Assembly (NCBI GenBank): GCA_023132155.1
Contig: JAGLYP010000005.1
Span: forward strand, 1-60,970
Source: Candidatus Parcubacteria bacterium
Lineage (GTDB): Bacteria > Patescibacteriota > Patescibacteriia > Patescibacteriales > UBA12075
Length of the DNA: 60,970 bases
Direction: 5' to 3'
Within the stretch, counting starts at the first letter, position 1, and the number at the start of each line of letters is the position of its first letter. A program made the position numbers and the translations under genes. This document shows, in pieces, positions 1 through 60,970 of the stretch. The notes beneath the pieces were generated by a model. It was not told the origin of the DNA. It did not search any database and saw only the letters and a list, made by a program, of their open reading frames with translations.

Positions 1-45
1 AACAAAATTCGGAAACTCGGTTTCTGGTTGATGACAAAAAATAAT

Positions 46-603
46 TTATATTTTTTTCATAACTTGCAATATTTTTTTTTCCAGTTCTTTTTCGTTTCCG
101 TTATTCTCAATTTTAAAATCAGCTGTTTTGCCGACTTCGCTTATGTACTTTTCGGTTTCCAGGTCTTCTTTGGCGGCAAATTCCTCAAAAGCGGCATCGC
201 TTTCGCCGACTTTTTCGTCTCTTTTTACACTGCGCTCGTAACGAATTTTTTGGCCGGCCGTAACATATATTAAATAAAAATTGCCGTTGTAAGCTTCTTT
301 GAAAACGTCCGGGTCGCCCGGCATGCGAAAGCCGTCCACAATTACCAAATCAGTATCTTCGTTTTCCACTTCTTTAAGCATTGCTTTCATTAGAATATCA
401 TTTCCAAAACCCTTTTTTAAAATTATTCCTAAGTTAACCAGGCTGTCGCGAGTAGAATCAAGATAAAGGCTGTCCAGTGTTCTTCTAAGGATGCTGGAAA
501 CAGTTAGCCTGGATCCGCCAAAATGTTTCCTAATGATATCAGCCGCGGCGCCTTTTCCGCCGGCTTGTTCGCCGATAATTCCAATAATTGTTTTTTTGTC
601 CAT
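46..603 (-). CDS. P-loop nucleotide kinase-like protein (185 aa)
   Basis: A small P-loop kinase of the nucleoside-monophosphate/dephospho-CoA kinase superfamily. The N-terminus has a beta strand followed by a glycine-rich loop, GEQAGGKGAAA (about residues 11-21), a variant Walker A. A later VIVDGFRMPGD segment (about 88-98) looks like the Walker B/substrate region, and RYERSVKRDE (about 122-131) resembles the arginine-rich lid of such kinases. It is the last gene of the minus-strand dTMP-supply cluster, 12 bases after another P-loop kinase. A role in phosphorylating a (deoxy)nucleotide is therefore inferred from context; the substrate cannot be read from sequence. The alternative is a dephospho-CoA kinase-like protein. 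No Shine-Dalgarno sequence precedes the ATG. Confidence 0.7.
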   Translation of the reverse strand: MDKKTIIGIIGEQAGGKGAAADIIRKHFGGSRLTVSSILRRTLDSLYLDSTRDSLVNLGIILKKGFGNDILMKAMLKEVENEDTDLVIVDGFRMPGDPDVFKEAYNGNFYLIYVTAGQKIRYERSVKRDEKVGESDAAFEEFAAKEDLETEKYISEVGKTADFKIENNGNEKELEKKILQVMKKI

Positions 604-615
604 TTATTTTTTTAA

Positions 616-1188
616 TTAATTTTTTAAAATTTTTTTAATAATATTATCAATTTGTTTTTTTAAATCGTCAATGCTAGTTTCATTATAAATTAAAAAATCA
701 GATCTGGCAATCGGTCCGCCTTTTTCAATATTTTCAATCTCACTATAATCGCGCCGGATAAATTCTTCTTTTGAATTCATCGGCCTTTCATGTTTCCGAT
801 TTGTCAGACGCGCGAATCTGGTGGCAGGCGATGCAAAAACCGCCAGAGTGTAAAAATTATCGCCGAAATTATCTTTCATAATTTTGTATTCCGACCATGA
901 GTAGAGGCTTTCAACTAAGCAAATGTTATTATCTTCAAGCGTCTTTTTAATTTTTGGCAGAGATAGTGTCGCGTAAGCCCCCATGCCAAGCTCTTGCCGA
1001 ATTTTTTCCCGAGTAATTTGTTCGTTTTCATAATTAATTTCAATACTTTTCTCTTTCATGCGATCAAAAGTTACATCGCCGAAATAAACGTTCGGACAAT
1101 TTAATTTTTTTTTCAAATAATTAACAACCTCGGTTTTACCGGCGCCGCACATTCCGACAACGGCTATTATTTTTTTGTTTGAATTCAT
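616..1188 (-). CDS. P-loop nucleotide kinase-like protein (190 aa)
   Basis: A second small P-loop kinase with a textbook Walker A motif, GMCGAGKTE (about residues 12-20). The centre has LVESLYSWSEY (about 91-101), where Walker B is expected, and the C-terminal half has a basic lid (RFARLTNRKHERP). Length and layout fit nucleoside-monophosphate or dephospho-CoA kinases. It lies 4 bases downstream of folA and 12 bases upstream of the other kinase, so it is co-transcribed with the thymidylate genes. No canonical thymidylate kinase gene is visible in the cluster, so one of these two kinases could phosphorylate dTMP; that is inference. The two share fold and length but little obvious sequence, so they do not look like a recent duplication. 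Confidence 0.7.
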   Translation of the reverse strand: MNSNKKIIAVVGMCGAGKTEVVNYLKKKLNCPNVYFGDVTFDRMKEKSIEINYENEQITREKIRQELGMGAYATLSLPKIKKTLEDNNICLVESLYSWSEYKIMKDNFGDNFYTLAVFASPATRFARLTNRKHERPMNSKEEFIRRDYSEIENIEKGGPIARSDFLIYNETSIDDLKKQIDNIIKKILKN

Positions 1189-1192
1189 AAAT

Positions 1193-1672
1193 TTAACGTT
1201 CCAATTCCTTAAAAGTAAACTTCAAATCATCTGTTTCATGTGTTTCCTCAAAAATAACTTTTTTAAATTCAGAATAGTCAGGGAAAAAAGTGTCTGCTTC
1301 GGGGGCGTCGTCAACTTCGGTTATGTAAAGCTTGTCAATTAACGGTAAGAATAATTTATAAATAGTGCCGCCGCCGATTATGAAAATTTCTCCTTTATTA
1401 TCAAGTCTTTCTGCTTTGGTTTTTGTTTCTTCAATAGAATGCGCGACAAAACAGCCCTCTGAAACTTTATAATTTTTATCTTTTGTAATTATTATATTTG
1501 TTCTGTTTGGCAGCGGTTTTCCAATTGATTCAAAAGTTTTATCGCCCATAGCAACCACGTGCCCAGTGGTTAATTTTTTAAATCTGGCCATATCTTCGGG
1601 AATATCCCAAAGTAATTTATTTTTATAGCCGATTTCGCGGTTTTTACCGACTACTACGATCATTGAAAGCAT
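1193..1672 (-). CDS. folA: Dihydrofolate reductase
   Basis: Reduces dihydrofolate to tetrahydrofolate with NADPH, regenerating the cofactor consumed by thymidylate synthase. Its 159 aa match the family length. Recognisable blocks are the N-terminal IVVVGKNREIGYKNKLLWDI, the PEDMARFKKLT helix carrying the acidic active-site residue, GHVVAMGDKTFESIG (NADPH-binding loop), LPNRTNIIIT, and the conserved GGGTIYK. The C-terminal strand LYITEVDDAPEADTFFP is also typical. The start could be the listed ATG or the Met three codons later; both lack a Shine-Dalgarno sequence. It sits between the HD-domain gene and two P-loop kinases, in the same direction as thyA, as expected for a dTMP operon. Confidence 0.95.
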   Translation of the reverse strand: MLSMIVVVGKNREIGYKNKLLWDIPEDMARFKKLTTGHVVAMGDKTFESIGKPLPNRTNIIITKDKNYKVSEGCFVAHSIEETKTKAERLDNKGEIFIIGGGTIYKLFLPLIDKLYITEVDDAPEADTFFPDYSEFKKVIFEETHETDDLKFTFKELER

Positions 1673-1693
1673 ATTTAAGTTTGTTAAATGTGT

Positions 1694-2266
1694 CTAAATT
1701 TTAAATTCTTGTTTTCTTTTCTCTAGTTCTTTTTCAAAAATTATTTTTGCTGTTTTTGTATAAAATGTATTATCATTTTTTCTAAAATTATAATTTTGTT
1801 CAGGAGTAACATTATATGATTCTGCGTCGCTATAAAATTGCTCTTTAAATACGTCTGATAAGTTATCAGCATCAATTAACAACCTTTTATCCGGTCTTAT
1901 CGGGGTTTTAAATTTATGAGCCACGATTATTTCAATTATTGTTTTGATTTGTTTTTTATTATACTTTGTTTTAGATAAAATTTTTCTAACAATTTTCGGC
2001 GCGTATTCTATATGTAATTTAAGCGCTTGTATTTTTTCTTTTTTATTATTGCTTTTTTGTAATGCCGCGGGAACTTTTGCCCAGCCAACATCATGCAAAA
2101 TTGCGGCTGGAATAAGAATATCCTTGTCTCCACTTTCTTTTTGTAATAACAATTCCATAGCTTTAACTACTCCCTTTGTATGCAAAACAAAATTTTTCAT
2201 TTTGCCTTTTTCCAAGTAAGGTTTTGCTAATTCCCAAATTTCATTATATTTTTTGTTTGTAGTCAT
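1694..2266 (-). CDS. HD-domain phosphohydrolase
   Basis: A protein of the HD superfamily of metal-dependent phosphohydrolases. The pattern is H (FVLHTKGVV, about residue 29), then ILHDVGWAKVP (about 56-66) with the defining His-Asp pair, then a later His in VAHKFKTP and an Asp in LLIDADNLSDV (about 130-140). All ligands of a mononuclear HD site appear present. Its position between thyA and folA suggests a nucleotide or deoxynucleotide substrate (for example a 5'-nucleotidase-like activity), but HD proteins are diverse and the substrate is unknown. A 285-base repeat-filled gap separates it from thyA, so it may have its own transcript. Confidence 0.8.
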   Translation of the reverse strand: MTTNKKYNEIWELAKPYLEKGKMKNFVLHTKGVVKAMELLLQKESGDKDILIPAAILHDVGWAKVPAALQKSNNKKEKIQALKLHIEYAPKIVRKILSKTKYNKKQIKTIIEIIVAHKFKTPIRPDKRLLIDADNLSDVFKEQFYSDAESYNVTPEQNYNFRKNDNTFYTKTAKIIFEKELEKRKQEFKI

Positions 2267-2337
2267 ATTGCTTATTTAGGTTTTTTTGTAGGTTTAAATA
2301 CTATATCTTTTATTATTTCAATCAAAAACACTCATAT

Positions 2338-2492
2338 TTGTCATCCTGGAATTTTTTCTTGGAGCTTAAGCGACAAGAAAAAATATCCGGGATCCAGGGG
2401 TAAAATGCACGAACTATATTTATTTGATATTGTTTATTTATTTCTCGCCCTCCTGGATTCCAGGTTGCGTTTCGCGCCCCTGGAATGACAAA
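2338..2492. repeat. Composite inverted repeat in the HD gene/thyA gap
   Basis: The gap between the HD gene and thyA is filled by nested inverted repeats. The outer ends are TTTGTCAT (left) and ATGACAAA (right). Inside, TCCTGGA pairs with a later TCCAGG and encloses a stem of TTTTTTCTTG against CAAGAAAAAA. A second stem, TTCCAGG against CCCTGGAA, follows. It resembles the small intergenic palindromic repeats that end in TGTCATTCC in many genomes. No open reading frame lies inside. Confidence 0.6.
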
Positions 2493-2551
2493 TAGAGAGA
2501 TTGGGTTTAAAAATTTATGATTACCCGCGGAAAAGTCAGAAGAATCTTTAT

Positions 2552-3550
2552 TTAAAACCCCCCGATATTCGCAATTTCACCCCTTAGCGGAGAATGAGAT
2601 TGGTAGTTTTCCAAAGTAACATCTTCATATTTAAAATCATCAATATTCTTAATATCAGGATTTAATTTTAGGGTTGGGAGAGGGAAAGGTTTTCGCTTGA
2701 TTTGTTCTTTGATTTGTTTAAAATGATTTGAATAAATATGCACATCGCCGAAAGTGTGGACAAATTCTCCGGGTTCAATGCCGACAACTTGCGCGATCAT
2801 TAATAATAATAAAGCGTAAGAAGCGATATTAAAAGGCACGCCGAGAAATAGATCGGCGCTTCTTTGATAAAGTCCTAAATTTAATTTATTATTTGTTACC
2901 GCAAGCTGAAAAGTCGTATGGCAAAGAGGCGGCACCTCGTTGGCGTTGCCTTTTGACGCCATGGCGTAAATATAGTCGGGATTCCAGCCGGAAAGAACAT
3001 AAGATTTTCTGTATGGCTTGTCTTTAAGACCGTCAATAATCCAACCAAGCTGATCAATCTCCCGCCCGTCAGATGCCGGCCAGCGGCGCCACATTTTTCC
3101 ATAAACTATTATTAAATCACCCCACTCCACAACCCAGGGATCATTTGCGGGCAATTTTTTTAATTTGGCGATAAAATCAATTTGCGTTAAATCGTTTTTC
3201 GGGTCGTTTGCCAAGCAATGTTTATGGTACCTTTTCCATGCCCATTCATCCCAAAGATGGACATTTTTATCAACCAGCGGTTTAATATTTGAGCTTCCGG
3301 ACAAAAACCAAATCAGCTCTTCGGCAATTCCCCGAAAAAAGGTTTTTTTAGTGGTGAGTAACGGAAAGCCTTGCGATAAATCATATCTTGTTTGCCTGCC
3401 AAAAACCGAGCGAATAAAAGGAGGTTTTTCTCCCTTTTTTTTATATTCATCCAAAATTTCCGGAGTAAAAAAAAGTTTTTTATCCGAGCCGTTATCCAAG
3501 ATGTCTTGGGCTAGGTTTAGGTATTGATGTTCTGGGTGATGTTTTTGCAT
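2552..3550 (-). CDS. thyA: Thymidylate synthase
   Basis: Folate-dependent thymidylate synthase, which methylates dUMP to dTMP with methylene-tetrahydrofolate. The 332 aa are longer than the roughly 264-aa enterobacterial form and fit the class with an insertion in the small domain (about residues 95-140). Family blocks include GFPLLTTKKTFFRGIAEELIWFLSG (about 61-85), the catalytic cysteine in VPPLCHTTFQL (Cys210), YQRSADLFLGVPFNIASYALL, and HTFGDVHIYSNH. It lies in a cluster with dCTP and dCMP deaminases and dihydrofolate reductase. Its 5' end overlaps the 3' end of the upstream nuclease-like gene by 34 bases, implying translational coupling. Confidence 0.97.
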   Translation of the reverse strand: MQKHHPEHQYLNLAQDILDNGSDKKLFFTPEILDEYKKKGEKPPFIRSVFGRQTRYDLSQGFPLLTTKKTFFRGIAEELIWFLSGSSNIKPLVDKNVHLWDEWAWKRYHKHCLANDPKNDLTQIDFIAKLKKLPANDPWVVEWGDLIIVYGKMWRRWPASDGREIDQLGWIIDGLKDKPYRKSYVLSGWNPDYIYAMASKGNANEVPPLCHTTFQLAVTNNKLNLGLYQRSADLFLGVPFNIASYALLLLMIAQVVGIEPGEFVHTFGDVHIYSNHFKQIKEQIKRKPFPLPTLKLNPDIKNIDDFKYEDVTLENYQSHSPLRGEIANIGGF

Positions 3551-4020
3551 AAATTTAAAATAGTTTTTAATTCGTTTTCAATGAAATTCCATCTATTTAA
3601 ATATTTTTTTGATGTATCACATAGTGTACTATCTACATTATATTTAATTCTTAATTTATATTTTTTATTATTGTTGCTTAAAGTTGCTTTTAGTTCTTTT
3701 GTTGGGACAATAAAAAAATAATTTTTATCATACCAATATCCAATTAAAAAACCTGCGTTATTATATTCATTTTCAGTTAAAGCAAAATCAAAAAATCTAT
3801 GGCGACTTGTCGTGTATAATCTTTGTCGTGTTTTAACTTCTATTTTAATTTTATTGGAAGTTTCATTGTTAAATAGAATTATGTCGCAACCGATTTCATT
3901 TAAATTTTTATAAACCTCCCATTTAGTATTTTTTGTTAGCAAATAGAGACGAAACAATACAGTTTTCTCTCCGATTTCTGATAATAATTGTTTGATATTT
4001 TGAGGTAATTGTTTTGGCAT
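3517..4020 (-). CDS. PD-(D/E)XK nuclease-like protein
   Basis: A 167-aa protein with the core signature of the PD-(D/E)XK nuclease fold: GCDIILFNN (about residues 44-52) followed by IKIEVKTRQR (about 58-67), giving the D...E-x-K arrangement on adjacent strands. N-terminal helices precede it, as in small restriction-like or Holliday-junction-type enzymes. It is embedded in the deoxynucleotide operon, overlapping thyA by 34 bases and 20 bases downstream of dcd. A DNA- or nucleotide-related role is plausible, but no methylase or specificity gene is nearby, so a restriction system is not supported. The fold call is moderately sure; the function is unknown. Confidence 0.6.
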   Translation of the reverse strand: MPKQLPQNIKQLLSEIGEKTVLFRLYLLTKNTKWEVYKNLNEIGCDIILFNNETSNKIKIEVKTRQRLYTTSRHRFFDFALTENEYNNAGFLIGYWYDKNYFFIVPTKELKATLSNNNKKYKLRIKYNVDSTLCDTSKKYLNRWNFIENELKTILNLCKNITQNINT

Positions 4021-4040
4021 GGTATAAGCTTATTAATTTT

Positions 4041-4589
4041 TTAAACCTGCATCTCCTCCCCGTCAGTAGCGACTCTTCCTCCTTGCCATTGGCCTCTATA
4101 TTGACTGCCTTCGCCAAGAATGTCGTGGAAAGTAATGTGGACGATACGGGCGCCGAATGATATTTTTATATTTGATTTTCCCAGGTTGGATAATCCAAAA
4201 GTCAGTTCGCCGGAATATCCGGGCTGGGCTACTCCGTTAAATAGCGCGAGACCTGATCTAAACAGTGTTGTTCGCGGAAAAATAATTCCTGATAAGGTAG
4301 TGGGTAAATTAACTTTTTCCATAGTTTTGATTAAGTAGTACTCTCCCGGTTTAAAAACATAAAAATTATCGCTTTTATCTTTGTTTGGGTCGTGTTTTGC
4401 CAATAATTCAATTTGCGGCGTTTCCCTGTCATCAACACCTAAAAAACCGGAACCCTCCAGACTGTAAACTTCGGCAATTCTTAAATCAAATCCCGCTCCT
4501 TCAGGATTATTTTTTTCACGTTCGCATAAATTTTCCACCAGATTATTATTTTTAACTAATTCATGTAATTTTTTTATGCCTAAGATCAT
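4041..4589 (-). CDS. dcd: dCTP deaminase / dUTPase family protein
   Basis: A trimeric dCTP deaminase/dUTPase family enzyme, supplying dUMP/dUTP for thymidylate synthesis. Family blocks are GAGFDLRI, RTTLFRSGL, NGVAQPGYSGELTFGL (catalytic-glutamate region), and a C-terminal YRGQWQGGR tail that would close over the nucleotide. Whether it deaminates, hydrolyses or does both cannot be decided here. The ORF opens five codons earlier (MTQKN), but that ATG lies inside the left arm of the adjacent fold-back repeat. The next Met (MILGIKKL) matches the usual MIL start of the family and is chosen. It is followed by the nuclease-like gene and thyA. Confidence 0.85.
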   Translation of the reverse strand: MILGIKKLHELVKNNNLVENLCEREKNNPEGAGFDLRIAEVYSLEGSGFLGVDDRETPQIELLAKHDPNKDKSDNFYVFKPGEYYLIKTMEKVNLPTTLSGIIFPRTTLFRSGLALFNGVAQPGYSGELTFGLSNLGKSNIKISFGARIVHITFHDILGEGSQYRGQWQGGRVATDGEEMQV

Positions 4590-4591
4590 AT

Positions 4592-4708
4592 TTTTTTGTG
4601 TCATTGCGAGCGCCAGCGAAGCAAGCCCGTGGTACCTGCACCGTCCGTTGCAAATTCACATACGGTGTTCTGTGACACGGGATTGCTTCGCTGGCGCTCG
4701 CAATGACA
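4592..4708. repeat. MITE-like fold-back element between comEB and dcd
   Basis: A perfect 26-bp inverted repeat, TGTCATTGCGAGCGCCAGCG... at 4599-4624 and its complement at 4683-4708. The arms continue inward with CCCGTG/CACGGG after one unpaired base each, and then CACCGT/ACGGTG, so the whole 110-bp unit can fold into one long hairpin. It is GC-richer than its surroundings. No coding potential. Its left end supplies the first codons of the long version of the dcd ORF. Confidence 0.8.
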
Positions 4709-4719
4709 ATTTAAGTTTA

Positions 4720-5256
4720 TTAATTTTTCTTTTTATAGTCGCAATTAATATATACTTTGCCGCTGTATTTACGAATTTTTATTCCTCGCGTGTCGGCAAG
4801 TTCGCGGGCTTCATTTTCTTTTTCAGTGCCTCTGCCGCCTTTTTTTATTCTGGCATATTCCTCAAGATATATTATTTCTCTTATACCGGCGTTATTTAGC
4901 GATTTCATGCAGTCATAGCAGGGGAATGTGGCTGTATAAAGCGTTGCGCCGCGCAACCTGGTAATGTCAACAGCATTTATCATTCCGTTTACCTCCGCAT
5001 GGGCGCCGCGGCAACGTTTTAGTTTCCCTGTTTGCGGATCACCGTCAACTTTAGCGCAACCTACATCAATACAGTGGTAATCGCCTTCGGTTGGGCCGTT
5101 GTAGCCGACAGATATAACGCGATTATGTTTATCAACATACACCGCGCCAGCCTCCACATAGCGGCAAGCTGTGCGTTTGGCGGCTAAAATAGCCATATTC
5201 ATAAAAAATTCATCCCATGAAAGCCGGGATGTTTTTGGTTCTTTAAGTTTAGTCAT
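4720..5256 (-). CDS. comEB: dCMP deaminase
   Basis: Zinc-dependent cytidine/deoxycytidylate deaminase family; converts dCMP to dUMP, the substrate of ThyA. The zinc site is complete: GAHAEVNGMINA (His plus the catalytic Glu) and FPCYDCMKSL (two Cys). The upstream GAVYVDKHNRVISVGYNGP is typical of dCMP deaminases, and extra cysteines and histidines in HCIDVGCAKVDG could bind a second zinc as in that family. 178 aa. It is the first gene of the minus-strand dTMP cluster. A TATAAT box (5265-5270, minus) puts the likely transcription start within a few bases of the ATG, suggesting a leaderless or nearly leaderless message. Confidence 0.92.
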   Translation of the reverse strand: MTKLKEPKTSRLSWDEFFMNMAILAAKRTACRYVEAGAVYVDKHNRVISVGYNGPTEGDYHCIDVGCAKVDGDPQTGKLKRCRGAHAEVNGMINAVDITRLRGATLYTATFPCYDCMKSLNNAGIREIIYLEEYARIKKGGRGTEKENEARELADTRGIKIRKYSGKVYINCDYKKKN

Positions 5257-5264
5257 AAAGATTT

Positions 5265-5270
5265 ATTATA
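5265..5270 (-). promoter_or_regulatory. -10 box of the dTMP cluster
   Basis: TATAAT on the minus strand ends 8 bases before the comEB start codon, so transcription would start about at the ATG. No good -35 box is seen at normal spacing. Confidence 0.5.
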
Positions 5271-5325
5271 TGAGTTTTATTTAGCGCTTTTTTATTTTAT
5301 CAAATTTTAGTTTTAAGCGCAAATT

Positions 5326-5354
5326 AAATAAAACCCCGTAAAGGGGTTTTATTT
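5326..5354 (-). terminator. Rho-independent terminator after rplA
   Basis: A 12-bp perfect stem AAATAAAACCCC/GGGGTTTTATTT with a 5-base loop, 23 bases beyond the rplA stop codon, with T-rich tails on both strands. It separates the secE-nusG-rplK-rplA operon from the comEB cluster. Confidence 0.85.
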
Positions 5355-5376
5355 TGTATATAATTTTTAATATATT

Positions 5377-6081
5377 TTATTTAGGCACGACAATTTTAAT
5401 TCCGGGCCCCATTGACGAAGATATACTGATATTTTTAATATAGATACCTTTAGCTTTATTTGGTTTGACTTTTTTTATAGTGTCAATTAAAACCGTGAAA
5501 TTTTCAATTAATTTTTTATCATCAAAAGAAACTTTGCCTGTTATTACGTGAATATTGCCGGTATCGTCGTTTTTAAAGCTTATTTTGCCCTTTTTTAGCT
5601 CTTCAACGGCCTTTGCCGGATTTGGGGTAACGGTTTCGTTTTTTGGCGATGGCATAAGACCGCGGGTTCCTAAAATTTTGGCAATTTGAGATAAATTTCT
5701 CATCATTGCCGGCTCGGCAACCGCTACTTGAAAATCGGTTTTTTCGGTTTTTTTGATTTTCGCGATCAAGTCTTCACTGCCGACAAAATCAGCTCCGGCG
5801 GCTTTTACTTCCTTTTCTTTTTCCGGGCTGACAAAGGCGGCAACCTTAATGGTTTTTCCTGTTCCATGAGGCAAACTGACAGCGGTTCTGATTTGCTGGT
5901 CGCCTTTTTTAGCGTCAATTCCCAGACGAAAATGCGCCTCAACTGACGCGTCAAATTTAGTTTTTGAAAGTTTTTTAGTTAACTCAATTCCTTCTTCCAG
6001 TGAATAAATTTTTTGTTTATCAAATTCAGGAGTAATTGTTTTTTCTTCCTTTTTTTTAGAAGAATTTTTTTCTTTTTTCAT
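5377..6081 (-). CDS. rplA: Ribosomal protein uL1
   Basis: Large-subunit protein of the L1 stalk. 234 aa, the usual length. An N-terminal Lys-rich segment is followed by SLEEGIELTKKLSKTKFDASVEAHFRLGIDAKKGDQQIR, then GTGKTIKVAAF and MPSPKNETVTPNPAKAVEELKKGKISFKNDDTGNIH; the C-terminal KGIYIKNISISSSMGPGI is diagnostic. It is the last gene of the secE-nusG-rplK-rplA operon and is followed by a clear terminator. The gap from rplK holds an AT-rich inverted repeat. In many bacteria L1 represses its own operon by binding mRNA; no clear L1-binding mimic was identified here. Confidence 0.97.
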   Translation of the reverse strand: MKKEKNSSKKKEEKTITPEFDKQKIYSLEEGIELTKKLSKTKFDASVEAHFRLGIDAKKGDQQIRTAVSLPHGTGKTIKVAAFVSPEKEKEVKAAGADFVGSEDLIAKIKKTEKTDFQVAVAEPAMMRNLSQIAKILGTRGLMPSPKNETVTPNPAKAVEELKKGKISFKNDDTGNIHVITGKVSFDDKKLIENFTVLIDTIKKVKPNKAKGIYIKNISISSSMGPGIKIVVPK

Positions 6082-6101
6082 ATATTTTTCGTGGTTATAG
6101 C

Positions 6102-6190
6102 GAAGTTGAAAGTTAAAAAGTTTATAAAGTTATAAAGTCTGTTATTTTTAATAACTTTATAACTTTTTACTTTATAACTTTTAACTAATA
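6102..6190. repeat. AT-rich imperfect inverted repeat, rplK-rplA gap
   Basis: Units of AAGTTGAAAGTT, TTTATAAAGTTATAAAG and their complements (ATAACTTTATAACTTTTTAC, TTTATAACTTTTAAC) form a long imperfect hairpin between rplK and rplA. A closely related arrangement lies upstream of rplK. It could be an mRNA processing or pausing structure, or simply expanded repeats. Confidence 0.55.
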
Positions 6191-6212
6191 TCTTCTCCCA
6201 CAAATTATTAAT

Positions 6213-6635
6213 TTATTTAATTTCCACACCCATTTGCCGCGCGGTGCCTTCAATGATTTTCATTGCTTGGTTAACATCATTGGTGTTAAGATCCGGCATT
6301 TTAATTTCGGCAATTTCTTTTAATTGAGTCTGTGTGATTGAGCCGATTTTTTCAGCCAAAGGTTTGCCCGAGCCCTTTTTAAGTTTGGCCGCTTTTTTGA
6401 TTAATTCCGCTGCCGGCGGTGTTTTCATTATAAAGTTAAAAGTTCTATCTTCATAAACGGTAATTTCAACCGGCACTATATCTCCCATGCGATTTTTAGA
6501 CGCGTCATTAAATTTTGCGCAGAAGTCCTGAATTTGCAAGCCATGCTGGCCTAAAGCCGGTCCTATCGGAGGAGCTGGATTAGCCTGTCCGGCTGGAATT
6601 TGTAATTTTATAACTGTTAATATTTTTTTAGCCAT
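6213..6635 (-). CDS. rplK: Ribosomal protein uL11
   Basis: Binds the GTPase-associated centre of 23S rRNA. 140 aa, the usual length. Conserved N-terminus with [24 protein letters not shown], then FCAKFNDAS and [18 protein letters not shown], and a C-terminal rRNA-binding part ending [10 protein letters not shown]. In the standard order secE-nusG-rplK-rplA. Flanked on both sides by related AT-rich inverted repeats. The ATG has no Shine-Dalgarno sequence. Confidence 0.98.
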
Positions 6636-6641
6636 ATATTT

Positions 6642-6740
6642 AAGTTGAAAGTTTATAAAGTTATAAAGTTGAAAGTTTTTTTAAAGAGAAACTTTATAAA
6701 GATTATCACTTTATAACTTTTTAACTTTCTACTTTTAACT
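6642..6740. repeat. AT-rich imperfect inverted repeat, nusG-rplK gap
   Basis: Left part AAGTTGAAAGTTTATAAAG (repeated), right part ACTTTATAACTTTTTAACTT. It shares the same 12-20-base words as the repeat in the rplK-rplA gap and can form a long AT-rich hairpin. Confidence 0.55.
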
Positions 6741-6745
6741 ATGTA

Positions 6746-7291
6746 TTATATTTTCTTAATTTGTAAAAAATCCAATTCAACAGGTGTTTCGCGGCCGAAC
6801 ATTGAAACCAGAACTTTAATTCTGCCTTTAGCTTCATCAATGCTGGTAATTTTTCCTTCCATATTTTTAAACGGTCCGTCAGTAATAGAAACCGGTGAGC
6901 CCACAGAAACATCAATTTTAAATTTTGGCTCTTCAACGCCCATCTTTTTCTGGAGCGTTTTAATTTCTTTCTCGCTGATTGGCGTTGGTATGGTGCCGGT
7001 GCCGATAAAACCGGTAACATTTGGCGTGTTGCGGACAACATACCAAGATTCATCGGTTACAATCATTTCCACCATAACATAACCGGGAAAAATTCTTTCT
7101 TCAACCACTTTTCTTTTGCCGTTTTTGATTTTAATTTTTTTTTCCGTGGGAATTAAAATATTAAAAATTTTATCATCCATATCCATGGATTCAATTCTTT
7201 GTTTTAAATTTTTTTCAACATTTTCCTCGTAGCCGGAATAGGTATGCAGTACATACCAGCGCCTTCCTTGATTAAGAGTTTGTTTAGCCAT
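6746..7291 (-). CDS. nusG: Transcription termination/antitermination factor NusG
   Basis: Binds RNA polymerase and links it to Rho or the ribosome. 181 aa, the usual length. The NGN domain begins with RRWYVLHTYSGYEENVEKNLKQRI and includes PGYVMVEMIVTDESWYVVRNTPNVTGFIG. The C-terminal KOW domain has VGSPVSITDGPFKNMEGKI and KVLVSMFGRETPVELDFLQIKKI. It lies between secE and rplK in the conserved order. The gap to secE (about 185 bases) is filled by repeats, so secE and nusG are less tightly packed than usual. Confidence 0.98.
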   Translation of the reverse strand: MAKQTLNQGRRWYVLHTYSGYEENVEKNLKQRIESMDMDDKIFNILIPTEKKIKIKNGKRKVVEERIFPGYVMVEMIVTDESWYVVRNTPNVTGFIGTGTIPTPISEKEIKTLQKKMGVEEPKFKIDVSVGSPVSITDGPFKNMEGKITSIDEAKGRIKVLVSMFGRETPVELDFLQIKKI

Positions 7292-7305
7292 ATAAGTTAT
7301 GAGTT

Positions 7306-7351
7306 ATGCTAATCCGCGAATAAATGCTAATCCGCGAATTGCGAATAAATT
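7306..7351. repeat. TGCTAATCCGCGAAT repeat, copy 1
   Basis: A tandem pair of ATGCTAATCCGCGAAT units followed by TGCGAATAAATT, just upstream of nusG. Related copies lie upstream of rplL (20772-20815) and of the glycosyltransferase gene at 31800 (reverse orientation). Confidence 0.7.
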
Positions 7352-7404
7352 GTGAGAATTAAATAGTGATTATTTAAAAAATGGAATAATTTTAATTCGT
7401 ATGC

Positions 7405-7470
7405 TTGTCCTTCCGAAGCTTTAGCGAAGGAGGATCCCGTATTCGTAGGGGCGTGGTCGCCCATAGGGCG
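7405..7470. repeat. Small palindromic repeats between secE and nusG
   Basis: Contains CCTTCCGAAGCTTTAGCGAAGG, which folds on itself, and a second hairpin with GGGCG/CGCCC arms plus TCGCCCTATGGGCGA on the minus strand. The first unit loosely resembles the palindromic element found inside the coding regions at 11636 and 15331. Confidence 0.5.
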
Positions 7471-7476
7471 ATAACG

Positions 7477-7659
7477 TTATTTAAGAAGCATTTCAAGTAC
7501 AAGAGAAAATATATAATCCAGGGCGCCTAGAAACGCGGCAACAACCAAAGAAATACCGATTACCAAATAAGTATAGTTTTGTGTTTCTTTTTTAGTCGGC
7601 CATGTTACTTTTTTCATTTCCTCAACTGAGCCTTTAATGTAATTTGCCAGTTTTGACAT
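7477..7659 (-). CDS. secE: Preprotein translocase subunit SecE
   Basis: The small, essential subunit of the SecYEG channel. 60 aa, the single-helix form. The amphipathic N-terminal helix with the hallmark VEEMKKVTWPTKKE is followed by one membrane segment (TYLVIGISLVVAAFLGALDYIFSLVLE). First gene of secE-nusG-rplK-rplA. A strong minus-strand promoter lies 135 bases upstream, and the leader contains a 5' hairpin and one copy of the 63-bp dispersed element. Confidence 0.95.
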   Translation of the reverse strand: MSKLANYIKGSVEEMKKVTWPTKKETQNYTYLVIGISLVVAAFLGALDYIFSLVLEMLLK

Positions 7660-7680
7660 AAATTTAAGCTAACATTAAAT

Positions 7681-7743
7681 TAATTTATAGTCAAGGAATT
7701 TGAATATTCCCGACTACTGTTAGTGCCCCTTGGGCATAGCTTG
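7681..7743 (+). repeat. 63-bp double-hairpin dispersed element, copy A
   Basis: One of five copies in the window (others at 20058, 32625, 39868, 43704). It starts TAATTTATAGTCAAGGAATT and ends CATAACTTG (CATAGCTTG here). Two hairpins: TAGTC..GGAAT/ATTCC..GACTA, then GTTA.TGCCC/GGGCA.TAAC. This copy differs from the majority sequence at 2 positions, one giving a G-U pair and one in a loop. Read on the minus strand it sits in the secE leader. Confidence 0.9.
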
Positions 7744-7752
7744 TGTATTTAA

Positions 7753-7779
7753 AAACAACTCCTTTTCGGGCAGTTGTTT
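7753..7779 (-). other. 5' leader hairpin of the secE operon
   Basis: On the minus strand, AAACAACT/AGTTGTTT plus CC/GG closes a 6-base loop with one bulged base and runs into TTTTT. It would be the first structure transcribed after the predicted start near 7784. It could stabilise the 5' end or act as an early pause or attenuator. Confidence 0.5.
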
Positions 7780-7790
7780 GTGTATTGTTA

Positions 7791-7819
7791 ATAATACAAA
7801 AAAATAAAAAAAATGTCAA
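7791..7819 (-). promoter_or_regulatory. Promoter of secE-nusG-rplK-rplA
   Basis: Minus strand TTGACA (7814-7819), 17-bp spacer, TATTAT (7791-7796): a near-consensus sigma-70 promoter. Confidence 0.85.
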
Positions 7820-7820
7820 G

Positions 7821-7849
7821 TTGAAAAAATAAATAAAAACTGATAGAAT
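7821..7849 (+). promoter_or_regulatory. Promoter of the 7856 gene
   Basis: TTGAAA (7821-7826), 17-bp spacer, TAGAAT (7844-7849). The start site would fall at about the ATG at 7856, so the message may be leaderless. Confidence 0.65.
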
Positions 7850-7855
7850 ATATTT

Positions 7856-8899
7856 ATGATTGATTTATTGCAAAAAAATAAAAATAAGAGAAATTATAAT
7901 GAAATTGAGGATGAGCTTGAATTAAAGCAGAAAGGCGAAGAAGACGGTCAAAATCAAGAAAATATAGAAGCAAAAGAAAAAGCGCCGGCATCTGTAAATT
8001 TAAATCGCTACAAGGATCCTAGCGGTCTCAGCATCAAAAAGATGCAGATTGGCTTATGGCTTGTTGCCAATAGAAAAAACTTTAAATTAATTTTTACGAT
8101 TTTTTTGGTTTTGATAATCGCGTGTTTTTGGGGCATGTATTTTATTGTTTTTGGCAGTCAGGTTTTATTTGGCATAAAACAGGATAAAAAATTAATCCAA
8201 GGCCTTATTGTCCCTAATTTAGTTAATTATGAAGCTTTATCTAAAAATTTCGCGAAAAATTTGGAAATTAATCAGCCCGGAGCAATAGCAACAAGCGACA
8301 GTAAATTTGATTTTTATGTCAAAATCAGAAATCCCAATGATAAATATTGGGTTCATTTTGATTATTATTTTCGCGTAAGCAATCAAAATAGCAGAAAAGA
8401 AAATAATTTTATTTTGCCGGGAGAAACAAAATATATTTTATTGCTAGGCGAAAAATTGGAAACACAAAACAAAAACGCGGAGTTTGTTATTGATAAAATT
8501 GAATGGGAAAAAATTGATTTTCATAAATATGATAATTGGCCATTGTTTGCCAAAGAGCATTTAGATATAAAAATAAGCGATATTGAATTTACTCCCGCCA
8601 AATCCTCAGCTTTATCGGAAAAAATAAATATTAATACTTTGGATTTTTCAACTACCAACAATACGGCCTATAACTATTGGAATATTGCTTATAACGCCTT
8701 ATTATTCAAAGGCAGTAGAATTATCGGCGTTAACCGCTGTATCGTCGACCGCTTAATGTCCGGCCAAACGCAAGAAATAGGCATTACTTGGCCGGAAGAT
8801 TTAGGCAATGTAGGCAATATTGTGATTTATCCGGAAGTGGATATTACCAGAAACGATATATATATAAGATTTGACGGTGAAACCGGTACTGAAAAATAA
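7856..8899 (+). CDS. Single-pass membrane protein of unknown function
   Basis: 347 aa. Residues 1-60 are charged (Lys/Glu/Gln-rich) and cytoplasmic by the positive-inside rule. One hydrophobic helix spans about residues 77-99 (LIFTIFLVLIIACFWGMYFIVF). The rest (about 110-347) is probably an exported beta-rich domain, judging from alternating patterns such as FDFYVKIRNPNDKYWVHFDYYFRV, which resembles extracellular immunoglobulin-like or FxLYD-type folds. It overlaps rodA by one base (TAATG), so it is translationally coupled to a cell-shape gene, and an envelope role is inferred. I do not recognise the family. Confidence 0.75.
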   Translation: MIDLLQKNKNKRNYNEIEDELELKQKGEEDGQNQENIEAKEKAPASVNLNRYKDPSGLSIKKMQIGLWLVANRKNFKLIFTIFLVLIIACFWGMYFIVFGSQVLFGIKQDKKLIQGLIVPNLVNYEALSKNFAKNLEINQPGAIATSDSKFDFYVKIRNPNDKYWVHFDYYFRVSNQNSRKENNFILPGETKYILLLGEKLETQNKNAEFVIDKIEWEKIDFHKYDNWPLFAKEHLDIKISDIEFTPAKSSALSEKININTLDFSTTNNTAYNYWNIAYNALLFKGSRIIGVNRCIVDRLMSGQTQEIGITWPEDLGNVGNIVIYPEVDITRNDIYIRFDGETGTEK

Positions 8900-10005
8900 T
8901 GTTTAATAAGATATTCGCTTATTTAAAAAATTATGACTGGATAATACTTGTATCTATAGTATTATTGATAATTTTCGGTTTGGCGGAAATTTACAGCATT
9001 GCCCTAAGCAATGAAGATTTGAATTTATTAAATTTTAAAAAACAAATATTTTTTGTTGTATTGGGGATGTTTCTGCTGTTTTTTATTTCTTTTTTAGATT
9101 ATTATAATTTAAGAAGTTTTAATGTTTATTTTTACATTGCCGGCGTTTTGCTTTTAACTGCCGTATTGTTTTTCGGTGAAACAATTCGTAATACCACAGG
9201 CTGGTTTGATTTCGGTTTTTTTAATTTGCAACCGGTTGAATTTGTAAAAATATTTTTGTTAATTTTTTTGGCGCGTTATTTTTCCGGCGTATCGGTAAAA
9301 TTAAATCCGTTAAAATATTTAATAATTTCCGGTTTGGCAACAGCCGTGTTAATCGCTTTGGTTTTGTTGCAGCCTGATTTCGGCTCGGCTTTAATTCTTT
9401 TCGCGTTGTGGGGGGCAATGGTTTATATTGCCGGTTTTAGCAAGAAATATATATTAATAATTTTTGTAATTTTATTATTAGTGTTTTTAGGCGGTTGGTT
9501 TTTTTTCTTTGAAGATTATCAGCGGCAGCGCATTATGACTTTTGTAAATCCGGGAGCTGATCCGTTAGATAGGGGTTATAATGTTACTCAAGCGATAATA
9601 GCGGTTGGCTCCGGCGGAATAACAGGCAGGGGAATCGGTTTTGGCTCGCAATCTCAATTGAAGTTTTTGCCCGAAGCGCAAAATGATTTTATTTTCGCGG
9701 TGATTGCCGAGGAATTAGGGTTTTTCGGCGTATTTTTGATTATTGGTTTTTTCTCGGTATTTTACTTTCGCCTAATTCATCATATTGGCAAAATCAAGGA
9801 TGATTTTGGCATTTATTTTATTTTGGGCGCTGTCAGCTTGATTTTTTTGCAAATGTTTATTAATATTGGAATGAACATCGGCTTATTGCCGGTTGTTGGC
9901 CTATCATTGCCTTTTGTCAGTTATGGCGGCAGTGCGATGATTTCCTGTTTAATTATGGTTGGAATACTTGAAAGCATAATAATTCGTTCTAAGATTAAGG
10001 GTTGA
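8899..10005 (+). CDS. rodA: FtsW/RodA/SpoVE family glycan polymerase (RodA-like)
   Basis: A polytopic SEDS-family protein that polymerises peptidoglycan from lipid II together with a class B penicillin-binding protein. 368 aa with about ten hydrophobic helices. SEDS landmarks are GWFDFGFFNLQPVEFVKIFLLIFLA (about 103-127), LLQPDFGSALI (about 157-167), a large extracellular loop with QRIMTFVNPGADPLDRGYNVTQAIIAVGSGGITGRGIGFGSQ, LPEAQNDFIFAVIAEELGFFG, and a C-terminal GLLPVVGLSLPFVSYGGSAMISCL. RodA is favoured over FtsW by length and lack of neighbouring division genes. No partner PBP gene is in the window. Confidence 0.9.
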   Translation: MFNKIFAYLKNYDWIILVSIVLLIIFGLAEIYSIALSNEDLNLLNFKKQIFFVVLGMFLLFFISFLDYYNLRSFNVYFYIAGVLLLTAVLFFGETIRNTTGWFDFGFFNLQPVEFVKIFLLIFLARYFSGVSVKLNPLKYLIISGLATAVLIALVLLQPDFGSALILFALWGAMVYIAGFSKKYILIIFVILLLVFLGGWFFFFEDYQRQRIMTFVNPGADPLDRGYNVTQAIIAVGSGGITGRGIGFGSQSQLKFLPEAQNDFIFAVIAEELGFFGVFLIIGFFSVFYFRLIHHIGKIKDDFGIYFILGAVSLIFLQMFINIGMNIGLLPVVGLSLPFVSYGGSAMISCLIMVGILESIIIRSKIKG

Positions 10006-10034
10006 TTATATTGTTATATTGCTCTATTGTTAAT

Positions 10035-10080
10035 ATAATTGAGAAACCCAGCGCTTTAGACGCTACGCGATTGGTGTTTT
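10035..10080 (+). terminator. Possible terminator after rodA
   Basis: AGCG-CTTTAGA-CGCT hairpin within AAACCCA...TTGGTGTTTTTT, ending in a T run, 30-75 bases after the rodA stop. The stem is short and imperfect. Confidence 0.4.
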
Positions 10081-10112
10081 TTATAATTTAATTAAATAAA
10101 CAAAATATAGAT

Positions 10113-10142
10113 ATGCGGTTTTTAAATAGTGAGCCGCGTATT
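10113..10142 (+). other. Hairpin in the rplY leader
   Basis: ATATGCGG pairs with CCGCGTAT (8 bp, one G-U pair) around a 15-base AT-rich loop, about 20 bases before the rplY ATG. It could be a translational control structure, but there is only one example. Confidence 0.4.
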
Positions 10143-10159
10143 TTAATTAATTTAAAAGT

Positions 10160-10840
10160 ATGGTAAGAAAAATTGAATTAAACGCAAAGACACGAAAAAA
10201 TGAAAAAGACACTTTAAAAGATATCCGTAAACAAGGCGGAATTCCAGCTATATTGTATGGATTAAGCGAGGATAATGTGAAATTATTATTTAAGTACTAT
10301 GATTTTGACATGGCATACGCCAGGGCAGGGGAATCAAGTTTAATTGATTTGAAAATAGGCGATAATGAAGCGATCAAGGTTATTGTCAAGGATGTCCAAA
10401 AAGACCCTGTTAAAGATTCTATTACTCACGTTGATCTTTATAGGGTTGATATGAATAAAAAAATTGAAGTTGAAATTCCATTTAATTTTATCGGAGAATC
10501 AAAAGCAATAAAAGAACTTGGCGGCATATTGATTAAATCTATGGATGTTTTACAGGTTAGCAGTTTGCCGGGCGATTTAATAGAGAAAATTGATGTTGAT
10601 TTGTCAAAACTGGATTCTTTTGGTGCCGGCATAAAAGTTTCCGATATTGAGATACCTGATAATTTAGATTTGATTAATTCAAAAGACGCTTTAATCGCGT
10701 CTGTAGTTGAACCGAAAATCGTGATAGAAGAAGAGGAAGAAAAGACAGTGGAAGGCGAGGTAAAAGAAGAGAAAGAGGAAACAACGGAAGAGGACAAGGC
10801 CGGAAAAGAGGAGGGGAAAAAAGAGAAAGGGAAAAAATAA
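10160..10840 (+). CDS. rplY: Ribosomal protein bL25 (Ctc type)
   Basis: Binds 5S rRNA. 226 aa, the long two-domain (TL5/Ctc) form. The N-terminal 5S-binding domain has RKNEKDTLKDIRKQGGIPAILYG and VIVKDVQKDPVKDSITHVDLYRVDMNKKIEVEIPFNFIGES. The C-terminal beta domain has SLPGDLIEKIDVDLSKLDSFGAGIKVSDIEIPDNLDLIN. The last 35 or so residues are a low-complexity Glu/Lys tail. It stands 8 bases before the DUF3048 gene and probably shares its transcript. Confidence 0.93.
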   Translation: MVRKIELNAKTRKNEKDTLKDIRKQGGIPAILYGLSEDNVKLLFKYYDFDMAYARAGESSLIDLKIGDNEAIKVIVKDVQKDPVKDSITHVDLYRVDMNKKIEVEIPFNFIGESKAIKELGGILIKSMDVLQVSSLPGDLIEKIDVDLSKLDSFGAGIKVSDIEIPDNLDLINSKDALIASVVEPKIVIEEEEEKTVEGEVKEEKEETTEEDKAGKEEGKKEKGKK

Positions 10841-10848
10841 GAAATTAA

Positions 10849-12045
10849 ATGAAAATTGAGGAAGAAAATAAAAATTTAAATTTAAAAAAAGAAGTTTTGC
10901 CTGAAAAGATGAAAGAAAAGGAAGATGTGATTTTTGCGGATGAGCTTGCCAATGCGCGGAAAAAAATGCGGATTTGGATGTTTGCCGGTGCCGCGTGTTT
11001 TTTAGCCGCGCTTATTTTAGCGATTGTAGTTTTTGTTTTGATGTCCAGGGAAACAAAAAGTAAAGAAGAAATCAAACCCGCGCCGGAAGTATCGCCGGAT
11101 ACGGAAAAAATAATAGATAATAAAAATAAGGCGATAAGAATGATTGACGGCGTTTATGTTGAAGAAGAATTTGAAAATATTTATCCAATCGCGGTTATGA
11201 TTGATAATCACCCTGACGCCAGGCCGGCTTATGGCTTGGAAAAGGCGCAATTAGTGATTGAGGCGGAAGCTGAGGGCGGAATTACCCGGTATATGGCTTT
11301 TTTTGCCGGCAATGAAAATGTTAAAAAAATCGGGCCAATCAGAAGCGCCAGGCCGTATTTTATTGATTGGTCAAATGAATTGTCAGCGTTTTATACGCAT
11401 GTTGGCGGAAGTCCGGAAGCGCTGGCTAAGATGATAAAAGAAAAGGCTTTGCATATTAATGAATTTTATAATGGAACATATTTTTGGCGCGATACCGAAA
11501 AGGATGCGCCGCATAATATCTATTCATCATTGGCTAATTTGCGGAAGTATTTAGAGAAAAAAGAGTTAGGCGAATCGGAATACTCTGTTTGGAAATATAA
11601 GGATGAAGAAAAAAAATCAGTTAAGGAAACAACGGTATCCGCCGTCGCTGAAACTATGGCGGACGAAGAAAATATTACGATTAATTTTTTATTATCTGAA
11701 TTTAAAGTTGATTGGAAATATATCCCGGAACAAAATAGTTATTTAAGATATGTTGGCGGCAAAAAACAGCTGGTTAGTGATAATCAAGAAATTTTTGCCA
11801 AAAATATTATTATTCAATACGTTGATTCCGAAGTTCTTGACGAAGAAATGCGGCAAGAATTTTATTATGTCGGCAAAGGAAAGTCTTTGGTTTGTTTGGA
11901 TGGCGCGTGTGAAAAAGGTTTTTGGAAAAAGAAAGATTTGAATTCAAGAACTAAATTTTATAATTTGCAAGATGATGAATTTGAATTCAATCGCGGGACG
12001 ACTTGGATAGAGGTTGTTAACCCGGGGTATGAGGTTGAATATTAA
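10849..12045 (+). CDS. DUF3048-family membrane-anchored protein
   Basis: 398 aa. A charged cytoplasmic N-terminus, one membrane helix (about residues 44-64, MFAGAACFLAALILAIVVFVLM), then an extracellular DUF3048 (YerB-like) domain: YPIAVMIDNHPDARPAYGLEKAQLVIEAEAEGGITRYMAFF and IGPIRSARPYFIDWSNELSAFYTHVGGSPEAL, with the second part near FYYVGKGKSLVCLDG and RGTTWIEVVNPG. The function of the family is unknown. Odd: residues 264-274 (SAVAETMADEE) lie between the two halves and are encoded by a palindromic element that is also found in the same frame in the gene at 14631. The 3' end overlaps prmC (opposite strand) by 4 bases. Confidence 0.85.
   Translation: MKIEEENKNLNLKKEVLPEKMKEKEDVIFADELANARKKMRIWMFAGAACFLAALILAIVVFVLMSRETKSKEEIKPAPEVSPDTEKIIDNKNKAIRMIDGVYVEEEFENIYPIAVMIDNHPDARPAYGLEKAQLVIEAEAEGGITRYMAFFAGNENVKKIGPIRSARPYFIDWSNELSAFYTHVGGSPEALAKMIKEKALHINEFYNGTYFWRDTEKDAPHNIYSSLANLRKYLEKKELGESEYSVWKYKDEEKKSVKETTVSAVAETMADEENITINFLLSEFKVDWKYIPEQNSYLRYVGGKKQLVSDNQEIFAKNIIIQYVDSEVLDEEMRQEFYYVGKGKSLVCLDGACEKGFWKKKDLNSRTKFYNLQDDEFEFNRGTTWIEVVNPGYEVEY
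11636..11672 (+). repeat. In-frame palindromic element inside the DUF3048 gene
   Basis: About 37 bases, TATCCGCCGTCGCTGAAACT..., with CCGCC/GGCGG arms. 31 of 37 positions match the stretch at 15331-15367, in the same reading frame (peptides SAVAETMADEEN and STVAEAMTDEEN) in an unrelated protein. Confidence 0.75.
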
Positions 12046-12956
12046 ATAAAAATTTTCACCAATCTATCATGGCCGCGCAGGTCTTTTTTTATTTGAAATT
12101 TTGCCTGTGGGAATTTTTGTTTGATTAATTTTGAAATGTTTGTTTTTTGCGATGGATCAATTTCTAAATACAAGGTTATTTGCGGACAGGCGGATAGATT
12201 GATAGAATTTATTTGATTAAATAATTCGCGATAATATTTTAGTCCGTCATTGCTGGCCGTGAGCGCCAATTTCGGTTCTTTTTGAATGGTTGGAGAATTT
12301 TTGATTTGCGCGGGAGTGAGATAGGGGAGATTAGCGGTGATTATTATGGGATTTTGGGGATTGTTGAGATGTTTGAGATTTTTAGGATTATTTAAAATAG
12401 GCTCAAGCAAATTACCGCAAAGGAATTTGATATTTTTATTTACGCCGCGAGATTTGGCATTTTTTTTAGCGATGTAAAGTGCTTTGGATGAAATGTCAGT
12501 CGCAAAAAAATTAAAGGAGCTTAGCTCCGAAGTTTCGGAGCTAAGCTCCTTTAATTTTTTTGCGAGCGTAATAATAATACACCCACTCCCTGTCCCGATA
12601 TCAATAATTGTTGTGTGCTGTGTGCTGTGTGTTACGTGCTTCAATACTTCATCAACCATTAATTCAGTTTCAGGTCTTGGGACCAGGACGTTTTTATTTA
12701 CAAAAAAATCAAGCCCGTAGAATTCTTTATGTCCTGTAATGTAGGCAATTGGTTCGCCTTTAACTCTGCGGCTGATATATTTTTCAAAAAGTTTTATTTT
12801 TTGATTATTTAAATTTTTATCAAAATGAGTAATAAGATACTCCCGCGAACATTTTAAAATACGCGCCAATAAAATTTCCGCGTCCATATTCGGATTTGGA
12901 ATTTTATTTTTTCGCGATTTTATCGTGGCAATTGCCAACACTTGATTTATTGTCAT
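12042..12956 (-). CDS. prmC: Peptide chain release factor N5-glutamine methyltransferase
   Basis: Methylates the GGQ glutamine of release factors; it lies directly downstream of its substrate gene prfA. 304 aa. The N-terminal helical domain includes EPIAYITGHKEFYGLDFFVNKNVLVPRPETE (about 68-98). The methyltransferase domain has the SAM motif IDIGTGSGC (118-126) and a catalytic-site NLPY (209-212, replacing the usual NPPY). Odd: between the SAM-motif helix and the next strand (ATDIS) there are about 13 extra residues (KELSSETSELSSF), encoded by the centre of a 66-bp palindrome. The 5' end has no Shine-Dalgarno sequence; 42 bases separate it from prfA. Confidence 0.93.
   Translation of the reverse strand: MTINQVLAIATIKSRKNKIPNPNMDAEILLARILKCSREYLITHFDKNLNNQKIKLFEKYISRRVKGEPIAYITGHKEFYGLDFFVNKNVLVPRPETELMVDEVLKHVTHSTQHTTIIDIGTGSGCIIITLAKKLKELSSETSELSSFNFFATDISSKALYIAKKNAKSRGVNKNIKFLCGNLLEPILNNPKNLKHLNNPQNPIIITANLPYLTPAQIKNSPTIQKEPKLALTASNDGLKYYRELFNQINSINLSACPQITLYLEIDPSQKTNISKLIKQKFPQAKFQIKKDLRGHDRLVKIFI
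12500..12565. repeat. 32-bp-arm palindrome inside prmC
   Basis: Perfect inverted repeat, left arm TCGCAAAAAAATTAAAGGAG..., 2-base centre GT, right arm its exact complement. Homologous to the 72-bp palindrome at 17516-17587 (shared TCGCA, AAAA, AGCTTAGCT and CG positions). It is read through in frame. Confidence 0.9.
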
Positions 12957-12998
12957 AGGTGTGATAATGTAAAGTGAAATTTTTAAAAGCCGCTCAGT

Positions 12999-14033
12999 TT
13001 ACTGTGCGGCTCTTTTTAATTCTATGATAATTTTTTCCAAATCGCCGTTTAAGATGGAATTCATATTGTTCCATGATTTTTTTATTCTGTGGTCAGTGAT
13101 TCTGTCTTGAGGGAAGTTGTAAGTGCGGATTTTTTCCGAGCGGTCGCCTGAACCGATCATAGCTTTGCGTTTTGCTGATTCTTTAGTTTGTTTTTCTTCT
13201 TCAATTTTTTGCAAGACGCGGGATCGCAAAACTTGCATAGCTTTTTCTTTGTTTTGGTGCTGGGATTTTTGATCCTGGCACTGGGAAATAGTTCCGGTGG
13301 GAATGTGTGTGATGCGTACTGCCGAATTTGAAGTATTTACGCTTTGTCCTCCGGGACCGGATGCTGAATAAACATCAACGCGAATATCCTCAGCTTTGAT
13401 TTCCAAATCAATTTCTTCGGCTTGAGGCAAAACAGCGACTGTAATCGCGGATGTGTGGACGCGTCCTTGTTTTTCCGTTTCCGGAACCCGTTGGACGCGG
13501 TGCGTGCCTGCTTCGTATTTAAGCAAGCCGTAAGCGCCAATGCCTGCTACTTCAAAAATAATTTCTTTAAATCCTCCAATGCCGATTGGGCTTGAATCAA
13601 GAATATTTATTTTCCATTTATTATTTTCTATAAACTTTGAGTACATCCGAAAAAGATCGGCAACGAAAAGCGCGGATTCATCGCCGCCGGTGCCGGCGCG
13701 AATTTCCATGATAATATTTTTTTTATCATTAGGATTCTCAGGGTTCAGCAATTCATCAATTTCGCGGCTTAATTTTTTCTGCCTTGAATTTAATTCCTCT
13801 AATTCCTCTTGCGCCATTTTTATTATTTCTAAATCTTTTTCATTTTTGATTATCTCGTTGTTATCAATAATTTCTTGTTTAATTTTTTCTGATTCCATTA
13901 TCAAATCATACGCTTCTTTTATTTCAGCGCGCTCTTTGGATATTTCGGTATATTTTTTAATATCATTAATAATATCCGGTTTTGACAGCTCACGCTCAAG
14001 CTGTTTGAATTTTTTGATTATTTCTTGATGCAT
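12999..14033 (-). CDS. prfA: Peptide chain release factor 1
   Basis: Terminates translation at UAA/UAG. 344 aa, slightly shorter than the usual 355-360. Catalytic GGQ at 228-230 in [26 protein letters not shown]. The stop-codon-reading loop is PET (184-186, in [14 protein letters not shown]), which fits the P-x-T signature of RF1 rather than the SPF of RF2. The switch and lower domains are present ([36 protein letters not shown]). Located between rpmE and prmC, a common bacterial order. Confidence 0.96.
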
Positions 14034-14045
14034 ATTTATATATAA

Positions 14046-14105
14046 AAACGGCTATTTTTGTTTTGCTTAAGGCATAAATATAGCCAAAACAAAAATAGCC
14101 GTTTT
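14046..14105 (-). terminator. Long inverted repeat between rpmE and prfA
   Basis: Arms of 21 bp, AAAACGGCTATTTTTGTTTTG and its exact complement, about 19 bases apart. On the minus strand it follows the rpmE stop and precedes the prfA start. A T-rich 3' side makes it a candidate terminator or mRNA-stability hairpin. Confidence 0.7.
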
Positions 14106-14112
14106 AAAATAG

Positions 14113-14487
14113 TTATTTTTTGTCAATTTTTTTTACGGTTTTCTTTACTGTTTTTTTTTCTTTTTTCTTGCCAGCTGTTTTTTTAGCGGTAGTTGTTGCG
14201 GTTGTTTTTGATGTTTTTGTCGCCCTTATTGTTGCTTTAGCCGCTCTTTTGGCTGTTTTACCTTTTTTCGCGCCAGACATTTTTTTAGCGGAATCAATTT
14301 TGGCTTGGAATTTTTCAACTCTTTTCGCGGTATCAACTAGCTTTTGCTTGCCTGTGTAAAAAGGATGGCAAGCCGAACAAAGCTCGGTTTTAATTTCATC
14401 TAAAGTTGAGCCGGTAGTAAATGAATTGCCGCAAGCGCATATTACCGTGGCTTTATCATTATATTTTGGGTGAATATCTTTTTTCAT
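14113..14487 (-). CDS. rpmE: Ribosomal protein bL31 with a long basic tail
   Basis: Large-subunit bridge protein. The first 70 or so residues are standard bL31 ([53 protein letters not shown]) with cysteines for zinc (CACG and CSAC). Residues 75-124 are a low-complexity Lys/Ala/Thr extension that would be disordered and bind RNA; normal bL31 is about 70 aa. Similar extensions occur in other small-genome bacteria. Followed by prfA and prmC. Confidence 0.93.
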
Positions 14488-14589
14488 ATAATCTTAGCAA
14501 AATCTATTATTAGTTTGTTACTTTGTTGATATTACCACAAGAATAAGAATTTTGCAAGAGTTTTTGTGTTTTGGGGATTTTAAAAAATA

Positions 14590-14598
14590 TGTTATAAT
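14590..14598 (+). promoter_or_regulatory. Extended -10 promoter of the 14631 gene
   Basis: TGTTATAAT: an extended -10 (TG, one base, TATAAT). The same nine bases recur at 17621, 43636 and 56293. Confidence 0.65.
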
Positions 14599-14630
14599 AT
14601 ATTTATTAATTTTATTATTTTTATAACCCC

Positions 14631-15476
14631 GTGCATAACAAAAATAACAAAACAAACATAATTGATTTTCTTTTGATGGAATTCAATATTGCGGATAGCA
14701 GTGAGAAAGCGATTCGGGCCGTTAAAGCCAAAAAAGTTCCAAATAAGAAAAATAATCTTAAAAATATTTCATCTTTATTAGATGAGATATTAGTTTGTTT
14801 GCCGAAAGAAGAGCAAACAATATTAAAAGATAAAGATGAAATTTCAGCAAGCGAATGGTTTAATCTTCATAAAGAGGCCAGAGATGCCGTTTGCAGGCAT
14901 TTAAAGAACGATGTTGGAAAATGCGAGCTTAAAAGATTTGAAAAATTTTTAAGTATTGCTTCCCCAAGTAATTTTTTAAGCGCAAAAAAAATTGTTTTTG
15001 CCACTGCTGCTGCGGCGTCTTTGATTTTTTCCATCACACTGGTTTGCTGTCAGCCGAAAAGAACTGAAAGATGTGTTAATTTTATAGATAGTAGTTTTTT
15101 TGTTTTTTTACAAAAACAAGAAAAAGATTTAAATATAGAAAAAATAAATAATTTCGCCTTCACAAAACACAGTGATTTGTCTACAGCGGCCGCTAAGGCG
15201 GTTTATATTGTAAAAAATGAAAGTGATTTTCACGGCGGAGACGTAATAAAAATTTCAGAGGATGATCTATTCGGTAAAATCGCCGGTAAGTTTGAGGTAA
15301 ATGAAAATTTTAATAAAGATGATAAAATGATATCCACCGTCGCCGAGGCTATGACGGACGAGGAAAATAAAATATTTACTTATTTTAAAAAAATTATCAA
15401 TATCGCAAAATTAAAGCAAGAACGTTTATCATTAAAAATGCAGAAAAAATTATTAAATTTAATTGATGATTATTAA
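14631..15476 (+). CDS. Single-pass membrane protein of unknown function
   Basis: 281 aa from a GTG start; the next in-frame ATG is codon 16. Residues 1-115 are soluble and charged. A hydrophobic helix lies at about 122-141 (IVFATAAAASLIFSITLVCC), followed by an exported part with Cys residues close to the membrane. Near the C-terminus STVAEAMTDEE (235-245) is encoded by a palindromic element also found in the DUF3048 gene. It overlaps the next gene by about 11 bases and is probably coupled to it. I do not recognise the family. The start is uncertain. Confidence 0.6.
   Translation: MHNKNNKTNIIDFLLMEFNIADSSEKAIRAVKAKKVPNKKNNLKNISSLLDEILVCLPKEEQTILKDKDEISASEWFNLHKEARDAVCRHLKNDVGKCELKRFEKFLSIASPSNFLSAKKIVFATAAAASLIFSITLVCCQPKRTERCVNFIDSSFFVFLQKQEKDLNIEKINNFAFTKHSDLSTAAAKAVYIVKNESDFHGGDVIKISEDDLFGKIAGKFEVNENFNKDDKMISTVAEAMTDEENKIFTYFKKIINIAKLKQERLSLKMQKKLLNLIDDY
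15331..15367 (+). repeat. In-frame palindromic element inside the 14631 gene
   Basis: TATCCACCGTCGCCGAGGCT..., homologous to 11636-11672 with 6 differences, three of them synonymous. Same reading frame as in the other copy. CCGTC/GACGG arms. Confidence 0.75.
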
Positions 15477-15996
15477 AGAAAACGTTTTGACAAAACCGAA
15501 TATTGTTTCACTGGCGAATTTTTTAATGTTGGCAAGCATTGCTATTTTTATTCCTTTTTTTGTTCATATCCAATGGTTAACCGGTCCGATTGTTAATGCT
15601 GTTTTGATAATAGTTTTATTTACGGTCGGGGTTCGCAGTGCGCTTGTTTTATGTCTTATACCCAGTCTTATGGCTTTGTCAGGCGGCTTGATTCCGCCGA
15701 TTTTAGCGCCGATAATTCCTTTTATAATGGTATCAAATGTTTTATTGGTTTTAATTATTGATCAAAGCCATCTTTATTTTAAAAATAATTTTAAAGGCTA
15801 TTGGGTTGGTTTGATAGCCGGTTCTTTATTGAAATTCGCCTTTTTGTATTTTAGCTTAAATATTATTAGCAAGCTTTTGATAAAGCAGGAATTGATGGCA
15901 AAAATCGCGCAAATGATGTCTTGGCCGCAGCTGGCGACAGCTTTAAGCGGCGGATTTATCGCCTGGATTTTTTTGAAAAAAATAAAAAGAATTTGA
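15466..15996 (+). CDS. Small polytopic membrane protein, possible ECF-transporter S-component-like
   Basis: 176 aa from the ATG at 15466 (the ORF track opens one codon earlier at TTG). Five or six hydrophobic helices fill almost the whole length: about 16-36, 40-60, 65-85, 87-100, 110-135, 150-170. The segment HIQWLTGPIVNAVLIIVLFTVG resembles the start of small substrate-binding (S) proteins of energy-coupling-factor transporters, but no ECF ATPase or T component is in the window. It overlaps the upstream gene and is followed by a terminator. The family call is tentative. Confidence 0.6.
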   Translation: MIIKENVLTKPNIVSLANFLMLASIAIFIPFFVHIQWLTGPIVNAVLIIVLFTVGVRSALVLCLIPSLMALSGGLIPPILAPIIPFIMVSNVLLVLIIDQSHLYFKNNFKGYWVGLIAGSLLKFAFLYFSLNIISKLLIKQELMAKIAQMMSWPQLATALSGGFIAWIFLKKIKRI

Positions 15997-16047
15997 TCTT
16001 TTAAAAGATATTTATACACCCGCTGCGCGGAAAAAAATAGAATATTC

Positions 16048-16076
16048 AAAACTCTTGTATTACAAGAGTTTTTTAA
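16048..16076 (+). terminator. Terminator after the 15466 gene
   Basis: AAAACTCTTGTA, one base, TACAAGAGTTTT, then TT: a perfect 12-bp stem with a T-run. Confidence 0.85.
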
Positions 16077-16155
16077 ATATTAGCGAATAATTTTTGTTTT
16101 TAGATAGTGGCGTATGGTTAATTTTTAAAAAATAAAAAATTAAATAAGTTTCAGC

Positions 16156-16184
16156 TTGACTAATATTAAATTTTGTGCTATATT
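16156..16184 (+). promoter_or_regulatory. Promoter of the sigma4/HARE gene
   Basis: TTGACT (16156-16161), 17-bp spacer, TATATT (16179-16184). Confidence 0.75.
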
Positions 16185-16305
16185 ATTGTCAAATATTATT
16201 AAAACAATTTATTTGAATTTTGTAAAACATATTTTTTTGTTTGCAAAATTCGTAAATTTAATTCATGCCTAACAAGTGTCCCATGCCTTGATATGCTTTA
16301 AAAGT

Positions 16306-17517
16306 ATGGAAAATGTATCTATATTAGATCAAATTATTGATAATAAAAAAGCGGAAGAAGTTGCGAAACTTGACGCCGTGGAAATAATCAATAATTTATT
16401 TAGCGAGCTTTCCAAGAGAGAGCGCGATGTTGTTATTAGAAGATATGGCCTGCATGGCAAAAACAAAGAAACTTTGGAAAATATCGGCGGAATTCATAGT
16501 CTTACGCGAGAAAGGATTAGGCAAATAGAATTTTCCAGTGTAAAGAAATTACAACAGCTTAAAAATTTGGATTCTTATATAAGCAATTTAAAAAAAGTAA
16601 TTTATCAATTACTGGAGGAGCATGGCGGGTTAATGGAAAAAGAATATTTATTAGAAGCTTTGGTCGGTTTTTCCGTAAACGGATTTAAAGTTGAGGTGGA
16701 AAACAAAGCTATCCATAAAAATTATTTGAATTTTTTAATCACAAAATTACTTCATAATGAATTTGAAGAATATAATAATTCAAAGCATTTTAAAAGTTCG
16801 TATAAATTAAAATTTAGAGAATTAGGCCATTTACAGGCGTTGGTTGAAGAATTATTAATTTTTATTAAAGATAAAAAGGCTTATTACAAAACAGAGGAAA
16901 TAATTAATCATATTTTTAAATTAGATAGTTATAACAAGCATCAAGAAAAAACAGAAACTAATAGCAGTTTGGATATTTCTTGGGTTTTGCAAAATAAATT
17001 TTTTAATGAAAATGCTAAGACAGTTAATGAAAACAAGGCTCTTTATTCGCTGTTGAAATCGGCTAAAAAAATAGAACAAAATAAATTCGGCTATTGGGGG
17101 TTATATAATTCAAGGGAAATTAAGCCTAAAACCATTAATGATAAAATATATTTGATTTTTAAAAATATCGGAGATCCGATGCATTTTGTTGAAATTGCCG
17201 AAAAAATAAATGAAATCGCATTTGACAATAAAAAAGCTAATCCGGCAACGGTCCATAACGAATTAATTTTAGACGATAGATATGTTTTGATTGGCAGAGG
17301 GCTTTACGGCCTTAAGGAATGGGGATATAAAAACGGAACTGTTTCTGATGTAATTGATGAAATTTTTGATGAATCCGAAGAGGACGCCTTAAAAAGAGAA
17401 GATATTATAGAAAAGGTTTTGAAAAAAAGAATGGTAAAAAAGGCAACTATAATTTTAGCTTTAATGGATAAAGATAAATTTACTAAAGTTGATGGAAAAT
17501 ATAGTTTGATAAAATAA
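16306..17517 (+). CDS. Sigma-70 region 4 / HARE-HTH fusion regulator
   Basis: 403 aa from the ATG at 16306; the ORF track starts 10 codons earlier at GTG, with no signal to support it. Residues 30-85 are a sigma-70 region 4 helix-turn-helix: LFSELSKRERDVVIRRYGLHG, then ETLENIGGIHSLTRERIRQIEFSSVKKLQ, which in sigma factors reads the -35 element. Residues 275-340 match the HARE-HTH fold (KIYLIFKNIGDPMHFVEIAEKI ... HNELILDDRYVLIGRGLYGLKEWG), also found in the RNA polymerase delta subunit. Sigma region 2 is absent, so it cannot melt promoters alone. It is probably an RNA polymerase-associated regulator. Preceded by a clear promoter and long leader; followed by a 72-bp palindrome. Confidence 0.8.
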   Translation: MENVSILDQIIDNKKAEEVAKLDAVEIINNLFSELSKRERDVVIRRYGLHGKNKETLENIGGIHSLTRERIRQIEFSSVKKLQQLKNLDSYISNLKKVIYQLLEEHGGLMEKEYLLEALVGFSVNGFKVEVENKAIHKNYLNFLITKLLHNEFEEYNNSKHFKSSYKLKFRELGHLQALVEELLIFIKDKKAYYKTEEIINHIFKLDSYNKHQEKTETNSSLDISWVLQNKFFNENAKTVNENKALYSLLKSAKKIEQNKFGYWGLYNSREIKPKTINDKIYLIFKNIGDPMHFVEIAEKINEIAFDNKKANPATVHNELILDDRYVLIGRGLYGLKEWGYKNGTVSDVIDEIFDESEEDALKREDIIEKVLKKRMVKKATIILALMDKDKFTKVDGKYSLIK

Positions 17518-17587
17518 AAATCGCAGAAAATAAAGAAGCTTAGCTTCGGGTACCCGAAGCTAAGCTTCTTTATTTTCTGCGATTTTT
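17516..17587 (+). terminator. 72-bp perfect palindrome, terminator of the sigma4/HARE gene
   Basis: Arms of 36 bp with no spacer, centre CGGGTACCCG, ending in TTTTT. It begins at the stop codon. The arm is homologous to the palindrome inside prmC. It works as a terminator in form, but the size and the homology point to a mobile palindromic element. Confidence 0.85.
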
Positions 17588-17620
17588 TTATTCCGATTTT
17601 TTTAATATTTTACAAAATTA

Positions 17621-17629
17621 TGTTATAAT
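17621..17629 (+). promoter_or_regulatory. Extended -10 promoter of the DUF3160 gene
   Basis: TGTTATAAT ending 6 bases before the ATG at 17636, so the predicted start coincides with the start codon (leaderless message). The -35 region is weak. Confidence 0.7.
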
Positions 17630-17635
17630 ATAAAT

Positions 17636-19999
17636 ATGTTTTTAGAAGATAATAAAAAAGAAATAAAGAGTCGGGAGAGAATTTTCGGAAACAGATCAAC
17701 TATTTCCGATCCCAACAGCAATATTTTTGTAATTATCGGATGTATAATTATTATTATTCTTTTCTTTTTTATTCTTTATGTTGTTTTTTTTCAAAAGTCA
17801 GGCGCGGGCAATACCCCAATATTTGAACCCGCGAAGATTTCCACATCTTCAGTTAATAAATTGCCGACTTTTCCGGATAACGGCGGGGATAATAAATATA
17901 GCCTAGGCACCTCAAGCGAAGTGTTGATTGCGGAAAATGTCAGTTTCGGTTATTTTTATGAAAAGCCGAAAGATGATTTTAATTCAACTTTGAATACTTA
18001 TGAACTGCCGTTAAATATAAAAATTGATGTTAAAAATTATTATGAAATTTCTCGAAAAATCAATTTGGATCCATATTTAGAAGATTTGAATAAAAATGGT
18101 TTTGCTATCATAGAAAAACAGGATGTTTTTGATAATGAAGATTTTTTTTCCAGCTATCAGTCATTAGTAGCGAAAGACATTCCGATAGTTATTACAAATG
18201 ATTTTATAATTTATTATTATCAAAACACCCTAAAAGAAATAAATAAAGAAATTGAAAAAAATGTTTTTTATGAGCATGTCTGGAATCTTGGAAAATCAAT
18301 GTATGATATTTCGTTGGCTCGCTACAAAAAAACTTACAGCGAACTGGGTACCGTAAATGATCCTGTTTTAGAGGGCCAGCGATTGCAGCTAGCCTATTTT
18401 ACGGTTCTTTTAAAATTGCTAATGCCTACTGACGATCAAATTATTGAAGATGTGAATTTTTCCGATCCAAATAAATTTAATTTGCAGGAAGCTGATAAGT
18501 ATAGCTTTATTACCCCCGAATATATGCGCGTTGATATTGAAAAAGAGGTTGAGTTTATCAGGCAGGCGCAAAAAAAGGAAAAATCTCCGGTTTTTCTTTA
18601 CGAATTGGATTATAAGAATTTTTTTGTTCCGGAAAATTATAAAGTAAACGCTAAATTAAATAATTTTTATTTGGCTTTAAAATGGTTAAAATCAGAATTT
18701 CCTTTGTATTATAAAAATGATATCTGCGAAAATTGTTTGTTTGATAAAAGCGACTGGATTTTAAATTTTTACGCCGCTTGTTCAATTTCCAAGGATTTGT
18801 ATGATGACCAGGATTTGAAAAATCAATGGGCGATTGTGTATAAATTTATTTCATTTTTCAGCGGTTTACGGCAGGATTTAACTTATTTGCATTATCACGA
18901 TTCTTTGCGGGAATTTTTCGGTGAAAATTATAATGTCTCGGAAATATTTTCTTCAAATAACCCAAATCGCATGGGAGATATTTATAAAATTCAGTCAAAA
19001 ATTTCTCAATACAATTTTTCAAAAATTGAAGGCGGTTTAGATAGGCGGGATATTCTACTGCGCCCTTATTTGGGGATGCGGCTTCTGCAAGCCGCGTATT
19101 GGCCGAATGATTACTTGTTTAAAAAGTTAACAGGCGAGGAGCTGGTTTATAATAAAGAGATTGTACCCGCAAATGCCGATAAAACAATTTGCAGCCGGAA
19201 AAAAGGAGAAAAATATCGTTGCGGCGGAACGGGCATGGATATTATCAATCTTGTTTATCCTATTGAAGATTCTTATCGCACCCAATATTTTATTGATAAC
19301 ATAAGTTATCAAAATTATAATGAGATTGCCCAAGATATTAAAAAAGAATTGGGCAATTTTAATAATTACACCTGGAACAATAATTTGTATTGGATAACAT
19401 TGGATATTATAAAGCCGATGTTAAATTATAATAGCGCCTTTTTTCCGGAATTTACTAAAAATAAAATATGGAAACAAGAAAAAGATTTTAACGCGGGCCT
19501 AGGGGCTTGGGTTAATTTGCATTTGGACGAAGATGTTTTGGCAGGGTATTATGATAGTAAAAAATATAATGGCGGATTTGGGGCTGATAACAATATGTGT
19601 AATTTATATAATTATGTTGAGGCAAATCCCGTTTTTATTGAGGAGCTGATTTCGCGCAATACTATGCTGATTAAAATGCTGAGTGTTTTAAAGGTTAATG
19701 AAGATACTAACGCGGCTTCAATTGAACTGAAAGAATTTAATAAAAAACTTAGCCGATTGTTGGAAATTATAAAAAAGGAATTAAGCAATCAAAAAATTTC
19801 CAATGACGATTGCCGCGTTATAGATGATTTTGCCAGGCATTATACGGTTGAAAAGAGCGCGAATAAAGTTTTTAATATTAATCTTAACGATAAAAACTCA
19901 ATTTACAGCATTAACAAAACCAAGCTTTTGGCGCTTATCTATAAAAACGGAGAAGACAAGGTAATGGTATTCGGCCCGGTTTTTAATTATAAAGAGTAG
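17636..19999 (+). CDS. DUF3160-family membrane-anchored exported protein
   Basis: 787 aa. Short cytoplasmic N-terminus, one hydrophobic helix (about residues 31-54), then a large exported domain. The block YELPLNIKIDVKNYYEISRKINLDPYLEDLNKNGFAII, followed by PIVITNDFIIYYYQNTLKEIN and the long helical region containing RPYLGMRLLQAAYWPNDYLF, fits the DUF3160 family, whose function is unknown. CSRKKGEKYRCGG and DICENCLF supply cysteines that could form disulfides. It is a single-gene unit between a palindromic terminator and the rplJ promoter, with a leaderless-type start. Confidence 0.75.
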   Translation: MFLEDNKKEIKSRERIFGNRSTISDPNSNIFVIIGCIIIIILFFFILYVVFFQKSGAGNTPIFEPAKISTSSVNKLPTFPDNGGDNKYSLGTSSEVLIAENVSFGYFYEKPKDDFNSTLNTYELPLNIKIDVKNYYEISRKINLDPYLEDLNKNGFAIIEKQDVFDNEDFFSSYQSLVAKDIPIVITNDFIIYYYQNTLKEINKEIEKNVFYEHVWNLGKSMYDISLARYKKTYSELGTVNDPVLEGQRLQLAYFTVLLKLLMPTDDQIIEDVNFSDPNKFNLQEADKYSFITPEYMRVDIEKEVEFIRQAQKKEKSPVFLYELDYKNFFVPENYKVNAKLNNFYLALKWLKSEFPLYYKNDICENCLFDKSDWILNFYAACSISKDLYDDQDLKNQWAIVYKFISFFSGLRQDLTYLHYHDSLREFFGENYNVSEIFSSNNPNRMGDIYKIQSKISQYNFSKIEGGLDRRDILLRPYLGMRLLQAAYWPNDYLFKKLTGEELVYNKEIVPANADKTICSRKKGEKYRCGGTGMDIINLVYPIEDSYRTQYFIDNISYQNYNEIAQDIKKELGNFNNYTWNNNLYWITLDIIKPMLNYNSAFFPEFTKNKIWKQEKDFNAGLGAWVNLHLDEDVLAGYYDSKKYNGGFGADNNMCNLYNYVEANPVFIEELISRNTMLIKMLSVLKVNEDTNAASIELKEFNKKLSRLLEIIKKELSNQKISNDDCRVIDDFARHYTVEKSANKVFNINLNDKNSIYSINKTKLLALIYKNGEDKVMVFGPVFNYKE

Positions 20000-20016
20000 T
20001 TGGGGGCTATTTGCGC

Positions 20017-20047
20017 TTGACATAATTATTTATTGTGTTATTATAAT
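20017..20047 (+). promoter_or_regulatory. Promoter of rplJ-rplL
   Basis: TTGACA (20017-20022) and TATAAT (20042-20047), both consensus, with a 19-bp spacer. Transcription would start near 20054, just ahead of the 63-bp element. Confidence 0.8.
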
Positions 20048-20057
20048 AAGAACAAAT

Positions 20058-20120
20058 CAAGTTATGCCCAAAGGGCACTAACAGTAGTCGGGAATATTCA
20101 AATTCCTTGACTATAAATTA
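20058..20120 (-). repeat. 63-bp double-hairpin dispersed element, copy B
   Basis: Reverse orientation; identical over all 63 bases to copy C (32625-32687). It lies between the rplJ promoter and the L10 leader, so it would be transcribed as the 5' end of the rplJ-rplL message, in the same orientation relative to the gene as copy A upstream of secE. Confidence 0.95.
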
Positions 20121-20199
20121 GCCATAGACAGCAGGCAAAGAAATAAGACCTGCCGAGGTAAGACAAAAAACAGATGGCTTTTAAATTGCCATTTTTTTT
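20120..20199 (+). promoter_or_regulatory. Ribosomal protein L10 leader with attenuator
   Basis: Contains ACAGCAGG (20128-20135) and CCTGCCGAGG (20149-20158), the paired conserved blocks of the L10 leader known from rplJ-rplL operons. An outer stem AGCCAT/ATGGCT (20120-20125 with 20174-20179) closes it. The same ATGGC can instead pair with GCCAT (20188-20192), followed by seven T, forming a terminator. The two pairings exclude each other, as expected for autogenous attenuation by the L10-L12 complex. Confidence 0.85.
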
Positions 20200-20230
20200 A
20201 TTTAATTTTTTAATAATTGATATTTATTAT

Positions 20231-20767
20231 ATGCCTAAAACAAAATTGCAAAAACAAGAGATTTTAAGAACTCTTGAAAAAAAAATTAAAAAAGCCAAGT
20301 CCGTTGTTTTTACCGAATTTAATTCTTTGGGAGTAAAAGATAACGAAGAATTAAGAAATAATTTAAGAGGGGCAGACAGTGAATACATGGTTGCCAAAAA
20401 AACTCTTTTGAATTTAGCTTTTGAAAAAGAAAAAATTGAAAATTTGGATATTAAGAGTTTTGACGGGAAAATCGCGGCTGTATTCGGCTATGAAGATGAA
20501 GTCGCTCCGGCAAAAATTGTTGATGAATTTCAAAAAAAGAATGAAGAGAATAAAGAAAAAGTAAGATTAGTCGCGGGAATTTTGGAGAATAAATTTTTAA
20601 ACACCGCTGAAGTTATAGCTCTCGCGAAATTGCCAAGCAAAGATGAATTATACGCTAAAATTGTCGGTTCCTTAAACGCGCCAATTTCCGGTTTTGTAAA
20701 TGTAATGGCCGGAAATATCCGCGGGTTGGTTAATGTTTTAAAGGCTATTGAGAATAAAAAAGTTTAA
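20231..20767 (+). CDS. rplJ: Ribosomal protein uL10
   Basis: Anchors the L12 stalk to the GTPase centre. 178 aa from MPKTKLQKQEIL; the ORF track's earlier start (MAFKLPFFLF) lies in the attenuator hairpin and is rejected. Family blocks are KKIKKAKSVVFTEFNSLGVKDNEELRNNLR, YMVAKKTLLNLAF, FDGKIAAVFGYEDEVAPAKIVDEF and LPSKDELYAKIVGSLNAPISGFVNVMAGNIRGLVNVLKAI. The C-terminal helix for L12 dimers is short. Preceded by a consensus promoter, the 63-bp element and an L10 leader; followed by rplL. Confidence 0.97.
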   Translation: MPKTKLQKQEILRTLEKKIKKAKSVVFTEFNSLGVKDNEELRNNLRGADSEYMVAKKTLLNLAFEKEKIENLDIKSFDGKIAAVFGYEDEVAPAKIVDEFQKKNEENKEKVRLVAGILENKFLNTAEVIALAKLPSKDELYAKIVGSLNAPISGFVNVMAGNIRGLVNVLKAIENKKV

Positions 20768-20771
20768 GCAA

Positions 20772-20815
20772 TAATGCTAATCCGCGAATAAATGCTAATA
20801 ATGCGAATTGCTAAT
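20772..20815. repeat. TGCTAATCCGCGAAT repeat, copy 2
   Basis: AATGCTAATCCGCGAATAAA, then ATGCTAATAATGCGAATTGC, in the rplJ-rplL gap. Related to copies at 7306 and 31751. Confidence 0.7.
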
Positions 20816-20886
20816 ATTTTTAATAATTAATATAAATAATAAATTGTGTTGCGTGATGTATGTTGCGTGATGCATGATAAAAAAAT

Positions 20887-21324
20887 ATGACTGAAGAAAA
20901 AAAACAAGAGGAAGCAACTGCCGAAGAAAAAACAGTTGAAGTTCCCGCAAAATTTAAATCATTAGTTGAGAAAATAGAGAAAATGTCTGTTTTGGATTTG
21001 GCTGAATTGGTAAAAATTTTGGAAGACAAATTCGGCGTTTCCGCTGCTGCTCCGGCAATGATGATGGCCGGCGCTGCTGTTGGCGCTGAAGCAGGCGCTG
21101 AAGTGGAAGAGAAAGATAGTTTTGATATTGAGTTAACAGAAACAGGAAGCAATAAAATCGCCGTAATTAAAGCGGTAAGAACTATTACGGAAATAGGGCT
21201 TAAAGACGCTAAAGATTTAGTTGATGCCGCGCCAAAAGTTTTTAAAGAAGGCGTTAAAAAAGAAGAAGCGGAAGAAATCAAAAAACAATTGGAAGAAGCA
21301 GGAGCTAAGGTTACTTTGAAATAA
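20887..21324 (+). CDS. rplL: Ribosomal protein bL12 (L7/L12)
   Basis: The mobile stalk protein that recruits translation GTPases. 145 aa, about 20 longer than usual because of a charged N-terminal extension ([18 protein letters not shown]). Then the dimerisation domain ([29 protein letters not shown]), an Ala/Gly-rich hinge, and the C-terminal domain ([69 protein letters not shown]). Followed directly by a strong terminator. Confidence 0.97.
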
Positions 21325-21330
21325 CGAACG

Positions 21331-21377
21331 AAACAATAACCCCGCCCCTCGCGAGGGGCGGGGTTTTTTATTGTTTT
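21331..21377 (+). terminator. Terminator of rplJ-rplL
   Basis: A GC-rich perfect stem, ACCCCGCCCCTCG/CGAGGGGCGGGGT, flanked by AACAATA...TATTGTT, with TTTTTT on the 3' side. The same core style recurs at 45431-45482. Confidence 0.95.
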
Positions 21378-21406
21378 TTTATTGGAAATCAATTAAAATA
21401 TAAAAT

Positions 21407-22864
21407 ATGACAATAAACAAAATAATAAAATTCAGGATAATATTATTTTTATTGCTTTTTATGTCTGTTTGTTTTTTCTTTCATAAGGCAATCGTTCCAA
21501 GCGGCAAAATTGTTTATGTTAATAATTTTGAAAAAGAAAATTATTTTTTGGGCAAATTAAGCCCTGGCGAAAGAGTGGCTATGGGCGATAAAAAAATAGA
21601 AAATATAATTATCGCGAATCCTGTTTATTTTAATTTATATACGCCGCGCGCTTTTGATAAGGCAGTATTAAAATATCGTTATAAAAATATATGTAAAATC
21701 CCTTTGATTGAAACAGGGGCGCTTGTTGATAAGAATGCCTGGCGATACGATTTAAAGCCAGTTGAGAATAGGCTTATTGATCAATTGTCTTTGGTTTGGA
21801 ATGAAATCAGGGAGGGTGATGAAATACTTTTAGTTAGGCCGGAAACGCTAGGCGGTGAAGCCGGCACAAGTTATTCCAATATTAAAGATTTCATTTCAAA
21901 TCCGCCAAGCTTTAACCAAGTTGCCGCGTATAATTATAATTTAAATTTAAATTATTTTTTAGAAGATTATCATCCATCTGAATTTGCGACGCAAGATATT
22001 CCCGCGCTTAGGGGCGCTTATCAATTCTTTGTTTATTTAAAAAATGAAAATCTGGATTTAAATTTTATTTTTTATGATTTAAATAAAAACAAAGATTCAG
22101 ACGATTTTGATATTAGGCTATATTTTAATAATGAGCTTATAGATTTTAAGCATATTGAGGATGATGGCAATATTTCTGACAATGGCGAGTTTTCGCGTGA
22201 AAATAATTTTCATGTTTATTTGGCAAATTTGCCGGAAGGCGCTTATAAAATTGAAGTGAAAGCCAATAATGATATTATAACAAAGACAATTAAAAGCGCG
22301 CATAAAAAAATGGCTTTTATTCATAAGCTGGAATTATTTAACTCGGGCAACCAAGATATTAAACTTTATACTGACAGCAATTTAATTCAGGCGACCACGA
22401 TTTTTCCGGAAAGCTTGCAGACTGTAAAAATAAATGAAAATAATTTGGACATTAATGAGACCTATAAGCAATTTGAGATTTCAACAGGCAATCAAGGCAC
22501 AAGTTCGGAAATATTATTGCAAAAAGACGGTTTGATTTTGAGCGGAGACGGGGTTTTTGCTTTTAATCCTTTTTCTTTAATTAATCCTAAAATTAAAAAA
22601 GCCGATTACAATTTAGACGTAAATAAGGCGGGCATTAATTATATTATCGCTAAATATAAAACTCCACAAAAAATCGGTGAATGGTCTATGGCAGAAGTGG
22701 AAATAGATTTAGCGCAAGCATATCGTGAAAACAATAAAAATAGTTTTATAATTTCCGCTCCCGCGCTAAAACAGAAAGACAAGAAAAAATTATATTTTGA
22801 TTTAATAGAAATAGAATTAAACGGGCGTAGTTTGCGGGACAAGATTAATAATCTTTGGAATTAA
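21407..22864 (+). CDS. Exported or membrane-anchored protein of unknown function
   Basis: 485 aa. An N-terminal hydrophobic helix (about residues 9-28, IILFLLLFMSVCFFFHKAIV) serves as an anchor or signal. The rest appears beta-rich with alternating hydrophobic residues and is presumably extracellular; no known domain or catalytic motif is recognised. SNIKDFISNPPSFNQVAAYNYNLNLNYFLEDYHPSEF and LRGAYQFFVYLKNENLDLNFIFYDLNK suggest carbohydrate-binding-like beta-sandwich folds, but that is speculative. Followed closely (3 bases) by a small membrane protein and a prohibitin-like gene, probably one operon. Confidence 0.7.
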   Translation: MTINKIIKFRIILFLLLFMSVCFFFHKAIVPSGKIVYVNNFEKENYFLGKLSPGERVAMGDKKIENIIIANPVYFNLYTPRAFDKAVLKYRYKNICKIPLIETGALVDKNAWRYDLKPVENRLIDQLSLVWNEIREGDEILLVRPETLGGEAGTSYSNIKDFISNPPSFNQVAAYNYNLNLNYFLEDYHPSEFATQDIPALRGAYQFFVYLKNENLDLNFIFYDLNKNKDSDDFDIRLYFNNELIDFKHIEDDGNISDNGEFSRENNFHVYLANLPEGAYKIEVKANNDIITKTIKSAHKKMAFIHKLELFNSGNQDIKLYTDSNLIQATTIFPESLQTVKINENNLDINETYKQFEISTGNQGTSSEILLQKDGLILSGDGVFAFNPFSLINPKIKKADYNLDVNKAGINYIIAKYKTPQKIGEWSMAEVEIDLAQAYRENNKNSFIISAPALKQKDKKKLYFDLIEIELNGRSLRDKINNLWN

Positions 22865-22867
22865 TTT

Positions 22868-23056
22868 ATGAGAATAATAGCAAAAGAATTGTTTTATGTG
22901 TCAGGTTTGGCTTTTTTGATATATTTTGTAATGGAAATTTTTTGGCCCGGAATAGTTTTATCTTATGTTAATATAAATTGGGTGTTGATATTATGGCTGA
23001 TTACTGCTATATTAATAATATTACTAAAATCAAATAAGAAAAATGGAAATAAATAA
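22868..23056 (+). CDS. Small membrane protein (62 aa)
   Basis: Two hydrophobic helices (about residues 10-32 and 36-54) with a short Lys/Asn tail. It starts 3 bases after the preceding stop and overlaps the prohibitin-like gene by 14 bases. This tight packing and the clean two-helix layout support a real gene. No family is recognised. It could assist the adjacent SPFH protein, by position only. Confidence 0.6.
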   Translation: MRIIAKELFYVSGLAFLIYFVMEIFWPGIVLSYVNINWVLILWLITAILIILLKSNKKNGNK

Positions 23057-24083
23057 AGAACAAATAAGAAAAAGTCTGCCTCTGGTATTGTTTGCGATTA
23101 TTTTTTTGCTTCCGATTATTAAAATTCAGGGACTTATCATATTGGCTATTGCTGCCGGGTTATTTTTTGCGTTTAAAAATTTTAAATTAAATAATATAAA
23201 TCCAGGTTCAAAAAATAAAACAATTGACCTGGATCATCTAAAAAATATGAAAAATACTAAATCATTAATGATTGTTGTTTTAGCGGCAATTTTCGCTTTG
23301 TGGCTCTTTTTTGCCTCAATTGTGATTATTGATGCCGGTGAAACAGGAGTTTATTCTTTGTTTGGCAAAGTTCGCGACCAAGAATTGTCATCAGGCTTCC
23401 ATTTGGTTATTCCCTTGGCCAAGGTTACGAAGATAAGCATTAGAACAGAAGAATATACCATGAGCATCGCGCAAGGAGAAGGCAAGCGCTATGGTGCGGA
23501 CGCTATTACGTCTTTAACCAAAGAGGGTTTGAGCGTGGATTTGGATATGACGGTTTTATACCGCATTAAAGAAGAAAAGGCTTCGGATATTTACAGAACG
23601 GTTGGTAAAAAAGAAGATGTGGATGAAAAAATTATTCGTCCGACGATTCGTACCGCGATTCGCGATGTAATCGCGCAGTACGAGGCAAAGGATATTTATT
23701 CTGAAAAACGAGAGGAAGCAGCCGACAAAATTGCCGAAAATTTAAAAAATGAATTAGGGGATAGAGGAATTATAATTGAAGAAGTTTTGCTTAGAAATGT
23801 GGCTTTGCCGGCTAATTTGGCAAACGCGATTCAGGAAAAATTGCAAGCTGAGCAAGAAGCGCAAAAGTATGATTTTATTCTTGACAAAGAGAAAAAAGAA
23901 AAAGAAAGAAAAGTTATTGAAGCCGAAGGCCAGCGCGACGCGCAGAAAATAATTAATGAGAGCTTAAGCACCAATTATCTTTATTATTTATATATAAAAG
24001 ACTTGAAAGATCGTGAAGGAACCATTTATGTGCCGACGAATCCGTCAACCGGAATGCCGTTGTTTCGGGAGCTTGGGAGATAA
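23043..24083 (+). CDS. SPFH/Band 7 (prohibitin-like) membrane protein
   Basis: 346 aa. Hydrophobic segments at about 12-45 and 78-98, followed by a Band 7 domain: VIIDAGETGVYSLFGKVRDQELSSGFHLVIPLAKVTKISIRTEEYTM, LTKEGLSVDLDMTVLYRI, and IIEEVLLRNVALPANLANAIQEKLQAEQEAQKYDFILDKEKKEKERKVIEAEGQRDAQKIIN, the coiled-coil that drives ring or raft assembly. Such proteins scaffold membrane microdomains and regulate membrane proteases, but no partner is obvious here apart from the 62-aa membrane protein. The start overlaps the upstream gene by 14 bases. Confidence 0.9.
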   Translation: MEINKEQIRKSLPLVLFAIIFLLPIIKIQGLIILAIAAGLFFAFKNFKLNNINPGSKNKTIDLDHLKNMKNTKSLMIVVLAAIFALWLFFASIVIIDAGETGVYSLFGKVRDQELSSGFHLVIPLAKVTKISIRTEEYTMSIAQGEGKRYGADAITSLTKEGLSVDLDMTVLYRIKEEKASDIYRTVGKKEDVDEKIIRPTIRTAIRDVIAQYEAKDIYSEKREEAADKIAENLKNELGDRGIIIEEVLLRNVALPANLANAIQEKLQAEQEAQKYDFILDKEKKEKERKVIEAEGQRDAQKIINESLSTNYLYYLYIKDLKDREGTIYVPTNPSTGMPLFRELGR

Positions 24084-24127
24084 GATATAATTAATAATTA
24101 AAAATTAATAATTAAAAATTATTAATT
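24084..24127. repeat. AT-rich short tandem repeat before rmlC
   Basis: Alternating TTAATAATTAAAAATTAATAATTAAAAATT between the SPFH gene and rmlC. A similar AAAATT array (24630-24662) precedes the first HIT gene. Low-complexity spacer; possible AT-rich promoter context. Confidence 0.5.
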
Positions 24128-24580
24128 ATGATTAAAGATTTAGTTATTAAAAAAATTAATAAATATGAAGATGAGCGCGGGTGGCTGGCTGAAATTTATC
24201 GGGAGGATGAGATTGATTTTCATGTCGCGATGTCTTATATAAGTTCAACCAAGCCGGGCGTTATTCGCGGACCTCATGAACATAAGCATCAGTCTGATTT
24301 TTTTGTGTTTATCGGACCGGGAAATTTTGAATTGCACCTTTGGGACAGGCGAAAAGATTCCGAAACTTTTCAGGAACATATAAAGTTGGAAGTTGGCGAG
24401 AATAACCCGTGTTTTGTAATAATTCCTCCGGGCATAGTTCACGGCTACAAATGCGTTTCAGATTGCAATGCCTGGTGTATTAATTTGCCTAACAAACTTT
24501 ATGAGGGCAAAAATAAAAGCGAAAAAATTGACGAAATCCGCTGGGAACAAGACAAAAATTCACCATATAAAATATTATAA
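24128..24580 (+). CDS. rmlC: dTDP-4-dehydrorhamnose 3,5-epimerase family protein
   Basis: A cupin of the RmlC family, 150 aa (shorter than the usual 180). GVIRGPHEHKHQSDFFVFIGPGNFELHLWDRRKDS matches the RmlC core with its active-site His region, and CFVIIPPGIVHGYKCVSDCNAWCINLPNKLYE matches the second conserved block. It would convert dTDP-4-keto-6-deoxyglucose to dTDP-4-keto-rhamnose, between RmlB and RmlD. It is separated from rmlB-rmlD-rmlA by three HIT genes. Because of its length a related sugar-nucleotide epimerase is possible. Confidence 0.75.
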   Translation: MIKDLVIKKINKYEDERGWLAEIYREDEIDFHVAMSYISSTKPGVIRGPHEHKHQSDFFVFIGPGNFELHLWDRRKDSETFQEHIKLEVGENNPCFVIIPPGIVHGYKCVSDCNAWCINLPNKLYEGKNKSEKIDEIRWEQDKNSPYKIL

Positions 24581-24667
24581 TAAATTAAATTATAATTTTT
24601 ATTTTTTTAAATTTAAACATTAGAAATTGTTTAAAAATTAAAAATTAAAAATTAAAAATTATAAAAT

Positions 24668-25075
24668 ATGGATTGTATTTTTTGTAAAATTATTGCCAGT
24701 GATATTCCTGGCTACAAAGTTTATGAAGATGAAAAAGTTTACGCTTTTTTTGATATTCTGCCGATTAGCCAAGGGCACACGATTATTGCCCCTAAAAATC
24801 ATATTTCCGATATTGAAAGCCTTTCCGAAGGTGAGTTATGCGCCATGACTGCCGCTATTAAAAAAATCGGCAAAGCGATTATTGACGGTTTGGGCGTAAA
24901 AGGTTATAGCGTTTTTCTTGATAACAAGAGCGCCGCCAACCAGCATGTTCCGCACGTTCATTTTCATTTGGTGCCTCGTGCCGAAGGTGATGGACTTGAA
25001 CGCTGGCCTCAGTCAGGGTATGGAGACGGAGAGGCTGAATTTTGCTTAAAAAAAATTCAAGCTGAATTAAAATAA
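24668..25075 (+). CDS. HIT family hydrolase 1
   Basis: A histidine-triad nucleotide hydrolase/transferase, 135 aa. CIFCKIIASDIPGYKVYEDE at the N-terminus carries the zinc-type CxxC; the triad is HVPHVHFHLVPR (H-x-H-x-H), intact. First of three tandem HIT paralogues. Closest in sequence to the second (shared KGYSVFLDNKSAANQHVPH). HIT enzymes cleave nucleotide-linked phosphoramidates or dinucleotides; the substrate here is unknown. Confidence 0.92.
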   Translation: MDCIFCKIIASDIPGYKVYEDEKVYAFFDILPISQGHTIIAPKNHISDIESLSEGELCAMTAAIKKIGKAIIDGLGVKGYSVFLDNKSAANQHVPHVHFHLVPRAEGDGLERWPQSGYGDGEAEFCLKKIQAELK

Positions 25076-25086
25076 TTTTTAAAAAT

Positions 25087-25503
25087 ATGAGTGATTGCAT
25101 TTTTTGTAAAATAGCGGAAAAAATAATACCCGCGAATATCGTTTATGAAGATAATGATTTTTTAGCTTTTTTGGATATTAGGCCGATTAGTTCCGGACAC
25201 ACGATTGTGATTTCCAAAAAACATATTGCTGATATGGAGAGCATGGATTCAGCCGATGTGGCTAAAATGATGAATGTGGTTAAAAAAATCGGTTTAGCCA
25301 TGCTCAAGGGATTGGAAGTTAAGGGTTATAGTGTTTTTTTGGATAATAAAAGCGCGGCTAATCAGCATGTGCCGCATATACATTTCCATATTGTTCCAAG
25401 AATAGAAGGGGACGGGCTTGACCGCTGGCCGCAGCAAGACCGCTATGAGGAAGATGAAGAGAAAAGAAGCATGAATTTGATTATTGAAGGATTAGAGGAA
25501 TAA
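25087..25503 (+). CDS. HIT family hydrolase 2
   Basis: 138 aa, 11 bases after the first HIT gene. DCIFCKIAEKIIPANIVYEDND and an intact triad in QHVPHIHFHIVPRIEGDGLDRWPQ. It shares long identical stretches with HIT 1, so the two are a tandem duplication. The C-terminal tail is more acidic. Confidence 0.92.
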   Translation: MSDCIFCKIAEKIIPANIVYEDNDFLAFLDIRPISSGHTIVISKKHIADMESMDSADVAKMMNVVKKIGLAMLKGLEVKGYSVFLDNKSAANQHVPHIHFHIVPRIEGDGLDRWPQQDRYEEDEEKRSMNLIIEGLEE

Positions 25504-25523
25504 AATTTAACTTTTAAAAAACA

Positions 25524-25949
25524 ATGGAATGTTTATTTTGTAAAATCGCGAATAAAGAATTGCCTTGCTATAAGGTATATGAGGATAAGGATTTTTTGGC
25601 TTTTTTGGACATTAGGCCGCTTAACCCCGGCCATGTTCTTGTAATACCGAAAAAGCATTTTCGCTGGGTTTGGGATGTGCCGGTTAAAAGCGAGAGTTCG
25701 CCAAATATTTCTGAATATTACATCGTGGTTTCCAAAGTCGCAAACGCGATTAAAAAGGCCTTTGATACCGATTATGTCGTATCATTGGTTTTTGGCGAAG
25801 AAATCGACCATTCCCACGTTTTGCTTATTCCCAGATTAAAAGACGACGGACACGGAACCGCGATTGATTTGAAAAATATAAAAGAATTAAGCGATAGGGA
25901 AATGACTGTTGCGCAGGAAAAAATTGTTAAGCAATTAAAGAATCAATAA
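25524..25949 (+). CDS. HIT family protein 3 with incomplete triad
   Basis: 141 aa, 20 bases after HIT 2. MECLFCKIANKELPCYKVYEDKDFLAFLDIRPLNPGHVLVIPKKHF is typical HIT. The triad reads DHSHVLLIPR: the first two histidines are kept but the third is Leu. The middle His (the nucleophile) is present, so activity may remain but altered. It has diverged more than HIT 1 and 2 and may have a different substrate or role. Confidence 0.88.
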   Translation: MECLFCKIANKELPCYKVYEDKDFLAFLDIRPLNPGHVLVIPKKHFRWVWDVPVKSESSPNISEYYIVVSKVANAIKKAFDTDYVVSLVFGEEIDHSHVLLIPRLKDDGHGTAIDLKNIKELSDREMTVAQEKIVKQLKNQ

Positions 25950-26078
25950 ATTTTATACGCCTTCGCTTTAAAATTTGAAGTTATACTTTTTATAAAGTTT
26001 AAATTATATTGCATTATTAGATATCATTTTAATTTAGCTACGGCGTATTATACTAATTTTTAATGTAATTGAGTATAT

Positions 26079-27083
26079 ATGAAAATTTTAGTTACCGGCG
26101 GCGCCGGTTTTATTGGCTCAAATTTTATTAATTATTGGCTGGAAAAATATTCAAATGACAAAATTATTAATCTGGATATTTTGACTTATGCCGGAAATTT
26201 GGATAATTTAAAGACAATTGAGAGCAATCCAAATTATACTTTTGTAAAAGGGGATATTTGCGATGAAAGATTAGTGAATGAGCTTGTGAAGAATATTGAT
26301 TTGATTGTTCATTTTGCCGCTGAAAGCCATGTTGATCGCTCCGTTGTATCCTGCGAAGATTTTATCAGAACTAACGTTAACGGTACGCGAGTTCTTTTGG
26401 ACGCGGCTAAAAATAACAAAGGAATTCGTTTTCATCATATTTCCACGGATGAAGTTTTCGGCTCTCTCGGGTTTAGCGACCCAAAATTTAATGAGTTTAC
26501 GCCTTATAATCCCAAAAGCCCTTACAGCGCTTCAAAAGCGGCGTCCGACCACTTGGTTCGCGCGTATTTTCATACTCACAAATTGCCGATTACAATTTCC
26601 AATTGTTCAAATAACTACGGTGAATATCAGTTTCCGGAGAAATTAATCCCGCTTTTTGTTACGAATTTGCTTGAAGGCAAAAAAATTCCTTTATACGGCG
26701 ACGGCAAGAACGTTAGGGATTGGATATATGTCGGCGACCATAATCGCGGAGTGGATTGTGTTATCAGAAAGGGGAGAATCGGTGAAACTTATTGCCTTGG
26801 CGGCGGAAATGAATTGTCTAATTCGGAAATAACTTCAATTATTTTAAATTTATTGGGTTTTGGTGAAGAAATGATTGAATATGTTTCTGATAGGCCCGGG
26901 CATGATTTGCGTTACGCGATTGATATTACTAAGGTCGAAAGAGACCTGAATTGGTATCCGGAAGTTGATTTTGACGCGGGAATAAAGCATACGATTAATT
27001 GGTATAAAAATAATAAAGAGTGGTGGCAAAAAATTAAAAGCGGAGAATACCGCAATTATTATCGCCGCCAGTATGGAACATGA
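26079..27083 (+). CDS. rmlB: dTDP-glucose 4,6-dehydratase
   Basis: A short-chain-dehydrogenase-type enzyme, 334 aa; dehydrates dTDP-glucose to the 4-keto-6-deoxy sugar. NAD-binding GGAGFIGSNF (about residues 7-16), substrate block HFAAESHVDRSV, the catalytic TDEVFG (about 122-127) and YSASKAASDHLV (Tyr-x3-Lys). C-terminal DRPGHDLRYAIDITKVERDLNWYPEVDFDAGI is typical. Followed at once by rmlD; the two ORFs abut at TGATATG. First of the plus-strand rmlB-rmlD-rmlA set. Confidence 0.96.
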   Translation: MKILVTGGAGFIGSNFINYWLEKYSNDKIINLDILTYAGNLDNLKTIESNPNYTFVKGDICDERLVNELVKNIDLIVHFAAESHVDRSVVSCEDFIRTNVNGTRVLLDAAKNNKGIRFHHISTDEVFGSLGFSDPKFNEFTPYNPKSPYSASKAASDHLVRAYFHTHKLPITISNCSNNYGEYQFPEKLIPLFVTNLLEGKKIPLYGDGKNVRDWIYVGDHNRGVDCVIRKGRIGETYCLGGGNELSNSEITSIILNLLGFGEEMIEYVSDRPGHDLRYAIDITKVERDLNWYPEVDFDAGIKHTINWYKNNKEWWQKIKSGEYRNYYRRQYGT

Positions 27084-27084
27084 T

Positions 27085-27972
27085 ATGAGAGTATTAATTT
27101 TAGGCGCGAAAGGTACCTTGGGCTGCCAAATAAAAAAAGTTTTTAGCGCTGATAATCAAGTTTTTGCTTGGGATTTTAAGGATGTTGATATTACGGATGA
27201 GAAAGCTTTAAACGATGAAATCAATAAGATTAAACCGGAGATTATTATAAATACCGCGGCTTATAACGCGGTTGACAAATGCGAGGAAGATGCGCGCGAA
27301 TTTGAATTGGCAAAAAAAATAAACGGCAAAGCAGTCGGTTATCTTGCTGATATTGCTTTTAAAAATAATGCCTTATTTGTACATTATTCCAGCGATTATG
27401 TATTTGGCGGACATACTCCGGCGGTTATTTTAGAAGTAAAAAAAGACAAAGGTTTTAGCGAAAATTTTGCGCCTTGCCCTGGAAATAATTACGCGATTAC
27501 AAAATTGATGGGGGAGCGGGAAATTTTGTCTAGAAAAAAGCAGGAATTAAAATATTATATTATCAGATTGTCATGGCTTTTTGGTCCCAAAGGCGCAAGT
27601 AAATCTTCAAAACAAAGTTTTTTTGACTTAATGATTAATTTAAGCGAAAAACAGGAAGAATTAAAAGTTGTTGATGATGAAGTCAGTTCTTTTACTTACG
27701 CGCCGGATTTAGCTCTTGCAACTAAAAATTTAATTTTAAGCGAAAAAAAATTTGGAATTTATCATATTACAAATTTAGGGCAAGCAAGCTGGTTTGACGC
27801 GGCTCAAGAATTATTTGATATGTTTAAATCAGACGTGAGAGTCAGGCCCGTAAGTGGCAGTATTTTTCCACGGCCGGCCGAGAGACCCCAATATTCGGTT
27901 TTAAAAAATACAAAATTAAAGCCTTTGAGAAATTACAAAGAAGCTTTAAAAGAATATTTAAATTTAAAATAA
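27085..27972 (+). CDS. rmlD: dTDP-4-dehydrorhamnose reductase
   Basis: Reduces dTDP-4-keto-rhamnose to dTDP-rhamnose. 295 aa from the Met at 27085 (MRVLILGAKGTLGCQIKK); the longer ORF start inside rmlB is rejected. The NAD(P)-binding GAKGTLG replaces the usual GxxGxxG. Catalytic-type segments are INTAAYNAVDKCEED, HYSSDYVFGG and NNYAITKLMGERE (Tyr-x3-Lys). It lies between rmlB and rmlA. Confidence 0.9.
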   Translation: MRVLILGAKGTLGCQIKKVFSADNQVFAWDFKDVDITDEKALNDEINKIKPEIIINTAAYNAVDKCEEDAREFELAKKINGKAVGYLADIAFKNNALFVHYSSDYVFGGHTPAVILEVKKDKGFSENFAPCPGNNYAITKLMGEREILSRKKQELKYYIIRLSWLFGPKGASKSSKQSFFDLMINLSEKQEELKVVDDEVSSFTYAPDLALATKNLILSEKKFGIYHITNLGQASWFDAAQELFDMFKSDVRVRPVSGSIFPRPAERPQYSVLKNTKLKPLRNYKEALKEYLNLK

Positions 27973-27973
27973 G

Positions 27974-28026
27974 CATTCGTATGTCCCGCATTTGTAGCGC
28001 GGGTGAGCGAAGCGAATAACTTATGA
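27974..28026 (+). repeat. Hairpin repeat ending at the rmlA start codon
   Basis: CATTCG...TCCCGC...GCGGGT...GCGAAGCGAATAACTTATGA. The outer ATTCG/CGAAT and inner CCCGC/GCGGG pairs fold. Its counterpart at 32709-32780 ends at the galU start codon. Confidence 0.7.
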
Positions 28027-28820
28027 AAGGAATAATTTTAGCAGGCGGAACAGCCACTCGGCTTTTTCCCCTGACAACAACAACGAGCAAACAGCTATTG
28101 CCGGTTTATGACAGGCAGATGATTTTTTATCCCTTAAATGTTTTAATTAAAGCTGGAGTAAAAGATATTTTGATAATTGTGGCGCCTGAGCATTCAGGGC
28201 AGTTTTTGAATTTGCTTGGCTCTATTTTCGAAAATTACGGAATACGAATTGAGTTTAAAGTGCAAAAAGTTCCAAGAGGCCTGGCTGATGCTTTTATCGT
28301 AGGGGAAAATTTTATTGATGATGATAATGTGACAATGACTTTGGGTGATAATATTTTTGAAGATGATTTTAGCGAGCAGATTAAAAATTTTAAATCAGGC
28401 GGATTGATTTTCGCCAAGAAAGTTCCCGACCCTGAGCGATCCGGCGTAGTAAAATTTGACGATAATATGAAAGCAATAGAAATTCAAGAAAAGCCTAAAA
28501 AATGGCTTTCGGATTATGCTATTCCGGGACTTTACGTTTACGATAATCGCGTTGTTGCAGCCGCCAAGGAAGTGCGTCCAAGTGAAAGAGGAGAGATTGA
28601 AATTACGTCTTTGCATAATTGGTATTTAAAAAAGCAAGAATTGGAAGTTGCCATGGTTAATGGCGTTTGGCTTGATGCCGGTACATTTGATTCTTTGCTT
28701 GAGGCTTCAAATATTGTTAAAGAAAAGAAAATTTACAAAAATTTTGATTCCATAATTGATAAAGCAATTAAAGAATTCAGCGCGGAATTTAAAGAGTTAG
28801 CGAAGAAAAGATTAGTTTAA
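28023..28820 (+). CDS. rmlA: Glucose-1-phosphate thymidylyltransferase
   Basis: Makes dTDP-glucose from dTTP and glucose-1-phosphate, entry step to dTDP-rhamnose. 265 aa, about 25 shorter than the usual 290. Signature MKGIILAGGTATRLFPLTTTTSKQLLPVYDRQMIFYPL, then IIVAPEHSGQF, LGDNIFEDDF, ERSGVVKFD and VWLDAGTFDSLLEAS. A hairpin repeat runs right up to its ATG. Followed by four GT2 genes. Confidence 0.93.
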   Translation: MKGIILAGGTATRLFPLTTTTSKQLLPVYDRQMIFYPLNVLIKAGVKDILIIVAPEHSGQFLNLLGSIFENYGIRIEFKVQKVPRGLADAFIVGENFIDDDNVTMTLGDNIFEDDFSEQIKNFKSGGLIFAKKVPDPERSGVVKFDDNMKAIEIQEKPKKWLSDYAIPGLYVYDNRVVAAAKEVRPSERGEIEITSLHNWYLKKQELEVAMVNGVWLDAGTFDSLLEASNIVKEKKIYKNFDSIIDKAIKEFSAEFKELAKKRLV

Positions 28821-28824
28821 TAAT

Positions 28825-29811
28825 ATGCCGAAAAATTCAGATAATACAAAATTAACAATCGGTTTTATAACATACGGTAAATCAACTTCTAAGTATTTGC
28901 CGTATTTTTTGGATAGCTTGTTTAAGCAAAGTTATTCTGATTTTAGTTTAGTGGCGGTTGACTGCACTGACGATGGAGACAAAAGTAATTTGGAAATACT
29001 AAAGAAATATCCGCAAATCAACATTATTCAAGAAGGAAAAAATTTAGGATTTGCCAAGAGTTATAATTTAATGATAAACAAGGCTGCTAGAAATGGAGCT
29101 GAGTTTTTTTTGGCAATAAATCCTGATATGATTTTGGATAAGCGCGCGATAGAAAAAATGCTTGACGCGTTTGCGAAGGATGAGAGGCTCGCCTCAGTAG
29201 CTCCAAAAATATATAAATGGAATTTTAAAGATGGTTCCTCGGGATTGGACGATGAAAAAACAAATGTGATTGATTCGTTTGGAATAAAATTAAAAAGCGG
29301 CTTAAGATTTTTTGATATTGGGCAAGGACAGTTTGATCAAGGGCAGTTTGATAAATCAAAAATACTCGGTCCCAGCGGCGCCGCGGCAATGTATCGCGTT
29401 AAGGCTTTGGAAAAAGTTAAATTTAATAATCAGTATTTTGATGAGTTGATGTTTATGTATAAAGAGGATTGCGATTTGGCGTATCGCTTATCTCTAGCCG
29501 GATATAGATCAAAATTAGCAGTTAATGCTAAAATTTATCATGACCGCACCGCCAAAGCGATTGGGGAGAGTAAGTTGTTAATCGCTTTGAATAGAAAAAA
29601 TAAAAGCAGGCAAATAAAAAAATGGTCTTTATTGTATCAGTTGATTATTGTAAAAAAATTTTGGAAATTACAAAGTTTTGTAAATAAATTTGTTATAATT
29701 TGGCATATTTTATTAATATTCATATTTTCGTTAATATTTGAGCAGTATTTATTGAAAGAGTTTTTTAAGGTTTTTAGAATTAAAGTTGCCTCCGCAACTT
29801 GTCGGGAATGA
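28825..29811 (+). CDS. Family 2 glycosyltransferase (1)
   Basis: GT-A fold transferase, 328 aa. KLTIGFITYGKSTSKYLPYFLDSLFKQSYSDFSLVAVD and NLGFAKSYNLMINKAA are typical; the metal-binding motif is NPDMIL, and MFMYKEDCDLAYRLSLAGYRS is the downstream ED block. A hydrophobic helix (about 287-308) near the C-terminus suggests membrane attachment. The last 8 residues (VASATCRE) are encoded by a small hairpin repeat (29785-29814). The acceptor and sugar are unknown; dTDP-rhamnose is a likely donor by context. Confidence 0.85.
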   Translation: MPKNSDNTKLTIGFITYGKSTSKYLPYFLDSLFKQSYSDFSLVAVDCTDDGDKSNLEILKKYPQINIIQEGKNLGFAKSYNLMINKAARNGAEFFLAINPDMILDKRAIEKMLDAFAKDERLASVAPKIYKWNFKDGSSGLDDEKTNVIDSFGIKLKSGLRFFDIGQGQFDQGQFDKSKILGPSGAAAMYRVKALEKVKFNNQYFDELMFMYKEDCDLAYRLSLAGYRSKLAVNAKIYHDRTAKAIGESKLLIALNRKNKSRQIKKWSLLYQLIIVKKFWKLQSFVNKFVIIWHILLIFIFSLIFEQYLLKEFFKVFRIKVASATCRE

Positions 29812-29814
29812 CAA
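29785..29814 (+). repeat. Twin mini-hairpin repeat at the GT gene end
   Basis: GTTGC-CTCC-GCAAC followed by TTGTC-GGGAAT-GACAA. The second half resembles the TGTCATTCC ends of the repeat near 2338. It supplies the 3' end and stop codon of the first GT gene. Confidence 0.6.
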
Positions 29815-29818
29815 ATTT

Positions 29819-30676
29819 ATGAAATTAAGCATAATAATAGTTTCTTGGAATGTAGCCGAGAAGTTAAAAGAAAATTTAAAGGCAATTTATTTTTCTGATT
29901 TTGAGAAATCAAATTTTGAAGTGTTTGTGGTTGATAATAATTCGCATGATAATACGGTTGATATTGTTAAAAAAGAATTTCCGCAAGTGAAATTAATTGC
30001 TAATTCTGAAAATTTGGGTTTTGCCAAAGCGAATAATCAGGCGATTAAACAAGCAAAAGGAGAATATATTTTACTGCTTAATCCGGATACGCGAGTTAAA
30101 GAAAATATTTTTACAAATTTATTAAAGTGGATGGATGAGAATCCTCAAGCACGCGTTGTCGGCTGTAAATTAACAAATGAAACAGGAAAAGTTATTAAAC
30201 ATGTCCGCAGATTTCCAAAAATTTGGGATCAATTGGCAATAGTTTTGAAATTGCCGCATATTTTTCCGGGAATTTTAAATAAATATTTAAGAAGTGATTT
30301 TAACTATGAAAGACCGGCAAAAGTAGATTCAATTCGCGGTGGATTTTTTTTGGTTAGAAATAACGATCAACGGTTAGAATTAGACGAAAGATATTTTCTA
30401 TGGTTTGAAGAGGTAGATTTTTGCCGCCGAATAAGAAACGCCGGCGAAGAAGTTTGGTACACGCCGGCGGCGGAATGCGTTGATTATGTTGGACAAAGTT
30501 TCAAACAGGTAAGCGTGTCAAAAAAACAAAAGTATTTCCGCGATTCCCAGCTTAGATATTTTAAAAAATGGCACCCAGCTTGGCAGTATTATTTATTGAA
30601 AATTGCTTGGGTGCTTGGAATGTTTATTTCGTTTATATTGGGGAAAATAAATTTTAAAAGTAGGACGAAGACATAA
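29819..30676 (+). CDS. Family 2 glycosyltransferase (2), rhamnosyltransferase-like
   Basis: 285 aa from the Met at 29819 (MKLSIIIVSWNVAEKLKENL); the ORF track's 11 extra codons come from the upstream repeat. ENLGFAKANNQAIKQAKGEYILLLNPDTRV carries the donor-binding NPD motif, and FLWFEEVDFCRRIRNAGEEVWYTP the ExDFCxR block common in rhamnosyltransferase-type GT2 proteins. A hydrophobic C-terminal segment (IAWVLGMFISFIL). Next to dTDP-rhamnose genes, so rhamnose transfer is plausible. Confidence 0.87.
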   Translation: MKLSIIIVSWNVAEKLKENLKAIYFSDFEKSNFEVFVVDNNSHDNTVDIVKKEFPQVKLIANSENLGFAKANNQAIKQAKGEYILLLNPDTRVKENIFTNLLKWMDENPQARVVGCKLTNETGKVIKHVRRFPKIWDQLAIVLKLPHIFPGILNKYLRSDFNYERPAKVDSIRGGFFLVRNNDQRLELDERYFLWFEEVDFCRRIRNAGEEVWYTPAAECVDYVGQSFKQVSVSKKQKYFRDSQLRYFKKWHPAWQYYLLKIAWVLGMFISFILGKINFKSRTKT

Positions 30677-30680
30677 AAAA

Positions 30681-31736
30681 ATGAACAAAAAAGTAGCGAT
30701 AATAATATCCCCGAATTACAAAAATTATGCCAAGAATTTTTTGCGCGAATGTATTGAGAGTGTTAGAAAGCAAGATTATCAGGGGGAAATAAAAATTTTT
30801 ATTACAGATAATGAAACAAGCGCGGAAAGCGTTAAGCTATTGCAAAAGCATGCGCCGGAAGCGGAATTGGTTTTGAATTTAAAAAACGACGGTTTTGCCA
30901 AGGGTTGCAATGACAGTATGCGCCAAGCAATATTGCAAGGTTTTGATTATATTTTTTTAGTTAGCATCCATTCTGTTTTGGACAAATCGTGCGTTAGCGA
31001 GCTTGTTAAAGTGATGGAAAGTGATAAAAAAATCGCAGTCGCGCAGGCTAGAATGATATTATCTGGTGAAAATAATTTAATCGCCAGCATGGGAAATGAC
31101 ACTCATTTTTTGGGTTTTGGTTTTTGCAGGGGCTATAAAGAAAAATGGAATAATCAAATTACTGAAATTAAAGATATTTTTTACCCGACAGGCGGCTCTA
31201 TGTTTTTTAGGCGCGAAGCATTGGAAAAAGTTGGATTATTTGATGAAGAATATTGGATGTATAATGAAGACCAGGAATTGCCTTGGCGCATGCGCCTTAA
31301 TGGCTTAAAATCAATAATCGCGCCCAAGGCGATAGCGTATACAAAATATAATTTTAAAACGTCAATTAAAAAAGTGTATTGGATGGACAGGAATCGGATA
31401 ATTTCAATTTTAATCTGCTATAAAATTCCTACACTGATTTTGATTTTACCGCCGTTTATTTTAATGGAAATCGGACATATATTTTTTTCTTTGAAAAACG
31501 GATGGTTTAAAAGTAAAATGCGAGTTTGGAGATATTTTTTAACACCAAAAACATGGAGTTATTTAATTAACGCGCGCCAACGAAATCAGCGTTTGCGAAA
31601 AGTTCAAGATAAAGATATAATAAGTATGATAACAGGCAAAATAAGCCATCAGGAATTTGATGATTGGAAATTAAAATTAATAAATCCCATATTTGATTTT
31701 TATTGGAGATTAATTAGAAGAATAATATTTTGGTAA
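30681..31736 (+). CDS. Family 2 glycosyltransferase (3)
   Basis: 351 aa, starting 4 bases after the previous stop. N-terminal KVAIIISPNYKNYAKNFLRECIESVRKQDYQGEIKIFITDN, then DGFAKGCNDSMRQAILQG. Where the others have NPD this one reads VSIHSVLD, so its metal-binding motif is altered. The later MYNEDQELPWRMRLNGLKSI block is kept. A hydrophobic segment near 260-285 suggests membrane association. Function by context only. Confidence 0.82.
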   Translation: MNKKVAIIISPNYKNYAKNFLRECIESVRKQDYQGEIKIFITDNETSAESVKLLQKHAPEAELVLNLKNDGFAKGCNDSMRQAILQGFDYIFLVSIHSVLDKSCVSELVKVMESDKKIAVAQARMILSGENNLIASMGNDTHFLGFGFCRGYKEKWNNQITEIKDIFYPTGGSMFFRREALEKVGLFDEEYWMYNEDQELPWRMRLNGLKSIIAPKAIAYTKYNFKTSIKKVYWMDRNRIISILICYKIPTLILILPPFILMEIGHIFFSLKNGWFKSKMRVWRYFLTPKTWSYLINARQRNQRLRKVQDKDIISMITGKISHQEFDDWKLKLINPIFDFYWRLIRRIIFW

Positions 31737-31750
31737 ATTTTTTAAATTAA

Positions 31751-31797
31751 TATTCGCAATTCGCAGATTAGCATTTATTCGCATAATTAGCATTATT
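31751..31797. repeat. TGCTAATCCGCGAAT repeat, copy 3 (reverse)
   Basis: TATTCGCAATTCGCAGATTA, then GCATTTATTCGCATAATTAG, directly before the GT gene at 31800; the reverse of the copies at 7306 and 20772. Confidence 0.7.
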
Positions 31798-31799
31798 AC

Positions 31800-32609
31800 A
31801 TGGATATAAGCATTGTAATCCTAAACTATAAATCAAAGGGGCACACCTTAAATTGTATTAAGTCCGTTAAAGAGGCTGATTTTGTTTTGGACGGCAAAAA
31901 ATTAAAGTATGAAATTATTGTAGTTGATAATAATTCCGGTGACAGTATCGGCGAGATTTTGAATTGGCAATATCCTGATATTAAATTTATTCAAAATGAA
32001 AAAAATCTGGGAATGGGCGCCGGAAATAATGTTGGGATAAAAAAGGCTAAGGGCAAATATATCGCTGTGATAAATCCTGATATAATTATGTTTAAAGATG
32101 TTTTTGCTAAAATGTATGAGTATATGGAAAACAATAAAAAGGTAGGCATAATCGGGCCGCAGCAGCTTTCTCCGGATAAGAGTATTCAGTATTCTTGTTA
32201 TCGCTGGCATAATTTATTAAGCCCTGTTTATCGCCGTACGCCATTGAGTAAATTGAATTTCGCGAAAAAAGATATTGACAGATTGTTAATGAAAGATTTT
32301 AATCACAAAGAAACAAGGGCTGTAGATTGGCTTTTAGGCTCTTTTTCTTTTTGCAGGGCCGAAGCATTAAATCAAGTCGGTTTTTTTGATGAAAGATTTT
32401 TTATGTATTTTGAAGACACTGACCTTTGCCGCCGGTTTTGGCGTAAAAGATGGCCGGTAGTATATTTTCCTAAAGTGAAAGCAATTCATAATCACGCGCG
32501 TGAAAGCGCTCAAACAGCGTGGTATAAATGTTTTATAAATCCCGCCACCAGACATCATATAAAATCATGGATTAAATACATTATTAAATGGAAATTTAAA
32601 GTGAAGTAG
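31800..32609 (+). CDS. Family 2 glycosyltransferase (4)
   Basis: 269 aa. MDISIVILNYKSKGHTLNCIKSV, EKNLGMGAGNNVGIKKAKGKYIAVINPDIIMF (NPD present), then FFMYFEDTDLCRRFWRKRWPVVYFPKVKAIHNHARES, the usual rhamnosyltransferase-like C-terminal block. Separated from the preceding GT gene by a repeat and followed by the 63-bp element and galU. Confidence 0.87.
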   Translation: MDISIVILNYKSKGHTLNCIKSVKEADFVLDGKKLKYEIIVVDNNSGDSIGEILNWQYPDIKFIQNEKNLGMGAGNNVGIKKAKGKYIAVINPDIIMFKDVFAKMYEYMENNKKVGIIGPQQLSPDKSIQYSCYRWHNLLSPVYRRTPLSKLNFAKKDIDRLLMKDFNHKETRAVDWLLGSFSFCRAEALNQVGFFDERFFMYFEDTDLCRRFWRKRWPVVYFPKVKAIHNHARESAQTAWYKCFINPATRHHIKSWIKYIIKWKFKVK

Positions 32610-32624
32610 ATAATATGCAAAGTT

Positions 32625-32687
32625 TAATTTATAGTCAAGGAATTTGAATATTCCCGACTACTGTTAGTGCCCTTTGGGCATAACTTG
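32625..32687 (+). repeat. 63-bp double-hairpin dispersed element, copy C
   Basis: Identical to copy B apart from orientation. Located 15 bases after a GT stop codon and about 90 bases before galU. Confidence 0.95.
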
Positions 32688-32708
32688 ATATCAAAATTTT
32701 AATATTAA

Positions 32709-32780
32709 CATTCGGATGTCCCGCACGTGTGCCGTTCTACGGTATTTGTAGTGCGGGTTCGCGAAGCGAATAACTTATGA
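32709..32780 (+). repeat. Hairpin repeat ending at the galU start codon
   Basis: CATTCGGATGTCCCGCAC...GTGCGGGTTCGCGAAGCGAATAACTTATGA. Arms CCCGCAC/GTGCGGG and ATTCG/CGAAT, with a nested CCGT/ACGG. Longer than the rmlA copy by a central insertion. Confidence 0.7.
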
Positions 32781-33655
32781 TAAAAATCAAAAAAGCGATA
32801 TTGCCGGTTGCGGGCTTTGGCACCAGGTTTTTGCCGGCAACAAAAGCGCAGCCAAAAGAAATGCTTCCGGTTGTTGGTAAGCCGGCGATTCAATATTTGG
32901 TTGAAGATGCCGTAAAGGCGGGCATTGAAGATGTGATTTTTGTTACAGGAAGGGGAAAGCGAGCCATAGAAGATCATTTTGATTATTCTTTTGAGCTTGA
33001 TTATAATTTGGTGGAAAAAAATAAGATTAATTTGGTTAAAAAAGTAAGAGAGATTTCAAAATTGGCAAATTTTTCTTATGTTCGCCAGCCAATGCCTTTG
33101 GGCGACGGCCACGCGATAAGCTGTGTCGCTCACTTGGTGCGCAACGAACCGATTTTGGTTATGTTCGGCGACACTCTTTATGATTCAAGAAGAAGCCCTG
33201 CGGAACAAGTGATAGAGGCTTATGAAAAATATCAAAAGCCGATATTCGGATTTTCCGAAGTAGATAAAAATTTAGTTGATAAATTCGGTATAATTGATGC
33301 GGACAAAATTGAAAATAACGCGTATTTGATTAAAAAGTTTGTTGAAAAGCCGTTGATTAGCGAAGCGCCTTCAAATTTCGCCGCAGTCGGTGTTTATGTA
33401 ATTACACCGGATATTATTGAAATTTTACAAAAAATGAAATCAGGAAAATCCGGTGAAATTCGCCTAATTGACGCTTTTGAAATAATGCTTCAGAATAAAA
33501 AAGAAATTATCGGCTTAAAACTTGAAGGTGAATGGCTTGATACCGGTAATAAGTTCAATTTTATTAAGGCTACTTTGAAATTAGGAATTAAAGATGAAGA
33601 GATTGGCGAGATGTTGAAAAAATATATTAAAGAAATCAGCGCGACTATTGAATAG
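32777..33655 (+). CDS. galU: UTP-glucose-1-phosphate uridylyltransferase
   Basis: Makes UDP-glucose. 292 aa, the usual length. KAILPVAGFGTRFLPATKAQPKEMLPVVGKPAIQYLVEDAVKAGIEDVIFVTGR, then RQPMPLGDGHAI, MFGDTLYDSR, KFVEKP and ALWDTGNK-like EWLDTGNKFNFIKA are all family blocks. The 3' end overlaps the opposite-strand PEGA gene by 11 bases. Confidence 0.95.
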   Translation: MIKIKKAILPVAGFGTRFLPATKAQPKEMLPVVGKPAIQYLVEDAVKAGIEDVIFVTGRGKRAIEDHFDYSFELDYNLVEKNKINLVKKVREISKLANFSYVRQPMPLGDGHAISCVAHLVRNEPILVMFGDTLYDSRRSPAEQVIEAYEKYQKPIFGFSEVDKNLVDKFGIIDADKIENNAYLIKKFVEKPLISEAPSNFAAVGVYVITPDIIEILQKMKSGKSGEIRLIDAFEIMLQNKKEIIGLKLEGEWLDTGNKFNFIKATLKLGIKDEEIGEMLKKYIKEISATIE

Positions 33656-35009
33656 ATAATTTATAAATTCCTTCCTGGCTGTTGATTTTTGAATAAAAAT
33701 ATAGATTATCGCCATTTTTGTCCAGCTCAACATTTTTAATTGTATCCAGTGTGATTAATTTTATTATATTATATTTTTCCCGATTGTCTAGTTCAATTGA
33801 ATATATGCTATTTGGCGTATTATATATCGCGTAGTTGTTGTTTGGGTGCCAGATGATACCTTTTATTTCATGGCTGATTCTGGTTAATAAAGTATTTTTT
33901 CGTGAATTTAAATCATATATCCATATTTCGTGTTTGTTGGCGTATAATAATTTTTCATTATTAATCCAATCAATTATTTTGATATTTCCAAGAGTTTCTT
34001 GAAGCGGCTTAAAAGATGAGCTTGGATTGATAATATAAAGAATTTCATGGTTTTTATCATAAATATTGAGATAATTATTCTTGTGTTTCAAAAAAGAATA
34101 AGCTGAAAGCGGTAAATTTAATATATTGGTTTCTTTTTTTTCTTTTGGATTAATTTTTATTAAATTAGCGGAAAGATGATTTTTTTTAATTATGTAAATC
34201 GCGCCATCAAGGCAATAAAAATCGTTAATCACATCGTTCCTGGCAATTACTTCACTGCGCCTTGAGGCAAGATTATATTTATTCAAATTATTTTCATCAA
34301 GATAAAGAATTGAATTGTTGTCTCCCGCCCACTTTATATCTTTAATATTATCGCCAATTTCTTTTTTTAGATTATTTTTAATTTCCCCTGTTTTTGCATC
34401 CAGAATAATATTATTTATTAATATTTTTTTATTGTCTAAAGACCATTGGATTTCAGAATTGCTAAAAATTTGAATAGGCGATGCAGAAGCGCTAATTGGA
34501 AAAGTTTTTATCGCATCGTCATTTAGATTAATAATCCCGTATTTATCATTTGTAAAAGCGATGATGTATTCTTTGTTTTTGGAGATATTTTGATATTTGT
34601 ATTCTCCGTTAATTAAAATTAAGGGGCTGTCTTGTTTAAACAATGTAACATCTTCAATATAAGTGGACTCGCCTGATTTTATGCTTAACTTTTTTTGCCA
34701 ATCCCAATAACCTTGTTTGCTGATTTTAACATCGTATTCTCCCGGAGCCAAGTTTTTTATTTTTACGGGAGTGTTAAGACATTTGTCGTTATTTTTTAAA
34801 ATTTTATTTATAAATTTTTGCTGTATTTTTTCGTTTAAAAAAATTTTCGCGCCCTTAGGTTCGGTGTCAATAATCAAAATTCCTGTTTTTTGAATTTTTA
34901 ATCCTGAAGTAAGTTTATAACCTGAAGCATAAAATGAAATTAGCGGGGTTAAAATACAAAATAATAGTATAAAAAATATATATAAAATTCTTCTTGTTTT
35001 TAATCCCAT
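33645..35009 (-). CDS. PEGA-domain / beta-propeller membrane-anchored protein
   Basis: 454 aa. An N-terminal hydrophobic anchor (about residues 8-29), then a PEGA-type domain (about 38-125: GILIIDTEPKGAKIFLNEK ... VKIKNLAPGEYDVKISKQGYWDWQKKLSI) as in surface proteins. The rest has repeated strands such as IKDIKWAGDNNSILYLDENN and IKGIIWHPNNNYAIYN, consistent with a TolB-like beta-propeller. Exported; the partner and function are unknown. It lies 14 bases after murA on the minus strand and probably shares its promoter. Confidence 0.8.
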   Translation of the reverse strand: MGLKTRRILYIFFILLFCILTPLISFYASGYKLTSGLKIQKTGILIIDTEPKGAKIFLNEKIQQKFINKILKNNDKCLNTPVKIKNLAPGEYDVKISKQGYWDWQKKLSIKSGESTYIEDVTLFKQDSPLILINGEYKYQNISKNKEYIIAFTNDKYGIINLNDDAIKTFPISASASPIQIFSNSEIQWSLDNKKILINNIILDAKTGEIKNNLKKEIGDNIKDIKWAGDNNSILYLDENNLNKYNLASRRSEVIARNDVINDFYCLDGAIYIIKKNHLSANLIKINPKEKKETNILNLPLSAYSFLKHKNNYLNIYDKNHEILYIINPSSSFKPLQETLGNIKIIDWINNEKLLYANKHEIWIYDLNSRKNTLLTRISHEIKGIIWHPNNNYAIYNTPNSIYSIELDNREKYNIIKLITLDTIKNVELDKNGDNLYFYSKINSQEGIYKLSIQ

Positions 35010-35023
35010 AGTATTTTGAAAAA

Positions 35024-36298
35024 TTATATTCTTAAAGTGCCTATGCGCGTTATATCAGCGCCCAGTTTGCGAAAGCGGCCGTCTATATCTTCGTAGCCTC
35101 TGTTTATTTGGTATATATTATCTATTTCTGTTTGCCCTTCGGCAATTAGCGCCGCGATTAACAGTGTAATTCCCGCGCGCAGGTCAGGACTAATTAATGT
35201 TTTGCCATATAATTTACTGGGGCCGTTTACTACTACGCGGTGAGGGTCGCACATTATTATGTCTGCCCCCATCTGCGTTAGCATATCCGTAAACATAAGC
35301 CTGCGGTCATAAATAGTTTCATGAATTAGGGACGAGCCATTAGCTTGGGTCATAAGCAACGTAAAGGGAGGCTGTAAATCAGTGGGAAATCCCGGATATT
35401 CTTTTGTTTTGATATTATAAGGTTTGATATTTTTTGCCGGCATAACGTTGACAAAGTCTTTGCCGTAATTAAAAGGAATGCCAATCATTTTAAATATATT
35501 TAAAAGCATTAAAATATGCTCGGGATTGCAATTTGTTATGTTTATTTCAGATTTTGTCGCTGCCGCCATTATCGCGAATGATCCTGTTTCTATGCGATCA
35601 GGTATTATTTTAAAATTACCGGCGCCTATTTTTTTTACTCCTTCAATGGTAATATTCGGGGTGCCTGCGCCTTTTATTTTAGATCCTTGAGAGTTTAAAT
35701 AATCAGCCAAGGCCTTTATCTCGGGTTCCATCGCGCAGTTTTTAAGTTTTGTAACGCCTTCGGCCAATACAGCGGTCAAAATAAAAGACTCAGTTCCGGT
35801 AACGCTTATTACCGGAAAAAAATATTCACAGCCTTTTAATTTTTTTGCTTTAATATGATAATATTTTTCGTGTTCCGTGATTTCCGCCCCCAAACATTTA
35901 AAGCTATTAAGAAATATGTCAATTGGCCGTCCTCCTCCAGCCCCGATAACGCATCCTCCCGGATGTGGAAATTTAACCTCGCCAAACCTTGCCAAAATAG
36001 GACCGGCAAACATAATAGAAGCGCGGAATTTATTGGCAAATTCCGGAGCAAGTTCTGTCTTGCTAATATTTTTACAGGAAATTTCAACTTCATCTTTAGA
36101 TTTTTTAAGTTCCGCGCCTAGATCGCCAATAAGGCTAAGCGCCATGTCCACATCTTCAATTTGCGGCAAGTTGCTTATTGAATTTTTTTCTTTTGAAAGG
36201 ATCGCCGCCGGAATAATTTTTAAAGCGGCATTTTTTGCTCCTTTTACTTTAATTTCGCCGGATAATTTTTTCCCGCCGTTTATAATGAATTTTGCCAT
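35024..36298 (-). CDS. murA: UDP-N-acetylglucosamine 1-carboxyvinyltransferase
   Basis: First committed step of peptidoglycan synthesis. 424 aa, normal length. KLSGEIKVKGAKNAALKIIPAAIL at the start, the catalytic cysteine in FPHPGGCVIGAGGGRPIDI (Cys116), GTESFILTAVLAEGVTKLKNCAMEPE, PDRIETGSFAIMAA, YPGFPTDLQPPFTLLMTQANG and the C-terminal DLRAGITLLIAALIAEGQTEI. Because the Cys is present, this form should be fosfomycin-sensitive in principle. A divergent gene, ctpA, lies upstream. Confidence 0.97.
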   Translation of the reverse strand: MAKFIINGGKKLSGEIKVKGAKNAALKIIPAAILSKEKNSISNLPQIEDVDMALSLIGDLGAELKKSKDEVEISCKNISKTELAPEFANKFRASIMFAGPILARFGEVKFPHPGGCVIGAGGGRPIDIFLNSFKCLGAEITEHEKYYHIKAKKLKGCEYFFPVISVTGTESFILTAVLAEGVTKLKNCAMEPEIKALADYLNSQGSKIKGAGTPNITIEGVKKIGAGNFKIIPDRIETGSFAIMAAATKSEINITNCNPEHILMLLNIFKMIGIPFNYGKDFVNVMPAKNIKPYNIKTKEYPGFPTDLQPPFTLLMTQANGSSLIHETIYDRRLMFTDMLTQMGADIIMCDPHRVVVNGPSKLYGKTLISPDLRAGITLLIAALIAEGQTEIDNIYQINRGYEDIDGRFRKLGADITRIGTLRI

Positions 36299-36330
36299 AG
36301 ATTTTTGATATTTTTATGATTTATAATATT

Positions 36331-36358
36331 ATTATAGCTTAATTTCGGTTTAATTCAA
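36331..36358 (-). promoter_or_regulatory. Promoter of murA and the PEGA gene
   Basis: Minus strand TTGAAT (36353-36358), 16-bp spacer, TATAAT (36331-36336). Confidence 0.7.
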
Positions 36359-36400
36359 GGGGGAAATAAAATTCAAAATTTGCCACCAGCGGCTAATTTA

Positions 36401-36409
36401 TGTTACAAT
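36401..36409 (+). promoter_or_regulatory. Extended -10 promoter of ctpA
   Basis: TGTTACAAT, a one-base variant of the recurrent TGTTATAAT. Confidence 0.45.
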
Positions 36410-36472
36410 AAATTTATAATATTTTATAAAGGATTGCATTAAAATATGTGATTTTTGTTTTACGTAATTTTT

Positions 36473-37792
36473 ATGGAAAAAAGCAAAGAAGAAATAAAAT
36501 TTAAAGGTTATAAAAAATTTTTATTGGTAGTTTTAATTATATTATTAATGCTTTTAAGCTTTGGCGGCGGCATTTATCTGACCACGAAAAATGAAATCGC
36601 CAAGCAGTTAGCCACTGAAAAAGCCGTTTATGTCGGTAAGCTTCTTGGAAAATATCAAGAAGCGAAAAACGGAACTCTTTCCCAGGATATTGATTTTAAT
36701 TTATTTTGGGATACTTGGGATGCCTTGCAAAGCCAATATGTTGATTATGAAGAGATAAGCGATAAAAAATTATTTTACGGCGCCTTAAAAGGAATGGTAT
36801 CGTCGCTTGAAGATCCTTATACGGTTTTTATGGATCCGAAAATAGCTAAGGATTTTTCCGATGATTTGGCCGGCACTTTTGAGGGAATTGGCGCTGAAAT
36901 CGGGATTAAAAATAATATTTTAACCATTATCGCGCCTTTGCCGGATATGCCGGCGGAAAAAGCCGGACTTATGGCAGGGGATAAGGTTTTGAGCATAGAT
37001 GATGTGAGCACGCAAGGAATGTCAATTGACGAGGCTGTAAATAGAATTAGGGGGCCGAAACAAACGGAGGTCGTTTTGTCAATTTCTCGCGTTGGCTTGG
37101 ATGAAATTAAACAAATTCCAATCACAAGAGGTAAAATTATTGTTAGCAGCATAAGAACGGAGCTTAGGGATGATAATATTTTTGTTATAAAAATATTAAA
37201 TTTTAACAATGATACTGAATTGGCTTTTAATAGCGCCGTCAGAGAGGTTTTGGATAAAAATCCGGATGGAATAATTTTGGATCTGCGCAATAATCCGGGC
37301 GGATATCTTGATACGGCGATTGAGGTTGCCAGCGAGTGGGTGGAAGAGGGGGTAGTTGTTACTGAAAAATATAGCGAGGAAAGAGAAATTGAACATCTTG
37401 CCCGCGGACGCGCCCGCTTAAAGGATTTTTCAACCGTTGTTTTGGTTAACGAAGGTTCGGCGTCAGCCTCGGAAATTGTTTCAGGGGCATTGCAGGATAA
37501 TAACTTGGCAAAATTGGTTGGCAAAAAAACTTTTGGCAAGGGCTCGGTGCAAGCCTTAACATATCTGGATGACGGCTCTTCAATAAAAATAACCATTGCC
37601 AAGTGGCTGACTCCGAGCGGAAGGAGTATTAACGATGAAGGAATTGATGTGGATTATAGCGTTGAATATACGCTTGAAGATTATAATGACAGCTTGGATC
37701 CGCAGCTTGAAGCGGCAGTCGGGGTTTTACAAGGAAATCCGCCGGAAATTTTAATTGAAGACGCGAGCAGCACTAAAGAAGTTATTAATTAA
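36473..37792 (+). CDS. ctpA: C-terminal processing peptidase (S41 family)
   Basis: Membrane-anchored protease cutting C-terminal tails of exported proteins. 439 aa from ATG 36473; the ORF's TTG start six codons earlier is not preferred. Anchor at about residues 14-36, a helical N-terminal part, a PDZ domain (about 130-210, EGIGAEIGIKNNILTIIAPLPDMPAEKAGLMAGDKVLSIDDVS), and the S41 catalytic core. The Ser-Lys dyad is in NEGSASASEIVSGALQD (about 327-343) and KTFGKGSVQ (about 352-360). Followed 15 bases later by parB. Confidence 0.94.
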   Translation: MEKSKEEIKFKGYKKFLLVVLIILLMLLSFGGGIYLTTKNEIAKQLATEKAVYVGKLLGKYQEAKNGTLSQDIDFNLFWDTWDALQSQYVDYEEISDKKLFYGALKGMVSSLEDPYTVFMDPKIAKDFSDDLAGTFEGIGAEIGIKNNILTIIAPLPDMPAEKAGLMAGDKVLSIDDVSTQGMSIDEAVNRIRGPKQTEVVLSISRVGLDEIKQIPITRGKIIVSSIRTELRDDNIFVIKILNFNNDTELAFNSAVREVLDKNPDGIILDLRNNPGGYLDTAIEVASEWVEEGVVVTEKYSEEREIEHLARGRARLKDFSTVVLVNEGSASASEIVSGALQDNNLAKLVGKKTFGKGSVQALTYLDDGSSIKITIAKWLTPSGRSINDEGIDVDYSVEYTLEDYNDSLDPQLEAAVGVLQGNPPEILIEDASSTKEVIN

Positions 37793-37807
37793 TAAAATAA
37801 TAAATAT

Positions 37808-38680
37808 ATGGCAAACGGATTGGGCCGCGGTTTAGGCTCTTTAATTCCCAATAAAAAAATTCAATCAGGCATAAAGCCCGCCACAGAAGCGGACACGGAT
37901 GTGAATACCGAAAATAATGTTTTGGAATTAGAAATTAATGATATTAAGGTAAATTCTTTGCAGCCCAGAAAAAAATTTACAGATATTAATATGGATGAAT
38001 TAGTTGAGTCAGTTAAGGAATATGGCATAATCCAGCCTTTGATCGTGGGTAAAAAAAAGATTGGCGGTAAATACGAGCTAATAGCCGGCGAAAGAAGATT
38101 GCGCGCGTCTAAATTATCAGGTTTAAAAAAAGTGCCGGTAATATTCAGGGATGTAAGCGAACAGCAAAAATTGGAAGTGGCTTTAATAGAAAATATTCAA
38201 AGAGAAAATCTCAGTCCGATAGATTTGGCAGCGGCTTATCAAAAGCTGGCGGATGAGTTTAATTTAACACAGGAAGAAATCGCCAAAAAAATGGGCAAAT
38301 CCCGTTCTTCTGTTGCGAATATTTTGCGCATGTTAAAATTGCCGGAAGAAATTCAGATTGCTTTGGTTGATAATAATATTACCGAAGGGCACGCGAAATA
38401 TTTAATCGGCCTTGATTCCGAGGTTAAGCAAATGTCTTTATTCAGGAAAATACTTCATAATAATTTATCGGTTAGCGATACGAATAATGAAATTAAAAAA
38501 ATCGGCGGCACTAAAAAAGCGCGCTTAAAAATAAATTACGCCGATAAAGACAAAGAATTCGCTTTTCGCGAATTTTTCGGGGCCAGAGTTGAGATTAAAA
38601 GAAAAGAAAAGGGAGGGCAAGTTATTATTGAATTTTTTTCAGATGATGAATTGCTAGAATTAACCGCAAAAGTAAAATGA
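37808..38680 (+). CDS. parB: Chromosome-partitioning protein ParB
   Basis: Binds parS and loads SMC. 290 aa. Canonical N-terminus NGLGRGLGSLIPNKK, CTP-binding/ParB domain with SLQPRKKFTDINMDELVESVKEYGIIQPLIV and AGERRLRASKLSGLKKVPVIFRD, the HTH LTQEEIAKKMGKSRSSVANILRMLKLP, and a C-terminal dimerisation region. No ParA gene lies alongside. The stop overlaps the MFS start by 4 bases (ATGA). No convincing parS is seen in the window. Confidence 0.95.
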   Translation: MANGLGRGLGSLIPNKKIQSGIKPATEADTDVNTENNVLELEINDIKVNSLQPRKKFTDINMDELVESVKEYGIIQPLIVGKKKIGGKYELIAGERRLRASKLSGLKKVPVIFRDVSEQQKLEVALIENIQRENLSPIDLAAAYQKLADEFNLTQEEIAKKMGKSRSSVANILRMLKLPEEIQIALVDNNITEGHAKYLIGLDSEVKQMSLFRKILHNNLSVSDTNNEIKKIGGTKKARLKINYADKDKEFAFREFFGARVEIKRKEKGGQVIIEFFSDDELLELTAKVK

Positions 38681-39870
38681 CGGTAAAAATTTTTAATTAC
38701 CATATAATAAGGCATGCTATTCATAATCGTTATTATGATTTGGTAATCGCGGATACTCTAAGAAGCGCCGCCCTTTCAATGGTCGCGCTTTTTGTGCCTT
38801 TGTTTTTGCTTAAAAAAGGCTATGAGATTGGCGCAATCGCGGTTTATTATTTGTGTTTTTATATTTTGTCAACAATCGGGCATTATGTTTTATTAAAAGT
38901 TATTAACAAAATCGGCATTAAAAAAAGTTTGATAATCAGTTACGCGGCGGAAATAATTTTTTGCGTTGTTTTATATAATTATGAAAAAATATCCGTCGCT
39001 TTCGGGGATAATTTTTATTTTTTATTTTTGATTATACCGGCGGTTGTAGCAGTTGTTTTTTACTGGACTGCTCATCATATTTATTTTTTTGTTTCCACGC
39101 ACGTGAAAAATGAAGGCGTTAAACTCGGTTTTCTTTACGCGATTCCAGCTATCTTGACAATCTTTACGCCTTTTTTAGGCGGTTTTTTAATTACCACGCT
39201 TGGTTTTAAACTGACATTTGTTGTTAGCGCGATTTTGTTAATATTCGCGTCAGCGGTTTTATTTTTATCCAAAAGTATAAAAGCGCGAGTTGATATTCAA
39301 ACCGATAAAATATTTGATTTTTATCGTGATAATAAAAATTGGATTTATTTTGTTGAAGGCGTTGATTATTTTGCAGCGGGAATAATTTGGCCGATCTATA
39401 TGTTTTTTATGTCAATCAGTTTTCTGTCAATCGGATTTATTTATATTTTTGCCAATATCGCTTATGTAGTTTCTTGCTATGTAAGCGGAAAGATATCAGA
39501 TAAAATCGGCACAAGGAATTTAGGCAGGGCGGGCGTAATCGGGCATGCTGCTTCCTTGGCTTTAAGAGCTTTTTCCGAGAGAGTGTTATCAATGTCAATA
39601 GCTTTGACATTGGGCGGCTTATTTACTGGAGCAATGCAAGTTTCTTTGGAATCCGCGTTTTTCAAACATTCGCACAAAAATATCGGTAGCGCCATCATGA
39701 ATAGAGAATTGTATATGCATTTGGGGCGAATTTTTATGGTTTTATTATTCTTGTTTTGTTTATTGATTTACAATATTCATATTTCCCTGGTTTTTATTTT
39801 GCTGTTTTCGGCTTTTGCTACTTTTATGTTAAATTTTGTTATTAAAAAGGATAAGATTATCATAGATTAA
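38677..39870 (+). CDS. Major facilitator superfamily transporter
   Basis: 397 aa, about twelve hydrophobic helices. The A-like loop motif between helices is degenerate (YVSGKISDKIGTRNLGRAG around residue 266). Substrate unknown. Coupled to parB by a 4-base overlap, though the two need not be functionally linked. The stop codon TAA is the first three bases of copy D of the 63-bp element, suggesting insertion at the gene's very end. Confidence 0.82.
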   Translation: MTVKIFNYHIIRHAIHNRYYDLVIADTLRSAALSMVALFVPLFLLKKGYEIGAIAVYYLCFYILSTIGHYVLLKVINKIGIKKSLIISYAAEIIFCVVLYNYEKISVAFGDNFYFLFLIIPAVVAVVFYWTAHHIYFFVSTHVKNEGVKLGFLYAIPAILTIFTPFLGGFLITTLGFKLTFVVSAILLIFASAVLFLSKSIKARVDIQTDKIFDFYRDNKNWIYFVEGVDYFAAGIIWPIYMFFMSISFLSIGFIYIFANIAYVVSCYVSGKISDKIGTRNLGRAGVIGHAASLALRAFSERVLSMSIALTLGGLFTGAMQVSLESAFFKHSHKNIGSAIMNRELYMHLGRIFMVLLFLFCLLIYNIHISLVFILLFSAFATFMLNFVIKKDKIIID

Positions 39871-39930
39871 TTTATAGTCAAGGAATTTGAATATTCCCGA
39901 CTACTGTTGGTGCCCTTTGGGCATAACTTG
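39868..39930 (+). repeat. 63-bp double-hairpin dispersed element, copy D
   Basis: One difference from copies B and C (GTTGG for GTTAG, kept as a G-U pair in the hairpin). It starts exactly at the stop codon of the MFS gene and lies upstream of dnaE. Confidence 0.95.
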
Positions 39931-39982
39931 GAATATTTTTAAATTTTTTATAAATTCAAGGAGGTTTTACTTGATTTTTTTT

Positions 39983-40011
39983 GTTGCAAAACAATATTAA
40001 AACATATATAA
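39983..40011 (+). promoter_or_regulatory. Promoter of dnaE
   Basis: TTGCAA, 17-bp spacer, TATAAT within ...ACATATATAATAAAAT, about 35 bases before the ATG and downstream of repeat copy D. Confidence 0.6.
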
Positions 40012-40048
40012 TAAAATATATTTTATAAAATAAATTTATACAAAAAAA

Positions 40049-43000
40049 ATGAGTTTTGTCCATCTTCATGTTCATACGCATTATTCTTTATTGGATGGTT
40101 TAACTAAGTTAGACGAATTAATTGAAACCGTAAAAGAGCAAGGATCTCCTGCCGTGGCCATTACGGACCACGGTGTTATGTATGGCGTAATTGAGTTTTA
40201 TCAAAAATGCAAGAAAGCCGGAATCAAGCCAATAATCGGTTTTGAAGGCTATATGGCGCCGAATTCCCGTTTTGATAAAATTTCAAAAAATGATGAAAAA
40301 TCAAATTACCATCTTTTGCTTTTGGCAAAAAATAATATCGGATATCAAAATTTAATTAAGTTGTGTTCAATCGGGCATCTGGAAGGCTTTTATTATAAAC
40401 CGCGTTTTGACTGGGAAACATTGCAAAAATATCACGAAGGCATTATCGCTTCAACCGCTTGTCTTGCCGGTGAAATTCCAACTTTAATCAAATCCGGAAA
40501 TTTAAAAAAGGCTGAAAAAAGAATATTGGAATTTAACGCGCTTTTCGGCCAGGGAAATTTTTACTTGGAATTAATGCATCATCCTAATCTGGCGGAACAG
40601 CAAGGCGTTAACGACGCTTTAATTAAATTTTCCAAAGAACTAAATATTCCTTTAATCGCGACAAATGACGCGCATTATTTAAAAAAGGAAGACTCGGAAG
40701 CGCAAGACATATTGCTTTGTTTGCAAAATAAAAAGAAAAGAGAAGATACGGATAGAATGAATATGAGCGACGGTGATTATTCATTCCGCTCTAACGCGGA
40801 AATGATTAAAAATTTTAAAGATGTGCCCGAGGCGATTGAAAATACTTTAAAAGTGGCGGAAATGTGCAATGTTGAGATTGCTTTAAATAATGTCCAATTG
40901 CCGTATTTCAAAGTGCCTGTTGATTTTAATGAAACAAGATATTTGCGCCATTTGTGCGAGAAAGGCATTGAGAAAAGATATGGAAAAACCTATAAAGAGG
41001 CGGAAAAGGAAATTCAAGAAAGAATGGATTATGAATTATCTGTTGTTGAGAAAATGGGCTGGCCGTCATATTTTTTGATTGTCGCGGATTTTGTCAATTG
41101 GGCTAAGGATAAAAAAATCGTAGTCGGCCCCGGCAGAGGCTCTGCCGCGGGTTCTTTAATCTGTTATTTGACCGGCATTACCAATCTTGATCCGCTTAAA
41201 TATGAATTGCTTTTTGAAAGATTTTTAAATCCGGACAGAATATCAATGCCTGATATTGATTTGGATTTTGCCGATGTCAGGCGCGATGAGGTTATTAAAT
41301 ACGTGGAAGATAAATACGGCAAAGACCATGTCGCGCAAATTATTACATTTGGAACCATGGCGGCGCGCGCCGCCGTTAGGGATGTCGGCCGTGTCTTAGG
41401 CGCGCCTTATGATTATTGTGATAAATTGGCAAAAGCAATTCCTATGTTCACAAAAATTGAAGAGGCGCTGAAAAATGTTCCGGAATTCAGGGATGAATAT
41501 AGAAAAGAAGATTTAGCCAAACAAATAATTAATTACGCGAAAAGGCTGGAGGGCGTTTCTCGGCACGCCTCTACTCATGCTTGTGGAGTTTTAATTACAA
41601 AAAAGCCTTTAACTGAATATACTCCCTTGCAATACGCGTCGTCATCGGATAAAAGCATTGTATCACAATATTCTCTGCATCCTGTGGAAGATTTGGGATT
41701 ATTGAAAATGGATTTCTTGGGATTGAAAAATCTTACTATTATTGAGTCGGCTATTAAAATTATTAAAAATACCAGAGGAATTATTATTGATATTGACAAG
41801 ATACCGCTTGACGATGAATCCGCGTATAAGCTGTTTCACGATGGTGAAACTACCGGCGTATTTCAATTTGAAAGTTCCGGTATGAAAAGGTATTTAAAGG
41901 AGTTAAAGCCTTCTAAATTTGAGGATATTATCGCTATGGTCGCTTTGTATCGTCCAGGGCCGATGGAGTTAATCCCGGATTATATTGCCGGCAAACATGG
42001 AAGAAAAAAACCGGAATATCTTCATCAAAAACTTGAACCGATTTTAAGAAAAACTTACGGAGTGGCAGTTTATCAGGAACAGGTTATGCAAATGGTGCGG
42101 GATTTAGCCGGTTTTACCATGGCGGAAGCCGATGTTTTGCGTAAAGCGGTTGGAAAAAAGATTTTAAAATTATTGGAAAAGCAAAAGCAAAAATTTATAG
42201 ACGGCTGCGTTAAAAACGGGATTCATAGCCAATTAGCCGGAAAAATATTTTCATTTATAGAGCCTTTCGCCGGTTATGGCTTTAATCGCAGCCATGCCGC
42301 CTGCTATGCCATGATTGCTTATCAAACCGCTTATTTAAAAGCGCATTGGCCGACTGAGTTTATGGCGGCTTTACTTACCGCCGATCAGCAGAATACCGAC
42401 AGAATCGCGATTGAAATTGATGAATGTAAGCGCATGGGAATTAACGTAATACGTCCAGATGTAAATCAGTCTTTTGAATCTTTTACAGTGGTAACAATCG
42501 GCACTAAAAATAATAAAACAGTTTCCGAGAATGAAAAGGTTAATACCATTCGTTTCGGACTGAACGCGGTAAAAAATATTGGAGAACATATTTCCGAAGT
42601 TTTAATAGCTGAACGAAAATTAAACGGTCATTATAAAGATATTGCCGATTTGCTGGAAAGAGTTACTGATAAAGATCTTAATAAAAAATCGCTGGAAAGC
42701 CTTGTTAAAAGCGGCGCCTTGGATCAGTTCGGAGAAAGAGGAGAGTTTCTTGGAAATATTGATGTTATGTTAAGTTATAACAAAGAAATTGTCAAAGCCA
42801 TTAACAACAAGCAGGCAAGTCTTTTCGCGGATGTTCTCGAATTACAAGGCAGTAACAAACTTAAGCTAAATCCGTTTCCTCCGATTAATAGGCAAGAGAA
42901 GCTCTCTTGGGAGAGAGAGCTTTTGGGCCTCTATATTTCATCACATCCTTTTTTAGACTATAAAAAGCATATACATGAATTTATTACACCGATTAAAAGT

Positions 43001-43582
43001 CTGAGTATTGAAAAAAATGATGAACAAATTACGATTGGAGGTATTATCACTAAAATTCAGAAAATTATTACTCGCACTAACAAATCCATGCTTTTCGTAA
43101 AAATTGAAGATGATAGCGGCGGTTTGGAAACATTGGTTTTTCCAAATTTATTAAAAGAAACCCATGATATTTGGATTGAAGGCAAGGGAGTGGTTTGCCA
43201 GGGAAAGTTATCAGACAAAGATCAGGAATTAAAATTATTGGCAAATACGGCTTTTAAATTATCTTTAAGGAATATAAATAATGTAATTGAAAAATTTAAA
43301 AACGTTTCTTTCGGTTCGCGCGGTTTTTCAAAATCAAATAATAATTCAGGGCATACCGTTAATAGGGAATTAAAGTTAGAATTTCTTAAGCCGATAGACT
43401 TTGTTAGTATTGAGCGGTTAAAATTAATATTTTCAAAATATAAAGGTGAAAGCAAGGTTATTTTTCAAATAAATATCGGAGATTCCCAAAAAACTTTAGA
43501 AACGGATTTTAAGGTTGCCAATTCTTCTTTTTTGATTACAGAGCTAAAAGCCCGCCTAGGCGGAATTATAAAAATTTCGTAA
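40049..43582 (+). CDS. dnaE: DNA polymerase III subunit alpha
   Basis: The replicative polymerase, 1177 aa. PHP domain at the start (FVHLHVHTHYSLLDGLTKLDEL ... ITDHGVMYGVIEFY), with metal-ligand His/Asp residues apparently intact, so it could proofread or bind metal. Polymerase core: GPGRGSAAGSLICYLTGIT (about 353-371), catalytic PDIDLDFAD (401-409), RHASTHACGVLI. Helix-hairpin-helix region about 800-860 and an OB-fold about 985-1060 (ITIGGIITKIQKIITRTNKSMLFVKIEDDSGGLETLVFP). Own promoter. It fits DnaE1-type proteins rather than PolC. Confidence 0.97.
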   Translation: MSFVHLHVHTHYSLLDGLTKLDELIETVKEQGSPAVAITDHGVMYGVIEFYQKCKKAGIKPIIGFEGYMAPNSRFDKISKNDEKSNYHLLLLAKNNIGYQNLIKLCSIGHLEGFYYKPRFDWETLQKYHEGIIASTACLAGEIPTLIKSGNLKKAEKRILEFNALFGQGNFYLELMHHPNLAEQQGVNDALIKFSKELNIPLIATNDAHYLKKEDSEAQDILLCLQNKKKREDTDRMNMSDGDYSFRSNAEMIKNFKDVPEAIENTLKVAEMCNVEIALNNVQLPYFKVPVDFNETRYLRHLCEKGIEKRYGKTYKEAEKEIQERMDYELSVVEKMGWPSYFLIVADFVNWAKDKKIVVGPGRGSAAGSLICYLTGITNLDPLKYELLFERFLNPDRISMPDIDLDFADVRRDEVIKYVEDKYGKDHVAQIITFGTMAARAAVRDVGRVLGAPYDYCDKLAKAIPMFTKIEEALKNVPEFRDEYRKEDLAKQIINYAKRLEGVSRHASTHACGVLITKKPLTEYTPLQYASSSDKSIVSQYSLHPVEDLGLLKMDFLGLKNLTIIESAIKIIKNTRGIIIDIDKIPLDDESAYKLFHDGETTGVFQFESSGMKRYLKELKPSKFEDIIAMVALYRPGPMELIPDYIAGKHGRKKPEYLHQKLEPILRKTYGVAVYQEQVMQMVRDLAGFTMAEADVLRKAVGKKILKLLEKQKQKFIDGCVKNGIHSQLAGKIFSFIEPFAGYGFNRSHAACYAMIAYQTAYLKAHWPTEFMAALLTADQQNTDRIAIEIDECKRMGINVIRPDVNQSFESFTVVTIGTKNNKTVSENEKVNTIRFGLNAVKNIGEHISEVLIAERKLNGHYKDIADLLERVTDKDLNKKSLESLVKSGALDQFGERGEFLGNIDVMLSYNKEIVKAINNKQASLFADVLELQGSNKLKLNPFPPINRQEKLSWERELLGLYISSHPFLDYKKHIHEFITPIKSLSIEKNDEQITIGGIITKIQKIITRTNKSMLFVKIEDDSGGLETLVFPNLLKETHDIWIEGKGVVCQGKLSDKDQELKLLANTAFKLSLRNINNVIEKFKNVSFGSRGFSKSNNNSGHTVNRELKLEFLKPIDFVSIERLKLIFSKYKGESKVIFQINIGDSQKTLETDFKVANSSFLITELKARLGGIIKIS

Positions 43583-43635
43583 TTGTTTTATTAAAAAATC
43601 TTATTTGTTCAAATTTAGACAAAAAAATAAAAAAT

Positions 43636-43644
43636 TGTTATAAT
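43636..43644 (+). promoter_or_regulatory. Extended -10 promoter of the 43777 gene
   Basis: TGTTATAAT (TATAAT at 43639-43644) with TTAGAC 18 bp upstream. It places repeat copy E inside the 5' untranslated region. Confidence 0.65.
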
Positions 43645-43703
43645 AAAAATATTATTAGCGTTTTCTGTGTGGATAACGCTTTTAAAGAGATATTAAAAGA
43701 TTT

Positions 43704-43766
43704 TAATTTATAGTCAAGGAATTTGAATGTTCCCGACTACTGTTAATGCCCTTTGGGTATAACTTG
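43704..43766 (+). repeat. 63-bp double-hairpin dispersed element, copy E
   Basis: The most diverged copy: three changes (ATGTTCC, TTAATGCC, GGGTATAAC), two of them keeping pairing by G-U and one at the bulged base. It ends 10 bases before the ATG at 43777, in forward orientation. Confidence 0.9.
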
Positions 43767-43776
43767 AAATAATATT

Positions 43777-45432
43777 ATGGCCGCAAGCGCAATAAAAATA
43801 AAAGTTGTTGACGAGGATAATCAGGCATCTGAAAAGAAAAAGAAAACAACCAAAAAAACCGTAACTGGAAAATCTAAAGAAAAAATCGTATTTAAGATTC
43901 CTAAAAAAGCCGCAAAAAAGCCGGCCGCAAAAAATTTCCCTGTTAAAAAAACAACAACAGGAAAAACCGCTAAAATAAAAAATGCCGGTATAGGCAAAAA
44001 AGAGGGTATAAATATTGATAATCAAAAAGCGGGAGATATAAAAGATGATAAGCGGGAAAAAAGAAAAGTTTTATCGGAAAGAATTGGCGGTTTAGGAGAA
44101 AAATTGGATACGGAAGAAGAGAAAAGCGATATTAAAACAGATGAATATGTTAATGCTGAATTAAAAAATGATGAAGCTGGAGAAGCGGGCGTAAGTCCGG
44201 TTAAAAATGTTATTGCCGAATTAGAAAAAAATGGCTCGCAAGAAAAAGATGGCAAAGAAGAGAAATGGGATAAAGAAGAAAAGGCTGAAGAATCAAAAAT
44301 ATATATATCCCAATCAATAAATATTTATCGGCGGATTGCGTATTTTTTTATATTTTTAGTAATTATTTTGGTTGGTTTTATTGCTTATTTTTCCCTAGTA
44401 AAAGTTGATATTATTCTTGTGCCAAACCAAGAAAGAATCAGTAATAACGTGATTTTTGATATATATGATAAAGAATCCAGAAAAAGCGAGAGTGGCAACG
44501 CAATTATTGGCATTGTTAGGGACGCTGTAGTAACAGCTGAAAAAGAGTTTGAATCCGGAGGAAACGAGGTGATTGGCAAGGAGGTAAGCGGAAATGTGGT
44601 CATCTATAATAATTATACGAAAAATCAGCCGCTTGTTGCCAGCACAAGACTATTAACGCGGGACGGAAAATTATTTAGGATTAGAAATACAATCAATGTG
44701 CCGTCTAACGGATCAATTGAAGTTGAAGTTTACGCGGACAAACCATGTCCTGAAATGGCTGTTAAATCGGCTAAATTCACAATTCCCGGACTATGGGCGG
44801 GTTTGCAGGAAAAAATATACGCTGAAACTAAAACCAGTTTAGATTATAAACAAAAAGTTAAAAAATATATAACCCAGAATGATGTTGATGACAAAGCGCG
44901 CGAATTAAAGCAACTTTTGCTAAAAAAAGCTAAAGAAGAAATTAACGAAGAATATAAAGAATATAGCCAGATAATTTATAAGATAAATGAAAATTCAGTT
45001 GAAAGCGAAATTGATAAAAAAGTTGGAGATGAGGTTGATACTTTTAATTACAGCATGTCGGCCGAGGTGGTTGTAGTTGCCTTTGATGAAAATAAAACCG
45101 CGAAATTAGCTAAACAGAAATTTTTGTCAGCATTAAGCGGGAATAAAGATTTAATTAGTTTTGACGAGGAAAACATAGTTTATTCTTTAAATAATTTTGA
45201 TACTGACGCGAGAACCGCGAATATTAACGCGTCATTTGAAGGCAAGGTTGGCTTAAAGAAAGATTGTGATGTTGTTGAAGTTGAAAAAATATTAGGCTTG
45301 AACAATGAGCAATTGGAAGTTTATTTGAAAAATTTAGATGAAATTGCAGGGTATGAAATTAAATATACGCCTAGCTTTATTAAAAAAGTGCCGAAATTAA
45401 TTGACCGCGTAAATATAGAAATTAAAAAATAA
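43777..45432 (+). CDS. Lys-rich, single-pass membrane protein (Patescibacteria type)
   Basis: 551 aa. Residues 1-180 are low-complexity Lys/Ala/Glu/Thr, probably disordered and cytoplasmic. A membrane helix lies at about 188-209 (YFFIFLVIILVGFIAYFSLV). The exported part includes GNVVIYNNYTKNQPLVASTRLLTRDGKLFRIRNTINVPSNGSIEVEVYAD (about 275-325), reminiscent of beta domains found in baseplate-J-like proteins of CPR bacteria. The rest alternates helix and strand. Function unknown. It faces the 758-aa protein across a shared 52-bp palindrome. Confidence 0.75.
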   Translation: MAASAIKIKVVDEDNQASEKKKKTTKKTVTGKSKEKIVFKIPKKAAKKPAAKNFPVKKTTTGKTAKIKNAGIGKKEGINIDNQKAGDIKDDKREKRKVLSERIGGLGEKLDTEEEKSDIKTDEYVNAELKNDEAGEAGVSPVKNVIAELEKNGSQEKDGKEEKWDKEEKAEESKIYISQSINIYRRIAYFFIFLVIILVGFIAYFSLVKVDIILVPNQERISNNVIFDIYDKESRKSESGNAIIGIVRDAVVTAEKEFESGGNEVIGKEVSGNVVIYNNYTKNQPLVASTRLLTRDGKLFRIRNTINVPSNGSIEVEVYADKPCPEMAVKSAKFTIPGLWAGLQEKIYAETKTSLDYKQKVKKYITQNDVDDKARELKQLLLKKAKEEINEEYKEYSQIIYKINENSVESEIDKKVGDEVDTFNYSMSAEVVVVAFDENKTAKLAKQKFLSALSGNKDLISFDEENIVYSLNNFDTDARTANINASFEGKVGLKKDCDVVEVEKILGLNNEQLEVYLKNLDEIAGYEIKYTPSFIKKVPKLIDRVNIEIKK

Positions 45433-45482
45433 TTTAAAATAAAACCCCGCCCTTCGCGAAGGGCGGGGTTTTATTTTAAATT
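45431..45482. terminator. Bidirectional terminator (52-bp perfect palindrome)
   Basis: AATTTAAAATAAAACCCCGC... reads the same on both strands without a spacer (centre TTCGCGAA). It reaches into the stop codon of the minus-strand gene. AT arms give T-runs in both directions. Confidence 0.95.
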
Positions 45483-47757
45483 ATTCATTCAAATGAGTCA
45501 AATCCGCCTGATAAACAGAATTATCGTTTAAGAGATAGACTCTTTTATTTGCTTCATCAAGCGCGAAATCTTTTAAGGAAGAAAAAATTTTTTCCATGTA
45601 TTGCATAATAAATTGCCCGTTTTTATCATAAACAATAAGTCTTTTTTCGCTTGGCTCCAAAATATATAAGTAATCATTTTTTTCTGAGGCCTGAATTTTA
45701 ATCGGATTGACAAGCGGCGGTTCAATTGCTTCAAGACTGAAATCAAGCGCTTTACCTCGCAAATATTTTACTGCCTGATTATTTTTGCCTAAAACATAAA
45801 TATGCCCGTCAATAGACATGCTTACAAAATCATCAATTAAAACCGGTTCCTGTATCCACGCATAAGGAGATGAAAAAGAGCGGTTCGTTGCGCCGAAGCG
45901 CAGTATTTGTTTGTTTTTCTTGTCTAAAAGATATAGGCGATTATTATAATTATCTAAATCCGCGATTTCTCCGTTATTAGCGTTTATTGGATAATTTTTT
46001 AAACTATTATTTTCAAGATCGTATGTTAGCAATGAATTTTGGCTGGAGTAATAAATTTTAGAATCATTGATTATAGTAGGCGAGTTCATGCCTAAAATTT
46101 CTTGTTCTAAATTGGTAAAAGTTGTAGCCGTACTATCATTCGCGTCAAAAATAAAAATTGATTTTTGCAGTGAATCGGCAATATATATTTTGTTATTTTT
46201 TGGCGAATAAACAAGATTTTCCGTACTTGATTCCGGTATAATGCTTGATATATTAATTAATTTTTTCGCGTTCGCGAAATGCTCCATTCTTCTTATTTTT
46301 TCTAAGAAAGAATTATATTTTTCATCAAATTCAGAATATTGCTTAATTTGTTCATCGGTTTGTTGCGGCAATTCAGCTAGTAAAGCCTTAATTTCATCGT
46401 ATAGCTTTCCAGCGCCCTCTTCATTGCTAAATAGCATATTAGCCTCTGCCTGGTTTTGTTTTTGCTCAATTACGGTTTTTATTTCATCAAAATTTTTTTC
46501 AATTTTAATTTCTTTTTGCTTATTTCTTTCAAATAAAAGGTTGGTGGAAAAAATAATTATAATTGCTATTGCCAAAAACAATAGCGCCTTGTTTTTTAAA
46601 TTAAGTTTTTTAAAACAGTTATTTTTTAAGGCTGTAAAAGAATTTATTTTTATAATATTTTTGTAATCTTTTTTTGTAATTAATCGTTTAAAAAAAGAAA
46701 TTAGCCTACTGCTTAAATTTATAAAGATATTAGCGATAACCGAAAAAATATTTTTTAAAGCGTTTAGGAGCGTTTTTTTGCGTTTAACTAAAATTTTATC
46801 CTTAAGTCCCAGTGATTTTTTGGAGGATTTTAAATGACTGGCCGATAATTTATCGCTTAACAAGCTAAGCCATCTTTTAGGATTTATGATTCCTGCGGGA
46901 GATAAAAGATTTTCCGTAGTATCTTCAGTTCGGTTAAGGTCTACTATGGATTTGCCAACAGAATTTTTCGCTGGAGCGCTGATTTTGTTTTCAACAAAAT
47001 TTATTTCCCGGCTTTTTATGATTATTCCCACGAAAGAAATGTAGGAATTTATTTTTGCTAAAGTTTGTTTAATTTGTTCAACCGCTCCGATTGGCGGCAG
47101 TAAAGTTATTGTATCTATAATTTGTTTTTTTGAAAAATATTCAGGCAATGTTTCATTTGTTATGAAAAAATATGACTGTGGCGGTATTTTTCCGCTAATA
47201 ACATTGGAAAAAATTTTATTTTGATTATTTTTTTCTTCAATGTTTGAGTTTGCTTGATTTATAATATCAACAATCTTATAAATAAACCGCTCTTCATCGC
47301 CGTGGCTTTGATTTTTGCATTTATTATCTTTCGTTTTGTAAATTAAAAAGGCTTTATTTTTATTGGAACTGCTTAGATAAAGGTTTTTGTCATGAACAAC
47401 TCCGGCGCTAATATTTATTGTTGAAATTTTAGTTTTGATTTTAGCGCTTTCTAAGTATTTTTTGAAATTTTTATTTGTTTTAGCGAGAGCAGCCTCAAAA
47501 ATATGTTCAATTTTTAGGGTGGAAATTTTTTCTCTTAACAGTATTTTTTCATTTTGATAGTAATTACGGCTTAAAAAATCAATTAAAAAGTTTATTATTT
47601 TTAAACTGTCAGCGTTATTTTCTTCAATTTCAATTAAAATAAATAATTTTCCAGCCAAATATTCTTTATGCGCGTCAACTTGCGCGACAAAAAGTTCGCA
47701 AACCGTTTTTGCGTTTTTTCCCGGGGTTAAAATTAATTGCGCGATTTTATGTTTCAT
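45481..47757 (-). CDS. Membrane protein: PP2C-like N-terminus, coiled coil, propeller
   Basis: 758 aa. Residues 1-250 are reminiscent of a PP2C-type phosphatase fold (SAGVVHDKNLYLSSSNKNKAFLIYKT; SNVISGKIPPQSYFFITNETLPEYFSKKQII), but the metal-binding aspartates are not obvious, so it may be inactive. A basic linker leads to a membrane helix (about 390-408), then a coiled coil (about 410-490). The C-terminal 260 residues have repeated strands such as NLVYSPKNNKIYIADSLQKSIFIFD and NNRLYLLDKKNKQILRFGA, an NHL-like beta-propeller outside the cell. Possibly a signal-transducing or scaffold protein; function unknown. Confidence 0.75.
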   Translation of the reverse strand: MKHKIAQLILTPGKNAKTVCELFVAQVDAHKEYLAGKLFILIEIEENNADSLKIINFLIDFLSRNYYQNEKILLREKISTLKIEHIFEAALAKTNKNFKKYLESAKIKTKISTINISAGVVHDKNLYLSSSNKNKAFLIYKTKDNKCKNQSHGDEERFIYKIVDIINQANSNIEEKNNQNKIFSNVISGKIPPQSYFFITNETLPEYFSKKQIIDTITLLPPIGAVEQIKQTLAKINSYISFVGIIIKSREINFVENKISAPAKNSVGKSIVDLNRTEDTTENLLSPAGIINPKRWLSLLSDKLSASHLKSSKKSLGLKDKILVKRKKTLLNALKNIFSVIANIFINLSSRLISFFKRLITKKDYKNIIKINSFTALKNNCFKKLNLKNKALLFLAIAIIIIFSTNLLFERNKQKEIKIEKNFDEIKTVIEQKQNQAEANMLFSNEEGAGKLYDEIKALLAELPQQTDEQIKQYSEFDEKYNSFLEKIRRMEHFANAKKLINISSIIPESSTENLVYSPKNNKIYIADSLQKSIFIFDANDSTATTFTNLEQEILGMNSPTIINDSKIYYSSQNSLLTYDLENNSLKNYPINANNGEIADLDNYNNRLYLLDKKNKQILRFGATNRSFSSPYAWIQEPVLIDDFVSMSIDGHIYVLGKNNQAVKYLRGKALDFSLEAIEPPLVNPIKIQASEKNDYLYILEPSEKRLIVYDKNGQFIMQYMEKIFSSLKDFALDEANKRVYLLNDNSVYQADLTHLNE

Positions 47758-47826
47758 TTAGTACCTAATATTAAATAAAAAAATATTTTTTATATATATT
47801 ACGATATTTATAAAAAAATAAATATT

Positions 47827-47855
47827 TTGACTTTATATTTATAACTTATTATACT
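47827..47855 (+). promoter_or_regulatory. Promoter of the wHTH-Fic operon
   Basis: TTGACT (47827-47832), 17-bp spacer, TATACT (47850-47855). Confidence 0.65.
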
Positions 47856-47892
47856 AAATATAGGGATAAACTTCAAATAATTTTTTAAAAAA

Positions 47893-48600
47893 ATGCCAAA
47901 ATCAAAAAATAAATTTATGCTTAGCAAGTTATTCGGATCAACCGCCAGGGTTAAAATATTAAAATTATTTTTATTGCATCCGAATGAAAAATATTATATC
48001 AGGCAATTGGCCAGAGATTTGTCTTTGCAGTTAAACTCGGTAAGGCGAGAGCTGGATAATCTTGAAACATTCGGCATATTAACTTCAAATTTAATTGATA
48101 TTAATAATAAAAACGAAGACTTAAGTTCAGTTGAAGAATTTTTAGCATATTCAAAAGCTGAATCATCCACCGGTAAAACAAAAAAAGGAAAAAATAAAAA
48201 TAGTGATGATAATAAATCTGATAAAAAATATTATCAGGTGAACACAAATTTTGTACTTTATGAAGAGATTAGAGCCTTGATTGTCAAAGCGCAATTACTT
48301 TATGAAAAAGATTTTGTTGAAAAATTACAAATAGCGGGAAGGCCCAAATTGTTGATTCTAACCGGTTTGTTCGTTAATGATGACAACGCGCAGATAGATT
48401 TGCTTGTGGTCGGCAGGCTCAATAAAGGCAAATTGCTTAAACAGATTAATAATTTGGAAAAAGAGCTTGGGCTTGAGGTGAATTTTACACTGATGGATTT
48501 AAAAGAATTCAAATACCGTCGAGATATTACCGATGTTTTTTTGTATGAAATATTGGAAGGGAAAAAGCTGGTTGTGATTGATGAATTGGATTTGAGTTAA
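47893..48600 (+). CDS. Winged-helix DNA-binding protein with nucleotidyltransferase-like C-terminus
   Basis: 235 aa. Residues 10-75 are a winged helix (STARVKILKLFLLHPNEKYYIRQLARDLSLQLNSVRRELDNLETFGILTSN). A Lys/Ser-rich linker (about 95-115) follows. The C-terminal half (about 145-230) contains DNAQIDLLVVGRLNKGKLLKQINNLEKELG, resembling the minimal nucleotidyltransferase (MNT) fold of many toxin-antitoxin-type proteins, though catalytic aspartates are incomplete. First gene of a three-gene unit with a Fic protein and a 1252-aa protein, with gaps of 12 and 24 bases; perhaps their regulator. Confidence 0.7.
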   Translation: MPKSKNKFMLSKLFGSTARVKILKLFLLHPNEKYYIRQLARDLSLQLNSVRRELDNLETFGILTSNLIDINNKNEDLSSVEEFLAYSKAESSTGKTKKGKNKNSDDNKSDKKYYQVNTNFVLYEEIRALIVKAQLLYEKDFVEKLQIAGRPKLLILTGLFVNDDNAQIDLLVVGRLNKGKLLKQINNLEKELGLEVNFTLMDLKEFKYRRDITDVFLYEILEGKKLVVIDELDLS

Positions 48601-48612
48601 CAAATTAATTTT

Positions 48613-49374
48613 ATGCAAATACTTACTGAAAAATTTTATAAAGAATACAGCGAAAAGATCGGCAACGATTTAAAGCAGAGATACAACGCGATGAAACAAG
48701 ATTTAAAGTTTTCTGATTTTGAATATTTAATAGAAGCTTCTTCGGTTTATTCATCAAATATTGAAGGAAATCCAATGGATTTGAATTCTTTTATGAATAC
48801 AAAAAAACTTAAAGAAAAAAGCAGGCCAAAGGAATTTAAAGAGATTAGGGAATTGGTAAAAGCCTATGAATACGCTAAGAAAAATGATTTGACAGAAAAA
48901 CATATATTAAAAGCGCATGAAATATTGTCAGAATCATTTTTAATAAAATCAAAAAGAGGAAAATACAGAAAAGAAAAAGTCGGAGTATTTGGCAATAGCG
49001 GTTTGGTCTATTTGGCAATAGAACCTGAATTTGTGAAAAAAGAAATGCAAAAGCTGTTTTTAGATATTAAACAATTATTAAGTAAAAAATTAAACGCTGA
49101 GAGGATTTTTTATTATGCCGCGTTTATTCATTTGGTTTTCGCGCATATTCATCCTTTTATGGACGGCAACGGCAGAGTGGCCAGAATTTTAGAAAAATGG
49201 TTTTTGGCAAAATGCCTTGACGATGGTGTTTGGATTACGCAAACGGAAAAATATTATAAAGAGAATTTACAGGATTATTATAAAAATATAAATTTGGGAG
49301 TGAATTATTATGAGATTGATTATAATAAATGTATGCCTTTTTTATTGATGTTGCAAAAGAGTGTTAAAAAATAA
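48613..49374 (+). CDS. Fic family AMPylase-like protein
   Basis: 253 aa. The Fic motif HPFMDGNGR (180-188) is complete, including the catalytic His and phosphate-binding residues, so activity is expected. An N-terminal inhibitory helix fits S-x-x-x-E-G (SSNIEG, 47-52), the class II arrangement in which the protein blocks its own active site. Fic proteins attach AMP or other phosphate groups to target proteins. The target is unknown, but the adjacent 1252-aa protein, co-transcribed 24 bases downstream, is a natural candidate; that is inference. Confidence 0.93.
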   Translation: MQILTEKFYKEYSEKIGNDLKQRYNAMKQDLKFSDFEYLIEASSVYSSNIEGNPMDLNSFMNTKKLKEKSRPKEFKEIRELVKAYEYAKKNDLTEKHILKAHEILSESFLIKSKRGKYRKEKVGVFGNSGLVYLAIEPEFVKKEMQKLFLDIKQLLSKKLNAERIFYYAAFIHLVFAHIHPFMDGNGRVARILEKWFLAKCLDDGVWITQTEKYYKENLQDYYKNINLGVNYYEIDYNKCMPFLLMLQKSVKK

Positions 49375-49398
49375 AGATATATTTTAAATTTTAATAAT

Positions 49399-52300
49399 AT
49401 GCAGGAAAAAATACAAGTAGAAAAAATAGCTAAAAGTAAAAAATTTAAAGGAGTAGAGGGAGAAAAAAAAGAAAAAGTTTCGATAGAAAAGGCAGAGGAA
49501 GATATTAAAAAAGAAGAAAAAATTCAAGAAAAAGAAATAATAAAAGAAGTCGCTGATTATTTTAAGAATGGTTTATTTATAAATAAAAAGGATTTAGAAG
49601 GCGTTAAAGGTTTTAGCGCTTTATCAGAAGGACGGCAATTGTTGGTTTTGGAAAATTTAAAACAGATTAGTTTGGGCAGGATTGAAAGGGAGGCAATATC
49701 CGAGCAAAAAAAAGAACAAAAAAATTTTGTAGGCAAAAAAGGCAAATTTTGGCAGATAAAAAATGATTGGGCGGACACTAAAGAGCATTTAAAAGTATTT
49801 AGCCAAAACATATGGAATAACGGCATTAAAAATTTTGCCGGCAAAAAAGTCGCGGAATTAGAAAAATTAAAAGTTGAAGATATGGAAAAAGGCGGGATGG
49901 AAGTTTATGGAACTATATTAAATCAGTTAGTCGCGGGATTAACAGATGAAGAAGGTAAAATGAAAGAAGATATTCCTGAAGTTGAAAAAATTGAAAATAA
50001 AAAAGGCGGTTATGGCTTAGAAGTAAAATATTTTGCTGTTTCGAATGAAATGAGTGAAAAGGAAAAAGAATCAGTTGAAAAATTTAATCAATCAGCTTCT
50101 GAATTTAGCAAAATTCCAGATCAATGGTCAGACAAAACAGCTAAGTTTAGTGAGCGCAGGCAATATAAAAAGGCAAGAAAAAAATATGAGAAAGAAAGAA
50201 ATAAAATTATAGAAATAAAAGCCGAACAATCGGGAGATGAGAACGCTTTATTGGAAATGAATGAAATTGATTACAAATTGCAGATGAATCAGTTTTTAAA
50301 TTCTTATCCAGATGTAGAAGAGCAGATTCAAAGTATTAAAAATAAAACCGCTTGGAAACGCGCCATGGGAAGTATGTTTAGAGAGCGCGGTTTTCAGTTT
50401 GGCGCGGGTTTTATGGCGAGAACGGCGACTATCGCCTTGGGCGGAGCCGCCGGTTTATCGGTGGCGCTGTCAGCGCCTGCCGCTGTTTTGGGATTAGGCG
50501 CGCATAGAGCAATAAAGAAAGGGAAAAAGAGCCTGGATGAAGGATATGAGCTGTCAAGATGGACAACGAGTGAAGAAGCGAAACAGGCCGGAAAAAATGA
50601 AGCGGATTTTTTGAAAGAGTACGCGGAAACAAAACGAAAAATAAGGGAATTAAAAGAAAAAGATGAGAATGAAACCAAGGCAGGGTATAAAGGTGAAATT
50701 AGAGATTATGAGGATGAAATCAAAAAATATGAAAATAAATTAAAAGTACTAGACAAGCAAGAAGCGCGAAGACTGTTAACAAAAAAAGATTATGTTGATG
50801 CTGATTATCTGAGTGATTCTTTTGAAGATTTGATTGATGAATTAGAAAATGAGAATTTTGCCGCTAGTTTAAAATTAGAAGGCAAAAAACAGCAAGAAAT
50901 AAAAGATAATAGGCGCGATGAAATGCTTAAATCTTTAATGTTTCATATTGAAGAAACACAGGAGAAGCTAAACAATAAAACAGTAAATTTTGGCGGTGAA
51001 GACGAATTTTTACCAAATCAATATCGGCTTATTGAAAAATTATCAAAAGCGGAAGGGCTTGTTAGCGCGCGTGAAGCTTTTAAAAATATTGATATTAATA
51101 AATTAGAAAAAGAATATACAGAGAGCAGTGATGGAATTAAAGAATTGATTTATAATATCCAGAATAAAAAAATCAGCAAGGCTAAAAGAAATTATCTTTT
51201 GGGCAAGGCGGGAATAGGAATTGCTACTTCGGCAGCTTTCTTTTACGCGGGTTCCCATATTAGGGATTGTGTTGGAGAATATATCCCTGGCTCAGTAAAA
51301 GAATTCACGAGTGATACGTATAGTAATATTAAGCGTGATCTGGCAAAATTAAATCTTGATTTAGATATTACGGATGTAGGGCAAATTGATAAAGATGTCA
51401 TGGAAACACTAAAAAATTTATCAGAGCAAGACAAAGAGTATATCGCAAAATATAGTTTATCAGAATATATAGCGCAACGGCAGCTTAGCGCAAATTTAAC
51501 TTTAGATGCTAAGGGCGATGCTACAGGAAAAATAGAACCATCTGAACCCACCCATGAACCAGCTAAAGGTGCCCCAAGGGAAGTTATAGAAGAATTAGAA
51601 GAAACCGTAAAGAAACAAGAGGCAATAAAAAATATCGCGGCTAAATTTGCGGAACAGGAAGCGGCAATGGCTGAATATGGAATTAAAAATAATTTTACTG
51701 TAAAACTTGGCGAGAAAGGGACACCGGCACGATTGGAACCAACTATGCATGCGATTGCGATGAATGCCATGGATGATGAAAAAATGTATACAGAGATTAA
51801 AGGAGGCATAAAGCTATTTGACGAAGCGCCTGCGGCGCGGAGTTTAAATGTGGCCGCTAATTTAACGAAAATGGCCGAGGGGAAATTAAACAGCATTAAA
51901 GGCGTGGATATTAGCGAAGAGATGCAAAATTCGTTTAGCTTTGATAAAAAAACAGGGCAATTGGAAATTAAAAATTACGCGGAATTTAATAAATTAGTTG
52001 AAGGCCTGCACGCGCACGCGGAAGATTTGTGGGACAAGGGAGTTTTGCAAAAAGGAGCGGCTGCTTATTTAGATAGAATAAAAGGGGAGACTTGGCAGGA
52101 TATAATTGAAGCGAATGGCCTTGAGAAACAAGTTGAGGGGCATGATGATTTAGATGTTGAAATTAAAGATTTTAAAGATAGCGAGATGGTGAAAGTGGCG
52201 AAAGCGGAAATGGAAAAAGCTGAAATGCCAGAGGAAGAAGAGGCGTTGCAAGAAGTTGAAGTAATGCCAGAGCAAGAGCCACAAGCGAAAGAGCATATTC

Positions 52301-53157
52301 AAGCCATGGAAAACGCGAAAAAAATAGACGGAATAATTAAAAATATTGCCAATGAACGAATGAACGGGAAAATCACAGAAGTTTATAAACATTGGGGCGG
52401 CGGAAACCAGATTGAAGAATGGGCTGTTACGCGAGAGAAAAGCGCGCAAGATGTGCTTAACGGCAAATTTGGAGAAACTGTTGGAGACAAGCTTGATATG
52501 GCTGAAAGTAATAATCGCGAGCAATTGCAAGACTATCTGAAAGAAGCTGAAAAAACGCTTGGCGCGCCAAATAGAGGAGAAACGGTAGAGGATTATCTTT
52601 TGCGTTTTGAAGCGGGGGTATTTGAAAAATATAGTGAAGCTGACACAGTTGAACATATTAAATTTTTAAGAGAACATACTGATTTGAATGTTGATTATAT
52701 AAAAGGTATTTACAAGCAAATGCCGAATTCATTTTATAACAATGGCGAGCAGGCTTTGAATTATTTAAAAATTTCAGCAGGAGATGATAGGGAAGTATCC
52801 AAAGGGCTTAAAGGTATGTTTAATTTAAACTATGAGCCGCAATCGCCGTATGGTTTTACGCAAGATTTAAAAACAGGAATTATCACTATTCATGATGTAA
52901 AGGGGAAAGAGGGGATAAATGTTTTAATTGATTTAAAGAATAATAAATTCGGCGCGGAAATTGATAACGCCAAAGATTATAATATTAAAAGAAAATTTTT
53001 GGGCTTAGGCAAAGCAGTGCCGACAGGTGATTTTGATATAGAGAATGTGGAATATTTGAATGGATTGGTGGGTGGTGAAAGTAGTAGTCCAAAAGGTATC
53101 GTTCAGGGATTTGAGTCAGTTGAAAAGGGACAAAGGAAAGGTTTTGAAGCTGAATAG
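49399..53157 (+). CDS. Very large charged protein with two hydrophobic segments
   Basis: 1252 aa, dominated by Lys and Glu and predicted to be mostly helical. Hydrophobic stretches occur at about 334-371 (AGFMARTATIALGGAAGLSVALSAPAAVLGLGAHRAI) and 599-621 (LLGKAGIGIATSAAFFYAGSHI); the long coiled-coil regions around 395-470 and 480-560 flank them. A third, mildly conserved region follows (about 800-1200). No known catalytic motif is recognised. By position with Fic and winged-helix genes it may be a Fic target, effector or cell-surface structural protein. The end is followed by an unusual inverted repeat and a terminator. Confidence 0.7.
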   Translation: MQEKIQVEKIAKSKKFKGVEGEKKEKVSIEKAEEDIKKEEKIQEKEIIKEVADYFKNGLFINKKDLEGVKGFSALSEGRQLLVLENLKQISLGRIEREAISEQKKEQKNFVGKKGKFWQIKNDWADTKEHLKVFSQNIWNNGIKNFAGKKVAELEKLKVEDMEKGGMEVYGTILNQLVAGLTDEEGKMKEDIPEVEKIENKKGGYGLEVKYFAVSNEMSEKEKESVEKFNQSASEFSKIPDQWSDKTAKFSERRQYKKARKKYEKERNKIIEIKAEQSGDENALLEMNEIDYKLQMNQFLNSYPDVEEQIQSIKNKTAWKRAMGSMFRERGFQFGAGFMARTATIALGGAAGLSVALSAPAAVLGLGAHRAIKKGKKSLDEGYELSRWTTSEEAKQAGKNEADFLKEYAETKRKIRELKEKDENETKAGYKGEIRDYEDEIKKYENKLKVLDKQEARRLLTKKDYVDADYLSDSFEDLIDELENENFAASLKLEGKKQQEIKDNRRDEMLKSLMFHIEETQEKLNNKTVNFGGEDEFLPNQYRLIEKLSKAEGLVSAREAFKNIDINKLEKEYTESSDGIKELIYNIQNKKISKAKRNYLLGKAGIGIATSAAFFYAGSHIRDCVGEYIPGSVKEFTSDTYSNIKRDLAKLNLDLDITDVGQIDKDVMETLKNLSEQDKEYIAKYSLSEYIAQRQLSANLTLDAKGDATGKIEPSEPTHEPAKGAPREVIEELEETVKKQEAIKNIAAKFAEQEAAMAEYGIKNNFTVKLGEKGTPARLEPTMHAIAMNAMDDEKMYTEIKGGIKLFDEAPAARSLNVAANLTKMAEGKLNSIKGVDISEEMQNSFSFDKKTGQLEIKNYAEFNKLVEGLHAHAEDLWDKGVLQKGAAAYLDRIKGETWQDIIEANGLEKQVEGHDDLDVEIKDFKDSEMVKVAKAEMEKAEMPEEEEALQEVEVMPEQEPQAKEHIQAMENAKKIDGIIKNIANERMNGKITEVYKHWGGGNQIEEWAVTREKSAQDVLNGKFGETVGDKLDMAESNNREQLQDYLKEAEKTLGAPNRGETVEDYLLRFEAGVFEKYSEADTVEHIKFLREHTDLNVDYIKGIYKQMPNSFYNNGEQALNYLKISAGDDREVSKGLKGMFNLNYEPQSPYGFTQDLKTGIITIHDVKGKEGINVLIDLKNNKFGAEIDNAKDYNIKRKFLGLGKAVPTGDFDIENVEYLNGLVGGESSSPKGIVQGFESVEKGQRKGFEAE

Positions 53158-53164
53158 CGGAAAC

Positions 53165-53232
53165 TGTCTTAACCACTGAATAATTTTTCAGTGTTATTCA
53201 GGAAAATCATGTGTTAATCAGTGGTTAAGACA
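53165..53232. repeat. Inverted repeat with competing inner hairpin
   Basis: Perfect 15-bp arms TGTCTTAACCACTGA and TCAGTGGTTAAGACA, 38 bases apart. The left arm can alternatively pair with a nearer TTCAGTG (CACTGAA/TTCAGTG, 6-base loop). It lies just after the large-protein stop and just before the terminator bordering the OmpA cassette. Confidence 0.7.
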
Positions 53233-53257
53233 TAATATTATTTTGATAAAAAGAAAA

Positions 53258-53300
53258 ACACCCTGAGAGCAAAGCTTTCAGGGTGTATTTTGTTTTTTGA
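53258..53300. terminator. Bidirectional terminator
   Basis: 13-bp stem ACACCCTGAGAGC/GCTTTCAGGGTGT (one G-U) with an AAA loop, T-rich on both strands. It separates the 1252-aa gene from the OmpA cassette on the opposite strand. Confidence 0.9.
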
Positions 53301-53311
53301 AATAAAAATAT

Positions 53312-54094
53312 TTATTTTTTTAACCAGGTAATGGAGATATTTTTATTTTCTCCATACCTGGTAGATTCGCCGGCTACCACTATTTCCGCTTTAACATTTT
53401 CGTCTCGCAGGTAGTAACAAGCTACCTTGGCACGCTGTTGGGAAAGATTTTTATTATCAATTTTTCCCTTGGTTTTGCTTGCGTGGCCTGTTATTATAAT
53501 ATCTTCAATTTCGCCTTTCCTGTCTTTTATTGCCAGCTCATCAAGAATCTTTTTGCCTTTCACGCTTAATTCCGCAGAGCCGGGTTTGAAAAGCACCAGC
53601 TTTGCCTGAATGTTGCCAGAGGGAGATAAATTAAACCGGTCTTCCAAAAGTCCGATGCGATTGCGGTTTTCACGGCCGTAGGCAATGGCGCAATTGACGC
53701 GTTTTTCAACTTTTGAAAGCCTTGCCTTCAGAGTTTTTTTGGTGAAAGCAGTTCTTTTTTTTACAGTAATCGCTTTAGGAATTTTTTGGGCAACAGCCTT
53801 GGCTTTTTGTGCCGCTCTTTCTTGGGAAATTCTTTTTTTGAATTCCTCGTAATCTTTCTGGTTCGGCCGAGCAATCATTGTTTCCCTTTTTCCTTTCTCT
53901 CTCTTTTTTTGCTCGTCAGCCGCTAGAACCGCCGCAACATGTCGTTGAGGCGCTGGTCGGATTGTGGGAATATCGTAAAACGGGCTGTCGGGCGGGATAT
54001 ACGTGCGTGAATATTTGCCCATTGGCGCGCATCCGATCGCGGAAATTGCCAAAAAAGAAAACATTATTACGATGATAAATATATTTTTTTTCAT
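53312..54094 (-). CDS. OmpA-family lipoprotein
   Basis: 260 aa. A signal peptide ends in the lipobox LAISAIGC (about residues 15-22), so it is predicted to be a lipoprotein. A charged linker leads to a coiled-coil-like region (about 120-150), and the C-terminal 100 residues match the OmpA/MotB peptidoglycan-binding fold (VLFKPGSAELSVKGKKILDELA ... IITGHASKTKG ... NLSQQRAKVACYYLR). The start codon has a strong Shine-Dalgarno, AAGGAG, 8 bases upstream, unlike almost all other genes here. Such a protein suits a Gram-negative envelope more than a single-membrane CPR cell. Confidence 0.85.
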   Translation of the reverse strand: MKKNIFIIVIMFSFLAISAIGCAPMGKYSRTYIPPDSPFYDIPTIRPAPQRHVAAVLAADEQKKREKGKRETMIARPNQKDYEEFKKRISQERAAQKAKAVAQKIPKAITVKKRTAFTKKTLKARLSKVEKRVNCAIAYGRENRNRIGLLEDRFNLSPSGNIQAKLVLFKPGSAELSVKGKKILDELAIKDRKGEIEDIIITGHASKTKGKIDNKNLSQQRAKVACYYLRDENVKAEIVVAGESTRYGENKNISITWLKK

Positions 54095-54104
54095 CTTTTT
54101 CTCC

Positions 54105-55250
54105 TTATAGGATTGGGGTTAAATTTTGTCCGTTTAAAATCAATTCAACCCTTCGGTTAAACTGATCGGCTTGCTCTTCGCAAAGATTATTTCCGGCCTT
54201 AAAATCCGGATTATGATTACTTGCGGAAGTAGCCCTAAATTTAAGCGCCGCCGCCTCAACAAAGGCTTTTTTTTCTTTTTCAGAGTCAAACAGAGATGCC
54301 GTGTAAGATATGATTATATACATAACATTTTTACCGCGACAAAAACCAAGCGGGGAATTATAGTTTTCACTATAATCTTTGTTTGGCTCTTTGTCGCAAC
54401 GTCCCCTGATTTCTAGCTCCGTGATATTATTAGAATTATCCTTGAGCCAAAAAGCGATTTTTCGAAATTTTTCATCTTGGCGGGGAAGAGGCATATCCTC
54501 ATCAAAGCCAAAATAAATCGGTTCACAAATTGATTTAAATTCTTTTTTAACTATCTGTTTTACCGCTATTGGTTTTTGCTCAACAGGAATTTTTACTCCC
54601 CCAAACGGAATAAATTGCACTAAATTAATGGTATAATTCTCCGCCCATGACCTGCCAAGTAAAGCGCCAACCGAAGCAGCGGCTTCATTGCCAATATCCT
54701 TGGCGGCGCCAGAGCCCGTTGAAATGCCCGTAGCTGTTGGTCTATTTTTGAATTGAACTAAAAAAAGGCCGAACTTACAAAAGGTATTGATTTTACCCTC
54801 TGCTTCAACCATGGCGCAAAGGCTATCAAGATCCTGATCAAGTTTGCCGCGAACAGCAAACTTCCCTAAAGAATGCATGTTAACGGGAATTTTGCGGAGA
54901 AGTTTTACCGGTTTATTGTTCGCGGGTATGCGGTAATTTATAATTTTGTCAGTTAGCTTATTTTTTACATCCTTTGATATCCTTAGCATTTCATCAAGAC
55001 TAAGATTGTCAAGGCTGTTCGTGGTGTATACATAAAATTTATCCTTACCATCCCCAATCGGGTGGAACATTGTAACAAAACCACCGCTTGGTCCCGGTTG
55101 AGAATGAGGAAAATCCGCACCTTCTTCGTAACTGAAATTTCCTACATTCATTTGTGAATTTAGAGCTGATTCCATAGTATCCGCGTACGCTAAGAATGGC
55201 GCGAGCAGAAAGAATCCAAAGAATCCTACAATAAATATATATTTTTTCAT
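54105..55250 (-). CDS. Exported OmpA-like protein
   Basis: 381 aa. N-terminal signal peptide (MKKYIFIVGFFGFFLLAPFLAYA, cleavage after about residue 23). Residues 24-230 are a unique domain with two cysteines; the C-terminal 130 residues (YFGFDEDMPLPRQDEKFRKIAFWLKDN ... LEIRGRCD ... LGFCRGKNV ... QFNRRVELIL) are an OmpA-like domain with an added insertion. Preceded by the strong Shine-Dalgarno GGGAGGAAAT. Ten bases upstream of the lipoprotein gene, so the two are co-expressed. Function unknown. Confidence 0.78.
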   Translation of the reverse strand: MKKYIFIVGFFGFFLLAPFLAYADTMESALNSQMNVGNFSYEEGADFPHSQPGPSGGFVTMFHPIGDGKDKFYVYTTNSLDNLSLDEMLRISKDVKNKLTDKIINYRIPANNKPVKLLRKIPVNMHSLGKFAVRGKLDQDLDSLCAMVEAEGKINTFCKFGLFLVQFKNRPTATGISTGSGAAKDIGNEAAASVGALLGRSWAENYTINLVQFIPFGGVKIPVEQKPIAVKQIVKKEFKSICEPIYFGFDEDMPLPRQDEKFRKIAFWLKDNSNNITELEIRGRCDKEPNKDYSENYNSPLGFCRGKNVMYIIISYTASLFDSEKEKKAFVEAAALKFRATSASNHNPDFKAGNNLCEEQADQFNRRVELILNGQNLTPIL

Positions 55251-55265
55251 TATTTCCTCCCTTTT

Positions 55266-56072
55266 TTACTCAACTTTCCGAGAAATTTTTGCACCAATAA
55301 ATGCAGAAATTGAAGTTTGATGCCCGGTTTTAATTATACCGCTATTGTAAGTGTCTGTAAGCGCCGTGCCTCGCACACCTGCTCCAGTGTTATAAAGCGC
55401 CAGTCCCGAGGTATTAACGTAATCATCACCAGATAGTGATTGTTTTTGAACTTTAGCCGTTCCTAAATTTGTAATTTCAGGCGCAATACAAGGCGTGGCG
55501 ACTGAATCAAAATTAATAATGCTGGATGTTTCCGCGCCTAAATATTTTCCGTCTTCGCTCCGCAAGGCTACTGTATAACCATCTCCATCGGCAGAAATGC
55601 AAAGATTGCTTAAATCAACTACATCAGTATTGTAATCAAATTTCACTTCGCCGGTATGTGTTCCTTTCGCAAAACTCTCTTCAGATAATATCATTTCTGA
55701 AATACTGCCAATTTCACTTTCAAAATCAAGGTTAAAATTAACCTCTTTAAAAGAGCCGTTTGAAACAAAATCCATTGCCGTGTAACTTGATTTAAGAACG
55801 GTTCCATCGTCCAAGACATCGCATGAATCCTTGGCATAGACATTTCCGTCAGCGGGCAGGTAGCCCTCGGAATTATGTTTGTCCCCTGAAAAAGTACCGT
55901 CAAAAATCTGGATTGCCTTCCCATTGCAGTCAGGCAGGTATTTGGCTATGGAATAATTAATATTTCCATACACCTCGTAAGTTTCATTCACTTCATCACA
56001 GGCAAAAACTGCCGTAATTCCAAAACCAAAAATAAAACAAATCATTGCAATAACAAATAATCCTTTTTTCAT
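55266..56072 (-). CDS. Secreted protein of unknown function
   Basis: 268 aa from the Met at 56072 (MKKGLFVIAMICFIFGFGITAVFA, a typical signal peptide); the ORF track's extra 21 codons are rejected because a perfect Shine-Dalgarno GGAGGTG precedes this ATG. The mature part has scattered Cys pairs (CDEVNE, LPDCNGK, DSCDVLDD, LCISADG, PCIAPE), implying disulfides in an oxidising exterior. No family is recognised; beta-rich by pattern. First gene of the three-gene cassette. Confidence 0.75.
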   Translation of the reverse strand: MKKGLFVIAMICFIFGFGITAVFACDEVNETYEVYGNINYSIAKYLPDCNGKAIQIFDGTFSGDKHNSEGYLPADGNVYAKDSCDVLDDGTVLKSSYTAMDFVSNGSFKEVNFNLDFESEIGSISEMILSEESFAKGTHTGEVKFDYNTDVVDLSNLCISADGDGYTVALRSEDGKYLGAETSSIINFDSVATPCIAPEITNLGTAKVQKQSLSGDDYVNTSGLALYNTGAGVRGTALTDTYNSGIIKTGHQTSISAFIGAKISRKVE

Positions 56073-56208
56073 TTCACACCTCCAATAATTAAGTAAGTTA
56101 AAAAATAAATTAAAATAATATATTCTCGTTTTCACGTTGATTAAGTTGTCAATGAACCCAAAAAATCAGGAAAAAATTTCTTAATATCAAAAAAATATTT
56201 GATAAGTT

Positions 56209-56236
56209 AATATAGCACAAACAGGCATAATGTCAA
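56209..56236 (-). promoter_or_regulatory. Promoter of the OmpA cassette
   Basis: Minus strand TTGACA (56231-56236), 16-bp spacer, TATATT (56209-56214). It leaves a roughly 130-base leader before the start at 56072. Confidence 0.7.
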
Positions 56237-56292
56237 GGGCTTTTTTGTTTATTTTTGTCAAATTTAATTTTTTTGGTTTTTAAGCGTTTTTA

Positions 56293-56301
56293 TGTTATAA
56301 T
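56293..56301 (+). promoter_or_regulatory. Extended -10 promoter of the P-type ATPase gene
   Basis: TGTTATAAT, the same motif as at 14590, 17621 and 43636. Confidence 0.6.
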
Positions 56302-56364
56302 TAAAGAGAAAAAATAAATTAAAATTATATAAAAAATAATAAATATTAGCTAATATAAGTAAAA

Positions 56365-59085
56365 ATGAACAATTTTCATAATCAAGAAGCAAAAACGGTT
56401 ATTAACAAGTTAAAAAGCAATGAAAACGGACTCACGCAAACAGAGGCTGATAAGCGAATTAAAAAAAACGGTTTAAATGAAATTCCGAAAGAAAAAAGCG
56501 TTAGTCCTTGGATGATATTTATTTCTCAATTTAATAGTTCCTTAGTCTATATTTTAATGCTGGCCGGCATCCTCTCTTTGGTTTTAGGCGCGAAAATTGA
56601 CGCATGTGTTATATTTGGCGCCGTTTTTATAAATGTTATTATCGGTTTTTTTCAGGAAAATAAAGCCAACCACGCGATTTCAAAATTAAAAGAATTAGTT
56701 GAGCACAAAACCTTTATACTGCGCGACGGGCAAGAGATAATGGTTTTTAGTCCGCAAATTACGCTGGGCGACATTATATTAATCAAGGCAGGCAACCGTA
56801 TACCGGCAGACGCGCGGTTAATTGAAGCAATTGATTTGCAAATTAATGAAGCCGGCCTTACCGGCGAATCTTTGCCATCCGGTAAAAGAATTGATCCGGT
56901 GCCGCCGGGAGCAACTTTGGCTGATCGGGAAAATATGATTTACGCGGGGACAATGGCGGTTCGCGGCTTGGGGCGGGCGGTCGTAACCGCGATTGGCAAA
57001 AATACCGAACTGGGAAAAATCGCCGAACTTGTCAGCGGAGCCAAAGAAGAAAAAACGCCTTTGCAAATCCGTTTGGGCGTTTTTAGCCGATTTTTAGGCG
57101 CGATTTTTGCCGGAGTTTGTTTTATAATCGTGATTGCCGGATTATTCCAAGGCAGGCTGTTATTGGAAATGGTGGAAACCGGAGTCGCGATTGGCGTGGC
57201 TTCTATTCCGGAGGGTTTAACCGTGGCAATTACTTTCATTTTGGCTTTAGGGATGCAGCAAATTTTGAAAAAGCGCGCCTTGGTACGCAAATTAGTGGCC
57301 GCGGAGACGCTTGGATCAACAACCGTAATTTGCGCGGATAAAACCGGAACATTAACAGAAGGGAAAATGCATGTCGCCCATATTGTAATCGGCGAAAAAG
57401 AGTTTGAAATCAATACACTAGGCAGCCGCCAAGATCAAAGCGAGGCTTTAGCCGTTAGCTTGGCTTTGCAGACCGGTATGATGTGCAATGACGCGGTAAT
57501 TGAAAATCCCAGGGACGAACTTGCCAGCTGGCGGATTATCGGCACTCCGACCGAGGCGGCTTTGATGTCAGCCGCGGTTCAATCCGGATTAAGCAAGGAA
57601 AAATTATTAAAGATTGAACCCAAAATTGATGAATTGCCGTTTGACAGCACGAAAAAATATATGCTTAGCTTGCATCAAGCAGGCGCGAGAAGCTATGTTC
57701 TTTACGAAAAGGGCGCGCCGGAAAGGCTTTTGGAAAAATCTTCTTTTTACTATCATTTGGGCGGCGTTAAAAAAATCACTGAAGATACGCAAAAAAAATT
57801 AAATAAAATTTATGAAAATTTAACCGGCCGCGGTTTAAGGGTAATCGGACTGGCCGCGAGGAATATTAAATTAAAAGCTTCAGAAGAAGAATTGAAAAAA
57901 AACGAAATTGACTGGCAGGAAATTAATCAAGAAATGACTTTTATCGGTTTTATCGCCATCAAGGATCCTCTGCGCGCGGAAGCCAAAGAAACTATTGAAC
58001 TTTGCCGCCAAGCAGGCATCAGACCGGTGATAATTACCGGCGACCATAAATTAACCGCGCGCGCGATTGCCGCGGAAGTCGGCTTAAAGATTAAGGCGGA
58101 AAATATTATTACCGGCGATGTTTTGGATACTATTGACGATGAAAAGTTAAAAACAATTGTTAACAATATTGACCTTTACGCCCGCGTCAGCCCGCATCAC
58201 AAATTGCGCATTGTTAAGGCTTTGCAGGAAAGAGGAGAGGTTGTGGCTATGACCGGCGACGGCATTAATGATTCACCGGCGCTTAAGACCGCGGATATCG
58301 GCATCGCTCTTGGCACAGGAACAGATATTGCCAAAGAAACTTCGGATTTGGTTTTACTTGATGATAATTTTAAAACAATCGTTTCGGTAATCAAGCAAGG
58401 GCGAGTGATTTTTAAAAACATACGCAAGGTAATTACATTTTTAATATCTGACAGTTTTTCCGAAATGATATTGATTATCGGTTCAATTTTACTAAATACG
58501 CCATTAGCGGTTTTACCGGCGCAAATTTTGTGGATTAACATTGTCAATGACAGTATGCCGCATTTTTCTTTGGCTTTTGAAGAAGACCATGGTACAGTCA
58601 TGAAAGAAAAGCCGATTAAAAAAAACGAGCCGCTTTTAAGCGTTGAGATGAAAAAAATTATTTTTATTGTTGGAATTATCCGCGATCTGCTTATTTTTGC
58701 TTTGTTTTTTATTCTTTGGCGGATGTGGCAAGGCGACATCGAACAGATCGCGTACTTAAGAACATTAATGTTCGCGATTCTCGGTACAAAATCATTATGC
58801 GGAATTTTCAGCTTAAGGTCTTTTCACACCCGTATTTGGCATCTTAATATTTTTCAAAATAAATATTTGAATTTAGCGGTTTTGGGAAGTTTTACTTTTT
58901 TGCTTTTAGGCATATACTGGGGGCCTTTGCAGAAAATATTATCAACCGTAGATATGGACTTGACCGGCTGGCTAATCGCTTTTGGTGTTGGCGTCTTTAG
59001 CGTCGCCTTAATTGAATTAGTTAAAACACCGTATATTATAAAAAATAAAGTTGAAAAAGTAAGAGTTTTAAGGAATATAGAATGA
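56365..59085 (+). CDS. P-type cation-transporting ATPase (P2 type)
   Basis: 906 aa, the full length of the P2 family (Ca2+, or Na+/K+-like). N-terminal actuator region and the TGES loop (GLTGESLPSGK, about 172-182); phosphorylated Asp in CADKTGTLTEG (Asp325); KGAPERLLEK nucleotide-binding; MTGDGINDSPALK (629-641). Ten hydrophobic helices. The M4 motif is ASIPEGLTVAIT, differing from PEGLP (Ca2+) and PEGLL (Na+/K+), so the ion cannot be assigned. Its own promoter; the FtsB-like gene follows directly. Confidence 0.92.
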   Translation: MNNFHNQEAKTVINKLKSNENGLTQTEADKRIKKNGLNEIPKEKSVSPWMIFISQFNSSLVYILMLAGILSLVLGAKIDACVIFGAVFINVIIGFFQENKANHAISKLKELVEHKTFILRDGQEIMVFSPQITLGDIILIKAGNRIPADARLIEAIDLQINEAGLTGESLPSGKRIDPVPPGATLADRENMIYAGTMAVRGLGRAVVTAIGKNTELGKIAELVSGAKEEKTPLQIRLGVFSRFLGAIFAGVCFIIVIAGLFQGRLLLEMVETGVAIGVASIPEGLTVAITFILALGMQQILKKRALVRKLVAAETLGSTTVICADKTGTLTEGKMHVAHIVIGEKEFEINTLGSRQDQSEALAVSLALQTGMMCNDAVIENPRDELASWRIIGTPTEAALMSAAVQSGLSKEKLLKIEPKIDELPFDSTKKYMLSLHQAGARSYVLYEKGAPERLLEKSSFYYHLGGVKKITEDTQKKLNKIYENLTGRGLRVIGLAARNIKLKASEEELKKNEIDWQEINQEMTFIGFIAIKDPLRAEAKETIELCRQAGIRPVIITGDHKLTARAIAAEVGLKIKAENIITGDVLDTIDDEKLKTIVNNIDLYARVSPHHKLRIVKALQERGEVVAMTGDGINDSPALKTADIGIALGTGTDIAKETSDLVLLDDNFKTIVSVIKQGRVIFKNIRKVITFLISDSFSEMILIIGSILLNTPLAVLPAQILWINIVNDSMPHFSLAFEEDHGTVMKEKPIKKNEPLLSVEMKKIIFIVGIIRDLLIFALFFILWRMWQGDIEQIAYLRTLMFAILGTKSLCGIFSLRSFHTRIWHLNIFQNKYLNLAVLGSFTFLLLGIYWGPLQKILSTVDMDLTGWLIAFGVGVFSVALIELVKTPYIIKNKVEKVRVLRNIE

Positions 59086-59086
59086 T

Positions 59087-59545
59087 ATGCATCAAAAAAT
59101 AAAAAAAAGTTTATTTAAACGAATAATTTTTCATAGGGCGGCAATCAGCCTTATCGGTTTGGTTGTGATTATTTTTATTAGCATACCCTTGGCAAGAAAT
59201 GCCAGTAAACGTTATAACATAAATAAAGAGGTTGTAAAATTGGAAGAAGAAATAAATCGCCTTAAAGATAAAAACGGCGAATTGGGAAATATGATTGATT
59301 ATTTAAAATCCGATCAATTTATTGATGAGCAGGCTAGGTTAAATTTAAATTATAAAAAAGAAGGCGAGGAATTAGTAGTCATTAAAAATAAGGAAGCGGA
59401 AGCGGTAAAAGCAGATGTGGAAGAAAAAAATATTTATAATATCCAGGGTTTTAATAAGCGGGTAAAAGAAAAAGAGATTACCAATCCAAAGAAATGGGGG
59501 TATTATTTTTTTAATCGGGAAAAATTAACTGAATTAAATAATTAA
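59087..59545 (+). CDS. FtsB/DivIC-family septum-formation protein
   Basis: 152 aa. Short cytoplasmic N-terminus, one membrane helix (about 17-37), then a coiled coil (about 40-75, EEINRLKDKNGELGNMIDYLKSDQFIDEQARLNLNYKKEGEELVVI), the typical DivIC/FtsB layout. It starts one base after the ATPase stop. A division role follows from the family; the exact partner is unknown. Confidence 0.75.
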   Translation: MHQKIKKSLFKRIIFHRAAISLIGLVVIIFISIPLARNASKRYNINKEVVKLEEEINRLKDKNGELGNMIDYLKSDQFIDEQARLNLNYKKEGEELVVIKNKEAEAVKADVEEKNIYNIQGFNKRVKEKEITNPKKWGYYFFNREKLTELNN

Positions 59546-59551
59546 AAATTT

Positions 59552-60850
59552 ATGGCCGAAGAAAAAAACGTAAAAAAAACGATTGACAGGATTAAGCTCA
59601 ATAAAAAGAAAATTGAAAATTCCCGCAGTATTGTTTTGGAATCAATCGGTGAAGATATCCAGCCGAAAATTAAAACCATTGACTCTCTTCGGCCGTTATT
59701 AAAAAAGGAAGTAAAAATTAAGCCCAAACAGCCAAAAAAAGAAGAAGAGCTCCCAAAAAACAAAAAAGTTTTAGATTCTTTGGATTTTTTAAATCCGATC
59801 GACAAGAACGAGTTAAAAGAAAAAAAAATTGACGCGAATTTTAAAGAAAGAATAAATAAAAATAAAATTAATTCCGCTTTAATTCAAGACATTAATAAAA
59901 AGGGGATATCTTATGATAATTTAGTCGCGATTACATCCGAGCGGAAAGTAAAAGAAAAGCCAAATAAGAAAAATATCAAAAAAAAGAAAATATCTAAAAT
60001 AAAAAAACCAAAAAATAAAAGCGTTTCCAAATTTAAAAAACAAGATGTAAAACCAAAGAAACCAAAAATTAAAAAAAATCATTTAAAGATTTTTTTACAT
60101 TTAATTTCGGATTTTTCAAATAGGCATAAAAGCAATTCTATAAAAAATTTTAAAAGATCAATATCTTTATGTTTTTTGTTGTTTATTATTTTTATATTGT
60201 TATACTTTGCCTTAACTACGACTGTATTGAAATTTAATATTGATAATAATTTTTTTCGTTGGACAAACAAATATATTCCCATTCCCGCTTTTATTGCTAA
60301 GGGAAAAGTAATTGATTATTATTTATGGCAAGATATTATTAAAAGAACAAACGATAAAACAAAAACTTCAGCTAGAATAGATTTGGCTAGATATTTGGTC
60401 ATAAACGAGCTGGCGGAAAAATATAATTTAAATCGTGTTGATTTTTTAAATTTAAATAATGAAGAAATTATAGAACAGATTGCGCGAAGAGCCGTAAATG
60501 ATGTACAAGTCAATCAAGTAGCGCTTAATCGCATTCACAGTATAAGAGAAATGATTAAAACTAAAAATGACTTTATCCGCGTATCTGAAAAATACGGCGA
60601 TGATTTGGGCAAAGCGAATATAAACGAGCAAAATAAAGGCCAATATCCTTACGCGGACGCTGTTAGAGATTTAAAAGTTAATGAAATCAGCGATGTAGTA
60701 AGCGCCCAAGACGGCCATTATATTTTTCTTTGTTTTGAAAAAACCGCAGAAGAACAGGCCTTAAGTTACGTTTTTATAAAGAACAAGCCCTTTGAACAAA
60801 TTTTAAATGATTTAATCGTTGGGTATAAAATTATTAGTTTTGTGGATTAG
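59552..60850 (+). CDS. Membrane-anchored PpiC/SurA-like protein
   Basis: 432 aa. A long Lys-rich cytoplasmic N-terminus (about 1-200), a membrane helix (about 207-228), then an exported part resembling a SurA/PrsA-type chaperone with a parvulin domain: NDFIRVSEKYGDD ... INEQNKGQYPYADAVRDLKVNEISDVVSAQDGHYIFLCFEK. The parvulin active-site residues are not clear, so it may be a chaperone rather than an isomerase. Six bases after the FtsB-like gene. A terminator follows. Confidence 0.75.
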   Translation: MAEEKNVKKTIDRIKLNKKKIENSRSIVLESIGEDIQPKIKTIDSLRPLLKKEVKIKPKQPKKEEELPKNKKVLDSLDFLNPIDKNELKEKKIDANFKERINKNKINSALIQDINKKGISYDNLVAITSERKVKEKPNKKNIKKKKISKIKKPKNKSVSKFKKQDVKPKKPKIKKNHLKIFLHLISDFSNRHKSNSIKNFKRSISLCFLLFIIFILLYFALTTTVLKFNIDNNFFRWTNKYIPIPAFIAKGKVIDYYLWQDIIKRTNDKTKTSARIDLARYLVINELAEKYNLNRVDFLNLNNEEIIEQIARRAVNDVQVNQVALNRIHSIREMIKTKNDFIRVSEKYGDDLGKANINEQNKGQYPYADAVRDLKVNEISDVVSAQDGHYIFLCFEKTAEEQALSYVFIKNKPFEQILNDLIVGYKIISFVD

Positions 60851-60876
60851 GAATTTGTGGCTTAAAACAGCAAAAT

Positions 60877-60918
60877 TATAAAAAAACAATTCTTTGATTA
60901 TAAGGATTGTTTTTTTGT
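60877..60918. terminator. Terminator between the PpiC gene and tRNA-Thr
   Basis: AAAAAAACAAT pairs with ATTGTTTTTTT around a 15-base loop, with T-runs on both strands: the end of the plus-strand unit and also of the opposite tRNA transcript. Confidence 0.8.
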
Positions 60919-60921
60919 TTG

Positions 60922-60970
60922 AGCCGATAGCCGGACTTGAACCGGCAACCTCTCCCTTACGAAGGGATTG
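60922..60970 (-). tRNA. tRNA-Thr (CGT), 3' half, cut by the window edge
   Basis: Read on the minus strand: anticodon loop TTCGTAA (anticodon CGT) closed by TCCC/GGGA, then T-arm GCCGG-TTCAAGT-CCGGC, then acceptor 3' strand TATCGGC. No CCA is encoded after it. The 5' half lies beyond the window. Confidence 0.85.

Follow-up and report, generated by a model that had tools for sequence, protein, structure and literature searches.

A gene-less double hairpin that inserts precisely at an AT-rich target in Patescibacteria genomes

The window, by which we mean the whole stretch of 60,970 nucleotides that was analyzed, is contig C38 of a Candidatus Parcubacteria genome (G000; 1.23 Mb, completeness 98.8%) and harbors five copies of a short double hairpin for which mobility is strongly supported. 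The element inserts precisely on the 3' side of the AT-rich sequence TAATTTA as an exact unit of 56 nucleotides (or 75 nucleotides), and we have little doubt that it is a mobile element. Mobile double-hairpin elements have so far been discussed almost entirely from mitochondria. A bacterial family with exact empty sites, a target, identical copies that multiplied recently and module variants renders testable the question of what moves a hairpin that carries no gene, and it shows active reshaping of very small genomes within the Candidate Phyla Radiation. The nearest protein relatives of the DNA polymerase III alpha gene of the window are from Falkowbacteria/Parcubacteria MAGs.

An initial annotation of the window had described a 63-base element at five places, and we located copies at all five. 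The mobile unit is, however, the 56 nucleotides TAGTC…CTTG, because empty sites in sister genomes carry the leading TAATTTA as pre-existing target sequence. Hairpin 1 (TAGTC-aa-GGAAT...ATTCC-c-GACTA) is followed by CT, hairpin 2 (GTTA-TGCCC-ttt-GGGCA-TAAC) and a terminal TTG, with the pairings that the annotation had proposed. On the forward strand, copy A (locus L012) occupies 7688..7743 behind its target heptamer TAATTTA at 7681..7687, and copy C occupies 32632..32687 behind the same heptamer at 32625..32631. Copy B, which is identical to copy C and has the commonest sequence, lies on the reverse strand at 20058..20113, with TAATTTA at 20114..20120. Copy D (39875..39930, forward strand) lies four bases past the end of an MFS-type gene (38677-39870), whose TAA stop codon forms the first three bases of the target heptamer (39868..39874, forward strand); we rejected the idea that copy D was the source of a new stop codon, since a stop is present at this place in the empty sites as well. 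Copy E (43711..43766, forward strand; TAATTTA at 43704..43710) ends 10 bases upstream of the ATG of an open reading frame at 43777-45432. Relative to the commonest sequence, copies A to E have 2, 0, 0, 1 and 3 differences, and, as the annotation had it, four of these six create G-T/U pairs and two fall in the loop or the bulge.

The 56-nucleotide core with at most three mismatches was matched five times in the window and not once in 100 dinucleotide shuffles of it. No Rfam family or tRNA matched at the element, and a more permissive scan of variant copies gave no match there either; the element is not a known Rfam family or tRNA. Because shuffles predict no matches, the Rfam and tRNA scans were negative at the element, and the element is present in independent assemblies, we regard chance, an assembly artefact or an ordinary repeat (tRNA, CRISPR or terminator) as an exceedingly improbable explanation, which these results refute and in favor of which we found nothing.

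To recover unoccupied sites we joined the flanks of each copy in G000 and searched the joined sequences against the genomes of sister species. Orthologous empty sites were recovered for many copies, and four of the five copies in the window (A, B, D and E) are missing from the orthologous place in sister genomes. The empty site for copy A in the sister genome G002 (L153) reads TTAATTTT|TGTATTT, in which one base of the target is changed. The junctions for copies B (L159/L162, with one ambiguous T), D (L155/L160) and E (L164/L169) were less exact, and no empty site was resolved for copy C. Across the genus, four junctions were exact to the base and had neither a duplication nor a deletion of the target. 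Copy L003 corresponds to an empty site (L151) with the junction AATTTA|ATTTAT, and copy L006 to one (L152) in which AATTTA is intact. Copy L013, a 75-nucleotide form with a second hairpin 2, corresponds to AATTTA|TTTTAATT at L154 and L156. In the reciprocal case, an AATTTA in the window that lacks the element (36411..36416, forward strand) is the empty counterpart of a 56-nucleotide copy in G002 (L044), which is inserted exactly after position 36416 (AATTTA|TAATATT at 36416|36417). A TA duplication hinted at by the first empty site was rejected, as it was absent from the other junctions, and the element ends and junctions revealed neither a TIR nor a TSD. Among 49 copies the left flank was TAATTTA, with AATTTA as the consensus and T at position -3 in every one, and five of the seven bases of TAATTTA are the same as those of the right end, TAACTTG. 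These precise empty sites bear out mobility, which the annotation had proposed in calling the element a possible non-autonomous mobile palindrome.

A genome-wide count of copies, which had been recommended in the annotation, was obtained with a covariance model search. For these three genomes of one genus it gave 24 copies in G000, some with extra hairpin modules, 21 in G002 and two in a second sister genome (G001), the assembly of which is incomplete. Nine of the 24 are identical across the target hexamer and the element. Fifteen are of the simple 56-nucleotide form; others contain, within hairpin 1, an inner hairpin of 27 nucleotides (CCCCAAGGgcacttCCTTTGGGG) or 30 nucleotides (CCTCCCGAGGCGGATCAGCCTCGGG...), a further class has a duplicated hairpin 2, and one copy (L024) combines two such changes. 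At two orthologous sites that are occupied in both genomes (L018 in G000 and L043 in the sister; L019 and L139), only the G000 copy has the inner hairpin, from which it follows that modules are gained or lost after insertion. One copy (L142) is truncated and lacks hairpin 2. We found no long version in which a gene separates the two hairpins; the distant partial matches were the copies with inserted modules and L142.

Diverged relatives with the same two-hairpin plan were found in other genera with a family search model built from 13 diverged sequences: about 27 matches in G007 (the weakest of which may in some cases be due to chance), nine in G030, five in G013, three in G056, two in G011 and one each in G005 and G006. 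Their distribution is patchy, in that, of 380 genomes sampled from within the class, only five gave a match at E<=5e-4. The type in G007, G030 and G013 is roughly TTTTTA|TGGTC-AAGGAA...TTCCCGACCATAC-AAAAAGCC-TTT-GGCTTTTTATA. The related subfamily inserts in terminator T-tracts, with no duplication or deletion of the target: one copy (L227) sits within such a T-tract, and the corresponding terminator in G012 is conserved but lacks the element. In G056 two elements 2.9 kb apart flank an open reading frame for an ATPase-like protein, not a transposase. Searches of viral contigs, phages and plasmids for the element gave no match. A 4-kb contig assigned to another order (G373:C19; L225/L269) has one exact copy with an AATTTA flank, reflecting either horizontal transfer or a mis-binned contig, and two copies in G007 (L254 and L259) seem to occupy the loop of a palindrome (CATCCTCGG...CCGGGGATCC), as though nested within a repeat of REP-like type.

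The fold of the element, more than its sequence, is conserved and under selection, be it as RNA or as single-stranded DNA. When 13 sequences were aligned unguided, 93% of the cells were paired and two-sided changes occurred at 10 of the 19 pairs, with 24 two-sided cells as compared to 6.9 in shuffles. When 69 distinct sequences were fitted to the model, 17 of the 19 pairs covaried (207 cells as compared to 66 in shuffles). Since the larger alignment leans toward its model and its related rows are not independent, the case for selection rests on the two results jointly. This covariation across genera supports the view in the annotation that structure is under selection, and random substitutions in the stems, which would have spoken against that view, were not observed. 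One-sided changes across the family were similar in number (41 G-T and 62 A-C cells), so strand asymmetry is not decisive.

Could the fold be that of a structured RNA that serves the host at many operons, in cis-regulation, processing or stability, rather than that of a selfish element? The conservation of the fold and its extensive covariation would suit such a role, as would four copies in G007 that lie in the sense orientation between genes of a ribosomal protein operon and before secY. Orientation in general tells against it. All 24 copies in G000 are located between predicted genes and occur in both orientations (where the context is tandem, about 10 are in sense and 9 in antisense), and outside the genus the numbers are 17 sense versus 9 antisense. 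Given, in addition, the empty orthologous sites in sister species and the nine identical copies at unrelated loci, we consider a host function very unlikely.

How, then, does the element move? It is a non-autonomous mobile element that consists solely of two adjacent hairpins. To explain its movement we favor, tentatively and at a little under even likelihood, a peel-and-paste reaction of the HUH Y1 type or one that is functionally close to it. A putative enzyme encoded elsewhere would act on the element in trans: it would recognize the folded single strand, cut at TAACTTG on the right end and at TAATTTA, a similar sequence, in the left flank, and then move the strand. We infer mobilization of the folded strand in trans by analogy, from the resemblance of the anatomy of the element to the signature of the IS200/IS605 family, whose members have hairpins at their ends, lack TIRs and TSDs, and insert 3' of a fixed target of 4-5 nucleotides (PMC7290912, PMC6006769). 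The likeness of TAATTTA to TAACTTG supports this reading, as the left and right cleavage sites of IS200/IS605 elements are recognized in equivalent ways (PMC6006769). As regards guide tetranucleotides, which in that family stand at the feet of the hairpins and pair with the cleavage sites, complementarity between CAAG and CTTG and between T(G/A)AAT and ATTTA was judged by eye only.

Other results weaken the HUH-type reading. In the genomes examined, none of the copies has a Y1 gene next to it. In G000, G001 and G002 the Y1 genes are accompanied by their own, unrelated palindromes, and no Y1 match was found in G030 (nine copies) or G006 (one copy); a Y1 transposase is thus not supported as a linked partner. 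The IS200-type Y1 gene of G000 (L128, G000:C7:4438-4752) is, by our own reading, seemingly frameshifted ahead of the catalytic tyrosine, and an autonomous relative with a Y1 tnpA between the same ends was not found. The hairpins abut the ends of the element rather than being subterminal. Lagging-strand transposition would lead one to expect an orientation bias; relative to GC skew, 43 of 71 copies were on the G-rich strand, with no clear bias (p=0.096, not significant).

An unlinked enzyme of another kind, namely a tyrosine, serine, IS110-like or undescribed recombinase acting in trans on folded or double-stranded ends, would fit the missing Y1 partner, and the motif common to the left target and the right end is of a kind that recombinase core sites can have. 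The junctions, on the other hand, exhibit neither a shared dinucleotide core nor a duplication, and most such enzymes have no need of a strong, conserved single-strand fold. We judge this alternative unlikely. We hold to be similarly improbable that the elements represent an undescribed class of bacterial transposable element, present in several families of Patescibacteria, that is defined by the two-hairpin fold alone, undergoes insertion and duplication of modules, and moves as single-stranded DNA or RNA by means of an enzyme other than a resident Y1 transposase or a reverse transcriptase.

An RNA intermediate would offer a different route: the double hairpin would be transcribed and then copied into DNA, with AT-rich targets or the T-tracts of terminators as the sites. 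In its favor, 10 of the 37 relatives outside the genus lie directly behind a strong hairpin with a T-tract, as compared to 0.5% in shuffled flanks, but terminators are common in intergenic DNA and adjacency is hence no proof of target choice. The lack of a TSD and the strong covariation of the fold would also accord with an RNA route, which has been argued for the double-hairpin elements of Allomyces mitochondria from their lack of flanking duplications (PMC2800124). Against it, no reverse transcriptase (PF00078) was matched in G000, G007, G030 or G056, and the copies have exact ends without 5' truncation; one copy (L142) lacks hairpin 2. We rejected a reverse transcriptase as the mover, as it is absent from the copy-richest genomes except G002, and we consider the RNA route rather improbable.

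In anatomy and behavior the element works like mitochondrial double-hairpin elements and GC clusters, the former being its nearest described analogue. Like the element described here, the double-hairpin elements of Allomyces and other mitochondrial repetitive hairpin-forming elements (RHE) are tens of bases long, have two hairpins, are intergenic, are optional between close relatives and occur in double and triple hairpin forms; those of Allomyces also lack flanking duplications (PMC2800124). The present element differs in residing in bacterial chromosomes, where its empty sites are exact to the base, its target motif is defined and its fold covaries across genera, and we treat the likeness as analogy, the element being too short for homology to be inferred. 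Yeast mitochondrial GC clusters (GC42) are likewise short mobile palindromes whose hairpin modules merge by nesting and are shuffled, with presence or absence at homologous sites, but their flanks have AG or ACT repeats, interpreted as duplications of the target, which our element lacks (PMC4478555). The REP/BIME palindromes mobilized by RAYT (TnpA-REP) are similar in being short extragenic hairpins that number in the tens and are presumed to be mobilized in trans. The definition of a REP includes the tetranucleotide GTAG or GTGG on the 5' side of its hairpin (PMC6006769). Our alignments show no such tetranucleotide at a hairpin foot, the two fused hairpins are dissimilar, and the RAYT of G000 is beside another palindrome and was not found in G001 or G002. 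IS200/IS605-derived palindrome-associated elements (PATEs) share with the element hairpins at the ends, the lack of TIRs and TSDs, and insertion 3' of a short sequence resembling the right end. They differ from it in that the element has hairpins flush with its very ends, no remnant of TnpA or TnpB, no autonomous parent that we could find, and an AT-rich target of about 7 nucleotides. Because the tested defining feature was lacking, we do not file the element under REP/RAYT or under IS200/IS605 derivatives with a known parent. A group II intron was rejected on the basis of the 56-nucleotide length, the ends (TAGTC...CTTG, not GUGYG...AY), the lack of an Rfam match and the lack of a reverse transcriptase in G000. 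A literature search, for which subscription journals were mostly out of reach, found no bacterial double-hairpin element.

Finally, we note that the window contains other palindromes. One (GAAGCTTAGCTTCGGGTACCCGAAGCTAAGCTTC) is located directly downstream of the RAYT-like gene of G000 (L129), may be that gene's own REP, and is found again at 17511-17592, with a relative at 12500-12565. A second family (AATAAATGCTAATCCGCGAATTGCGAATA) is present at 7306-7349, 20774-20799 and 31751-31782 and at L196 (about 9527-9640). At one orthologous locus G000 has this repeat where G002 has the double-hairpin element (L039), hinting that the two share insertion hot spots. A repeat at 32700-32770 (AATATTCGGATGTCCCGC...GCGGGTTCGCGAAGCGAATAAC; also L146, L133 and L144) sometimes lies behind a stretch resembling hairpin 1 (GTAAAGGAATTTGAATATT) and is possibly a chimeric or related element. 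Strong palindromes (TGTCATTGCGAGCG... and AACCCCGCCC...GGGCGGGGTT) are located at 4599-4708, 21331-21388 and 45428-45485, the latter two being terminator-like.
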